Shown: positions 1 through 46,204 of the stretch, piece after piece
Numbering within the stretch: the stretch's first letter is position 1
Layout: each line of letters begins with the position of its first letter
Source: an uncultured Flavobacteriaceae bacterium
Lineage (GTDB): Bacteria; Bacteroidota; Bacteroidia; Flavobacteriales; Flavobacteriaceae
Length of the DNA: 46,204 nt
Assembly: GCA_937936275.1 (NCBI GenBank)
Contig: CALHCJ010000042.1
Coordinates: forward strand, 1 to 46,204
Reading direction: 5' to 3'
Notes under the pieces: generated by a model
What the model saw: the letters and a program-made list of their open reading frames with translations, nothing else
Told to the model about the DNA's origin: nothing
The model's database searches: none
Program-made: the position numbers and the translations under genes

Positions 1-64
1 CTATATTTTCATCAATATCAGAAATGATTTCTTCTATTTCTTCTGACTTATCTTTTTCACTCAT
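1..64 (-). CDS. N-terminal fragment of an acidic protein (MSEKDKSEEIEEIISDIDENI...), truncated by window edge
   Basis: Minus-strand ATG (cat at 62-64) with an open frame to position 1; not in the ORF track because it runs off the window. Confidence 0.5.
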   Translation of the reverse strand, partial: MSEKDKSEEIEEIISDIDENI

Positions 65-243
65 TGGATACTACAATTTTAACATCGTTTTTCAGATGGC
101 AAAAGTACTGCCAAATCTTTAAAAATGTCAAAATGTCACAACAAAAAAAAAGGTGCCTTCAATAGCGAGCTCTATTTCAAGAATAAATGAATGCGAAGTG
201 CAACGCAAATGCGAACCTAGGATAATGTTAAAAATAGATCGTA

Positions 244-1203
244 CTAAACGTACTCCTTGATATCTATTGTTTCAATACGCTGATCGGAAGACTTTCCTAG
301 ATAGATGCCTTCTAGAGCACGGCAGATATTTTGATATTGAAACACAAAGCCCTTGTCTTCAATTTTTTTACTGCTAACACGTTGGCTTGCGAATAAAATA
401 TAAGACATCTCACCCAATATTACTTTCATGGGAAACTTAGGAATATTAGGCAATAAAAGGGGCTTTTCTAGCACTTTAGCAATCTCCTTGACCAATTTTG
501 TATTGGTCACAGGGTTCGGTCCAACTCCATTATAAACACCCACCAATTGGTGTTTTACTGCGAATAAAAACATTCTGGCCAAATCGGTAATGTGTATCCA
601 AGATTGCCATTGTTCTCCACTACCAAATGCCGCTCCCACATACATTTTGATAGGTTTTGCCATTTCTACCAAGGCACCTCCATCTTTAGACATGACCAAG
701 CCAATACGAATTTTTGAAAGATTGAAATCAAAATTTCTCAAGGTATCTGCTTCATTTTCCCAAGCCTCAACTACTTCACCTAAAAAACTATCATCTACCC
801 TTTTTTCGTCTTCTTCGTAAAAATTGGATAAGGAATGCGGATAAATACCAATGGCAGAAGCTGAAACGAACGAAGAAATAGCATTTGAATCGATCTTTTC
901 TAAGCCGATACGCAATGTTTGAAGTGTATTAATTCTACTAGAGAGCACCACTTTTTTATAAGCTGATGTCCATCTTTTTGAAATACTAGCACCAGCCAAA
1001 TTAATGATCGCAGATACTCCATCGAAACAACTAATATCTATTTCACTTTCATCCGGATTCCAATAAAAACCTTTGTAACCTGGCTCTGAAACAATCTTAT
1101 CTTTGCTAGTAGTTAGATAATGAACCAAAATATTTTCTTGAGAGCATAGCCGAACTATCTCGCTTCCAATTAACCCTGTTGCCCCAGTTATCAAAATTTT
1201 CAT
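244..1203 (-). CDS. TIGR01777-family NAD(P)-binding epimerase (SDR39U1/YfcH-like)
   Basis: N-terminal MKILITGATGLIGSEIV Rossmann motif; INLAGASISKRWT and FVSASAIGIYP family motifs; 319 aa. Confidence 0.88.
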   Translation of the reverse strand: MKILITGATGLIGSEIVRLCSQENILVHYLTTSKDKIVSEPGYKGFYWNPDESEIDISCFDGVSAIINLAGASISKRWTSAYKKVVLSSRINTLQTLRIGLEKIDSNAISSFVSASAIGIYPHSLSNFYEEDEKRVDDSFLGEVVEAWENEADTLRNFDFNLSKIRIGLVMSKDGGALVEMAKPIKMYVGAAFGSGEQWQSWIHITDLARMFLFAVKHQLVGVYNGVGPNPVTNTKLVKEIAKVLEKPLLLPNIPKFPMKVILGEMSYILFASQRVSSKKIEDKGFVFQYQNICRALEGIYLGKSSDQRIETIDIKEYV

Positions 1204-1320
1204 ACCTCAAAGATATTGGTTTTGATCATCGAAAGCTTCCTCTTTAATTTCGATTTAACACTCTTGTTTAAGTCTATCCACAATGAGCTAAGCACGAGAA
1301 AGAAGTGGAAATCATAAATT

Positions 1321-1992
1321 TTAAATCATTGCAGGTTTTCGAGCCCTAAGCATTTCTCTTTTACCAGGGGGACCGGGAAGGCGTTCTACAATAAAACCTA
1401 CCTCTTGCATTGCCCTACGTACACTGCCTTTTGCTGCATAGGTAACTAAAAAACCACCACTTTTTAATGCTTTAAACATTTTCATAAAAATAGTTGTCGT
1501 CCATAACTCAGGCTGCACTCGAGCTCCAAAGGCATCAAAATACACAAGGTTAAACATATTCTCATCTGTAATATCTACAAAGTTCTTTTGCTGCTTGTAC
1601 AAGGTAAAAGCATTATCAAAAACGACCTGTTCTTCCCAAGGACATTCGTGCATCTTCAAAAATTCTTCTTGAAAATTTTCAGCTCTTAGTTCAGCAATAT
1701 AATTGAGTTGTTCCAATTCTTTTGGGCTTATAGGGTAGGCTTCAACTCCAGTGTAGCGAACATCAAGTGCCAACTTCTTAGACTCAATGCGCGTTACTAG
1801 CGCATTTAAACCTGTACCAAAACCGACTTCTAAAATAGATAAAGATGTATTTTTAAAAAGAGAAAGCCCTGACTTAATAAAAACATGATATGCCTCTTGA
1901 ATTGCACCATGCTTTGAATGATAGTATTCGTCCAAATCCACAAGGTGTATCGTTTTAGATCCGTCAGAAGTGGTGATGATTTTCCGTTTCAA
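1321..1992 (-). CDS. mnmD: tRNA (5-methylaminomethyl-2-thiouridine)(34)-methyltransferase MnmD (MnmC-like domain only)
   Basis: ILEVGFGTGLNALVT SAM motif; YFDAFGARVQPELW; VTYAAKGSVRRAMQEVGFIVERLPGPPGKREMLRA. Confidence 0.88.
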   Translation of the reverse strand: MKRKIITTSDGSKTIHLVDLDEYYHSKHGAIQEAYHVFIKSGLSLFKNTSLSILEVGFGTGLNALVTRIESKKLALDVRYTGVEAYPISPKELEQLNYIAELRAENFQEEFLKMHECPWEEQVVFDNAFTLYKQQKNFVDITDENMFNLVYFDAFGARVQPELWTTTIFMKMFKALKSGGFLVTYAAKGSVRRAMQEVGFIVERLPGPPGKREMLRARKPAMI

Positions 1993-1993
1993 A

Positions 1994-2485
1994 CTATTCC
2001 TTTAACAAAACTCCATCTGCAGTAAAACCAAATGATCTTTTTGGTGTTTTTATCTGACGAAGTTCGTTTTCAGATTTACCAGCATCTTTGGCATAATGCT
2101 GTTGATCTGCAACACTCATTTCTTCTACAAAAGCTGAACCCTTTACAATAACCTCTTTACCTTGAATATCTTTTGGCATGAAGAAACCATAATTTTTGAA
2201 ACGAACCATAGTCTCGTTTCCATTCTCTAATTGAACTTTCATCCAACATCCTTTTGACTGACAAACTTCTGTAACCGTACCCGAAAATTTAGAAGAAATG
2301 GTATCAGAAACTGCTAATTGAGCATACTTTTTTGACATTTCTTGTGAACTTATCACGTTATTTTGGTCAATTTGTTGTCCAAAAGTGGACATTGTAGTCT
2401 TAGCAGTCTTCTCATTTTGCGAATCTTGAGCATAAACCCCGCTAAAGGTGAGAAAAAACACAAGGAAAATGTTAATTTTTTTCAT
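1994..2485 (-). CDS. DUF4920 domain-containing exported protein
   Basis: Start taken at MKKINIFLVFFLTFSGVYAQ (signal peptide) inside the longer ORF 1994..2614; TVTEVCQSKGCWMKVQ...MVRFKNYGFFMPKD typical of DUF4920. Confidence 0.8.
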   Translation of the reverse strand: MKKINIFLVFFLTFSGVYAQDSQNEKTAKTTMSTFGQQIDQNNVISSQEMSKKYAQLAVSDTISSKFSGTVTEVCQSKGCWMKVQLENGNETMVRFKNYGFFMPKDIQGKEVIVKGSAFVEEMSVADQQHYAKDAGKSENELRQIKTPKRSFGFTADGVLLKE

Positions 2486-2589
2486 AATATTCGAAATTTG
2501 AATCTCCTCTGCAAAATTGGTCATTTTTGACGAAAAAACCCCATCCGATCGGGATATTTCATTAATTTTATTTTTTAAAATCATTTGAA

Positions 2590-3657
2590 ATGGATAGCAC
2601 CTTGAAGACACCAATACCTATAGAAAGAGCCAAAAGCTCTAAAATCGATCAAGTAGATTTTGACAATTTAGCTTTTGGAAGCGTTTTTGCTGACCATATG
2701 CTGGTCTGCGATTATAAGAATGGTGCATGGGAAACTCCTAAAATCATGCCTTACGGACCTTTAAGTTTGGAACCTTCCGCAAAAATTTTTCATTACGGCC
2801 AGTCTATTTTTGAAGGTATGAAAGCTTATAAGGATGAAAACAATGATATTTTTCTATTTAGACCTGAAGATAATTACAAGCGATTGAATATTTCAGCAGG
2901 CCGGATGTCCATTCCTGAACTCCCAAAAGAGGTATTTATGGATGGATTGAAAACATTATTGAAACTTGATGAAAAGTGGATTCCTCAAACACCAGGAAGC
3001 GCTATGTACATAAGACCTTTCATATTCGCTTCTGGAAAAGGGTTTCACGCCTCGCCAGCAGACGAGTATAAATTTTTAATTTGTTTAGCTCCTTCGGGGC
3101 CATATTTTTCTGGAAAAGTTAAAGTTTTAATAGAGGAAAAGTATTCACGCTCTGCCAACGGTGGTGTGGGCTATGCAAAAGCTGGAGGAAATTACGCAGG
3201 GCAGTTTTATCCAACCCAGTTGGCGGTTAAAAAGGGTTATAATCAAGTAATCTGGACGGACGATAACACTCACGAAAATATTGAGGAAGCTGGCGCAATG
3301 AACATTTTCGTTCGTATTGGTGATACTTTAATCACAGGTCCGACAAGTGATCGTATTTTAGATGGAATTACACGAAAGAGTGTTCTTGAAATCGCGGCAG
3401 CAGAGGGTATTAAAGCGGAGGTGCGTACACTTACCGTAACAGAAGTTGTGGCAGCTGCCAAAGATGGAAGCTTGAAAGAAATGTTTGGAGCAGGCACTGC
3501 TGCAGTCATTTCACCAATTGCAGCTTTCGGCTTCAGAGATGTGGACTATAACTTGCCTGAATTAAAGCACAGTTATGCTAGCATGTTTAAAAAACGTATC
3601 ACAGATATTCAATACAATCGTGCTGAAGATAATTTCGGTTGGCGAATGAAAATCTAA
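2590..3657 (+). CDS. ilvE: branched-chain amino acid aminotransferase
   Basis: GQSIFEGMKAYK, AKAGGNYAG, EEAGAMNIFV, LDGITRKSVLEIA motifs of class IV aminotransferase BCAT. Confidence 0.95.
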   Translation: MDSTLKTPIPIERAKSSKIDQVDFDNLAFGSVFADHMLVCDYKNGAWETPKIMPYGPLSLEPSAKIFHYGQSIFEGMKAYKDENNDIFLFRPEDNYKRLNISAGRMSIPELPKEVFMDGLKTLLKLDEKWIPQTPGSAMYIRPFIFASGKGFHASPADEYKFLICLAPSGPYFSGKVKVLIEEKYSRSANGGVGYAKAGGNYAGQFYPTQLAVKKGYNQVIWTDDNTHENIEEAGAMNIFVRIGDTLITGPTSDRILDGITRKSVLEIAAAEGIKAEVRTLTVTEVVAAAKDGSLKEMFGAGTAAVISPIAAFGFRDVDYNLPELKHSYASMFKKRITDIQYNRAEDNFGWRMKI

Positions 3658-3742
3658 ACAACCTTCACGTGCCTGTATTTTGGATATTTTTGAGTCCCAC
3701 ACAACAATATAAAAGACTCTATAATTCAATCTCAAATCTCAC

Positions 3743-4129
3743 CTATGCCTCTAAAATACCTTTAATATCAGGCTTGAAATAGTTTGGCCCCTTAAGCACC
3801 TTACCATCTTCACGATAAATAGGTTTACCATCAGCACCAAGCTTACTCATGTTGCTACGTTGTATTTCTTCAAAGACTTCTTCTATCTTGTATTGCATGC
3901 CATGCTCAAGAATGGTTCCACATAAAATATATAGCATATCGCCTAAGGCATCAGCAACCTCGACCATATCATTGTTTTGAGCAGCTTCTAAATATTCTTT
4001 GTTTTCCTCATCCATTAGATTAAAGCGGAGCATATTTTTTCGTTCACCAAGGCTTGCATTTTGAACTTCAGATACACCAAGTCCAAATGATTTATGAAAT
4101 AATTCTACTGCTTTGATCTTATCTTTCAT
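3743..4129 (-). CDS. MazG/phosphoribosyl-ATP pyrophosphohydrolase-like nucleotide pyrophosphohydrolase
   Basis: Start taken at MKDKIKAVELFHKSFG; EEnkEyleA...DALGDMLYILCGT pattern of all-alpha NTP-PPase; longer ORF start at 4237 unlikely. Confidence 0.78.
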   Translation of the reverse strand: MKDKIKAVELFHKSFGLGVSEVQNASLGERKNMLRFNLMDEENKEYLEAAQNNDMVEVADALGDMLYILCGTILEHGMQYKIEEVFEEIQRSNMSKLGADGKPIYREDGKVLKGPNYFKPDIKGILEA

Positions 4130-4172
4130 AATTATTGGGTTTTGAATTAGCTTTGCGTAAAAATAGAAAAAT

Positions 4173-4361
4173 ATGTTCAGCACCGGACAATTGGTTTTTG
4201 CCGCTCTTTTTGCAGTAAGCTTTCTAATAATTATCATCTTTTCGTACCAAAAAGATAAAAAACTTCACCTTAAAAATTATAAAGGTGTTAAATGGGTGGC
4301 GTTTTCATTTCTGATTTTTCTAATATTATTATTCATTATTAAGTATTCTCTTAAAAATTAA
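4173..4361 (+). CDS. small two-TM membrane protein, hypothetical
   Basis: 62-aa ORF with two hydrophobic segments; ATG just upstream region shared with divergent pyrophosphohydrolase. Confidence 0.6.
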   Translation: MFSTGQLVFAALFAVSFLIIIIFSYQKDKKLHLKNYKGVKWVAFSFLIFLILLFIIKYSLKN

Positions 4362-4478
4362 CAATAATTTTGAGCATACGATAATTCTTACATTTTCGAC
4401 GACAAATTTACCTTTTATCGCGTATTATATACCAAACAACGTAATTTTGCGTTGTATAGCTATTAAAGGGGCAAAACA

Positions 4479-4658
4479 ATGACGACTTTTTTTATCATTC
4501 TTTTTATTGTAATTGGTGTCAACATAGCAATGATGTTTTTTAGTCTTTGGAATACCAACCAAAAGACGAAGGAAAACTCTACTTCTAAACTAGTTGATTC
4601 ACCTTCTGGTGTACGTTCGATTGATTTAGCATCTTCTGACTATAAGAAAGCGGTATAG
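4479..4658 (+). CDS. small single-TM protein (MTTFFIILFIVIGVNIAMMFFSLWNTNQ...DYKKAV), hypothetical
   Basis: 59-aa ORF read directly (below ORF-track cutoff); N-terminal TM helix, polar tail; stops 16 nt before the crcB ATG. Confidence 0.55.
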   Translation: MTTFFIILFIVIGVNIAMMFFSLWNTNQKTKENSTSKLVDSPSGVRSIDLASSDYKKAV

Positions 4659-4674
4659 TTTTATACCTTTGGGT

Positions 4675-5046
4675 ATGAAGCAATTATTACTTGTTTTTCT
4701 TGGTGGAGGTTTAGGCAGTATGCTTCGCTATGTTATTTCTAAAAATCTCAATACTCATTTTCAAAACTTTTTTCTCGGTACCTTTACAGTCAATATTGTA
4801 GGTTGTCTTTTAATTGGTATCATTTTGGGCTTCTCATTAAAAAATGACTACTTATCACAGAACCAAACCTTATTATTATCTACAGGCTTTTGTGGTGGCT
4901 TCACCACATTTTCAACTTTTGCTTTTGAAAAACACTCCTTATTAAGAACTGGTGATCTCATGAATTTTTCAATCTACACCATAGCCAGTATCGTTGTGGG
5001 AATCATTGCAATCGCATTAGGTCTATGGATTTCAAAATTGTTATAA
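4675..5046 (+). CDS. crcB: fluoride efflux channel CrcB/FluC
   Basis: LGGGLGSMLRYVIS, GTFTVNIVGCLLIG, STGFCGGFTTFSTFAFE; ATG at 4675 preferred over TTG at 4669. Confidence 0.93.
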   Translation: MKQLLLVFLGGGLGSMLRYVISKNLNTHFQNFFLGTFTVNIVGCLLIGIILGFSLKNDYLSQNQTLLLSTGFCGGFTTFSTFAFEKHSLLRTGDLMNFSIYTIASIVVGIIAIALGLWISKLL

Positions 5047-5219
5047 ATATAACAGTAGAATAAAATTTCCTTTAATTTTATTAGAAAGCATGATTTTTGG
5101 TGCTTTTTTTCCACAATTCATAAGAAATTACCTTTTCGACTACTATTTGTTGATTTTTTTCTCAAATCTGAGCACTTCCAGACAGCACTATTGTCGAATA
5201 TCTTATAGTTAAATAACAA

Positions 5220-5239
5220 TACCCTCAAATTTTTAGGGT
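5220..5239. promoter_or_regulatory. Palindromic operator candidate TACCCT-CAAATTTTT-AGGGT upstream of PII-amtB
   Basis: Inverted repeat with 9-nt spacer, same form and spacing as at 36101-36120. Confidence 0.55.
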
Positions 5240-5308
5240 CTATTTTATCATATATATAAAAATACAGCTTGCACCCTTCAAAAAAGAGGGGTGTTAATTT
5301 TTTTAACA

Positions 5309-5316
5309 TACATTTG
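5309..5316 (+). promoter_or_regulatory. Bacteroidetes -7 box TACATTTG (TAnnTTTG) for PII-amtB
   Basis: Exact match to TAnnTTTG 24 nt before the ATG at 5340. Confidence 0.55.
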
Positions 5317-5339
5317 ACGCATCAACTAATACAAGTATT

Positions 5340-5678
5340 ATGAAACAAATCGAGGCAATTATTAGAAAATCAAAATTCGATGACGTCAAAAAAGCTTTGC
5401 ACACCATCGAGGTTAATTTCTTCAGTTACTGGGACGTAACAGGGGTAGGAAACGAAAAACAAGGACACGTATATCGTGGAATCTCGTATAGCACAACAGA
5501 CATTCAAAGACGCTATTTGTCAATAGTAGTATCTGATGAATTTTTAGAGAAAACGGTAAATACCATACTAGAGTCTGCCTATACCGGCAACGTTGGAGAT
5601 GGTAAAATCTTTGTTTCAGAGGTAAAAGAAGCTTATAGAATACGAACTAAAGAGAGCGGCCAAGCCGGAATCAACTAA
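5340..5678 (+). CDS. glnB: PII family nitrogen regulatory protein
   Basis: MKQIEAIIRKSKFDDVKKAL; T-loop YRGISY; B-loop TGNVGDGKIFV; C-loop RIRTKESG; directly upstream of amtB. Confidence 0.92.
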   Translation: MKQIEAIIRKSKFDDVKKALHTIEVNFFSYWDVTGVGNEKQGHVYRGISYSTTDIQRRYLSIVVSDEFLEKTVNTILESAYTGNVGDGKIFVSEVKEAYRIRTKESGQAGIN

Positions 5679-5706
5679 CTAAACAACCCACTAAACATTA
5701 AAGAAA

Positions 5707-6939
5707 ATGGACGCAGGATTATTTACAGCGAATAACGTATGGATGATGTTGGCTACCGCATTGGTATTCTTCATGCATACAGGTTTTGCTTTCCTTGAAA
5801 TAGGATTAACAAGATCAAAAAATACAATTAACATATTATTCAAAAACATATTTATCATCACAGTAGGCTTACTACTGTATTACGCATGGGGCTTCAATTT
5901 AATGTATCCAGGTTTTGAAGAAGGTTCATCAGGAATTTTCGCTTTCGCCGGATTTGGTATTGATGCTCCTGCAAATGGAATGACTCCAGATTATGCAGAT
6001 GGCGGTTATACCTGGTGGACAGATTTCTTATTTCAAGGAATGTTCGCGGCTACAGCGGCGACTATCGTTTCAGGGGCCGTTGCAGAACGCATGAAAATTG
6101 GCGCCTTTATGATTTTCACAGTTATATACGTAGGGTTAGTATACCCAATCGTAGGTGCTTGGAAATGGGGTGGTGGTTTCTTGGATGCCTGGGGATTCTA
6201 TGATTTCGCGGGTTCTACTTTAGTGCATTCTGTTGGAGGTTGGGCGGCACTTGTTGCTATTGCTCTGCTTGGATCTAGAATTGGAAAATTTGGTGAAGAT
6301 GGAAAACCAAAAGCGATTCCGGGACACAGCATTCCTTTAGCCACGGCAGGTGTATTAATCTTATGGTTAGGATGGTTTGGATTTAACGGAGGCTCTGTTC
6401 TTTCGGCTGATCCAGCTTTAACATCATTAGTTCTTGTTACTACAAGTTTATCTGCTGCTGCAGGTGGTGTTGCTGCTATGATCTTGAGTTTCATTCTTTA
6501 TAAGAATTTAGACCTTACCATGTTCCTAAATGGTATTTTGGGTGGTCTAGTTGGTATAACTGCTGGGGCAGATTTAATGTCTCCTAATGAAGCCGTCATT
6601 ATCGGGCTACTGTCCGGTATCATTATCGTGCTAGGAGTTGCCTTAGTAGATAAATTAAAGTTAGACGATCCGGTTGGTGCCGTTGCAGTCCATTTAATCT
6701 GTGGTATTTGGGGAACACTAGCTGTAGGTATTTTTGGAAGCATGGCCGGGGGTGGTCAATTCATGACCCAGTTATACGGAGTACTCATTATCGGGGCATT
6801 TTGTATAATCACTTCAGGCATCATTATAGGCGCACTCAAAGCTACCGTAGGTATTCGAGTATCGAAAGAAGAAGAAGTAGAAGGTCTTGACCTTCACGAG
6901 CACGGTATGGATGCGTACCCAGATTTTACAAACGATTAA
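5707..6939 (+). CDS. amtB: ammonium transporter
   Basis: FFMHTGFAFLEIGLTRSKN, DFAGSTLVHSVGGWAALV, GWFGFNGGS, DDPVGAVAVHLICGIWGTLAVG. Confidence 0.97.
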   Translation: MDAGLFTANNVWMMLATALVFFMHTGFAFLEIGLTRSKNTINILFKNIFIITVGLLLYYAWGFNLMYPGFEEGSSGIFAFAGFGIDAPANGMTPDYADGGYTWWTDFLFQGMFAATAATIVSGAVAERMKIGAFMIFTVIYVGLVYPIVGAWKWGGGFLDAWGFYDFAGSTLVHSVGGWAALVAIALLGSRIGKFGEDGKPKAIPGHSIPLATAGVLILWLGWFGFNGGSVLSADPALTSLVLVTTSLSAAAGGVAAMILSFILYKNLDLTMFLNGILGGLVGITAGADLMSPNEAVIIGLLSGIIIVLGVALVDKLKLDDPVGAVAVHLICGIWGTLAVGIFGSMAGGGQFMTQLYGVLIIGAFCIITSGIIIGALKATVGIRVSKEEEVEGLDLHEHGMDAYPDFTND

Positions 6940-6954
6940 TTAAAATAAAAAGGA

Positions 6955-6982
6955 AACGGAGCGTTTTGCAGAACGCTCCGTT
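6955..6982 (+). terminator. Strong hairpin after amtB
   Basis: AACGGAGCGTT-TTGCAG-AACGCTCCGTT, perfect 11-bp stem; no clean T-tract so may be terminator or attenuator. Confidence 0.65.
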
Positions 6983-7053
6983 AAATAACCTTTTCACAGT
7001 CTAAATCAGTCAAAATAAGATTCCCTTTTTGGGCATATTAAAAATTCAAACTT

Positions 7054-8124
7054 ATGAACATGATTACATTTACAAATTTCGGAAAAAAAATAACGCTAGC
7101 AGCTTTTATGTTTTTAGCAACTATTAGCACATTTGCCCAAGACGAAGAAGAAAGCACCGAACCTAAATTCACACTAAGTGGAAGCGTTGATGCGTATTAC
7201 AGAGCTAATTTAAACTCTGCAAATTCAGGACCTAACTACTCCGCTCCCGGAAGTTCATTTGCAAATTTACCAGGATTTGCTCTCGGTATGGCTAACGTAA
7301 TCGTTGGTTATGAAGGAGAAAAAGTAGGTTTTGTCGCTGATTTGGTTTTCGGTCCTCGAGGAACGGATGCTATTTTTGCCTCTCCTTTATATTCTGCTAC
7401 AGGTAATATTGTAAACCAGTTATATGCTTACTGGAATGTTAGCGAATCGGTTAAGCTTACTTTTGGAAATTTCAACACCTTCTTAGGTTATGAAGTTATT
7501 TCACCTGTAGCCAATTTTAACTACAGTACTTCCTATTTGTTCTCTTATGGTCCATTTTCTCATACTGGTTTAAAAGCTGACTTCGCATTATCAGAAGATT
7601 TTAGTTTGATGCTAGCAGTAATGAATCAAACTGATTTAACGGAATTCAATCCAACAGGACTCTATGCATACGGCGCTCAACTTGGGTATAGTGGTCAATA
7701 CCTTAATTTTTTAGCTGATAACGGTTCATTCGAAGTAGATTTTACGGGTGGCTTTGATCTTTCTGATTCTTTTTTCCTAGGAATAAACGCTGCGTACTTT
7801 AGTGGAGATGAAGAAGATGGTATTGGAGATTTTGCAGGGGTAGCTATTTATCCGCAATTAGCAACATCAGAGAATTTCACCATTGGACTTAGAGGCGAAT
7901 ATTTTGCTGAAACCGATAATTTTGGAGCAATTGGAGCAAACGATGCAAACGGAGATGCTAGTGTTCTAGCTCTAACCTTAACTGGCAGTGCTACCATTGG
8001 AGATTTAATTCTTAAGCCAGAATTTCGTTTAGATAATGCTTCAGAAGATGCCTTTTTAGATTCTGATGGAAACCCCATTGGAAGTCTTTCATCTTTCGTA
8101 CTAGCAGCAGTTTACTCCTTCTAA
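7054..8124 (+). CDS. outer-membrane beta-barrel porin-like protein
   Basis: Signal peptide ending STFAQ; repeated amphipathic strands, terminal ...SSFVLAAVYSF aromatic end; downstream of amtB. Confidence 0.78.
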   Translation: MNMITFTNFGKKITLAAFMFLATISTFAQDEEESTEPKFTLSGSVDAYYRANLNSANSGPNYSAPGSSFANLPGFALGMANVIVGYEGEKVGFVADLVFGPRGTDAIFASPLYSATGNIVNQLYAYWNVSESVKLTFGNFNTFLGYEVISPVANFNYSTSYLFSYGPFSHTGLKADFALSEDFSLMLAVMNQTDLTEFNPTGLYAYGAQLGYSGQYLNFLADNGSFEVDFTGGFDLSDSFFLGINAAYFSGDEEDGIGDFAGVAIYPQLATSENFTIGLRGEYFAETDNFGAIGANDANGDASVLALTLTGSATIGDLILKPEFRLDNASEDAFLDSDGNPIGSLSSFVLAAVYSF

Positions 8125-8163
8125 AAAAGTAATAGAGTTGATAACATTGGTTGAGTAGTATAA

Positions 8164-8194
8164 AAAGTCTAGCACGAAAGTGCTGGACTTTTTC
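8164..8194. terminator. Rho-independent terminator between convergent porin and DUF1684 genes
   Basis: AAAGTCTAGCAC-GAAA-GTGCTGGACTTT stem with T-rich tail. Confidence 0.8.
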
Positions 8195-8199
8195 TTTGC

Positions 8200-8856
8200 T
8201 TAATTTTTCACGAAAGCCTTAACTCCAGCCAAAACCTTAGTGTTTAAGTGATTTACATTCGGTACAATCGGACAAGAGTATTTCTTATTGTAAGCACAAT
8301 AAGGATTATAAGCTCGATTGAAATCAATCGTAATTTCGTCTGTTCTCGGAATTCTTAAATCAATATAACGTCCACCGCCATAGGTTTCTTCATCATTTGT
8401 CAAATCTGTAAAAGGAAGAAACAAATAATCTTCATAACCCTCTTCAAGCATAAGCTCTTTATTTTGATAAATCTCTAGCTGTCGCTTTCGTCCGTTTAAC
8501 TCAAAGTGTACGATACCATAAACGACTTCAGTAGAATTTTCGCCAGTAGTAGTTGGCATCAGAAAAGGTTTCGCATTGGGCGTACGAACCAACTTCGCCT
8601 GTACGACATAAGTCGTGTCGGGTTCAAAAAAGTCAAGACCTTCAAAATTCTTTCGATACTTATCTGGTAATGGCGATGTTTCAGGATTTTTAAACTCTTT
8701 GTCTTTTTCAAGCTGATAACTCAAAATTTCTTGAAGAACTTTCGTTGACGCTATTGCTTCCTTTTTAGCAACATCGTGGTACTTTTTTTTCTCTTTGCAC
8801 CCAAAGGGCAGCAATAGAATTACACTTATTGATAACCAAATGATACTATGCTTCAT
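8200..8856 (-). CDS. DUF1684 domain-containing lipoprotein
   Basis: Start at MKHSIIWLSISVILLLPFGCKEK (lipobox LPFGC); YGGGRYIDLRIPRTDEITIDFNRAYNPYCAYNKKYSCPIVP diagnostic of DUF1684. Confidence 0.9.
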   Translation of the reverse strand: MKHSIIWLSISVILLLPFGCKEKKKYHDVAKKEAIASTKVLQEILSYQLEKDKEFKNPETSPLPDKYRKNFEGLDFFEPDTTYVVQAKLVRTPNAKPFLMPTTTGENSTEVVYGIVHFELNGRKRQLEIYQNKELMLEEGYEDYLFLPFTDLTNDEETYGGGRYIDLRIPRTDEITIDFNRAYNPYCAYNKKYSCPIVPNVNHLNTKVLAGVKAFVKN

Positions 8857-8943
8857 TACTTTAATTAATTGTGTAAAAATACAATTTAAAGTACTCGCGT
8901 TTTTAAGATAGTATCGTACTTTGTACACTTAAACCCTATTTTA

Positions 8944-9690
8944 ATGAAAACTATTCTTCGTTTAGTGATCATTCTATTGCTCACTATTTCTTGCCATCAA
9001 GATAAAAAGTCAGAAACTGGCGTATCCATTAAAAAGCGAGTTTTACCCAAACTAGAACCAAATCGTTATAACGTCGCTTTTCTTATTATGGATGGCACAT
9101 ACAATACCGAATTTACCGCACCGTTCGATATTTTTCAACACACCCAGTATCGCAAGAATATTAAGGCTATGAATACGTTCACCGTGGCAAATACTCTAGA
9201 ACCTATTAGCACTTTTGAAGGTGTTAGAATACTACCTGATTTCGATTACACCACTGATGAACTTCCGGCGATTGATATTCTTGTTGTTCCGAGCGCAGAA
9301 CACCACCTTGATAGTGATTTAGACGATGTAGCCCTGATCAATTTTATCAAAGAAGTAGATAAGGATGCACTTTTTATGACCAGTCATTGTGATGGCGCAT
9401 TCGTTTTGGCTAAAGCAGCTGTTTTAAATGATGTGGTATCGACCACTTTTCCTAGTGATATTGATACCTACAAAACCATGTTTCCACATCTTAAGGTCAA
9501 AGACAGTGTTCTTTTTGTTCATGATGGAAAGTATATTACCTCAGCTGGAGGTGCTAAAAGCTTTGAGGCGGCACTTTACTTATGTGAACATCTATATGGA
9601 AAAGAGATAGCCGAGTCCTTAGCGGGCGGCTTAGTCATTGATTGGAAACTTAGCGAGGTGCCTAAACTGATTGTAAGTCCTTTACCCTAG
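8944..9690 (+). CDS. DJ-1/PfpI family exported protein (GATase1-like)
   Basis: Lipobox LLTISC; DILVVPSAEHH, MTSHCDGAFVLAKAAVL nucleophile-elbow-like Cys, ITSAGGAKSFEAALYLCEHLYG. Confidence 0.82.
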   Translation: MKTILRLVIILLLTISCHQDKKSETGVSIKKRVLPKLEPNRYNVAFLIMDGTYNTEFTAPFDIFQHTQYRKNIKAMNTFTVANTLEPISTFEGVRILPDFDYTTDELPAIDILVVPSAEHHLDSDLDDVALINFIKEVDKDALFMTSHCDGAFVLAKAAVLNDVVSTTFPSDIDTYKTMFPHLKVKDSVLFVHDGKYITSAGGAKSFEAALYLCEHLYGKEIAESLAGGLVIDWKLSEVPKLIVSPLP

Positions 9691-9692
9691 GA

Positions 9693-11087
9693 TTAAGGAG
9701 CATCTTCAAAATACTTCTTCATCAGTTTGTTAAATTCTGGAGTAATTCGAAGCAGCGCGGTATGATTCAATTCGTACAGTTCAGTTTTATTACTGTATCC
9801 CATTTTCAGAAGTTCTTCAAGATAAAAAAGAGCGGTGCCAAAATCTTCAACTCTTGAACTATTTGAAATTACCTTGAGATAAGGTTTTGGGTTCTGAGCA
9901 TCGGTAATTGTATTCACCATCCATAGAAAAGTCAAAGCCTCTTCGTCTACAATAGAGGTTGCCTTGATAGCGTCAATATTATCTGCAATTAAGGCATTCA
10001 AAAAGCTTTTCAAGCGCGCCGCCATCTGCTTCTCAAAAATATTCTTACCCTTTTCGTATTTGGTGAGTTCTTCCATTTGAAATTTCCACCAACCCAGATT
10101 ATTATAATTATAAGTAATTACATCTTCCTCTAGATAATATACATAATCCTCTTTGATCAAATTTTCTTTAAAAAATGCAGCATTTTGACTTCTAGTATAA
10201 GTCTTAAATAATTTGGTTTTTCGAAGCGTTTTTAAACTCGATTTGAGAGAATCAACATTCTTAAAAGGACGAAAAATATTCATGGTCTCCAGTAACAATG
10301 CTTGTGCCATAAGCGGCTTATTTTCAGTGACCAATACATTTGTTTCCCCTAAACTTTTGAGATAGGCGGTATCGATTAATTCCTCATTTCTAGGTTCGTC
10401 TCCCTTGGCCATTGCGGCTAAGGTGAAAACGTTCAAAGCTTTTTTTAAATAATCGGACGATGGCCATTCTACACCACCTTCAAAAATCAAAAGTTGGTGG
10501 GGAAATTTTAAATTATTTAGAAGCTTTCTCGAAGATAGCATGGTTCTGTAATTATAGTCCTCTTTACCTACAATTCCTATAAAATGAAATGGTCTTTTAC
10601 TACTGAGCACCTCTGCATTGGCTAACGCTGAACCGCATGAGATAACACCTCTAATTTCCTTTATGAAAGTGGGTAGTAAAGAAGCCATTCTGGCTCCGGC
10701 CCCAAAGCCCCCTGTATAAATTCTACTCTTTTTGATTGGTAAAATAGAATAAACCCGATTTAACATTCTACTCGAAATCAACACGTTTTTGGAAAGCGCT
10801 AAAGTGTCTTGAATATTATTGGATGCTGCCAAAATATAACCTTCTTTTTCCGCCGCTTCTCTAAACATACTGACCACTCGCTTACCGCGACCTTGCATAT
10901 CAAAGACAAGAACCACTGGCCATTCTTTGGTCATGTCAAAATCGGTTGGAAGATAAAGCGAAAAGCTTTCTTTGATGGAGTCATTAACTGCAACTTCATC
11001 AATAACACTTCCCTTTTTAAGCGTCAATTGCTGTGCAAAACCACAAAACGAAAAAGACAGGAAAAGAAGTACTAATTTATTTTTCAT
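9693..11087 (-). CDS. exported alpha/beta hydrolase-like protein
   Basis: Start at MKNKLVLLFLSFSFCGFAQ; WPVVLVFDMQGRGKRV ... IYTGGFGAGARMAS; long C-terminal extension. Confidence 0.7.
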   Translation of the reverse strand: MKNKLVLLFLSFSFCGFAQQLTLKKGSVIDEVAVNDSIKESFSLYLPTDFDMTKEWPVVLVFDMQGRGKRVVSMFREAAEKEGYILAASNNIQDTLALSKNVLISSRMLNRVYSILPIKKSRIYTGGFGAGARMASLLPTFIKEIRGVISCGSALANAEVLSSKRPFHFIGIVGKEDYNYRTMLSSRKLLNNLKFPHQLLIFEGGVEWPSSDYLKKALNVFTLAAMAKGDEPRNEELIDTAYLKSLGETNVLVTENKPLMAQALLLETMNIFRPFKNVDSLKSSLKTLRKTKLFKTYTRSQNAAFFKENLIKEDYVYYLEEDVITYNYNNLGWWKFQMEELTKYEKGKNIFEKQMAARLKSFLNALIADNIDAIKATSIVDEEALTFLWMVNTITDAQNPKPYLKVISNSSRVEDFGTALFYLEELLKMGYSNKTELYELNHTALLRITPEFNKLMKKYFEDAP

Positions 11088-11190
11088 ATGACAAACAAAC
11101 ATCAAAAATCTAGCCAAACATTGAGCTATGATAAAGTTACCCATTTAAACCCGGCTAAAAGATGACTTATAGTAACGATTTATCAGAAAA

Positions 11191-12015
11191 TCATTCTCCG
11201 ATTGCCCCCATTTCGACACCTTCAGAATAGGCAACCTTAATATTGTTAGCGTTAAATGCTTTCTTAATTACTTTGTTCGATTCAAAAACTACAGCCCAAT
11301 AATCATCAGGCTCAACGTAGGGTCGAACTAAAAGTTGAACATTATGGCTATCAAAATTCTCAATTCCAACATCAGGTATGGGATCTTTTAAAACTTTTGG
11401 AAGTTCAAGTAATGCATCAATGATAATCTGTTTTACTCTCGGAAAACTTTCATCGTATGGCATGGTCACCGACAACTCTAGACGAATTTTGCCTTTTTCA
11501 GAAAAATTCGTCACAACTGATTCAGTAATCATCGAATTAGGAATAATTAATATTTTGTTGCCTGGTGTGAGTACATCTGTGCTGAAAATTCCTATCTCTT
11601 CTACACGTCCGAACTTCTCATCTAACTGAATCCAATCTCCAATTTTATATGGTTTTAATGTTAAAATCAATATTCCAGATGCAAAATTACCAAGGCTGCC
11701 CTGAAGTGCCATTCCGATGGCAAAACCTGCTGCTGCCAAAATTGCAACTAAACCTGTAAGATCTGCACCAATGATTGAAGCAATCGCAAAAAGTACAGCT
11801 CCTTTTAAAATTACGGTAGCAGTTGAACCAATGAAGGGTCTTAACGTTTCGGAGAAACCTGATTTTTCCAAAGCTAAACCCAATAATTTTACTAACTTTT
11901 TAACAATCTTAAATCCAATCCAAAGTATAACTCCGGCAAGTAAAATTTTAGGCAAGAAGAATACCATTTTGTCAATGGCGATTTGAAGATACTCGTTGAG
12001 TTTATCCATTTCCAT
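11191..12015 (-). CDS. small-conductance mechanosensitive channel, MscS family
   Basis: AAAGFAIGMALQGSLGNFASGILIL pore helix; KPYKIGDWI...GRVEEIGIFSTDVLTPGNKILIIPNSMI. Confidence 0.95.
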   Translation of the reverse strand: MEMDKLNEYLQIAIDKMVFFLPKILLAGVILWIGFKIVKKLVKLLGLALEKSGFSETLRPFIGSTATVILKGAVLFAIASIIGADLTGLVAILAAAGFAIGMALQGSLGNFASGILILTLKPYKIGDWIQLDEKFGRVEEIGIFSTDVLTPGNKILIIPNSMITESVVTNFSEKGKIRLELSVTMPYDESFPRVKQIIIDALLELPKVLKDPIPDVGIENFDSHNVQLLVRPYVEPDDYWAVVFESNKVIKKAFNANNIKVAYSEGVEMGAIGE

Positions 12016-12064
12016 ACCCTAAATAAAGAATAAAATCTTTTAACTACAAATCAGGATGGGCATT

Positions 12065-13651
12065 TTAAGACTGTGACTTAATAGCTTTTTTATATTTCAA
12101 TAACTCTTCTTTCACTTTCGATAAAAGTAAAAATAGACCAATCATATTGGGTACTAGCATCGCGAAAATCATAGCATCTGAAAAGAGTGTAACAGAGTCT
12201 AAAGTAGCGGCTGCACCTATAACCACAAAGAGACAGAATATAATTTTATAGACATACTCGGTCTTCTTACCTCTTCCGAAAAGAAATGACCACGCCTGAT
12301 GACCATAATAAGACCACGATATCATTGAAGAAAAAGCAAATAAAATTACTGCAAATGAGAGTAAATACGGAAACCAAGAAATACCACTTCTAAGCGCATT
12401 GGAGGTTAGCACTACCCCTTGTGCATCATTGATTTGAGCTCCTATCACTATCTGACCTGTGATGATTAAAACCAAGGCCGTCATAGTACAAATTACCACA
12501 GTATCGATAAAGGGTTCAAGTAAAGCCACTAAACCTTCGCTAGCTGCATATTTTGTTTTTACTGCAGAATGCGCAATTGAAGCAGAGCCAATGCCAGCTT
12601 CGTTAGAGAAAGCGGCTCTCTTAAAACCTTGAATAAGAACCCCGATAAAACCACCAGCGATTCCTTCGGGTTTGAATGCACCTTCATATATAGCTATGAA
12701 AGCATCTGGGATACTTTGAAAATTGATACCTAATATAGTTAATACCGCTAAGACATATAGTAGTACCATTGCGGGTACAATCTTGTCTGTAACTTTGGCA
12801 ATCTTTTTGATGCCTCCAATAATTACAACTCCAACTAAAATTGACATTATCAAACCAAAAAGCCAACCTTTGCCATGTACAAAACTATGTTCCTCACCCG
12901 TCACATATTCGAAAAGTTGAAAAGCTTGATTTACTTGAAACATATTTCCTCCTCCAAAAGATCCACCAATGCACATCATAGCAAAAACTATGGCTAATAC
13001 CTTCCCAAGTTTTTTTAATCCCTTTTCTTCAAGCCCTTTGGAGAGATAATACATCGGCCCTCCAAAAACCCGTCCATTATCATCAATTTCACGGTATTTT
13101 ACTCCCAAAGTACATTCGACAAACTTTGATGCCATTCCCAAAAAACCAACAAGAATCATCCAAAATGTAGCACCAGCACCTCCAATCGACAATGCGATGG
13201 CAACTCCAGCAATATTACCCAAACCAACCGTTGCAGATAAAGCAGCGGTAAGCGCTTGAAAATGAGTCACCTCACCATCTGTATCTTCTTTTCTAGTGGT
13301 ATCAACGTCTTCTTTTTGTGAAGTGTTTTCCTCAATCATGTTTGAAGATGGCAAGGCTTCTAGGTGATCATATTTTCCTTGAACAATGCGTATAGCAGTT
13401 TTAAAACCTGTGAAGTTTATGCCCCTAAAATAAATAGTAAAAATACTGGCTCCTGTAATCAAAACAATTAATACCCAAGGAACACCAACATCATTCGTAA
13501 TAGGAATTTGCGCAAAAATCGCATCCACAAACCAACCTGTTGCCCTTTCAAATTTTTCATTTATTTGATCATCTAGAGAATATTGTTTTTGTAAAAGATT
13601 TGTGAATAGAAAAAAGATTAAGAACCGAACCATTTTAGTTTTAATCCTCAA
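12065..13651 (-). CDS. sodium:alanine symporter family protein (AGCS)
   Basis: TALSATVGLGNIAGVAIALSIGGAGATFWM; FSNEAGIGSASIAHSAVKT; ISWSYYGHQAWSFLFG. Confidence 0.94.
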   Translation of the reverse strand: MRIKTKMVRFLIFFLFTNLLQKQYSLDDQINEKFERATGWFVDAIFAQIPITNDVGVPWVLIVLITGASIFTIYFRGINFTGFKTAIRIVQGKYDHLEALPSSNMIEENTSQKEDVDTTRKEDTDGEVTHFQALTAALSATVGLGNIAGVAIALSIGGAGATFWMILVGFLGMASKFVECTLGVKYREIDDNGRVFGGPMYYLSKGLEEKGLKKLGKVLAIVFAMMCIGGSFGGGNMFQVNQAFQLFEYVTGEEHSFVHGKGWLFGLIMSILVGVVIIGGIKKIAKVTDKIVPAMVLLYVLAVLTILGINFQSIPDAFIAIYEGAFKPEGIAGGFIGVLIQGFKRAAFSNEAGIGSASIAHSAVKTKYAASEGLVALLEPFIDTVVICTMTALVLIITGQIVIGAQINDAQGVVLTSNALRSGISWFPYLLSFAVILFAFSSMISWSYYGHQAWSFLFGRGKKTEYVYKIIFCLFVVIGAAATLDSVTLFSDAMIFAMLVPNMIGLFLLLSKVKEELLKYKKAIKSQS

Positions 13652-13730
13652 TATCTCTGCTATTTTATAAATTCAAAAGCTTACGTATTGGTTAAAATTT
13701 CTATCGGTCTAGTGAACCATAAACTTAAAT

Positions 13731-14855
13731 TTACTTTTTGCTAGTGGGTTTTACCGTAGCGTATTTTAATAGATCATTCTCAATTGCATATTGAATCAAT
13801 TGATTCTTTCCGGCTGATCCGCTAATATGCAGTGCCTTTTTAATTTGGTAAATATGCGTTTGAAAACCATCAACGCTAATATGCATCGACTCAGCTATTT
13901 CTGTATAAGACTTTTCATTTCCAAAAATTCCTAAATTTCCTAAAACTTCCTTCTGTCGCTCAGAGAGTTCTATTTTGCTTGCTTCTGTTAATGCATTATT
14001 TTCTAGTGTCAATCTTGAAATAGTATCTAAATGACTATCATTTGCAAGCTGCAACCTTGTTCTTTCTTCTTCTAGTTTGGTCTTGGCAATTAAAATCTCT
14101 TCCAATAAAGATTGCTTCTCCTCTTTTTCAGATAAAAACTTCCAACTATACAATAGGATAGAGAATAACAGAATAAATAAAAATTTAAATGAAATTGCAC
14201 TGATAGTACCCAAAAGGATCCAGGTAGGCTGCGATATAAAATTTGGTATGTGTTCAATAGGCACAATTCTATGTGTTACCGCACTTACAATAAGCACAAA
14301 AAGTGCAAAACAAGGTAGAATCATAAAACGCATACTCCTACTGTTAAAGGCCTTATTTAAAGCACTGAGCAACTCAAACGCAACTACAATTGAAATGGGA
14401 ATATCGATGAGCCAAATCAAAGAATTGTTTATACGAGTATTGGTGTACGAGGTAGCGAAAAACACGAACACTAGCATACCCATTACTCCCATGTAGATAT
14501 AAATAAATTGTCTTTCGGAAAATCGATCGACTATTTGAATAATCAGTGATCGTCGACCTTTATATTCTATGGATGGTAATGAGAGTATAATAAAAAGAGA
14601 ATTCAAGAGGGAAACTAGTACCCCTGAATAAATCAAAAACCTACTATCAGGAGACCCTTTAAAGTAGCCAACCACTATTAAATTTAAAAACGCCCCAAGG
14701 CCCCAAATGAAAATAGCGAAACCGAACCACATGATACCATTGATCTCAGTTACTCTCGCTACGTGTTTTTTTTCTTTTTTATAAATACGTTGAATGACAA
14801 TAGCGGTAATCAAACAAACGATTGCTGTTATAGCGTATTCTAAAATAATTTGCAT
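13731..14855 (-). CDS. membrane-bound LuxR-type HTH regulator
   Basis: Seven-TM-like N-terminal half, coiled region, C-terminal LSERQKEVLGNLGIFGNEKSYTEIAESMHISVDGFQTHIYQIKKALHI. Confidence 0.75.
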   Translation of the reverse strand: MQIILEYAITAIVCLITAIVIQRIYKKEKKHVARVTEINGIMWFGFAIFIWGLGAFLNLIVVGYFKGSPDSRFLIYSGVLVSLLNSLFIILSLPSIEYKGRRSLIIQIVDRFSERQFIYIYMGVMGMLVFVFFATSYTNTRINNSLIWLIDIPISIVVAFELLSALNKAFNSRSMRFMILPCFALFVLIVSAVTHRIVPIEHIPNFISQPTWILLGTISAISFKFLFILLFSILLYSWKFLSEKEEKQSLLEEILIAKTKLEEERTRLQLANDSHLDTISRLTLENNALTEASKIELSERQKEVLGNLGIFGNEKSYTEIAESMHISVDGFQTHIYQIKKALHISGSAGKNQLIQYAIENDLLKYATVKPTSKK

Positions 14856-14975
14856 CTCCTCTAGTTATCGTTTTAAAATTAATTAAAATTCGGTCGATAC
14901 TATTACTTAAGCAATGCTTAACTAGAGAGCATTCTAAGATTAAAAGAACAATGTTAATCTACCTTACACAATTAC

Positions 14976-15428
14976 TTATGTCATTTCTTTAAGAATAGGA
15001 GCATTTGAAACCACATTCGATAAAATGATGTGGGTTCTTGTCTCGCCATATTGAATAAGCTTGTCAATGAACTTTTCTAAATGAAACTGATCTTTTAAAA
15101 CAACCTCCATAATAATATTCTCATTCCCAGTAATACGATAGCAATTTATTACTTCTTTGAAGGTGACTACGGTCACTAAAAAAGGTTTGAGTTTTCCCAT
15201 AAAAGCGCGCAGGGTAATTATTGCTTTCAGCTGATGCCCTGTCTTGGCATGTGATACTTTTGCAGTGTACCCTTGAATAATTTCCATATCTTCCATTTTC
15301 TTGATACGCTCTGCAACGGCAGGGGGTGTCAACCCGACTTGCCTACCAATTTCAGCGAAGGAAGCGCGTGCATTTTCTTGAAGACTATTCAGTATCTTCC
15401 AATTCAACATATCGATCTTATCATTCAT
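14976..15428 (-). CDS. Lrp/AsnC family transcriptional regulator
   Basis: Start at MNDKIDMLNWKILNSLQENARASFAEIGRQVGLTPPAVAERIKKMEDMEIIQGY. Confidence 0.93.
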   Translation of the reverse strand: MNDKIDMLNWKILNSLQENARASFAEIGRQVGLTPPAVAERIKKMEDMEIIQGYTAKVSHAKTGHQLKAIITLRAFMGKLKPFLVTVVTFKEVINCYRITGNENIIMEVVLKDQFHLEKFIDKLIQYGETRTHIILSNVVSNAPILKEMT

Positions 15429-15541
15429 AATAATTATACATATATATTTAATAATCAAAAGATAAATTAAGATTATACTTTTGATTCTAAATAACAATAT
15501 ACTGATTTGGTAGTAACTTTAATAAAAATTTTGTTGCAAAA

Positions 15542-15940
15542 ATGTCTTCAAAAAACTTAGGTTCTGTACCTGTTTACCAAAAAGCGCAGTCGCTATATGA
15601 ACTGAGTAGTCATCTGGTATCTTATATTTCTTTCAACAAAGATTTGGTAAAATTATATAACTCGACTAGCCTTCGTGATAGCATAGCAACTTCAATTTTA
15701 ACTGATGCCAAACTCATTGCAACCCACATTACAGAAGCCATTTCTTCAAAGTCATATAAAGACCGACTTCAAAACGCTAGCTTCGTGAATATCATGATTC
15801 GAAACCTCAACTCATATTGCATAGGTTTAGAAAAAGACGGTGTAAAAGAAAAAGAGTATTTGCAACTTTTGCGACATGAGTTAAAAAGTTTTAGAAGTAC
15901 TTTCAAAAAATGGAGAGGCTCTTTGCCAAATCTTGACTGA
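15542..15940 (+). CDS. hypothetical helical protein (four-helix-bundle-like)
   Basis: 132-aa ORF with helical composition; PVYQKAQSLYELSSHLVSYI resembles four-helix/S23-type families. Confidence 0.55.
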   Translation: MSSKNLGSVPVYQKAQSLYELSSHLVSYISFNKDLVKLYNSTSLRDSIATSILTDAKLIATHITEAISSKSYKDRLQNASFVNIMIRNLNSYCIGLEKDGVKEKEYLQLLRHELKSFRSTFKKWRGSLPNLD

Positions 15941-16056
15941 GATATTGGTTTCAATCCATCTCAGATTTCTAAATTGTGCTTTAGTATGCAAAATCACATA
16001 ATTCGTTGTGTTTGATGTATTAATTGTTCTAATTTTAGGGACTGAAAATACCGCTT

Positions 16057-16908
16057 TTGAAAACTACAATCCTTATCAATTGTCCAGACCAGCCCGGTAT
16101 TGTTTGTGCTGTTACCGGTTTTATCCACTCGAACGGGGGCAACATCATTTATTTAGATCAACACGTTGACAAACAAGCTGATGTCTTCTTTATGCGCTTA
16201 GAAAGTGATTTTGACACTAGTAAATTCTCTTTGTCTGCCTTTAAAATCGAATTTGAAAAAGCGCTATCGCAACCTTATCAAATGAAATGGCGTCTTTATT
16301 CGGATGAGGTACGACCTAAAATGGCATTATTTGTATCAAAATACAATCACTGTTTGTACGATCTTTTGACGCGCTATAAATCAGGTGAACTGAAGGTGAA
16401 CATACCGTTTATCGTAAGTAACCATCCAGATTTAAGCTATATTGCTGATCAATTTGGTATCCCATTTCATCACATTATCGTAACAAAAGAAACAAAAGCT
16501 GCTGCTGAGCAAGAGCAGCTGGCTTTACTAAAGAGGTATAACATCGACTTTGTGGTATTGGCTCGCTACATGCAAATTATTAGTTCGAATTTTATTAAGC
16601 ATTATCCAAATAAAATTATCAATATTCATCATTCTTTCTTACCTGCATTTGCTGGGGCTAAACCTTATCACGCAGCTTTTGAAAGAGGTGTCAAAATAAT
16701 TGGAGCAACTAGTCATTATGTTACCGAAGATCTTGATGCTGGACCAATTATTGAACAAGATGTAACTACCGTGACCCATGCGCATAGCATTAAAGACTTT
16801 ATTACAAAAGGAAGAGATTTAGAGAAAATTGTTTTATCAAGAGCGGTAAGGTTGCACGTAGAGGGAAAAACTATGGTCTACAATAACAAAACCGTTATCT
16901 TCACTTAA
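16057..16908 (+). CDS. purU: formyltetrahydrofolate deformylase
   Basis: CPDQPGIVCAVTGFI ACT domain; INIHHSFLPAFAGAKPYHAAFERGVKIIGATSHYVTEDLDAGPIIEQD; TTG start. Confidence 0.95.
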   Translation: MKTTILINCPDQPGIVCAVTGFIHSNGGNIIYLDQHVDKQADVFFMRLESDFDTSKFSLSAFKIEFEKALSQPYQMKWRLYSDEVRPKMALFVSKYNHCLYDLLTRYKSGELKVNIPFIVSNHPDLSYIADQFGIPFHHIIVTKETKAAAEQEQLALLKRYNIDFVVLARYMQIISSNFIKHYPNKIINIHHSFLPAFAGAKPYHAAFERGVKIIGATSHYVTEDLDAGPIIEQDVTTVTHAHSIKDFITKGRDLEKIVLSRAVRLHVEGKTMVYNNKTVIFT

Positions 16909-17008
16909 AACCTTTATACTACTACTTTTATATCGCTTCGAGAAAATACGATAGATCCTTGTATTTCGTTCTAGAATAAAAGTGATACTTGATCATTAAA
17001 TTTGAAAC

Positions 17009-17713
17009 ATGAAAAAAATAGTTTTAGCTATCCTGATATTCCAATTGGTGGCTTGTGGTGAACTTCAACAAGTCGTCAATCAGTTACCACAGGGCTCATC
17101 TGGCATAGGAACCTTAGATATTGCGGCTGGCTTAAGAGAAGCTTTAGATTTGGGTATTGATAAGCAAGTTTCTAAATTAACTCAAGAAGATGGATTTTTC
17201 AAAAATGATTTAGTAAAGATTTTACTACCAGACGAACTGAGAAGAGTAGATAAAACATTACGTGACATCGGACTAGGAAAGTTAGCAGATGAGGGACTCA
17301 AAGTACTAAATCGTGCTGCAGAAGATGCCGTAGGAGAAGCGACACCCATTTTTATAACTGCAGTTAAAGAGATCACCTTTAACGATGCAAAAAGTATTCT
17401 CTTAGGAGCTGATGACGCGGCGACAGCATACCTTACTAAGAGTACACAAGATGCGTTATACCTTAAATTCAATCCTGTGATTCAAAAATCTTTTGAAAAA
17501 GTCGGCGCCGACAAGATTTGGAACAATTTAATTACCAAATATAACAGCATCCCTTTAACTACCGATGTCAACCCTGATCTCACGGACTATGTTACACAAG
17601 AAGCGTTAAAAGGAGTTTACACGATGATTGCCCAAGAGGAAAAAGAAATTCGCACTAGAGTCTCTTCAAGATCTACGGATCTCCTCAAAAAGGTATTTGC
17701 TATGCAAGATTAA
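17009..17713 (+). CDS. DUF4197 domain-containing lipoprotein
   Basis: Lipobox LVACG; IAAGLREALDLGIDKQVSKLTQEDGFFKNDLVKILLP; NDAKSILLGADDAATAYLTKSTQDALY. Confidence 0.9.
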   Translation: MKKIVLAILIFQLVACGELQQVVNQLPQGSSGIGTLDIAAGLREALDLGIDKQVSKLTQEDGFFKNDLVKILLPDELRRVDKTLRDIGLGKLADEGLKVLNRAAEDAVGEATPIFITAVKEITFNDAKSILLGADDAATAYLTKSTQDALYLKFNPVIQKSFEKVGADKIWNNLITKYNSIPLTTDVNPDLTDYVTQEALKGVYTMIAQEEKEIRTRVSSRSTDLLKKVFAMQD

Positions 17714-17788
17714 ATTTTAACAATTCCATTGTATAGAATAATATTTTAGAGTTTACACCGTTGTATCTTAAGAACATACGAAAATTTA

Positions 17789-17878
17789 TTTGAAGGCTGC
17801 AGAACTTCAAACGGACAAATTTGAGTTAGTAATTTTTTGAGTTAGTTAGTTAAAAACCGGTGGGAGCATCGGTTTTTT
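17789..17878 (+). ncRNA. Candidate structured small RNA ending in an intrinsic terminator
   Basis: TTTGAAG-N9-CTTCAAA hairpin (17789-17811), repeated TTTGAGTTAGT (17820-17830; 17836-17846), then AAACCGGTG-GGAG-CATCGGTTTTTTTT. Confidence 0.35.
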
Positions 17879-17880
17879 TT
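17854..17880 (+). terminator. Rho-independent terminator
   Basis: AAACCGGTG/CATCGGTTT stem (one G-T wobble), GGAG loop, T8 tail. Confidence 0.8.
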
Positions 17881-18089
17881 ATTTCTAGTTGTAGGCAAAA
17901 TAATAAGCAAAAAAACCTTTATCATTGTTTTAGGATAACAAAATAACTTCACCTTGGCTTTGTATTACTCTCATCTTCGAGTTTTAAAAGGTAAACTATT
18001 ATCGGGAATTACTTTTTTTTTAACAATTCATCACATTCGATTGGATAAATTCTTAACTTATACCAAGCTAATTCAATCGTCAATCAACC

Positions 18090-19499
18090 ATGAGATTATT
18101 AGGGATACTCATCATATTCTTGTTAACGCTTTCTAAAATTTACTCTAGTGTTCCTATAGACTTAAGTGAGAGCACTACTCACATCTTGTCAGAATCTCCA
18201 AATTTTAACTCAAAAGAATACCCTTCAGTTTTTAAAACAAACGAGGGTGCTATTACGTACTCTTTTGAATTTCTAAAACCAAAACAAAAATCTTTTTTAA
18301 AAAGCCCTATATCTCTTGCAGCTCTTAATTATCAGTCAGATAAGCTCGATACACATTCTTCTGATTACAATCCTGCCATTGTCACTCCTGAACTAAACAC
18401 ATTATCCTTCTCATATCTTTATGTAGCTTTAATTGGCTTCTACATCGCCTTTATGTTACTTTTTAATAAAAAAGTAGACACCATGGCAAAAGTATTGATC
18501 AGCAGCTTTGTCTTTATTCATTCCATTTTTATACTTCATATTTTCTTAAACATTTCAAAATACCAGCTTCAGTTTCCTCATGCCTATAGGCTTTCTACTG
18601 CTTTTTCATTTTTGTACGGCCCCTTACTATACCTATATTTTAAAAGAATAACACAACAGTATAAATTTAAAAAAATCGATTTACTTCACTTTCTACCCAC
18701 TTTGATATTCATTGTTTATTTGATACCCGGATATCTAATGTCTGCGGATCAAAAACTTGAAGTAATTTTAGGCCGCGCTGAGATAGGTCGAAGCTTTTCT
18801 GACAAGACCATTATCGTTCTTAAACTGTCTTCCTTATTAGGATACGGATACTTTATTAGAAGACTATATCAACAATCAAAAAATAATTTAAATCTCAAAA
18901 AAGAAAATAAGAACTGGCAGAAAAACATCTTTGTCATACATATGTTATACGTTGTTTGTTATTTGCTTTATGGTATTCAGTTAGGAAATAACATTACCTC
19001 TGGGTTTTTGTTTCATATGCAAGTAGCGTTTATGGCTTCAATGGTGATGTACATTGGTTACTCCGCCAACGTACAACCTGCTGTCTTTAATGGATCATTC
19101 ACGCTTAAAAAACTATTTCCTAAATATAAAAAATCAGGACTCACTAAAAGCCTCTCTAGTGAATTAAAAGAAAGCCTAATTGATCTATTTGATAATGATA
19201 AGATTTATAAAGAGAGTAATATTTGTTTAGACACATTGTCTGCAAAACTAAACACAACAAGACATAATACTTCTCAAGTGATTAATGAGCATTTTCAAAT
19301 GAGTTTTCACGAATTGATAAATTCCTATCGCATACAAGAGGCAAAAGAAATTCTCAATAAAGACAGGCGAAAGAATCTTAATATCATTGACGTGGCCTAT
19401 GAAGTAGGCTACAACAACAAAGTGACATTTAACAAAGCGTTTAAAAAAGACACAAGGCTCACCCCAAGTCAATACCAACGAATGGCATTCAATTCTTAA
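18090..19499 (+). CDS. AraC-family regulator with N-terminal membrane domain
   Basis: Multiple TM helices; C-terminal LSAKLNTTRHNTSQVINEHFQMSFHELINSYRIQEAKEIL...NIIDVAYEVGYNNKVTFNKAFKKDTRLTPSQYQ. Confidence 0.9.
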   Translation: MRLLGILIIFLLTLSKIYSSVPIDLSESTTHILSESPNFNSKEYPSVFKTNEGAITYSFEFLKPKQKSFLKSPISLAALNYQSDKLDTHSSDYNPAIVTPELNTLSFSYLYVALIGFYIAFMLLFNKKVDTMAKVLISSFVFIHSIFILHIFLNISKYQLQFPHAYRLSTAFSFLYGPLLYLYFKRITQQYKFKKIDLLHFLPTLIFIVYLIPGYLMSADQKLEVILGRAEIGRSFSDKTIIVLKLSSLLGYGYFIRRLYQQSKNNLNLKKENKNWQKNIFVIHMLYVVCYLLYGIQLGNNITSGFLFHMQVAFMASMVMYIGYSANVQPAVFNGSFTLKKLFPKYKKSGLTKSLSSELKESLIDLFDNDKIYKESNICLDTLSAKLNTTRHNTSQVINEHFQMSFHELINSYRIQEAKEILNKDRRKNLNIIDVAYEVGYNNKVTFNKAFKKDTRLTPSQYQRMAFNS

Positions 19500-19898
19500 C
19501 TCTCGCAAACAACCTCTAACTGGATTACCTACTGATTCAAGAAAAGCGCTTTGTTTTCTCTCATATTCGGCGTTTCAAAAGCTAACTACCTAGGTAAGAA
19601 CAATGTAAATACGCATCGGATAAGTAAATGTTTATAGGACATTCCGGCATACTATAGAAAAGTTTCTAATTTGGTAATTCATCAATCAAATCGTAAACGG
19701 CAGTCTTGAAGGTTATACTTCTAGTAATCATTATTTTTTCTCATTTTTGGAGTAGTTATTTGAATTAGTCATCAAAACAACCCTCTCAGGGCTGCTTTTA
19801 CTTTTTATGACTTAGGTTCATCGTTTTAGAATAAATCTTTTAATCAAACGACTTATCTGTATTACGAGCCGCAGGGTAATTTAACTAAGCTCACACCT

Positions 19899-19964
19899 TT
19901 AACCTTTAAATAAAGACGCCAACACTACCGATAGGACTATAAATGCTAAAAATGCGTAATACAT
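19899..19964 (-). CDS. Very short hydrophobic ORF (MYYAFLAFIVLSVVLASLFKG)
   Basis: 21-codon ORF read directly; exact TAnnTTTG (TACCTTTG) on the minus strand at 19983-19976. Confidence 0.3.
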   Translation of the reverse strand: MYYAFLAFIVLSVVLASLFKG

Positions 19965-20216
19965 ATTTGTTAGAACAAAGGTAAAAGTTTATCGGCGTTT
20001 ACTTTTTTGACTCAAAGAGCTTGTAATTTCAACAACGACTAATTCATTTTAGCTGATAAATGCTATTTCGAAGCATTTTTCATAATTATCGAATATCATG
20101 ATAAATTGGGATCTCATTTAATAATGGTGAGTAATCCTGTAAAAAACTATTTGCGCCAAAAGTAGATTGGGACACTAACTGATGGAAATATGTTAAGACA
20201 TATCTGTAAATAGGGC

Positions 20217-20249
20217 AAACCTGTGGTTCATACCACAGGTTTTTTTTAT
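20217..20249 (+). terminator. Rho-independent terminator in the gap upstream of susC, not linked to any long ORF
   Basis: AAACCTGTGGT-TCAT-ACCACAGGTTT perfect 11-bp stem followed by T-tract. Confidence 0.8.
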
Positions 20250-20476
20250 TCCTTAAATGTAAATTGGACGTAAATTTTCGTCGGAAAAGGAAACGTTTAT
20301 CAGCGCTTCCTGAAATATAAGCAATAGCCTTTTACTTTGATTTCAATGACTAACTCAATGTAAAAGCAGCTCTGAAATCTTACTTTAAAAAAGAACTTCT
20401 GTATCAATTTTTAAGGTAATTATTTGAATTAGCTATCAATTTTCGGGGCTGCACTTTACATATAAAAAATCAAAAC

Positions 20477-23400
20477 ATGAGGAAAAAAATGAATTGGCTT
20501 TTGCTGTTATGTTTAGTAGGTTTAACATGGACACAAGCTCAAGAAAAAACAATCACTGGTGCAATTACCGATCAAAATGCCGTTCCCTTGCCCGGTGTTA
20601 ATATTCTTGTAAAAGAATCTACACGAGGTACTCAATCTGATTTTGATGGAAATTACACGATCAATGCAAATCAAGGAGATATCTTGGTGTTTTCTTATCT
20701 AGGCCAACGTACTGTTGAACGTACAGTTACTGAAGCAAATATTATAAACGTTCAAATGGAAGAAGATGCTTCGCAACTCGAAGAAGTTGTAGTGGTAGGT
20801 TACGGTACAACCAGTAAAAGGACATTAACTGGAAATGTCGCGAAATTGACATCTTCTGATATAGCCGAAGTTCCAAATCCAAACCTTCAAAACTCTTTGG
20901 TTGCCAAAGCCGCAGGCGTGCAAGTAACGCAAACAAATGGTAAAGTCGAAGGCGGTATCAATATTAGAGTAAGGGGTGCAGCAAGTGTTAGTGGCGGTAC
21001 TCAACCATTGTACGTATTAGATGGTATTCCGTTGGTTGATCCTGTGGGTAATAATGTGGATGTCGGGAATGGCGCAGCTACGAATCCCTTACTAACATTA
21101 ACCACCAATGAAATTGAATCTATTGATATACTAAAGGATGCTTCCTCTGCAGCTATTTACGGAGCAAGAGGAGCGAACGGAGTTGTCGTTATTACCACAA
21201 AAAGAGGAAAACAAGGAAAGGCGAAGTTCTCATTCAATATGGCACAAGGTTTTAGTCAACCTACCAACCGAAGAGAATGGTTAAATGCAGAAGAGTATGT
21301 TGAGCTTTTCACGGAAGCCGCTATAAATGGTCTAGGTGAGGTAGATGGGCGAGCTGAAGCCGAAAGCACCTTTGATTTTTTGGCTGGCGACACTGATTGG
21401 AGGACTGGAGAAGTTGATACAGACTGGCAAGACTTTGTATTTCAAGATGGATTTCAAACCGATGTTGATTTTTCAGTTTCGGGGGCTGACGAAAAAACTT
21501 CTTATTTCTTTTCTGGCGCCTATAACAATACTACCGGAATTATAAGAAGTAATGAACTAGAAAGAGCTAACGCAAGAACAAACATTACACATCAATTTAG
21601 CAACAAGTTTAAAATTGGAATAAATTTAGGCTTTTCACGCACAGAAATTGATCGTATTGCAAATGATAATCAATTTGCCACCCCTTTGCAAGCAATTGCA
21701 CAATCTCCCCTCTCACCAGCTTTACTTCCCGATGGCACTCCAAATCCCTCTACTTTATATGGTAATTTCTTGTTTGATGATCAAAATGCTAATTTCAAAA
21801 CAATCATTAGACGAATCACTGGAAAGGTCTCTGGAGAATATAAATTAACTCCATCATTGAAGGTGAATTCTGATTTCGCTTATGATTTATATGATCAAAC
21901 CGAAGATAATTACAGAGGACAAAATGCACTTTTTCAATCTACCAATGGACAAGCCTTTGCCTCTGATTTAGGTTCTGAAAGCCTCGTGTATAGTAATTAT
22001 TTAACCTTTGATAAACTATTTGGTGAAAAGCATAACTTAAATATTGTCGCTGGTTCAGAACTAACAAAAAACTCGCGGCGAATTACTACGGTCACCAGCC
22101 AACAATTTCCTGGTGATGATTTACCAACCGTATCAGGAGGAGCAGAAGTGACTGCTGGGACCGGAGTTCAAATAAAGAATGCCTTTTTCTCCTATTTTGC
22201 AAGAGCCACATATAGTTTTGACAACAAATATTTGTTTAACGCCAGTGTGCGAAGAGATGGTTCATCTCGCTTCGGTGAAAATGTACGATTTGGAGTATTT
22301 CCAGCTTTTTCCGCAGGATGGATTTTATCAGAGGAAAATTTCTTACAAGATTCTAAGACACTTTCATTTTTGAAATTACGAGCAAGTTGGGGAGAACTCG
22401 GAAACGCAGAGATTGGTGATTTTGCTTCTCGATTTTTATTTACTGCAGTTTCATACAACCAAAGACCTGGTCTAGCACCATTTCAACCAGGAAATCCTGA
22501 CCTCACTTGGGAGACTACAAGACAAACCGATCTCGGACTCGAATTTGGATTCTTTGATGGAAAAATTACCGGTGAATTTGACTATTACGTCAAGGATACT
22601 GAAGATTTACTTTTCCAAGTACCTTTAGCACTTAGTAGTGGTGCACCCTTTCTTGGTGCGGCAGGAAACGCAATTGTAAATAGAAACATAGGTACGCTTC
22701 GTGGTAGCGGTATTGAAATCGTCCTCAACACACAAAATATAGCTACTGAAAAATTTACCTGGTCGACCAGTCTTAATATTTCTCAAAATGACAACGAGTT
22801 AAAATCACTCCCCAACGGAAATGCAGATATCGTCTCAGGACAAAATATTAATAGAGTAGGAGAAAGTGTTGCATCATTTTTTCTACGGGAGTATGCTGGT
22901 GTTGACCCTGATAATGGCGATGCCCTTTATTATTTAAATACGCAAAACAGCGATGGAACTTTAAATAGAAATACCACAACTGACCCTAACGAAGCCCAGA
23001 GAGTCATTGCCGGAAATCCTTTTCCGCAGTGGTATGGAGGTTTGACGAATACAATCCTTTTTAATAATATCGATTTTTCATTTACGCTACAAGGAGAATG
23101 GGGTGCAAGCATTTTTAATAATGGAGGTCGATTTCAATCTGTAAACGGTGATTTTTATGATAATCAAAGTCGCGATCAACTAAATAGATGGCAGCAGCCA
23201 GGTGACATAACAGATGTACCCCAAGCAAGACTATTTGGTAGTAATGGCTCAGCACAATCCACTCGATTTCTTGCGGATTCAGATTTTATACGTCTACGGA
23301 ACTTAACACTAGGCTATTCAATACCAAATGAAGCCGTTGAAAAAATGGGTTTCAGCAAACTACGGGTGTATTTTACAGGAATAAACCTATTGACCTTTAC

Positions 23401-23524
23401 CGATTATCCTTTTGAAGATCCAGAGTCTCGAAGCGATGTAAATGGCACAAATAATCCTGGGCAAACTTTCTACTCAGCACCTCCTGCTAAGACGTTCACG
23501 ATTGGCATAAATGTTAATTTTTAA
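20477..23524 (+). CDS. SusC/RagA-type TonB-linked outer membrane protein
   Basis: Carboxypeptidase-regulatory N-terminal domain ITGAITDQNAVPLPGVNILVKES; plug VVVGYGTTSKRTLTGNVA; DILKDASSAAIYGARGANGVVVITTKRGK. Confidence 0.97.
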   Translation: MRKKMNWLLLLCLVGLTWTQAQEKTITGAITDQNAVPLPGVNILVKESTRGTQSDFDGNYTINANQGDILVFSYLGQRTVERTVTEANIINVQMEEDASQLEEVVVVGYGTTSKRTLTGNVAKLTSSDIAEVPNPNLQNSLVAKAAGVQVTQTNGKVEGGINIRVRGAASVSGGTQPLYVLDGIPLVDPVGNNVDVGNGAATNPLLTLTTNEIESIDILKDASSAAIYGARGANGVVVITTKRGKQGKAKFSFNMAQGFSQPTNRREWLNAEEYVELFTEAAINGLGEVDGRAEAESTFDFLAGDTDWRTGEVDTDWQDFVFQDGFQTDVDFSVSGADEKTSYFFSGAYNNTTGIIRSNELERANARTNITHQFSNKFKIGINLGFSRTEIDRIANDNQFATPLQAIAQSPLSPALLPDGTPNPSTLYGNFLFDDQNANFKTIIRRITGKVSGEYKLTPSLKVNSDFAYDLYDQTEDNYRGQNALFQSTNGQAFASDLGSESLVYSNYLTFDKLFGEKHNLNIVAGSELTKNSRRITTVTSQQFPGDDLPTVSGGAEVTAGTGVQIKNAFFSYFARATYSFDNKYLFNASVRRDGSSRFGENVRFGVFPAFSAGWILSEENFLQDSKTLSFLKLRASWGELGNAEIGDFASRFLFTAVSYNQRPGLAPFQPGNPDLTWETTRQTDLGLEFGFFDGKITGEFDYYVKDTEDLLFQVPLALSSGAPFLGAAGNAIVNRNIGTLRGSGIEIVLNTQNIATEKFTWSTSLNISQNDNELKSLPNGNADIVSGQNINRVGESVASFFLREYAGVDPDNGDALYYLNTQNSDGTLNRNTTTDPNEAQRVIAGNPFPQWYGGLTNTILFNNIDFSFTLQGEWGASIFNNGGRFQSVNGDFYDNQSRDQLNRWQQPGDITDVPQARLFGSNGSAQSTRFLADSDFIRLRNLTLGYSIPNEAVEKMGFSKLRVYFTGINLLTFTDYPFEDPESRSDVNGTNNPGQTFYSAPPAKTFTIGINVNF

Positions 23525-23533
23525 AAAAAAGTT

Positions 23534-24898
23534 ATGAAAACACATAAAATAGTATTCCTTTTAGCACTCTCATTTTTCCTCTTTTCGTGTGAAAATGAAC
23601 TAGAGATTAATCCTACTGACAATTTACCCGGTGAGTTGGCGATAACGTCTGAAACCAACGTAGCGGCTATCTTAATTGGTGTTTATGATGAAGCAGGACA
23701 AATCGCATCTTACGGAGGTAGACTTCAAATGTTATCTGATTTACTAGGTACTGATACGGAAGTAAATTGGACGGGTACCTTTGTACAACCGCGCGAAGCT
23801 TTTACCAAAAGTTTTCTAATTGATAATACGTGGGTAAGAGATGTATGGGGAAATGCCTTCGAGACGATTAATCAGGCAAATCTAGTAATTGATAATATAG
23901 ACATTGTAACTAGTAGTGCTGAAGAGAAAGCAAGAATTGAAGGAGAGGCAAAGTTCTTAAGAGCCCTCGCATATTTTGACTTAGTACGTAATTTTGGAGC
24001 TCCCTATATTGCAGGTGGTAGTAACTCTCAACTTGCTGTGCCCCTTCGTCTAAACGGTTTAGTAGATTTTTCAGTCAACCTCGATGCTGCACGAGATACT
24101 GTAGAAGAAGTTTACACCCAAGTTATCTCTGATGCTCAAGAAGCGTATGCGCTTTTGCCAGAAAGCAATAGCTTTTTTGCTGATAGATATGCAGCACAAG
24201 CTTTGTTAGCCCGTGTGTACTTTCAACAAGAAAATTATGCAGCGGCGAGAGATGCAGCGAATGATGTATTACTCAATAGCGGGCATAGCCTTGCTCCCAC
24301 CTTTGATGACGTATTTAACAAAGAGGGGGATGGCCCCGAAGATATTTTTTCTTTTCAGGTAACAAGTCAGACCGGAGCCAATAATTTAGTCAACCATTAT
24401 GCTTCGGAGGCTGATGGTGGTAGAGGTGGAGATATTGTTATTAATGATGATTATCTAGCATTATTTGATGATCCAGAAAATGATGAGCGAGCATCTTATG
24501 TCTATACCAATCCTGCAAATGAAAAACAGCTAACGAATAAATATAGACAGCAATTTGCAAACATTTTTGTCTTTAGAATTGCTGAAATGCATTTGATTCG
24601 TTTAGAGAGTAATTTTAGAGAAGGAACTTCAGTCGGACTTGATCCTTTAACAGAAATAAATGCCTTACGGTCTAGGTCTGGCGCGTCAGCACTAGCAGGC
24701 CCATTAACCAATGATCTCATTTTTAATGAAAGACAATTAGAACTGGGTTTCGAGGGTTTCTTAATTCATGATATTAAAAGAACACAGCGGTCAGTTGGCA
24801 CTATACCTTTCGATGCTGATGTATTAGTTTATCCCATTCCTCAAACCGAAATGGATACTAATCCTCTTATGGTTCAAAACCCAGGATACGGAGAATAA
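23534..24898 (+). CDS. RagB/SusD family nutrient-uptake lipoprotein
   Basis: Lipobox FLFSC; GEAKFLRALAYFDLVRNFG; FRIAEMHLIRLE; ...FEGFLIHDIKRTQ; VYPIPQTEMDTNPLMVQNPGY. Confidence 0.96.
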   Translation: MKTHKIVFLLALSFFLFSCENELEINPTDNLPGELAITSETNVAAILIGVYDEAGQIASYGGRLQMLSDLLGTDTEVNWTGTFVQPREAFTKSFLIDNTWVRDVWGNAFETINQANLVIDNIDIVTSSAEEKARIEGEAKFLRALAYFDLVRNFGAPYIAGGSNSQLAVPLRLNGLVDFSVNLDAARDTVEEVYTQVISDAQEAYALLPESNSFFADRYAAQALLARVYFQQENYAAARDAANDVLLNSGHSLAPTFDDVFNKEGDGPEDIFSFQVTSQTGANNLVNHYASEADGGRGGDIVINDDYLALFDDPENDERASYVYTNPANEKQLTNKYRQQFANIFVFRIAEMHLIRLESNFREGTSVGLDPLTEINALRSRSGASALAGPLTNDLIFNERQLELGFEGFLIHDIKRTQRSVGTIPFDADVLVYPIPQTEMDTNPLMVQNPGYGE

Positions 24899-24911
24899 AT
24901 ATAGTTTACTC

Positions 24912-24943
24912 AAAAAACGACCAGCTATCACTGGTCGTTTTTT
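24912..24943. terminator. Bidirectional-type terminator after susD
   Basis: AAAAAACGACCAG-CTATCA-CTGGTCGTTTTTT. Confidence 0.88.
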
Positions 24944-24961
24944 ATTTATATTTTTTTGGAC

Positions 24962-25849
24962 TTAGGAAAGTACCTTTAACGGACTATGCTGATCTTGTTT
25001 TAACGCCTCGCGAACCATTATAGACTCCCAACTAATATCTGAGATATAATTGATTACCATATTGTTGAAAATTTTAGGTTGCTCTACATTTACCACATGA
25101 CCGCAGTGTTCAATAAGTAACAAACTAGAATTTGTGTGTTTCTGCACCACTTTTTTGACCGCTGGCAAGAATAAGTAATCCTCTCCACCCATTACATAAA
25201 GGGTTGGAATTTTAATATCTGCAGTCCTAAAGAAGCGAAGTAAAGGATTGATTTCCGAAGTTAATTTAAACCAACGTATGAACTCTTTTTGATATAGTTT
25301 TTTTGCCTCTCTTACAAATAGAGATCTTGATTCTTTATGGTTACTATTCGGCATCATTACAAAAGCAAAAAACTTATAAAGCCATAAATACGGAATTACT
25401 GATTTGAAGATAACACCCAAACGCATTAAGACTTGAGATCGAAAACCTAACTTCAAAATTGCACCTCCCAAAATCATGCTTTCCACTAGTTCAGGATTGC
25501 GCTCTGCAAGGTTTCTAATGAGTATTGTTCCAAGCGAGATTCCTATAAAATGTGATTTCTTGATCTCTAAATGCTGAACCACTTCGACGATATCGTCGGT
25601 AATAGAATCGAAAGTATACTTATCATTAAAAGCATCCTTCAGAGATGGTTTCGAATTTCCATGGCCGCGAAGATCCAAGAGTAATACGTTAAAGTGCTTC
25701 CTAAACTCTCGAACTTGCTTGTACCATATCGAAGAACTACCCCCGGCACCGTGAACAAAGGTTACCCATGTGGTAGCTTCTTTATGAATATATGTAGTAT
25801 AATCTAACAATAGGTTCTCTAAGATGCCTAATAGAAGGCAACTTTGCAA
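24962..25849 (-). CDS. alpha/beta fold hydrolase
   Basis: WVTFVHGAGGSSSIWYKQ; LLDLRGHGNS; HFIGISLGTILIRNLAERNPE; catalytic-like EHCGHVVNVEQP. Confidence 0.88.
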   Translation of the reverse strand: MQSCLLLGILENLLLDYTTYIHKEATTWVTFVHGAGGSSSIWYKQVREFRKHFNVLLLDLRGHGNSKPSLKDAFNDKYTFDSITDDIVEVVQHLEIKKSHFIGISLGTILIRNLAERNPELVESMILGGAILKLGFRSQVLMRLGVIFKSVIPYLWLYKFFAFVMMPNSNHKESRSLFVREAKKLYQKEFIRWFKLTSEINPLLRFFRTADIKIPTLYVMGGEDYLFLPAVKKVVQKHTNSSLLLIEHCGHVVNVEQPKIFNNMVINYISDISWESIMVREALKQDQHSPLKVLS

Positions 25850-26039
25850 TTTATTAAACTTTTGATAGTTATTGTCCTTTTATCGATTTTTTTAACAAAA
25901 TCGTCCAGTACCCCTAAGACACTGATCTGAGAAATTCGCAAGCATTCATCACTAGAACTGATTTATTGACAAATATGACGATTCATAACGTCCAAAAATG
26001 TAACTCGCCCGTATATTTGTAAGAACTATTTATAAGACT

Positions 26040-26249
26040 ATGGAAAATCAATATTGCAAAGTAGGAGCAGTTACCCCAATTGCCAGCAACAGACAGGCTA
26101 TTCACCTATTAGAATACCAATATCAAAATTTTGTTGAGAAAGCATCAAACATTAACGATGCCAAATTGATGGAGTTTTTTGAATTGAAAGCTGAAAAAAT
26201 AAAAAAGGTTTTAGAAAATTTAATGCAACAGATTTTTTCTTTTGTCTAG
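26040..26249 (+). CDS. hypothetical small protein
   Basis: 69-aa ORF; 3' end overlaps pyrF 3' end by 30 nt (convergent). Confidence 0.5.
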
Positions 26250-27053
26250 TTCTGCCCCCATCTGAACTTGAATTTTCTTTGCACTTTTTGCAGCGGCCTC
26301 AGCATAATCTTTTTCATTTGAAGAATAGATAATTCCTCTTGAGGAATTAATCAGTATACCGATATGCTCATTCATACCGTAACGGCATACTTCTTCTAAA
26401 CTTCCGCCTTGAGCACCAACGCCAGGCACCAGGAGAAAACTATCTGGAATGATTTCTCGAATCTCCGTCAAGTAAGAAGCCTTGGTAGCACCTACTACAT
26501 ACATTAAACGCTCTGAATGAACGTAGGTTTTTGACGTTTCTAAAACCACTTTATAGAGTTCTTTATCTTCAATGGTTTTTGTTTGATAATCATAGGCACC
26601 TTGATTAGAAGTCAAGGCGAGTAATATGGTGTGCTTATTCTGAAAAGCTAAGAACGGTTCTACGGAATCTTTACCCATATAAGGAGCAATTGTTACCGAA
26701 TCAAAATCTAAATCTTCAAAAAAGGCCTTTGCATATCTAGTAGAAGTATTGCCGATATCTCCTCGTTTGGCATCTGCGATTGTAAAAATTTCTGGGTGGT
26801 TTTCGTTCAAGTATTGTATGGTTTTCTCAAGCGATTGCCAGCCTTTAATTCCGTAAGCCTCATAAAAAGCTGTATTGGGTTTATACGCAACACACAAATG
26901 ATGAGTAGCGTCAATAATCGCTTTATTAAACTCAAATATAGGATCTTCTTCCTCCAATAAGTGTGACGGAATCTTTTCAAGATCTGTATCTAGACCGATA
27001 CAAAGAAAAGATTGTTTTTTACGAATTTGGTCAACGAGCTGTTCTGTAGTCAT
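26220..27053 (-). CDS. pyrF: orotidine-5'-phosphate decarboxylase (type 2)
   Basis: [60 protein letters not shown]. Confidence 0.95.
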
Positions 27054-27059
27054 ACGTAC

Positions 27060-28136
27060 TTAAAATATCTCAGAAGCCTCCTTCAATTTCTCAGTATTTT
27101 CAACTAGCCTCAGTTCTTCTACAATCTTCTGAATATCCCCGTTAATGATATTCTGTAAATCGTAAAGGGTCAGTCCGATACGGTGATCTGTAACCCTACC
27201 TTGCGAATAATTATATGTGCGAATCTTAGCTGAACGGTCACCACTACTTACTTGAGAATTTCTTTTTGCGGCATCTTCTTCTTGTTTTTTAGCGAGCTCT
27301 AAATCATAAAGTCTAGACCGTAAAACTCGAAAAGCTTTATCCTTATTTTTATGTTGCGATTTTTGATCTTGACATTGAGCCACTAACCCCGTAGGAATGT
27401 GCGTTAAACGAACGGCCGAATAGGTTGTGTTTACCGATTGACCTCCAGGACCAGAAGAACAGAAAAAATCAATTCGAACATCTTTTGGATCGATTTGCAC
27501 ATCAAAGTCCTCAGCCTCTGGTAATACCATAACTGTTGCTGCACTGGTGTGAACACGACCTTGTGTTTCAGTTTGTGGCACACGTTGCACGCGATGTACT
27601 CCTGCTTCGAACTTTAATGTTCCGTATACGTCTTTACCCGTAACTTCAAACTGAATCTCTTTATAGCCACCGTTGGTACCCTCACTTAAATCAATTACAT
27701 TGGTTTTCCAACCTCTTGATTCACAATACTTGGTATACATACGAAATAAATCTCCAGCAAAAATACTGGCTTCATCTCCTCCAGTTCCCGCGCGAATCTC
27801 CACTACTACATCTTTTGCATCTTCGGGGTCTTTTGGAATTAACATCAACTTGATTTCTTCTTCTAAGTTAGGTATAGCCTCCTTCGCCTCCTCCAACTGC
27901 ATCTTTGCCATCTCAACCATTTCAGCATCACTACCATCTGCGATAATCTCCTCAGCTTCTTCAATGTTGTTTGTAAGTTCAATATATAAAGCTCGTTTTT
28001 CTACGAGATCTTTTAAGTCACTATACTCTTTCGTCAATTGCACATAGCGTTTTTGATCTGATATAATATCAGGCTGAATAATCAGGTCTGAAACTTCATC
28101 AAAGCGCTGTTTTACAATGTTGAGTTTGTCAATCAT
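27060..28136 (-). CDS. prfA: peptide chain release factor 1
   Basis: [46 protein letters not shown] (GGQ); [22 protein letters not shown]. Confidence 0.97.
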
Positions 28137-28204
28137 AATAGGACGTTAATTCGAAAAGCGAATTTACGATAAATTTGTACATTTAAGGATATTAGCAGTA
28201 CTAG

Positions 28205-28507
28205 ATGCATTCTATTTATAGTTTAAGAACACTTCAATTAGGGTTTCATTTTTATAAAAAGTACATTTTAATCAGCTTGTTAATTTCTTTGCTTTTCGGG
28301 TTTGCGACAATGTCGCTTCCATTCATTATCACCTTAAAATTTTTACTCTTTGCCATTCTTTTGATAGCTTATCGTCAACCAAGTTTAAAACAAAAGCTTA
28401 TTTTCTATAAAAACTTCGGAATATCAAAAATGCTATTGATTTTCATCGCTTTTATAATTGATTCCGTTTTCACGAGCATGCTCTTTCTAACCGTTACTAG
28501 ATTTTGA
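28205..28507 (+). CDS. small multi-TM membrane protein, probable partner of the ABC ATPase
   Basis: 100 aa, several hydrophobic helices, stop codon overlaps the TTG start of the next ORF. Confidence 0.6.
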   Translation: MHSIYSLRTLQLGFHFYKKYILISLLISLLFGFATMSLPFIITLKFLLFAILLIAYRQPSLKQKLIFYKNFGISKMLLIFIAFIIDSVFTSMLFLTVTRF

Positions 28508-29169
28508 TAGTTGAAATCGATAGCGTTGAATTGAATTTTGATAAAAAGAGAATTCTTTATGGAGTTTATCTCAAAGCGGAAACAGGAAAAGTTACTGGGG
28601 TGCTCGGCAGAAATGGTTCGGGAAAAACATGTTTGCTACGCATTCTTTTTGGAGATTTAAAACCAAAATATAAAAACGTCCGAATCGATGGGTCGTATCT
28701 AAAAAAGAAACTTTATCAAACCGATTCCGTTGCCTATCTACCACAACATCAATTATTACCTCAAGGAATTAAGCTTAAGAACGCCTTTAGGCTGTTTAAC
28801 GCACATTGGTCAGATTTCATAAATTTGTTTGATTCATTTAAAATTCATGAAAAATCGAAAAGCAATCAATTGTCATCGGGCGAACTAAGGGTCATTGAAA
28901 CATATCTAGTTTTAAATTCTGGGAAGGAAATTATTCTACTAGACGAACCCTTTTCATTTATTGCACCCTTATACATTGAAAAATTTAAGATATTGCTTCT
29001 AGAAAAGAAAAAGCAAAGCGTCATCATGATTACTGATCATTTTTACAGAGATATTTTAAAAGTAAGTGACACCATCTACTTTCTAAAAAATGGATCATCT
29101 AAACAAATAAAATACAGAGAAGAACTCGAAACAGAGGGCTATTTAAATATCAATCTGCCACAAAAGTAG
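28504..29169 (+). CDS. ABC transporter ATP-binding protein
   Basis: Walker A GRNGSGKTCLL; signature LSSGELRVIE; Walker B KEIILLDEPF; H-loop MITDHFY. Confidence 0.93.
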   Translation: MIVEIDSVELNFDKKRILYGVYLKAETGKVTGVLGRNGSGKTCLLRILFGDLKPKYKNVRIDGSYLKKKLYQTDSVAYLPQHQLLPQGIKLKNAFRLFNAHWSDFINLFDSFKIHEKSKSNQLSSGELRVIETYLVLNSGKEIILLDEPFSFIAPLYIEKFKILLLEKKKQSVIMITDHFYRDILKVSDTIYFLKNGSSKQIKYREELETEGYLNINLPQK

Positions 29170-30454
29170 TACCGGCAGAAACTATAAAGGCATTTAGCCC
29201 ATCACTTCGGTCGTATCTATTTATACGCAAATCAAGAGTTTTCAGTCCGAACGTAAATATTTTAGCACTTGTGAATATGTCTTTGTAACGAATGCCCATA
29301 CCATATTGGTGGGCATTATAAGGAGATAAATCATAGTCTGAGGTATAAAAATCAAACGTTGACAAGGCTGCATCTTTAGCATAAAAATAGTCAGCACCGG
29401 TCTGGGTGTAATATCTATAGGAAGGATACAGCGTAAACCTATCATTTAATTTAATAGGAATCTCAATATTTGCCGTATGCGAAGTGATTCCCCAATCGTC
29501 ATTGTAAAAACGGTAGTAGGTTCTTAAAACAAACCGATCATCAATATAATAATTCAATCGACCACCAATAGGAATTTTAAGACGCGTTTCCGGTAAGCGT
29601 TCTATGTCATCCGCAAGTTGAAACTCTTCGATAAAGAAATTCGATCTGTCACCAAAATAAACCCTTTGAAACGGAGTACTCAACAATCCACTTTGAGATA
29701 CAACATCCATAAAAATAGAACCTTGCACTTTTTTACTCAAAATTTGTGAAAGGCCTAGTGATATGGAATAGGAGTTTCTAGATTCATTATTAAATGGATC
29801 GAAATTGGGCGTATAATTACCTTCTCCAGTAATTCGAGAATCGAAAAAACCATTTCGAAGTTCAACCGGGTATTGAGGATTCCATGTATCGAAAAACACC
29901 TGTCCGTTTATAGAAAGTTCCGTATTTTTTTCATTAAAAAGTCGTGTATAACCTCCGCCAAATCCTACAGAAAAATAATCATATTCTGAAGAGACATATG
30001 CCTTCGCGGTAACAATTGAATTTCGATCATCAGAACTGTGAGAGTAGGTAGGGTTAAAATACGTGAGCACATCCTGTCTTGAAGCTCCTGTAGAGGCGCT
30101 GAACGGACTCGCATTGCGATTGATATCACCATCAAATGGGTTGACGTTACTTGAAGAGGCTGATGTGTAGGCAGAGACACCAGCGTCCACAGTTAGAATA
30201 TCATCTTCTCCTAATGGAATTCGTACTACCACAGTCGAGGTAGCATCTGTTAATTCTTCTGTACCTTCTCCTCCAGTTACCGCAGCATTACGGCCATCTT
30301 GACCGTAGTAACTAAATAGTAAATCGATTTCAGCGGTTTCTAAGACACGCTTTTTATACGATGTATCTTCTTGAGCAAAGACCGTTAATGTCTTAAATAG
30401 AACCACAATATATATGAGGCTCCTCAAATGAGAAGATGTTAATTGCATCCGCAA
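29150..30454 (-). CDS. DUF3570 domain-containing outer-membrane beta-barrel protein
   Basis: Signal peptide ...TVFAQ; YKKRVLETAEIDLLFSYYGQDGRNAAVTGG; SPFSASTGASRQD; RLKIPIGGRLNYYIDDRFVLRTYYRFYNDDWGI. Confidence 0.85.
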   Translation of the reverse strand: MRMQLTSSHLRSLIYIVVLFKTLTVFAQEDTSYKKRVLETAEIDLLFSYYGQDGRNAAVTGGEGTEELTDATSTVVVRIPLGEDDILTVDAGVSAYTSASSSNVNPFDGDINRNASPFSASTGASRQDVLTYFNPTYSHSSDDRNSIVTAKAYVSSEYDYFSVGFGGGYTRLFNEKNTELSINGQVFFDTWNPQYPVELRNGFFDSRITGEGNYTPNFDPFNNESRNSYSISLGLSQILSKKVQGSIFMDVVSQSGLLSTPFQRVYFGDRSNFFIEEFQLADDIERLPETRLKIPIGGRLNYYIDDRFVLRTYYRFYNDDWGITSHTANIEIPIKLNDRFTLYPSYRYYTQTGADYFYAKDAALSTFDFYTSDYDLSPYNAHQYGMGIRYKDIFTSAKIFTFGLKTLDLRINRYDRSDGLNAFIVSAGTTFVAD

Positions 30455-30648
30455 CCTCCTCCACTTTTACCTCCATTGGCACCCGCAGAAGCTTCTCGAT
30501 AAATTTGAAAATTGGTTTCAAAACGCTCCATACCCTTTACCGACAAAAGCATTTCTTCATCATTTAGATACACCTTATCATATTCCTTTACAGCTACGCA
30601 AGAAGTTGCAATCAAAGCCAAGCAAAATAATAGAAGTACTTTTTTCAT
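30439..30648 (-). CDS. DUF4266 domain-containing small lipoprotein with C-terminal GGGCGCN
   Basis: Start at MKKVLLLFCLALIATSC (lipobox); VKEYDKVYLNDEEMLLS; C-terminus GANGGKSGGGCGCN; overlaps DUF3570 start by 16 nt. Confidence 0.82.
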   Translation of the reverse strand: MKKVLLLFCLALIATSCVAVKEYDKVYLNDEEMLLSVKGMERFETNFQIYREASAGANGGKSGGGCGCN

Positions 30649-30658
30649 ATGCTTAAAG

Positions 30659-31654
30659 TTAAGGATCATGCTCAAATAAAATACCATCGCTCTTGTGGAC
30701 TTTATTAAAATTATCAAACAAAATCACCTCAACACCATCTAACTGATTAATTAGAAATATACCTGCATCTTTCCCCATGATAAAAACAGCTGTCGCCAGC
30801 GCATCACACAGTTCTGCATTTTTTGCAAAAATCGAAACTTGACGGATTCCAGAAGTTGGATACCCCGTTCTCGGATCGATAATGTGTGAATATCTTTTCC
30901 CGTTAAAATTTACAAATTTCTCATAATTACCAGACGTAGCGACTGATGACTCAATCACAGGAAGCCATGAGACGATCTTATCTTTACTTAACGGATTTAC
31001 TACCCCAATAATCCATTTTTTACCGCTAACATCAGTGCCCCAAGTAGTCAGATCTCCAGCAGCATCTATAATACCACCAACCACTTGCCTTGATACCAAA
31101 AATGCTTTGGCTTTGTCAGCCGCGTATCCTTTGCCTATAGCTCCAAAGGAAATTTTCATTCCTTTTTCCTTTAAAAAAACAGTTTGATCATCACTATTCA
31201 TAATAATCTTTTCATAGCCCACCCGATCTACAGATTTTTTTATTTCCTCCGGACTGGGCATTTTGGTCATACTACCGTCAAACTTCCAAATTTTATCCAT
31301 TGAAGAATACGAAATATCGAATGCGCCGTCAGTGAGTTCTGAAATTTGTTTGCACCGTTCAATCAGTTTATATAGCTCTAAACTGACTTTAACAGGTTTG
31401 ATTCCAGCATTTTTATTGATTGCATAGGTTTCTGACTCCGTATCCCAAGAAGAAATCATCTTCTCTATTCGTTTAATTTCTGCAATTCCTTCTTGAACAT
31501 TAATGTTAGCCAGTTCTTCATTTGTTGAAACTACCGTAATGCTGAAACGGCTTCCCATCAATTTCAGCGTTTTTTTAGCCGTAATGTATTTGATTTCTTG
31601 GCCAAAACCAGAAAACACTATAAGAGCAAAAAGCAGGGAAACCAAAATTCTCAC
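30659..31654 (-). CDS. apbE: FAD:protein FMN transferase
   Basis: LMGSRFSITVVS; ISFGAIGKGYAADKAKAFLVS; GGIIDAAGDLTTWG; YSHIIDPRTGYPTSG. Confidence 0.95.
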   Translation of the reverse strand: MRILVSLLFALIVFSGFGQEIKYITAKKTLKLMGSRFSITVVSTNEELANINVQEGIAEIKRIEKMISSWDTESETYAINKNAGIKPVKVSLELYKLIERCKQISELTDGAFDISYSSMDKIWKFDGSMTKMPSPEEIKKSVDRVGYEKIIMNSDDQTVFLKEKGMKISFGAIGKGYAADKAKAFLVSRQVVGGIIDAAGDLTTWGTDVSGKKWIIGVVNPLSKDKIVSWLPVIESSVATSGNYEKFVNFNGKRYSHIIDPRTGYPTSGIRQVSIFAKNAELCDALATAVFIMGKDAGIFLINQLDGVEVILFDNFNKVHKSDGILFEHDP

Positions 31655-32091
31655 TTTATAAAAGTATTTAAAAGTGAAATGTATGCATCAGGATTTAACT
31701 TTTTATATCCCGTTTTACCCAAAACCTTCTCGTCAGGGCTTAAGACAACAATCAGCGGAAAGTGACCGCTAGCATTTAACCGCTGAGCGAGTTCGGCATT
31801 TTGTTTAGCAATTTCTTGAGATAATTGATTTGACTTTTTTCTGGGAAAATCAGCCTTGTATAAAACATAGTGATTTTGTGAATACGTCTTGAACTCAGAC
31901 GATTGCCAAATATTTCGTTCTAGTTTGATACAAGGGGCGCACCAGTCTGAACCTGAAAATACCACAATCATGGGCTTACCTTGTTCTTTAGCCAACACTA
32001 GTGCTTCTGCGTACTTAGGCTGCCAATTTTGTGAAAAAACAAAAATGGAACAAAGAAAGAAAACTATGGAGGCAATCGTTTTCAGGGACAC
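31651..32091 (-). CDS. exported thioredoxin-family protein
   Basis: Signal peptide ...IFVFSQ; PMIVVFSGSDWCAPCIKLE (CAPC active site); SGHFPLIVVLSPD. Confidence 0.88.
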   Translation of the reverse strand: MSLKTIASIVFFLCSIFVFSQNWQPKYAEALVLAKEQGKPMIVVFSGSDWCAPCIKLERNIWQSSEFKTYSQNHYVLYKADFPRKKSNQLSQEIAKQNAELAQRLNASGHFPLIVVLSPDEKVLGKTGYKKLNPDAYISLLNTFIK

Positions 32092-32104
32092 AAAGTTTTA
32101 TTCA

Positions 32105-32548
32105 TTATTCAAACACTCGAAGCATATCTCCTGTCAACTCGGTGTTATATACTTTTAAGGCTTTTGCTGGATTACTGTCAACTTGATTGGTAGGCGTTCC
32201 GTTCTGCTCAAATCTAGAACCGTGTACATCACAATAGAAGATACCGCCATCTTGACTGACAAATCGCACTTGGTCATACCCTTCGTGACTACAAACCTGA
32301 CTTGCCGCAATCAGATTGCCTTCTAAATTTCGTGCGACTACAACTAAATTTTTAAGAATAAATCCGCCGTTCGTGGCTAACTTAGAACCCTCAGAAGAAC
32401 TTAAATCAATAGTAAAATCAACTCCGGTCGGTTCTTCTACAATATTTCCTTCAGGAGTATCGTCACTTGAACATCCATTGAGACAGGGAAAAGTTAGTGC
32501 AAATGCGGCACCTGCCCCCAAACTTTTTAAAAACTGTTTTCTTTCCAT
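32105..32548 (-). CDS. Rieske [2Fe-2S] domain lipoprotein
   Basis: ASQVCSHEGYDQVRF...GIFYCDVHGSRFEQNG matches CxH...CxxH; N-terminal signal with CLNGC. Confidence 0.88.
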   Translation of the reverse strand: MERKQFLKSLGAGAAFALTFPCLNGCSSDDTPEGNIVEEPTGVDFTIDLSSSEGSKLATNGGFILKNLVVVARNLEGNLIAASQVCSHEGYDQVRFVSQDGGIFYCDVHGSRFEQNGTPTNQVDSNPAKALKVYNTELTGDMLRVFE

Positions 32549-32599
32549 AGCAGTAGGTATTTACTATACAAAACGCAGTATTGAAGTGATTCGTATACC

Positions 32600-33778
32600 T
32601 TAATAAATAAAGGTGCCAAACTCACTTTTAATTGTGAGTTTTTTCAAAGGATTTTCTTCTACCCTACCGATGATTTGAGCCTCCACTCCAAAACTTGCAG
32701 CAATAGCAATCAAATCGTCTGCAATGCTTTCGTTTATATATAGTTCGAGGCGATGTCCGCAATTAAATACTTGATACATTTCTTTCCAATCAGTACCTGA
32801 TTGTTCTTGAATTAGTTTGAACAAAGGCGGAATTTCAAAAAGGTTGTCTTTGACGACATGAAATTGATCTATAAAATGAAGAATTTTGGTTTGGGCGCCC
32901 CCACTACAATGTACCATTCCATGAATATCTACTGCTGTATATTTTTCAAGGATTTTTTTTACTATTGGGGCATAGGTTCTCGTGGGCGACAAAACTAATT
33001 TACCGGCATCAACAGGTGAATTTTCAATCGCATCGGTCAGTCTAATATTTCCAGAGTAGATTAAATCTTCGGGAACAGAAGCATCAAAACTTTCGGGGTA
33101 GTTCGAAGCTAGGTATTTAGAAAAAACATCATGACGGGCCGATGTGAGTCCGTTACTTCCCATACCTCCATTATACATCGTTTCATACGTCGCTTGACCA
33201 AATGAAGCCAAGCCAACAATAACGTCACCCGCTTGTATATTCGCGTTATCAATGACATCAGTTCGCTTCATTCGAGCCGTAACTGTTGAGTCAACAATAA
33301 TGGTTCGCACCAAATCACCAACGTCAGCAGTTTCTCCCCCCGTAGAATGAATGATAATTCCGTGTTTAGCTAAATCACTAATAAGTTCTTCGGTACCATT
33401 GATGATAGCAGATAAAACTTCCCCTGGAATTAAATTTTTATTTCGTCCGATGGTAGAAGAAAGCATAATATTATCGGTGGCACCAACGCAAATTAAATCA
33501 TCAATATTCATGATAAGTGCGTCTTGAGCGATACCCTTCCAGACTGAGATATCGCCAGTTTCCTTCCAATACATATAAGCTAAAGAAGACTTTGTTCCTG
33601 CCCCATCAGCATGCATAATTAGGCAATAGTTATCATCATTGGTCAAGTAATCAGGTACAATTTTGCAGAAAGCTCTTGGAAATAAGCCTTTATCAATATT
33701 CTTTATAGCATTGTGAACGTCTTCCTTTGAGGCTGAAACACCTCTTTGGCTATATCTTTCACTATGGGATGAACTCAT
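32600..33778 (-). CDS. purM: phosphoribosylformylglycinamidine cyclo-ligase (AIR synthase)
   Basis: YSQRGVSASKEDV; HADGAGTKSSLAY; MNIDDLICVGA; HGMVHCSGGAQTKIL; VFNCGHRLELY. Confidence 0.88.
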   Translation of the reverse strand: MSSSHSERYSQRGVSASKEDVHNAIKNIDKGLFPRAFCKIVPDYLTNDDNYCLIMHADGAGTKSSLAYMYWKETGDISVWKGIAQDALIMNIDDLICVGATDNIMLSSTIGRNKNLIPGEVLSAIINGTEELISDLAKHGIIIHSTGGETADVGDLVRTIIVDSTVTARMKRTDVIDNANIQAGDVIVGLASFGQATYETMYNGGMGSNGLTSARHDVFSKYLASNYPESFDASVPEDLIYSGNIRLTDAIENSPVDAGKLVLSPTRTYAPIVKKILEKYTAVDIHGMVHCSGGAQTKILHFIDQFHVVKDNLFEIPPLFKLIQEQSGTDWKEMYQVFNCGHRLELYINESIADDLIAIAASFGVEAQIIGRVEENPLKKLTIKSEFGTFIY

Positions 33779-33836
33779 TGGTTGTGATTTGTCGCAAAAA
33801 TAAGTGAATTGAATAAATCGATTAGCTTAAGGACTA

Positions 33837-36023
33837 TTACTTTATAAACAAAAGTTCTCTATATTTTGTTAATGGCCAAACTTGATCATCGATCAATTGC
33901 TCTAGCTTATCACTTTCATAGCGTATCTCATCAAAATGAGGCTTGATATTTTCAGCATAAGCCAACGCTTTTTTAAGACTATCCGTTAACTGGTTTGCCT
34001 TTTTTCTTGCGTCGGTCATTGCATCTGTTTTAGCTTTTAACACAACAATATGTTCTGCTATTTTCTCAATAATGTTTGATTGCCCCTCTGTTAATTTTTT
34101 GTGGGCTGCCCCATAAATATCTTTTAGCCCTAAAACATTTTTAATGAGTTTATTTTGATATGTTATTGCCGCTGGAATTATATAACTGTAAACAAGTTCA
34201 TTGAAAACACGTCCTTCAATTTGAAGATGTAAAATATAAGCTTCAAGCTCAACTTCTTGTCGTGCATTTACCTCAATCTCACTCATCACTTTCATCGATT
34301 TGAACAAGTCAATGGTATCAGGTGAAGTCAACACTTTTAAGGCCTCTGGGGTAATTTTGTTATTGCTAAGCTTCCGTTTCTTGGCTTCTTTTTCCCAGGC
34401 TTCACTATAACCGTCGCCATCAAATCGAATTCGTTTTGAAGTTTTAATATACTCACGAAGCACATTAAAAATAGCCTCATCTTTCTTCAAACTCTTCTTA
34501 TCAACTAACGCATCAACCTCTTTCTTAAAAGCTCGTAATTGCTTTGCGACAATGGTGTTCAAAATAGTCATCGGTTTAGCACAATTGGCCTGTGAACCGA
34601 CACCTCGCATTTCAAATTTATTGCCAGTAAAGGCGAAAGGTGAAGTTCGGTTGCGATCAGTATTATCCATTAAAATTTCAGGAATTTTACCAACAACATT
34701 TAATTTGAGTTCGGTTTTTTCTTCTGGGGATAATTTTCCTTTAGAAACTCCTTCCAACTCATCTAAAACCCGACTGAGCTGTGTACCAATAAAAATGGAC
34801 AGAATTGCCGGCGGAGCTTCATTAGCCCCTAAACGATGATCGTTTCCTGCGGAAGCAATCGATGATCGCAGTAACTCTTCGTAAGTGTCTACTGCTTTTA
34901 TGGTGTTGATAAAAAAGGTTAAGAATTGTAAGTTCTTCATCGGGGTAGAACCCGGACTCAATAAATTCACTCCCGTATCGGTTGCCAAAGACCAATTGTT
35001 GTGTTTCCCCGAACCGTTGATACCCGCAAAAGGTTTTTCATGAAATAACACTTTAAAGCTGTGTTTATCTGCAATTTTATCCATCACATCCATTAAAAGG
35101 AGGTTGTGATCTACCGCAAGATTTGCTTCTTCAAACACGGGAGCCAATTCAAACTGATTGGGCGCTACTTCGTTGTGTCTTGTCTTTACAGGAATACCGA
35201 GTTTCGTACATTCCTTTTCTAAATCGCTCATAAAGCTCAACACCCTACCTGGAATAACGCCAAAATAATGATCATCTAGCTGTTGGCCTTTTGCTGCAGA
35301 ATGCCCTACCAAAGTACGACCTGTAAGACTTATGTCAGGTCTTGAATTGGCCAAAGCCTTATCTATTAAAAAATACTCCTGCTCCCAGCCTAGAGTAGCG
35401 TTAACCTTAGATACGTTTTTATCAAAATATTTTGCCACTGCCGTAGCTGCTTCATCCATTGCGTGCAAGGCTCTTAACAAGGGCGCTTTATTATCTAAAG
35501 CCTCTCCAGTGTAGGAGACGAAAATTGTTGGAATACACAGGGTCGTTTCGTAAATAAAAGCAGGCGAGGTTGGATCCCAAGCAGTATACCCTCTTGCTTC
35601 GAAAGTATTTCGAATTCCTCCACTCGGAAAACTAGAGGCATCGGGTTCTTGTTGTACTAATTGCCCACCACCAAACTTCTCCAAACCGCGACCATTAGGT
35701 AGTAAGTCAAAAAATGCATCATGCTTTTCAGCCGTAGCACCTGTCAAGGGTTGAAACCAATGTGTGTAATGTGTAGCCCCCATCGAAATCGCCCAGCCCT
35801 TCATGGCCTCCGCAACTTGATCTGCAATCTTACGATCAATTTTAGACCCAGAGACTATTGCACTTTGAACACTTTGTAGCGCATCTTTCGTAAAATATTG
35901 AAGCATTCGCTCTTCATTAAAAACATTTTGAGCAAAGAGCTCAGAGCGTCTTCCTTTTTCTTCAATAGTAATTCGATTTCTGTTTTGACTCTCAGTAATG
36001 GCTTTAAATCTTGCTTTAGACAT
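33837..36023 (-). CDS. glnN: glutamine synthetase type III
   Basis: Start at MSKARFKAITESQNR; HWFQPLTGATAEKHD; WEQEYFLID; TRHNEVAPNQFELAPVFEEANLAVDHN; GSGKHNNWSL; NDHRLGANEAPPAI. Confidence 0.96.
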   Translation of the reverse strand: MSKARFKAITESQNRNRITIEEKGRRSELFAQNVFNEERMLQYFTKDALQSVQSAIVSGSKIDRKIADQVAEAMKGWAISMGATHYTHWFQPLTGATAEKHDAFFDLLPNGRGLEKFGGGQLVQQEPDASSFPSGGIRNTFEARGYTAWDPTSPAFIYETTLCIPTIFVSYTGEALDNKAPLLRALHAMDEAATAVAKYFDKNVSKVNATLGWEQEYFLIDKALANSRPDISLTGRTLVGHSAAKGQQLDDHYFGVIPGRVLSFMSDLEKECTKLGIPVKTRHNEVAPNQFELAPVFEEANLAVDHNLLLMDVMDKIADKHSFKVLFHEKPFAGINGSGKHNNWSLATDTGVNLLSPGSTPMKNLQFLTFFINTIKAVDTYEELLRSSIASAGNDHRLGANEAPPAILSIFIGTQLSRVLDELEGVSKGKLSPEEKTELKLNVVGKIPEILMDNTDRNRTSPFAFTGNKFEMRGVGSQANCAKPMTILNTIVAKQLRAFKKEVDALVDKKSLKKDEAIFNVLREYIKTSKRIRFDGDGYSEAWEKEAKKRKLSNNKITPEALKVLTSPDTIDLFKSMKVMSEIEVNARQEVELEAYILHLQIEGRVFNELVYSYIIPAAITYQNKLIKNVLGLKDIYGAAHKKLTEGQSNIIEKIAEHIVVLKAKTDAMTDARKKANQLTDSLKKALAYAENIKPHFDEIRYESDKLEQLIDDQVWPLTKYRELLFIK

Positions 36024-36100
36024 AATCATTTGTTCTTGACGACTAAGCAGCCGTTGATAATATGACAAAATTACTATCAAATAATAGATATTTCACAATT

Positions 36101-36120
36101 TACCCTACAAAAATTAGGGT
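36101..36120. promoter_or_regulatory. Palindromic operator candidate TACCCT-ACAAAAATT-AGGGT in the divergent GSIII/GSII promoter region
   Basis: Perfect inverted repeat (TTACCCTA/TAGGGTAA, 36100-36122); same ACCCT-N9-AGGGT as at 5221-5239. Confidence 0.6.
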
Positions 36121-36188
36121 AATATGAAAAAGGAATAACTTTTAACAAATATACCCCCTCAAAAATTATGATAATTCATCAAAAAACA

Positions 36189-36196
36189 TATTTTTG
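36189..36196 (+). promoter_or_regulatory. Bacteroidetes -7 box TATTTTTG (TAnnTTTG) for GSII
   Basis: Exact TAnnTTTG match 40 nt before the ATG at 36236. Confidence 0.5.
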
Positions 36197-36235
36197 TTTG
36201 TCTTTTTATTATCGTTAACGTAACTATTGAAAATT

Positions 36236-37258
36236 ATGAGTAAGATTAAATTAGAATACATTTGGCTAGATGGATACTTCCCGACACAAAATTTGAGAAG
36301 TAAAACTAAAGTTGAAGAGCACGAAAATTTTAAAGGAACACTAGAGGAATTAGACAACTGGTCTTTTGATGGGTCTTCAACACGACAAGCAGAAGGTGGT
36401 TCGTCTGACTGCTTGCTTGTACCTGTTGCTATCTATCCTGATCCTTCTCGCATCAATGGTTATTTGGTTATGACTGAGGTAATGAATGCTGACGGAACGC
36501 CTCACGTATCTAATGGTAGAGCCACTATTGATGATGACGATAACGATTTTTGGTTCGGCTTTGAGCAAGAATATTTTATCATGGATACCAAAACGCAGCT
36601 GCCCTTAGGTTTCCCTATCGGAGGATATCCTGCTCCACAAGGAATGTACTATTGCTCCGTTGGTGGGAAAAACACGCACGGAAGAGAACTAGTTGAAGAG
36701 CATGCAGATTTATGTATTGAAGCTGGCCTAAATTTTGAAGGTATCAACCAAGAAGTTGCATCTGGTCAATGGGAGTTTCAATTGTTTGCCAAAGGTGCTA
36801 AAAAAGCCGGAGATGAAATCTGGATTGCTAGATACTTACTAGATCGTTTGACAGAAAAATATGGTTACTACATTGAGTATCATCCAAAGCCTCTTGGTAA
36901 AGATATGGACTGGAATGGTTCAGGGATGCACGCTAATTTCTCTAACGAGATACTAAGAACATGTGGAGATAAAGAGGTTTACGCAAAAATATGCGAAGCT
37001 TTCCGACCTGTAGTTAAAGAACATATTGAAGTTTATGGTGAATTTAATGATCAACGTTTAACGGGAGATCACGAAACAGCAGCGATTACTGATTTCTCTT
37101 GGGGAGTTTCAGATAGAGGTGCTTCAATACGCATTCCAATTATTGCGGTTGAGAAAGGTTGGAAAGGTTGGTTAGAAGATCGTAGACCTGCTTCTAACGG
37201 TGACCCATACAAAATTGCAGCCAGAATTATTAAGACCGTTAAAACGGCTAAAGTATAA
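36236..37258 (+). CDS. glutamine synthetase, eukaryote-like type II
   Basis: IWLDGYFPTQNLRSKTK; NWSFDGSSTRQAEGGSSDCLLVPVAIYPDP; FGFEQEYFIMD; QWEFQLF; NGSGMHANFS; DRGASIRIP. Confidence 0.95.
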   Translation: MSKIKLEYIWLDGYFPTQNLRSKTKVEEHENFKGTLEELDNWSFDGSSTRQAEGGSSDCLLVPVAIYPDPSRINGYLVMTEVMNADGTPHVSNGRATIDDDDNDFWFGFEQEYFIMDTKTQLPLGFPIGGYPAPQGMYYCSVGGKNTHGRELVEEHADLCIEAGLNFEGINQEVASGQWEFQLFAKGAKKAGDEIWIARYLLDRLTEKYGYYIEYHPKPLGKDMDWNGSGMHANFSNEILRTCGDKEVYAKICEAFRPVVKEHIEVYGEFNDQRLTGDHETAAITDFSWGVSDRGASIRIPIIAVEKGWKGWLEDRRPASNGDPYKIAARIIKTVKTAKV

Positions 37259-37280
37259 TTGATTAAATTGTTGTTATTGC

Positions 37281-37313
37281 ACCGTCCTTGAACTTTTTCT
37301 AGGGCGGTTTTTT
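37281..37313. terminator. Probable terminator after GSII
   Basis: ACCGTCCT...AGGGCGGT stem then T6. Confidence 0.6.
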
Positions 37314-38925
37314 ATTGTGCTTTTTTCAATGGAGTATTCATCCAATAATCATCTATTTTAACTTTGATGTTTGGTTGCTTTTCATGACCCAATGAAATTG
37401 TCTTGTTTACAAGTGAAGTATTCTCAACTTCAATATTGTTTCTCAAAATTATCTTTTGGGTGAAAAATTCACGGAACTGATCTAGCAATTCTGATTTTCT
37501 TTCTCCGATTAGATTCCCTTCTTTGTCAACCATTTTATCAATAACAATTACTAATGAGGACTTATCAATATCTTCGATTTTTGAAAAAAGAATATCAAGA
37601 CGCTTACGCTGTAACTTTCTATCTCTAGAAAACGACAACACATAGGTATCACCAATCTCTCCCATTCGAACTACCTTCTTTACTTTTAACCGATGACCCT
37701 CGTAATAAACGTTAAAATCTCTCGGCTTTAGTGTTAACCAATTTACGGCAGGTTTGTTCAAAACCATTACCATTTGATATGTATTCGGATCAAAGATTGC
37801 ATCTTTAATAAAAAAGACAGGAGGCCGAATTAACTTGAATTTATTATGAAAAGAAATATAATTTAGATACATATGATCTTTGTAGTTCTGATATTCAAGC
37901 AAAACCTCATAAAGTAAATCCATTTCCGATTCGCTAGAATTCGCGGAAGCAGTCTGATCTGAATTTTGCCGATAAACAGCGTAATCTAGTTTTCGTATCG
38001 CATATGTATCCATATCAATATAGATGTCACCGCTTACTTGAAATGGAATCTTACTCTTTCTAAACTTAATTTTATAGACTTTCTTATCACTATAGTTGGT
38101 AAGAAAATAAGTGAAGAAATCGTGTCCTTTTATAAAATCCTTTACAAAAGTATTTACATATGAATAGGTTTGTTCATTATTGTTTCTTATTGCATCATGA
38201 TTGAATAATTGAACCAATTCGTTTGGAACTACTTTATTATTAAACACAGCATCAGGTATATATTTATCTTTATTTTGGTAATCATAGGGTTTAGCGGCAA
38301 ATGAATCTATCTTAAAATCAAAATTGGTCTTGTAATCAAAAAGACCGAACTGCACACTTCTATAGTCTTTAACATCAAAACCTTTATCAACGACTTTGAT
38401 AAGTGCTTCATTTAAATTAATGTACTGTTCTTTTCGTAACTGATAATCCCTGTAATAACCTACTAATTCAAATGGATTCTTATCATAATTAGCAGGAATA
38501 CCTTCAATAGCGTACTTTATAATTTGTTCAGCCGTAAGGCTCTTCTCTGCTCTATCTAAAGTTCTTCTCTTTTTTTTGGCGGTTACAACGGTTTCTGATA
38601 ATTCAACAACAGAGGGTTTTACCAATATTTGGTTGATGATATTTTTTTTTAAACTGTTAAAATGAATCTCTTTTGTTTCATATCCCATACTTGATACTAC
38701 CAGCGTATCACTTATGGACTTAAAACCTGAGGGTATTTTAAATCCCCCGTCATTATTCGAGATGACACCAATTGCATTGTCTTTTACACGAATAGTAGCA
38801 AATACCACAGGTTCGCCAGTCTGCTGATCGATTAACCTACCACGCACAAAATCATGCTCTTGACCGAACATAAAAACACTACAACAAAGAAAGACGAGTG
38901 TATAAGTATATGTTCTAGATGACAT
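37312..38925 (-). CDS. carboxypeptidase-regulatory-like domain exported protein (paralog A)
   Basis: Signal peptide ...SVFMFGQ; VRGRLIDQQTGEPVVFATIRVKDNAIGVISNNDGGFKIP; ends DDYWMNTPLKKAQ. Confidence 0.85.
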   Translation of the reverse strand: MSSRTYTYTLVFLCCSVFMFGQEHDFVRGRLIDQQTGEPVVFATIRVKDNAIGVISNNDGGFKIPSGFKSISDTLVVSSMGYETKEIHFNSLKKNIINQILVKPSVVELSETVVTAKKKRRTLDRAEKSLTAEQIIKYAIEGIPANYDKNPFELVGYYRDYQLRKEQYINLNEALIKVVDKGFDVKDYRSVQFGLFDYKTNFDFKIDSFAAKPYDYQNKDKYIPDAVFNNKVVPNELVQLFNHDAIRNNNEQTYSYVNTFVKDFIKGHDFFTYFLTNYSDKKVYKIKFRKSKIPFQVSGDIYIDMDTYAIRKLDYAVYRQNSDQTASANSSESEMDLLYEVLLEYQNYKDHMYLNYISFHNKFKLIRPPVFFIKDAIFDPNTYQMVMVLNKPAVNWLTLKPRDFNVYYEGHRLKVKKVVRMGEIGDTYVLSFSRDRKLQRKRLDILFSKIEDIDKSSLVIVIDKMVDKEGNLIGERKSELLDQFREFFTQKIILRNNIEVENTSLVNKTISLGHEKQPNIKVKIDDYWMNTPLKKAQ

Positions 38926-38928
38926 AGT

Positions 38929-40533
38929 TCATTCTTTTATGGATTTCAGCGGCGTATTCATCCAATAATCATCAAAATTATCAGGTTTCTTCATCGGTTG
39001 ATCCTCAAAAATAGGTTTACGCTTTTTCATTAATAAATGGTCTAAGGGCACTTTTGGGTTTAATTTAATTTTCTGAACAAAAAATTCGCGAAACTGGTCA
39101 TAATCTTTCAAAACTCGATCATTGATTAAATTACCATCAATATCTCGAATATTCTTGATATCGACCGTGAGCATCTTTCGATCTAACTTATCGTTTTCTA
39201 CCTCACTCTTTAAAACTTCCCACATACTCAACTGCTTTGAGCTTTTAAGCTTAGGAAAAAGTAAAACTTGATTTCCCACGACTACTAATCTCTCCAACTT
39301 TATGCGTTCCCCTTTAAAATAAAGTTTATAATTTTTATAGGTAGCAGCATTTTCAGCATCAATGGTGTTATTGAAGGTTAGAATAAAGTTACCTCTACCC
39401 ATGTCAAGACTTAATGATTCTAAAATAAATTTAGCGGGTTGCCGCACTTGAAATGTATTATTAAATGAGATGTAATTTAGAAACATAGTATTACCGACAT
39501 CTGCTTTATACTCCGTACTTATCTTGTAAATAATTTCACCTTTATACCCGCTCTCGCTCTCCCTTCTTTTTTTCTTTTTCAGTTCTGATTCGTCAAACAC
39601 GGTGTACTCTAATTTATGTATTGCAAAATCAGATACTCCGATATATATGATACCAGTAGCTGCATGTCTATTTTCAGTTTTTTTGAATTGAATTACATAG
39701 AGCATTCTACCATTTAAAATCGTATTCTCCAATTTTTTAAATGTGTGGTTCTTTAGAATATCTCCACTTTCTAAATTATTAATAAAGTCGAAAGTATTTA
39801 ACCGATAATTTCGAATAGGGTCGTGTACCTTTAACATAATAAATTCATTTCCCCCGTAACCAGATAAATAAGCGTTCTTTATGGTCTTAGTTCTTGACCT
39901 ATAATCGTAAGTCTTATCAGATAAAGTATCTCTTTTGAAGTTTTCATTCCGAACATAATCGTAGATCAAAGCTTTGGTGGTCGCAGTATCTATTGATTTA
40001 AAACCTTGATCGTAAACTTCTATAATTGCTTCATTTAAATTTAGATATTCGCCGTTTTCCATTTGATAATCTCGGTAATAACCAACTTTCGAATATGGCT
40101 TTTCTGGATAATTATTAGGAATAGCATCAATTGCTCTTTGAACAATTTGTTTTGCATTTAATTCTCTTTTCTTTCTTCGTTTCACCCCTACTATTGCTTC
40201 CTCTAACTCAATCACAGCTGGAACTAAGCGAATAATATTTGGTTTGGTAATCGTTAAATCAGAAACTAAAACTTCATAGTTTTGATAACCCATCGAAGAG
40301 ATTTCAATAATATCTCCGTACTCCTTATATTTTTTCGGAATTTTAAAACCACCATCAATGTTCGATATAACGCCCAGTGAACGATCTTTTATGCGAATAC
40401 TCGCAAAAGCTATTGGTTCTGCGGTTTTAGAGTCAATAAGAATACCTCTAATAAAATCAGGCTCTTGAGCATGTATTACCGCTGAAATGGAAATCAAAAA
40501 AATACAAAAGCAATAACGTAATTGTCTCCCCAT
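38929..40533 (-). CDS. carboxypeptidase-regulatory-like domain exported protein (paralog B)
   Basis: IRGILIDSKTAEPIAFASIRIKDRSLGVISNIDGGFKIP; ends DDYWMNTPLKSIKE; same organisation as the neighbouring ORF. Confidence 0.85.
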   Translation of the reverse strand: MGRQLRYCFCIFLISISAVIHAQEPDFIRGILIDSKTAEPIAFASIRIKDRSLGVISNIDGGFKIPKKYKEYGDIIEISSMGYQNYEVLVSDLTITKPNIIRLVPAVIELEEAIVGVKRRKKRELNAKQIVQRAIDAIPNNYPEKPYSKVGYYRDYQMENGEYLNLNEAIIEVYDQGFKSIDTATTKALIYDYVRNENFKRDTLSDKTYDYRSRTKTIKNAYLSGYGGNEFIMLKVHDPIRNYRLNTFDFINNLESGDILKNHTFKKLENTILNGRMLYVIQFKKTENRHAATGIIYIGVSDFAIHKLEYTVFDESELKKKKRRESESGYKGEIIYKISTEYKADVGNTMFLNYISFNNTFQVRQPAKFILESLSLDMGRGNFILTFNNTIDAENAATYKNYKLYFKGERIKLERLVVVGNQVLLFPKLKSSKQLSMWEVLKSEVENDKLDRKMLTVDIKNIRDIDGNLINDRVLKDYDQFREFFVQKIKLNPKVPLDHLLMKKRKPIFEDQPMKKPDNFDDYWMNTPLKSIKE

Positions 40534-40607
40534 TCATTAAATTATTTTAAGATTTAGCTTGGAATAAAGTAGGAAATAAGCATCAAAAATTATACCAAGC
40601 TACACCA

Positions 40608-41546
40608 CTATTGGATCGTAAAATAGACAAAAGTTAAATAAATGCAGAGCAATACCAAACCGTCTCGCCAGCCTAATCGAAGTTTATTGGGAAGAAAAAC
40701 TAAGGGAAGTATTAGGAAGGAAATTGCCAACATCCAGAAAATATCATTAGTGAGTAGACTTTCATCCATCACACGGATGGGTGTAATAATTGAGGTAATT
40801 CCTAATACTGCTAACAAATTGAAAATGTTAGAACCAATCAGATTGCCAAGCGAAATTGCTTTTTCCTTTTTAATTACAGCAATAATAGATGCTGCTAACT
40901 CTGGAATACTAGTACCAATTGAAACCACAGTAATGCCAATAACACGTTCACTTACGCCATAAGAAGACGCCATACCAACAGCTCCTTTGATAAGCAACTC
41001 AGAGCCTCCCCATAATCCTAATCCGCCCAAGCCTAATAATAAAACCGTTTTATACAGCGGTAGGGGAAGATCATCTTCAGGTGCCTCATCAAGCACTGCA
41101 GTCTTCTGAAAACGCAGGAGATACACTAAAAAAGCAAAGAGTACCACAACCATGACAATACCTTCGTACTGCTGTAATTCCCCATCAAAATAAATGAAAC
41201 CAAAAAATAGTATAGAAGCCAACATCATCACCGGCCAGTCTGTTTTGTAAAAGCTCTTGTTCACATCTATACTTCCTAATAAAACTGTAATTGCTAAAAC
41301 CAACCCAAGATTTGCAATATTAGAACCTACTACATTACCCAAAGCTAAATCAGGAAAGCCATCTAAGGCAGCTTTAATACTAACTATTAGCTCTGGCGCC
41401 GAAGTGGCAAAAGAAACCACAGTCATACCAATAACGATTTTAGGAATATTTAATTTAAGAGATAAAGCAACAGCAGATTTTAAAAGCCAGCTACCTCCTA
41501 ATATCAAAAGGGTAAGTCCCACCAGTATATAAAGAGGGTTTTCCAT
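40608..41546 (-). CDS. calcium/sodium antiporter (CaCA family)
   Basis: Two alpha-repeats: VVSFATSAPELIVSIKAALDG...GNVVGSNIANLGLVL and VVSIGTSIPELAASIIAV...GNLIGSNIFNLLAVLG. Confidence 0.95.
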   Translation of the reverse strand: MENPLYILVGLTLLILGGSWLLKSAVALSLKLNIPKIVIGMTVVSFATSAPELIVSIKAALDGFPDLALGNVVGSNIANLGLVLAITVLLGSIDVNKSFYKTDWPVMMLASILFFGFIYFDGELQQYEGIVMVVVLFAFLVYLLRFQKTAVLDEAPEDDLPLPLYKTVLLLGLGGLGLWGGSELLIKGAVGMASSYGVSERVIGITVVSIGTSIPELAASIIAVIKKEKAISLGNLIGSNIFNLLAVLGITSIITPIRVMDESLLTNDIFWMLAISFLILPLVFLPNKLRLGWRDGLVLLCIYLTFVYFTIQ

Positions 41547-41940
41547 AGGTTAGTTTTGACAAATATAGGAGAAGATTTTGATTTAAATTTCATAAAAACC
41601 TAAAGTCCTTTTTTAGTCAAAAAGTTTAAAAAGAATGACGAAAAATGTAAAAAGTGATACATTTTTGATAAAAAGACCCTTAGAAAAGTAAAAAGTGGAG
41701 AAAAATACCCTTCAAAAGTTTCAATCTATAATAATTTAATAAATAATATATTACATTTTAATACATGAACGTAGACACAATGTAAATAATTAAAATACAA
41801 ATCGTTTTTTTTATTTCAATAGTGTATTCAGTTGTATCGATTTTGATATAAAAGCTTGCAAGTGAATATTTTAATTCTATATCTTAAATGGACAATCGAT
41901 TGTGTATAGTTATTTATTAAATCCTTAAAACCTCCATTTT

Positions 41941-42003
41941 ATGATTACACTAGTTAAGTTTTTGTTGTTTGTGTTGTTATCACTGATCACGATAGTAACT
42001 TAA
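41941..42003 (+). CDS. Very short hydrophobic ORF (MITLVKFLLFVLLSLITIVT) followed by strong terminator
   Basis: 20-codon ORF read directly; terminator 23 nt downstream. Confidence 0.35.
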   Translation: MITLVKFLLFVLLSLITIVT

Positions 42004-42025
42004 GTAGAATCATATAGGCCTATAT

Positions 42026-42053
42026 AAAAAGACCGCCCTATGGCGGTCTTTTT
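42026..42053 (+). terminator. Rho-independent terminator
   Basis: AAAAAGACCGCC-CTAT-GGCGGTCTTTTT perfect 12-bp stem. Confidence 0.9.
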
Positions 42054-42095
42054 AATTCTACTCTTAAAGTATTTATATTTGTGAAAACCAACCGA

Positions 42096-42248
42096 ATGAA
42101 AAAGTCATTCTTTAAATTTCTTGCGAAAGTAAATAAAGTGCTTCTCCCATCCTTTACCAAGAAAAGATTGGACCTAGCAAAAGCTTCTAAATTTCAATTA
42201 GCCATTATCGGCTGGCGCTACTTTGTGACTACGAAAGCCTTAGACTAA
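42096..42248 (+). CDS. small basic conserved-looking protein (MKKSFFKFLAKVNKVLLPSFTKKRLDLAKASKFQLAIIGWRYFVTTKALD)
   Basis: 50-aa ORF read directly, not in ORF track; resembles a short Flavobacteriaceae family sometimes labelled SsrA-binding protein; convergent with apt, stop codons overlap. Confidence 0.6.
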   Translation: MKKSFFKFLAKVNKVLLPSFTKKRLDLAKASKFQLAIIGWRYFVTTKALD

Positions 42249-42757
42249 TAATGAAGCAATGATTTAATTTCGTAAGCCTTAAGTTTATCTTTTCCATTTA
42301 AAAAAGATAATTCGATTAAAAAATTACACTGTATAATTTCTCCTCCCATTCTTTCAACGAGCTTACAAACTGCCTCAGCAGTACCTCCAGTGGCTAGTAC
42401 ATCGTCATGTATTAATACTTTATCACCTTTTGTAATAGCATCAATATGTATTTCAAGTACATCTTCACCATATTCTAAGGAATAAACTTCGTTCAAGGTC
42501 TCAAAGGGTAGCTTCCCTTTTTTGCGCACGGGCACAAAGCCGGCATTTAGCTTATCTGCTAATAAAGGCGCAAAGAAAAAGCCCCTACTCTCCATACCTA
42601 CTACTTTATCAATCTTTTGATTTCCAACCATTTCGAACAAGGCAGTTGCTGCAGCTTTCATTGCCTGTGCATCTTTTAATAAAGGTGTGATATCTTTAAA
42701 TATGATACCCCGTTTTGGAAAATCTTCGATATCGCGTATGTAGGTTTTAAAATCCAT
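42245..42757 (-). CDS. apt: adenine phosphoribosyltransferase
   Basis: FPKRGIIFKDITPLLKD; VGMESRGFFFAPLLA; VLIHDDVLATGGTAEAVCKL. Confidence 0.96.
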   Translation of the reverse strand: MDFKTYIRDIEDFPKRGIIFKDITPLLKDAQAMKAAATALFEMVGNQKIDKVVGMESRGFFFAPLLADKLNAGFVPVRKKGKLPFETLNEVYSLEYGEDVLEIHIDAITKGDKVLIHDDVLATGGTAEAVCKLVERMGGEIIQCNFLIELSFLNGKDKLKAYEIKSLLHY

Positions 42758-42830
42758 TTCTTTTGTATGTAGTTATTTTGCGTTAAAAGTAAAAAGAAAT
42801 ATATTTGCAGCCCCTTTAGAGGGAAATAAA

Positions 42831-42904
42831 GGCCTCGTGGCGCAACTGAATAGCGCATCTGATTACGGCTCAGAAGGTTACAGGTTTGAATCCTGTCGAG
42901 GTCA
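42831..42904 (+). tRNA. tRNA-Arg(ACG)
   Basis: Acceptor GGCCTCG/CGAGGTC, anticodon arm TCTGA-TTACGGC-TCAGA (anticodon ACG), T arm ACAGG-TTTGAAT-CCTGT. Confidence 0.95.
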
Positions 42905-42929
42905 CAAGTTTAACTCGCAAAGAGTTTCA

Positions 42930-42961
42930 AAACCGTGCAAATTCTATGAATTGCACGGTTT
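42930..42961. terminator. Hairpin downstream of tRNA-Arg
   Basis: AAACCGTGCAA...TTGCACGGTTT long stem with small bulge. Confidence 0.7.
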
Positions 42962-43014
42962 CTTGGTTTTTGGCGCATCATTTAAATTGATATGTTTTGA
43001 TTTTAAATGGTAGC

Positions 43015-43052
43015 AGACCGTCAACGAAGTTTAAGACCGTCAACATAGTTGA
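43015..43052. repeat. Two tandem 19-bp direct repeats AGACCGTCAAC(GA/AT)AGTT(T/G)A
   Basis: 16 of 19 positions identical; between tRNA-Arg and the integrase. Confidence 0.75.
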
Positions 43053-43134
43053 CGATTTGATTTGTGATTAACCAGTATACCTGATATAGTTGATTTGACT
43101 TTCGTCTTAAATGTTTAATTAAAAGACGACAACT

Positions 43135-44400
43135 ATGAGATCATCAAACACGTTTGCAGTCCTTTTTTGGACTTACACTTCACGCGCAAAAAACAATCAA
43201 GCTCCTATTTATGCTAGAATTACCGTAAATGGAAAAAAAGCAAACATCAGCTTGAAATTCAAGGCGGATATTCGCACATGGGATTCTAACAAACAGAGAG
43301 CAAAAGGAAATAGTGAGGATTCAAGGATTCTCAATCAGTATCTAGATAGAGTACGAGCTCAAATAGTACAATGTTATCACGATTTGAAGTTTAGAGGTCG
43401 ATTAATTACATCTGACCTACTCAAAGCAAAATATTTAGGTGAAACTGATAACTTCAAAACACTTCAAAACCTGATTGAATACCATACTCTAAAAACAGAG
43501 AAAACATTGGCAAAAGGTACGTTGAAAAACTTTTCGGTAACTCAAGGGTATTTAAAAAAGTACCTAAAAGATGTGCTAAAGACATCTGATGTTTATTTAA
43601 AGGAGTTGAATTATAAATTCATTTGTGATTTTGCAAGTTTTCTGCACTCCTACTGGCCTAAAGGGCATCCAAAAGCAATGGGAAACAACACGGTAATGAA
43701 ACATATTCAAAGATTCCGAAAAATTATCACGCTTGGCTATCACATTGAATGGATAGAGAAAGACCCATTTGTCCGATGGAAACCCACTTATGAAAAAAGA
43801 GAGCGTTCTTTTCTAACAGATAATGAATTATCAAACATCGAAACATATATCTTACCAATAGAACGACTTGAAAGAGTTAGAGACCTATTCCTTTTCAGCT
43901 GTTATACGGGTATTGCTTATGTTGACATCGTAAAGCTAAGTAAAAACAACATTGTAATCGGAATAGACGGTTACAGTTGGATATTTACTAATCGGCAGAA
44001 AACAAAAGCACCAGTTAAAATTCCAATTTTACCCAAAGCTCAAGCACTGCTAAATAAATACAAAAATCATTCCATGACACGGATTTCAAATACTTTATTT
44101 CCTGTTATTACAAATGAGAAGGTAAATCTATATTTAAAAGAAATTGCAATATTATGCGGATTACAAAAGAACCTCACCTTTCATATGGCTCGCCACACCT
44201 TTGCAACTACAGTAACCTTATCAAACGGGGTACCGATAGAAACGGTTTCTAAGATTTTAGGACATTCTAAAATTGCTTCTACGCAGATCTATGCAAGAGT
44301 AGTTGAACGTAAAATTAGTACAGATATAGCTGCCTTAAAAATTAAGCTCTCTAATACAAATAACAATAATCACGAACAGCAAAATCGTTTAGTCAAATAG
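43135..44400 (+). CDS. tyrosine-type recombinase/integrase (Bacteroidetes type)
   Basis: N-terminal Arm-binding-like TFAVLFWTYTSRAKNNQAPIYARITVNGKKANISL; catalytic HMARHTFATT and LGHSKIASTQIYARV. Confidence 0.95.
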   Translation: MRSSNTFAVLFWTYTSRAKNNQAPIYARITVNGKKANISLKFKADIRTWDSNKQRAKGNSEDSRILNQYLDRVRAQIVQCYHDLKFRGRLITSDLLKAKYLGETDNFKTLQNLIEYHTLKTEKTLAKGTLKNFSVTQGYLKKYLKDVLKTSDVYLKELNYKFICDFASFLHSYWPKGHPKAMGNNTVMKHIQRFRKIITLGYHIEWIEKDPFVRWKPTYEKRERSFLTDNELSNIETYILPIERLERVRDLFLFSCYTGIAYVDIVKLSKNNIVIGIDGYSWIFTNRQKTKAPVKIPILPKAQALLNKYKNHSMTRISNTLFPVITNEKVNLYLKEIAILCGLQKNLTFHMARHTFATTVTLSNGVPIETVSKILGHSKIASTQIYARVVERKISTDIAALKIKLSNTNNNNHEQQNRLVK

Positions 44401-44590
44401 CTCTTTTTAATTCTTCTTCTAACAAGTATTCTTTGATTTCAGAAAACATGGCTTTTCTACTTTCAGGGCTATCATAGTCTTGCCCAATGTGCAGGGCAAA
44501 AGAGTAGCTTTCACAAAACTCATCAAGATCGCCTCGACCAAGTTTTCTATATTGCTTAATTAAATGGTTATAATTAATTTTAAAGTTCAT
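44393..44590 (-). CDS. hypothetical small acidic protein
   Basis: Start taken at MNFKINYNHLIKQYRKLG; 3' end overlaps integrase 3' end by 8 nt. Confidence 0.5.
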   Translation of the reverse strand: MNFKINYNHLIKQYRKLGRGDLDEFCESYSFALHIGQDYDSPESRKAMFSEIKEYLLEEELKRAI

Positions 44591-44721
44591 TTTATTGAAA
44601 ATGTGATGGTTAGCGTCTACCAAAATAACTTTATTTTAAAATAATAACCAAATACAAACTACATAAATTGTGAATTATTCCTACAAAATTATTATCTTAT
44701 TAGAGTGTTAAAGAACAATTT

Positions 44722-45213
44722 ATGAAAGTTCATATAATGACAACAGGGGGAACTATTGAAGGTTTAGAATATAGCTCCATTGAAAACAAGCCTCTAAAAG
44801 CCCCAAAAAAAATTGAACACTTTCTTCAAGCTTTAAGTGTTTCTTTTGAATTTTCAATTGAAAAGGTGTTCAGCAAAGACAGTCGTTTTATTACTGATGT
44901 AGACAGAAGAACTTTGGCTGATAAAATAAGAGAATCAAAAGAAGACAAAATTTTAGTTACTCATGGAACCCTAACCATGGTGGAAACAGCAAAATTTCTA
45001 GGGGCTCTTGATCTCCAAAAAACAATTGTTATTGTGGGTTCTTTTGTTCTAGGAACAGAAATAGACTCTGATGCTCCTTTTAATCTAGGATTCGCCATAG
45101 GCGCTTTACAAAGTCTTGAACCTAGAGTATATATCGCGATGCATGGTAAAGTATTTTCATGGAATAAGGTGATCAAAAACAAGCAAAAAAACAGATTCGA
45201 AGAAAGTGTATAA
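44722..45213 (+). CDS. stand-alone asparaginase N-terminal-like domain protein
   Basis: MTTGGTIEG...LVTHGTLTMVETAKFLG; 163 aa only, no C-terminal asparaginase domain. Confidence 0.8.
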   Translation: MKVHIMTTGGTIEGLEYSSIENKPLKAPKKIEHFLQALSVSFEFSIEKVFSKDSRFITDVDRRTLADKIRESKEDKILVTHGTLTMVETAKFLGALDLQKTIVIVGSFVLGTEIDSDAPFNLGFAIGALQSLEPRVYIAMHGKVFSWNKVIKNKQKNRFEESV

Positions 45214-45224
45214 AAAACTTACCT

Positions 45225-46151
45225 ATGTTCGGAACATCAATACATTGGACTACTTTTTTCCTCCTGTTGGTCGACCTTGTTATACTCATTTTTGCGATAA
45301 TCTACTCCGCACGGCTCAAACACAATAACATTAATAGATTTCTAATCCTCTCTTTTCTTTTTGTACTCTACAATTTTACCGGTGGATTCCTACCCTATGA
45401 AAATTTTCCGGGACCCTTTATTCTCCAGTATATCGTTACCTATTCGGTTGCCTTAACCATGGGTATATACCTATTTTACTATATCTACAAAGAATATGAT
45501 ATTCAAATTTTGGAATCATTTCTTACCATTAAGAACTTGGTGATTTATGGTACAATCTGTTTTTTAGTTCTCTTTCTTCTTCCCTATTTCATCACAAATT
45601 CTGTCGACACATCTAGAGTCTATTTTACCATTCCCATATCAGCAATATGCATATATTTTTTCATTGCGTTTTACAAGAGATTGTCGTTCCAGAGAAAAAC
45701 GAGTCCTTTTGCCCTTCGTAGAAATAGACTTTCCCTAATCTCAGTAGGTTGCATGGCACTTTTGCCAGTCCTCACTGTCATTGGCGATTATCAGTGGTTG
45801 ACTTTCCCAATAGTCAACACTTCTTTATTCCTGATTCTAGCTATCGAAATAGATCGGTATATCTATCTATTGGAGAATAGAAACAAGATGATCGAAGTTT
45901 TTGATTTTTACAACAAAGCCCAAGACAGTTCTCTACCAGACAAATTCATTAGTGACGGACTAACTAGAAGAGAAATTGAAATTGCAGTTTCCATATTAGA
46001 CAATAAAACCTACAAAGATATCGGAGAAGAATTTTTCATTGCCGAAAAAACAGTATCAAAACATGCCTCTAATATCTTTAAGAAGACAAACGTCCATAAT
46101 CGGGCAGAGTTCTTGATTCGTTTCGGTTCAAAAGCCATTAAATCTTATTGA
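45225..46151 (+). CDS. membrane-bound LuxR-type HTH regulator
   Basis: Seven-TM-like N-terminus; C-terminal GLTRREIEIAVSILDNKTYKDIGEEFFIAEKTVSKHASNIFKKTNVHNRAEFL. Confidence 0.88.
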   Translation: MFGTSIHWTTFFLLLVDLVILIFAIIYSARLKHNNINRFLILSFLFVLYNFTGGFLPYENFPGPFILQYIVTYSVALTMGIYLFYYIYKEYDIQILESFLTIKNLVIYGTICFLVLFLLPYFITNSVDTSRVYFTIPISAICIYFFIAFYKRLSFQRKTSPFALRRNRLSLISVGCMALLPVLTVIGDYQWLTFPIVNTSLFLILAIEIDRYIYLLENRNKMIEVFDFYNKAQDSSLPDKFISDGLTRREIEIAVSILDNKTYKDIGEEFFIAEKTVSKHASNIFKKTNVHNRAEFLIRFGSKAIKSY

Positions 46152-46165
46152 CCTACAATATCGCT

Positions 46166-46204
46166 TACGTACCTATATACGTGATTTACGTAGATAAATA
46201 CGTA
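46166..46204. repeat. 21-bp tandem repeat containing paired TACGT motifs, cut by window edge
   Basis: TACGT at 46166, 46178, 46187, 46199 (12/9/12 spacing, 21-bp period). Confidence 0.6.

Follow-up and report, generated by a model that had tools for sequence, protein, structure and literature searches.

Paired palindromes as a putative nitrogen-assimilation operator in Flavobacteriaceae

The PII-amtB promoter of an uncultured Flavobacteriaceae bacterium carries two copies of a palindrome set one helical register apart ahead of a TAnnTTTG box. This arrangement raises the question of whether the palindromes form a specific operator for nitrogen genes, as the initial annotation had suggested, and which protein might bind them. 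We followed them through the window (the whole stretch of 46,204 nucleotides that was analyzed), the 3.38-Mb source genome, and further genomes of the family and phylum. Judging from the sequence, the sites are probably the nitrogen-assimilation operator of a Flavobacteriaceae regulon.

The distal operator of PII-amtB, ACCCTCAAATTTTTAGGGT (positions 5221 to 5239, centre 5230; palindromes are given here without a strand), is an exact ACCCT-N9-AGGGT with a score of 19.5 bits in the position weight matrix (PWM), and it is kept in orthologous promoters. The second palindrome that had been pointed out, ACCCTTCAAAAAAGAGGGG (5273 to 5291, centre 5282), has the same form with one mismatch and lies within the proximal operator CACCCTTCAAAAAAGAGGGGTG (5272 to 5293), which is the top PWM site of the window at 20.0 bits. 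The proximal operator is 52 bp downstream of the distal one, a spacing of 52 to 55 bp being kept in PII promoters, and its right half falls at about the position of a would-be −33 element. The TAnnTTTG box does start at 5309, where TACATTTG (5309 to 5316, + strand) is the −7 box of the PII-amtB promoter, and its distance from where the proximal operator starts is kept at 34 to 37 bp. Near −60, in the stretch that separates the operators, a ATAAAAAT tract (5256 to 5263, + strand) is kept at a fixed place in most aligned PII promoters; this tract is a possible UP element, i.e., a binding place for the C-terminal domain of the RNA polymerase alpha subunit.

A further palindrome, TGTTAATTTTTTTAACA (5292 to 5308), is placed after the proximal operator, ahead of the −7 box, and matches the GlnR/TnrA-like pattern TGTNAN7TNACA exactly. 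Of 18 PII promoters only 4 (close relatives) have this pattern, as do 2 of 80 glutamine synthetase (GS) upstream regions; the palindrome is therefore not part of the conserved promoter architecture, and the same counts speak against GlnR/TnrA as the regulator. The promoter is followed on the + strand by the gene for a GlnB/GlnK-type PII protein (5340 to 5678; Pfam P-II, E value of 8e-23), the ammonium transporter gene amtB (5707 to 6939; Pfam Ammonium_transp, E value of 3e-114), and a BBP2 porin-like gene (7054 to 8124; assigned from a profile match and gene contexts). In other genomes, the BBP2 gene is found within the amtB operon and is sometimes the first gene after the operator. Second PII copies were seen in genomes G017, G018, and G019.

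The same motif and geometry had been claimed for the GS promoter, and the match turned out to be closer than claimed. The strong GS operator, ACCCTACAAAAATTAGGGT (36102 to 36120), is an exact ACCCT-N9-AGGGT of 15.9 bits, and a weak proximal operator that had been overlooked, ACCCCCTCAAAAATTATGATAA (36153 to 36174; 9.8 bits), lies 52 bp downstream with its left half kept in relatives. The strong operator stands 78 bp before the −7 box of the GSII promoter, TATTTTTG (36189 to 36196, + strand), which is also kept in relatives. On the other strand it stands about 38 bp before TAATTTTG (36066 to 36073, − strand), which we read from the sequence as the candidate −7 box of the divergent GSIII promoter; the GSIII box of genome G059 is preceded by a site at about 36 bp. 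Both pairs of the window, at PII and at GS, lie at equivalent distances upstream of the TAnnTTTG box. The GSII-type glutamine synthetase gene occupies 36227 to 37258 (+ strand; Pfam Gln-synt_C and Gln-synt_N) and the GSIII gene 33837 to 36029 (− strand; Pfam GSIII_N, E value of 1e-75). The mechanically called TTG start of GSIII at 36080 is probably too early, since most homologues are 728 amino acids long, which indicates the ATG at 36023; a start at 36029 or 36023 is more likely. Genes for DUF3570, ApbE, thioredoxin-like, and Rieske-type proteins are located near GSIII (29150 to 32548, − strand).

Exact ACCCT-N9-AGGGT occurs only twice in the source genome, at PII-amtB and at GSIII/GSII, both in the window, where three matches with at most one mismatch were observed against 0.62 expected (three were reached in 2 of 100 shuffles). 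Elsewhere in the family, many genomes contain exact matches to the bare pattern in numbers similar to those of a reversed control. Since such matches are common background across the family, the signal is carried by the placement and pairing of the sites and not by the bare pattern. Site pairs with summed scores above 20 bits are found in the window only at PII (39.5 bits) and GS (25.7 bits), each scoring best at a spacing of 52 bp. The layout that had been proposed is exact at one site each of PII and GS, but the N9 centre is not strict, as odd-centred (N9) and even-centred (N8) palindromes are about equally frequent across 48 sites, and many relatives have the form ACCCCT-N8-AGGGGT.

Conservation in orthologous promoters had been set beforehand as a test of the operator, and the fixed positions are kept at both GS and PII. 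The GS footprint sample comprised 80 GSII loci from named genomes, nearly all Flavobacteriaceae. In most of these loci, the palindrome is followed by a C-tract half-site about 52 bp downstream and by a TATNTTTG box after about 86 bp. The information in 40 non-redundant GS promoters peaks at the CCC, the GGG, the second C-tract, the A-tract between the sites, and the −7 box. PII-first promoters have two full palindromes, usually 52 to 53 bp apart (range, 52 to 55 bp), followed by TAnnTTTG. The helical register read from two centres 52 bp apart holds across genera, with spacings in 30 promoters of 51 to 55 bp and nearly always 52 to 53 bp; one locus, L142, has three sites spaced 53 and 52 bp. 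The GSII proteins of loci L052, L057, L075, L080, and L098, labelled Rhodobacteraceae, Saprospiraceae, or Cytophagales, are 88 to 94% identical to the flavobacterial query, and these MAG contigs may carry wrong labels or contamination.

A position matrix trained on PII and 12 GS promoters (the 12 being among the 80 scored) exceeded its threshold of 11 bits in 69 of the 80 GS upstream regions versus 1 of 299 control upstream regions from the same loci and 0.2% of shuffles. In genome G043, of which 1.33 Mb (∼79% of the genome) was scanned with its own sites excluded from the training, pairs above 20 bits at spacings of 51 to 55 bp were found only at amtB, PII, and GS, with two isolated others at 59 and 60. 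Both results support the earlier proposal of a specific, though still putative, nitrogen-regulon operator. No paired site precedes a regulator gene in the scanned ∼79% of G043, i.e., no autoregulated regulator was found there.

Two sequence models were searched more widely, one built from GS promoters alone (R1) and the other from PII and GS promoters jointly (R2). R1 recovered PII promoters in genomes of the same genus (e.g., G051:C15:50109, with the PII gene at 50233) and gave several matches in G135, a member of another family in the same order; the PII promoter of the source genome itself was absent among its reported top matches. At E values up to 0.003, R2 matched the source genome at PII and GS (4e-15 and 5e-10) and nowhere else, and it had matches in 54 of 61 Flavobacteriaceae genomes. 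When 61 genomes were drawn phylum-wide, R2 matched 6, comprising the source, 4 other Flavobacteriaceae, and 1 genome from outside the family (E value of 6e-4). The operator is largely confined to Flavobacteriaceae. GS genes found without a site include GSII in G004, G056, G061, and G068 and GSIII in G022 and G023.

The gene contexts place the sites before PII-amtB, amtB genes, GSIII/GSII, glutamate synthase, and alanine dehydrogenase, the last having an operator in about nine genomes. At some operators, BBP2-amtB is divergent from glutamate synthase, and distant Amt-like genes also have sites (L278 and L303). Lone sites at other genes showed no recurrence between genomes in these contexts.

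We assign a probability of roughly 0.7 to an activation reading, in which the sites are paired nitrogen operators occupied by two dimers of one regulator that act in tandem. Each inverted repeat (C3-5, an A-T-rich centre, and G3-5) would be bound by one homodimeric DNA-binding protein, presumably the same at both sites, and the two dimers would lie on one face of the helix, separated by five turns. They would most likely provide tandem class I and class II activation of a primary-sigma promoter with the TAnnTTTG box from centres near −90 and −38, values that hold for a predicted start some 11 bp past the first base of the box. The alpha C-terminal domain may sit on the A-tract between the sites, the proximal half-site would stand in for the −33 element, and the signal would be nitrogen, probably sensed as 2-oxoglutarate or glutamine. 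Tandem class I plus class II activation is favored because of the in-phase spacing, the A-tract near −60, and the proximal site abutting the core promoter.

Repression is the alternative that survives best, although we consider it unlikely. When nitrogen is in excess, cooperative binding of two dimers at a distance of five turns would occlude the −33 region, and ammonium limitation would lift the repression. The proximal site does overlie the −33 region and suits a repressor equally well, paired in-phase sites fit cooperative repression too, and nitrogen repressors of such a kind exist, namely, AmtR and GlnR. The different relation of the strong GS site to the divergent GSIII promoter, whose box it precedes by about 38 bp, also counts against the activation reading. 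On the other hand, tandem activators typically show a site near −90 and an A-tract separating the two sites, and TTTG at −33 is found in 0 of 18 PII promoters, which suggests a promoter that is weak without help, in a test of low power whose control regions were likewise unenriched. The direction of nitrogen control in Bacteroidota is not safe to assume, because the amtB and glnK transcripts of Prevotella ruminicola are higher with non-limiting ammonium (PMC5552732).

Among candidates for the binding protein, the best placed is LrpB, an Lrp/AsnC protein of about 156 amino acids encoded beside a zinc peptidase that adjoins alanine dehydrogenase, and even this assignment is doubtful. In several genomes its gene lies 1 to 2 kb from an alanine dehydrogenase that has an operator, LrpB is found in most of the site-bearing genomes tested and is missing from the site-less G022, G023, and G056, and Lrp-family proteins favor A-T-rich palindromes and control such genes elsewhere. 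However, a single one of the clearly site-bearing genomes tested, G010 (99% complete; sites at alanine dehydrogenase and GSIII), lacks LrpB; LrpB is present in the site-less G004 and G068; and it remains by the zinc peptidase even when alanine dehydrogenase is not there. Another Lrp/AsnC gene lies in the window between PII and GS (14976 to 15497, − strand) and has close orthologues about 6 to 35 kb from GS in many Flavobacteriaceae, PII-amtB having moved in some. Its product was rejected as the regulator on the lack of a close orthologue in the strong-site genomes G003, G014, G025, G043, and G053. The window also encodes a 374-amino-acid protein of no clear family (13731 to 14855, − strand) with a weak sigma-70 region 4-like helix-turn-helix near its C terminus.

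An Rrf2/IscR-type regulator appears less probable again. The IscR type 2 core consensus CCxYA-N7-TRxGG (PMC4055776) is matched exactly by the GS operator and with one mismatch by the PII operator, and the gene immediately after an Rrf2 gene in G043 encodes a PII paralogue. The core is nevertheless short and AT-rich, with the N7 form matched in 6 of 30 promoters and an N6 form in 17 of 30, and the Rrf2 gene of G043 adjoins sulfate-assimilation-like genes; IscR type 2 sites also differ from the flavobacterial operator in targets and pairing. The G043 Rrf2 gene and PII paralogue (37% to the window PII) are located at L479 17388-18221, equivalent to C2:57388-58221. The candidate regulators encountered in G043 (∼79% surveyed, with seed proteins) were Rrf2, MarR (2), TetR, AraC, NarL, LytTR, OmpR (2), ArsR-like, and LrpB.

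A Crp/Fnr-type activator resembling NtcA would suit the −90/−38 layout and the 22-bp size of the sites, which are like those of tandem CRP promoters, but it is very improbable. G053 (90% complete) has a strong paired site (R2 E value of 4e-13) and no HTH_Crp_2 match, and it is this profile absence that led us to disfavor the candidate; the source genome has only weak HTH_Crp_2 matches, and neither GTA-N8-TAC nor TGTGA-N6-TCACA is matched in the PII and GS regions. The tandem CRP promoters of Escherichia coli (−41.5/−91.5) share with the flavobacterial ones two sites about five turns apart, equivalent distances to the start, and room for the alpha C-terminal domain between the sites, whereas the flavobacterial half-site is different, the regulator is not Crp by profile, and the flavobacterial starts are predicted. 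The NtcA regulon of cyanobacteria (Crp/Fnr; GTA-N8-TAC) likewise has a palindromic nitrogen-assimilation operator before a primary-sigma −10 type box and targets GS, PII, and amt. The flavobacterial system differs in its C-tract/G-tract half-site, in paired sites being the rule, and in Crp/Fnr proteins being missing or weak in site-bearing genomes.

Control by an NtrC-type protein with sigma-54 is more improbable still. The CCC-N11-GGG spacing equals that of the NtrC-like TGC-N11-GCA, and the NtrC/sigma-54 regulon of Proteobacteria has similar targets (glnA and glnK-amtB), paired upstream sites, and N11 between the inner bases. However, the PII and GS regions contain no −24/−12 GG-N10-GC pair, and their boxes are the conserved TAnnTTTG. 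One HTH_8 protein per genome, about 420 amino acids long, was found in the site-bearing G043, G047, G053, and G059, but one of similar size is present in site-less genomes, and an NtrC/HTH_8 regulator was rejected because these proteins do not discriminate between the two groups.

The GlnR/TnrA (Bacillus) and AmtR (Corynebacterium) regulons include the same kinds of target genes, but the GlnR/TnrA motif is not the conserved flavobacterial element, and the AmtR box shows only a loose CTAT-N6-ATAG match, near 36074. A BlaI-type regulator is encoded near GSII in about 35 loci, and the known BlaI-type motif differs. In L268, an ECF sigma gene that follows a perfect palindrome was dismissed, that palindrome being likely a terminator after an M16 peptidase gene. 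Finally, the bare pattern is background and some matches elsewhere are probably terminators (L268), but the reading of the palindromes as chance, terminators, or RNA hairpins is refuted by their conservation and placement: the spacing and the distance to the −7 box are fixed, the sites lie upstream of the predicted start and are conserved family-wide, the CrcB gene upstream of PII-amtB has its own hairpin with a T-run (5085 to 5110), and an Rfam search of the site region gave no match.

The TAnnTTTG −7 box is shared with described flavobacterial primary-sigma promoters (PMC9723704), and the portions of that study drawn on here give sigma-factor motifs and no such operator. The motif had not been recognized as a described binding site in the initial annotation, and the open-access literature searched yielded no described motif or regulator like the paired operator. 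The chances are about even that Flavobacteriaceae have a nitrogen control of their own, in which a regulator family not known for this role would act as two dimers five turns apart on primary-sigma promoters, independently of NtrC, NtcA, GlnR, AmtR, and NrpR. Proteins and algal polysaccharides are consumed on a large scale by Bacteroidota in marine, soil, and gut habitats. For these bacteria, the open-access literature searched holds no established account of how the transcription of genes for ammonium uptake and assimilation is controlled. An operator that is conserved, highly specific, and tied to a defined set of core target genes offers a direct handle on this control, as bait for the regulator and in reporters for the signal. 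Its rigid spacing of 52 to 53 bp also makes it a good naturally occurring example of a promoter architecture in which paired sites work with the primary sigma factor of Bacteroidota.

Follow-up and report, generated by a model that had tools for sequence, protein, structure and literature searches.

Paired palindromes upstream of ammonium assimilation genes point to a conserved nitrogen regulon in flavobacteria and some more distant Bacteroidota

Several described regulatory systems share part of the promoter layout reported here. In the NtcA regulon of cyanobacteria, one factor serves the glutamine synthetase, amt, and PII genes from sites whose distance to a sigma-70 type −10 box is constant. 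In Bacilli, the GlnR/TnrA regulon includes glutamine synthetase as well as the uptake of ammonium and works from palindromes close to the promoter, of which there are often several, and NtrC with sigma-54 exerts global control over glnA, glnK-amtB, and gltBD through GC-bearing palindromes with an AT-rich center. The closest geometry is that of the Escherichia coli tandem CRP promoters (class II plus class I/III), where two sites at a distance of 52 bp share one face of the DNA upstream of a sigma-70 promoter and flank an AT tract. Within the same phylum as the genome studied here, amtB, glnK, glnN, and gltBD of Prevotella ruminicola change strongly and together with ammonium (PMC5552732); that study gives both directions of the response in different sections of its text, and it describes no regulator, promoter, or motif. 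In the open-access literature searched, neither a regulator nor a site for nitrogen control was named for Bacteroidota, an absence that is not proof of novelty. As far as this literature shows, transcriptional control of nitrogen assimilation is undescribed in Bacteroidota, a group important in oceans, soil, and the gut.

Paired operators in the window

The window, a 46,204-nucleotide stretch of DNA from an uncultured Flavobacteriaceae bacterium, contains divergent genes for type III and type II glutamine synthetases (GSIII and GSII), separated by a 206-bp gap with the palindrome TTACCCTACAAAAATTAGGGTAA, and a PII-amtB locus preceded by operators of the same kind (Table 1). A preliminary description had placed the GSII palindrome 78 bp before a −7 box, and both this distance and the position of its center were reproduced from the sequence. 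The geometry given for PII-amtB was recovered as well, with 79 bp from distal center to box, 52 bp between centers, and 27 bp from proximal center to box. The second GSII operator is present as described, with its center at 36163 rather than 36164 and spacings of 52 and 26 bp rather than 53 and 25 bp; overall, the earlier positions were correct to within 1 base.

Table 1. Operators, promoter elements, and genes of the window
Feature	Coordinates	Strand	Remarks
Distal PII-amtB operator	5219 to 5241 (center 5230)	.	
Proximal PII-amtB operator	5271 to 5293 (center 5282)	.	Right half occupies place expected for −33 element
TACATTTG, −7 box of PII-amtB	5309 to 5316	+	
PII signaling protein gene	5340 to 5678	+	
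Ammonium transporter gene	5707 to 6939	+	
BBP2-type porin gene	7054 to 8124	+	Behind amtB in the window
AgcS-type amino acid carrier gene	12065 to 13633	−	
Lrp/AsnC regulator gene	14976 to 15428	−	Near AgcS-type carrier gene
GSIII gene	33837 to 36029	−	Start 36029 or 36023
TAATTTTG, probable GSIII −7 box	36066 to 36073	−	38 bp from center of shared operator
Distal operator TTACCCTACAAAAATTAGGGTAA	36100 to 36122 (center 36111)	.	Common to divergent GSII and GSIII promoters; kept in most of 80 relatives
Proximal GSII operator	36153 to 36172 (center ~36163)	.	Left half ACCCC kept, right half degenerate; overlaps GSII −33 position
TATTTTTG, sigma-A type −7 box of GSII	36189 to 36196	+	Type from TAnnTTTG of a flavobacterium (PMC9723704)
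GSII gene (GlnII family)	36236 to 37258	+	NCBIfam GlnII score below curated cutoff

The 3.38-Mb assembly to which the window belongs (85% complete) contains two perfect copies of ACCCT-N9-AGGGT, only at the GSII/GSIII and PII-amtB promoters; a reversed control pattern occurs once. Relaxing the pattern to ACCCY/RGGGT adds two sites, one within a coding frame and one in the promoter of gltB (contig C75). The two promoters of the window had been called unlinked, a description that did not hold: 31 kb separates them on a single contig, and in relatives of the same genus both are usually found on one contig, about 20 to 30 kb apart.

Conservation and targets in relatives

To compare promoters, we used 80 GSII genes, the nearest ones among public genomes (Kriegella, Cellulophaga, Algibacter, Winogradskyella, Polaribacter, Flavobacterium, Kordia, Formosa, and others) and the PII-amtB promoters of 21 relatives. 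The layout of the window recurs upstream of most of these GSII genes and at 21 PII-amtB promoters, with the consensus ACCCC-N9-GGGGT around an AT-rich center (about 16.8 bits), in which the information in the C and G triplets is well above that in flanking columns. Across 85 promoters, operator spacing is 51 to 55 bp, with a mode of 53 bp (50/85), and the center of the nearer operator is 23 to 28 bp before the TAnnTTTG −7 box. The simple perfect pattern showed no enrichment across 60 relatives, because the consensus is instead ACCCC/GGGGT, with variation from genome to genome, and a two-site model was needed.

As a held-out test, a matrix built solely from PII promoters was applied to the 80 GSII promoters at a threshold of 12 bits. 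It exceeded this value in 62 of them, compared to 0.35 in dinucleotide shuffles and 1 of 365 control windows, and the two best sites were 51 to 55 bp apart in 67 of the 80 promoters, compared to 3.6 in shuffles. PII promoters retain both halves of both operators. In glutamine synthetase promoters, the proximal operator has a conserved left half and a drifting right half, so the half-site partner that had been counted as a weakness of the GSII locus is the rule for these promoters as a class.

A whole-promoter model built from the sequences of 20 PII and GSII promoters was then used to scan the source genome, 60 relatives, and 296 genomes drawn from the class. In the source genome, the two loci of the window scored 60.3 and 48.1 bits, and the next-best place scored 17.9 bits. 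All 51 strong matches that were checked, from at least 37 genomes, lie directly upstream of nitrogen assimilation genes: GSII, GSIII, PII-amtB, a porin gene divergent from gltB, another amtB, or the alanine dehydrogenase gene (ald). Many matches at GSII and PII are closely related to sequences used for training, and at least 13 of the 51 are in gene contexts from which no training sequence came (porin/gltB, ald, GSIII alone, or another amtB). The preliminary argument that chance does not explain the agreement of nitrogen promoters in sequence and geometry is thus borne out by the held-out test and by the checked matches, and the same two results are the reason that the operator pair points to a conserved nitrogen assimilation regulon in flavobacteria and some more distant Bacteroidota. 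On this evidence the BBP2 porin is a predicted member of the regulon, possibly as an outer membrane channel for ammonium or small nitrogen compounds.

The class-wide scan returned matches in seven genomes, all seven at nitrogen genes: the source genome, three other members of its family, and three genomes from three other families of the class (G193, G267, and G293), where the match precedes GSIII. A weak match in family f7 likewise precedes an ammonium transporter gene. A PII query found few homologs in the rest of the class, and most of these are too distant for the site to be present, so depth of conservation cannot be read from PII promoters and is seen instead at GSIII. Tentatively, much of the class Bacteroidia may have a common, undescribed master regulator of nitrogen assimilation, with a site unrelated to those of NtrC, NtcA, or GlnR, that would activate GSII, GSIII, PII-amtB, gltB, and ald via two phased operators and would predate the split between flavobacteria and the other families; this is a proposal about as easy to doubt as to hold.

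Gene order and operator content differ in places. A BBP2 porin homolog is the first gene after the operators, divergent from gltB, in other genera (L220, L270, L318, L319, and L339). In G028 (L313-L314) and G031 (L318), a second ammonium transporter gene, whose product has an apparently longer N terminus, lies between the porin gene and PII-amtB with the same operators upstream. No strong motif was found in family members G016, G018, G022, G026, G030, G034, and G036, despite its presence in related species. The GSII promoters of Winogradskyella wandonensis (L118) and Wenyingzhuangia marina (L098) have no operators, and related species have them; these natural losses should be useful for finding the regulator.

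Promoter architecture and modes of control

In Flavobacterium psychrophilum, TAnnTTTG is the −7 box of sigma-A promoters, at −12 to −5 (PMC9723704). Placing the box there puts the operator centers near −37.5 and −90.5, and the 53-bp spacing, about five helical turns, puts both on one face of the DNA. A TTTG or nTTG element at the correct −33 spacing is found in none of the 21 PII promoters, because the operator half-site GGG occupies that place. A TTTG −33 element is present in 17 of 64 glutamine synthetase promoters; the right half-site is lost in those, and their −7 box, among those listed, is mostly weaker. There is an apparent trade-off between a −33 element and a right proximal half-site combined with a strong −7 box, and the promoter reads as activator dependent. 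GSII promoters of Polaribacter and Winogradskyella (e.g., L068, L087, L058, and L062) have TTTG at −33 in place of the right proximal half and a −7 box that has drifted to CATTTTTG or AATATTTG.

We consider it probable that one dimeric transcription factor, acting from both operators, activates GSII, GSIII, PII-amtB with its porin gene, gltB, and ald under nitrogen scarcity. The factor would bind both ACCCC-N9-GGGGT sites of each promoter; at the proximal site it would replace the missing −33 element and contact RNA polymerase, and the distal operator of GSII would also serve the GSIII promoter. The signal would be nitrogen status, with the genes turned on when nitrogen is scarce. In relatives, the shared operator and the GSIII −7 box are separated by 35 to 39, 46 to 48, 53 to 59, or 98 to 104 bp, distances that roughly follow helical steps (P values of 0.07 and 0.02, with these treated as four or five independent distances), so that helical phasing of the GSIII boxes is only suggestive.

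Nearly all PII promoters have a TAAAAAT tract between the operators, about 25 to 32 bp past the distal center (~5255 to 5265 in the window), and a similar tract in glutamine synthetase promoters is about one helical turn closer to the distal operator. The tract between the PII operators could be a site for the alpha subunit of RNA polymerase.

The same operators might instead bind a repressor active in ammonium or glutamine excess, which would cover the −33 position and be stabilized by distal pairing over a 53-bp loop. Such a protein would suit the overlap of the proximal operator with −33 and the use of two phased operators, which is typical of cooperative repressors, and GlnR of Bacilli is a repressor that acts in this manner. 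However, PII promoters have no usable −33 element, and therefore the promoter should be weak when unaided; the roughly helical phasing of GSIII boxes up to 100 bp from the operator also argues against repression, which we regard as unlikely.

Candidate regulators and comparison with known systems

A fixed DNA element before a whole pathway provides bait for its regulator and a basis for a reporter, and the regulator should be broadly conserved in the class because its sites are. The Lrp/AsnC protein of the window was one candidate. Its gene is situated between the two promoters and, in several genera, stays 17 to 24 kb from the GSIII promoter while other neighbors change. Proteins of this family regulate gltBDF in E. 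coli (PMC1784095), and glutamine is a signal for Sa-Lrp (PMC3584215). In the first 60 genomes the candidate looked promising: among 37 family genomes, 26 had both Lrp and the motif, 1 had Lrp only, 4 had the motif only, and 6 had neither (Fisher P value of 0.0006). An independent set of named genomes contradicted it: 8 of 21 motif-bearing genomes (four Flavobacterium, Formosa, two Polaribacter, and one Kordia) have no close Lrp homolog, and the protein is therefore rejected as the general regulator. G024 and G028 also have no homolog, W. wandonensis and G026 have Lrp and no motif, and no operator lies upstream of the Lrp/AsnC gene itself. That this protein is the regulator is now very improbable, and the initial association probably reflects shared ancestry.

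A second Lrp gene occurs near ald in the same genus (L217, L218, and L227), and Lrp family members of about that score are seemingly common in motif-bearing and motif-free genomes alike. No transcription factor gene adjoining the glutamine synthetase genes is conserved in the 80 loci, except for a BlaI-type gene next to a neighboring exchanger gene, judged an unlikely candidate. In a search for an autoregulated factor, a relaxed single-site pattern applied to the genus recovered gltB and no transcription factor promoter; most of the remaining matches fall within coding frames or have no likely target nearby.

The G+C stem with its AT loop resembles a short terminator, but that the palindromes are RNA hairpins, terminators, or assembly artifacts can be dismissed almost entirely. 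They precede the −7 box of each divergent gene and are thus transcribed from neither promoter, their spacing from the promoter is as constant in isolates as in metagenome-assembled genomes, and the palindromes have no Rfam match here.

A single dimeric activator at paired operators would differ from each of the known systems. NtrC needs a −24/−12 promoter, whereas a TAnnTTTG box stands at a fixed distance here, and the interval from 36100 to 36236 has no GG-N10-GC promoter and no GC dinucleotide at all for a −12 element. The GlnR/TnrA consensus TGTNA-N7-TNACA is absent from the same interval, and whereas glnR is linked to glnA, no linked regulator gene is found here. The NtcA site, GTA-N8-TAC near −41.5, is likewise absent from this interval; the site here is ACCCC-N9-GGGGT near −37.5, with a second site 53 bp upstream that looks obligatory, unlike in NtcA promoters. 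The TGTGA half-sites of CRP have a separation of about 11 bp, compared to about 14 bp here, a spacing that does not favor CRP/FNR proteins, and the proximal center is about 4 bp nearer the box, near −37.5 (if the box begins at −12) compared to −41.5 for CRP/FNR sites. As with CRP/FNR-type promoters, the second site lies an integral number of helical turns upstream, and as in nitrogen control regulons generally, one site stands before several ammonium assimilation operons.
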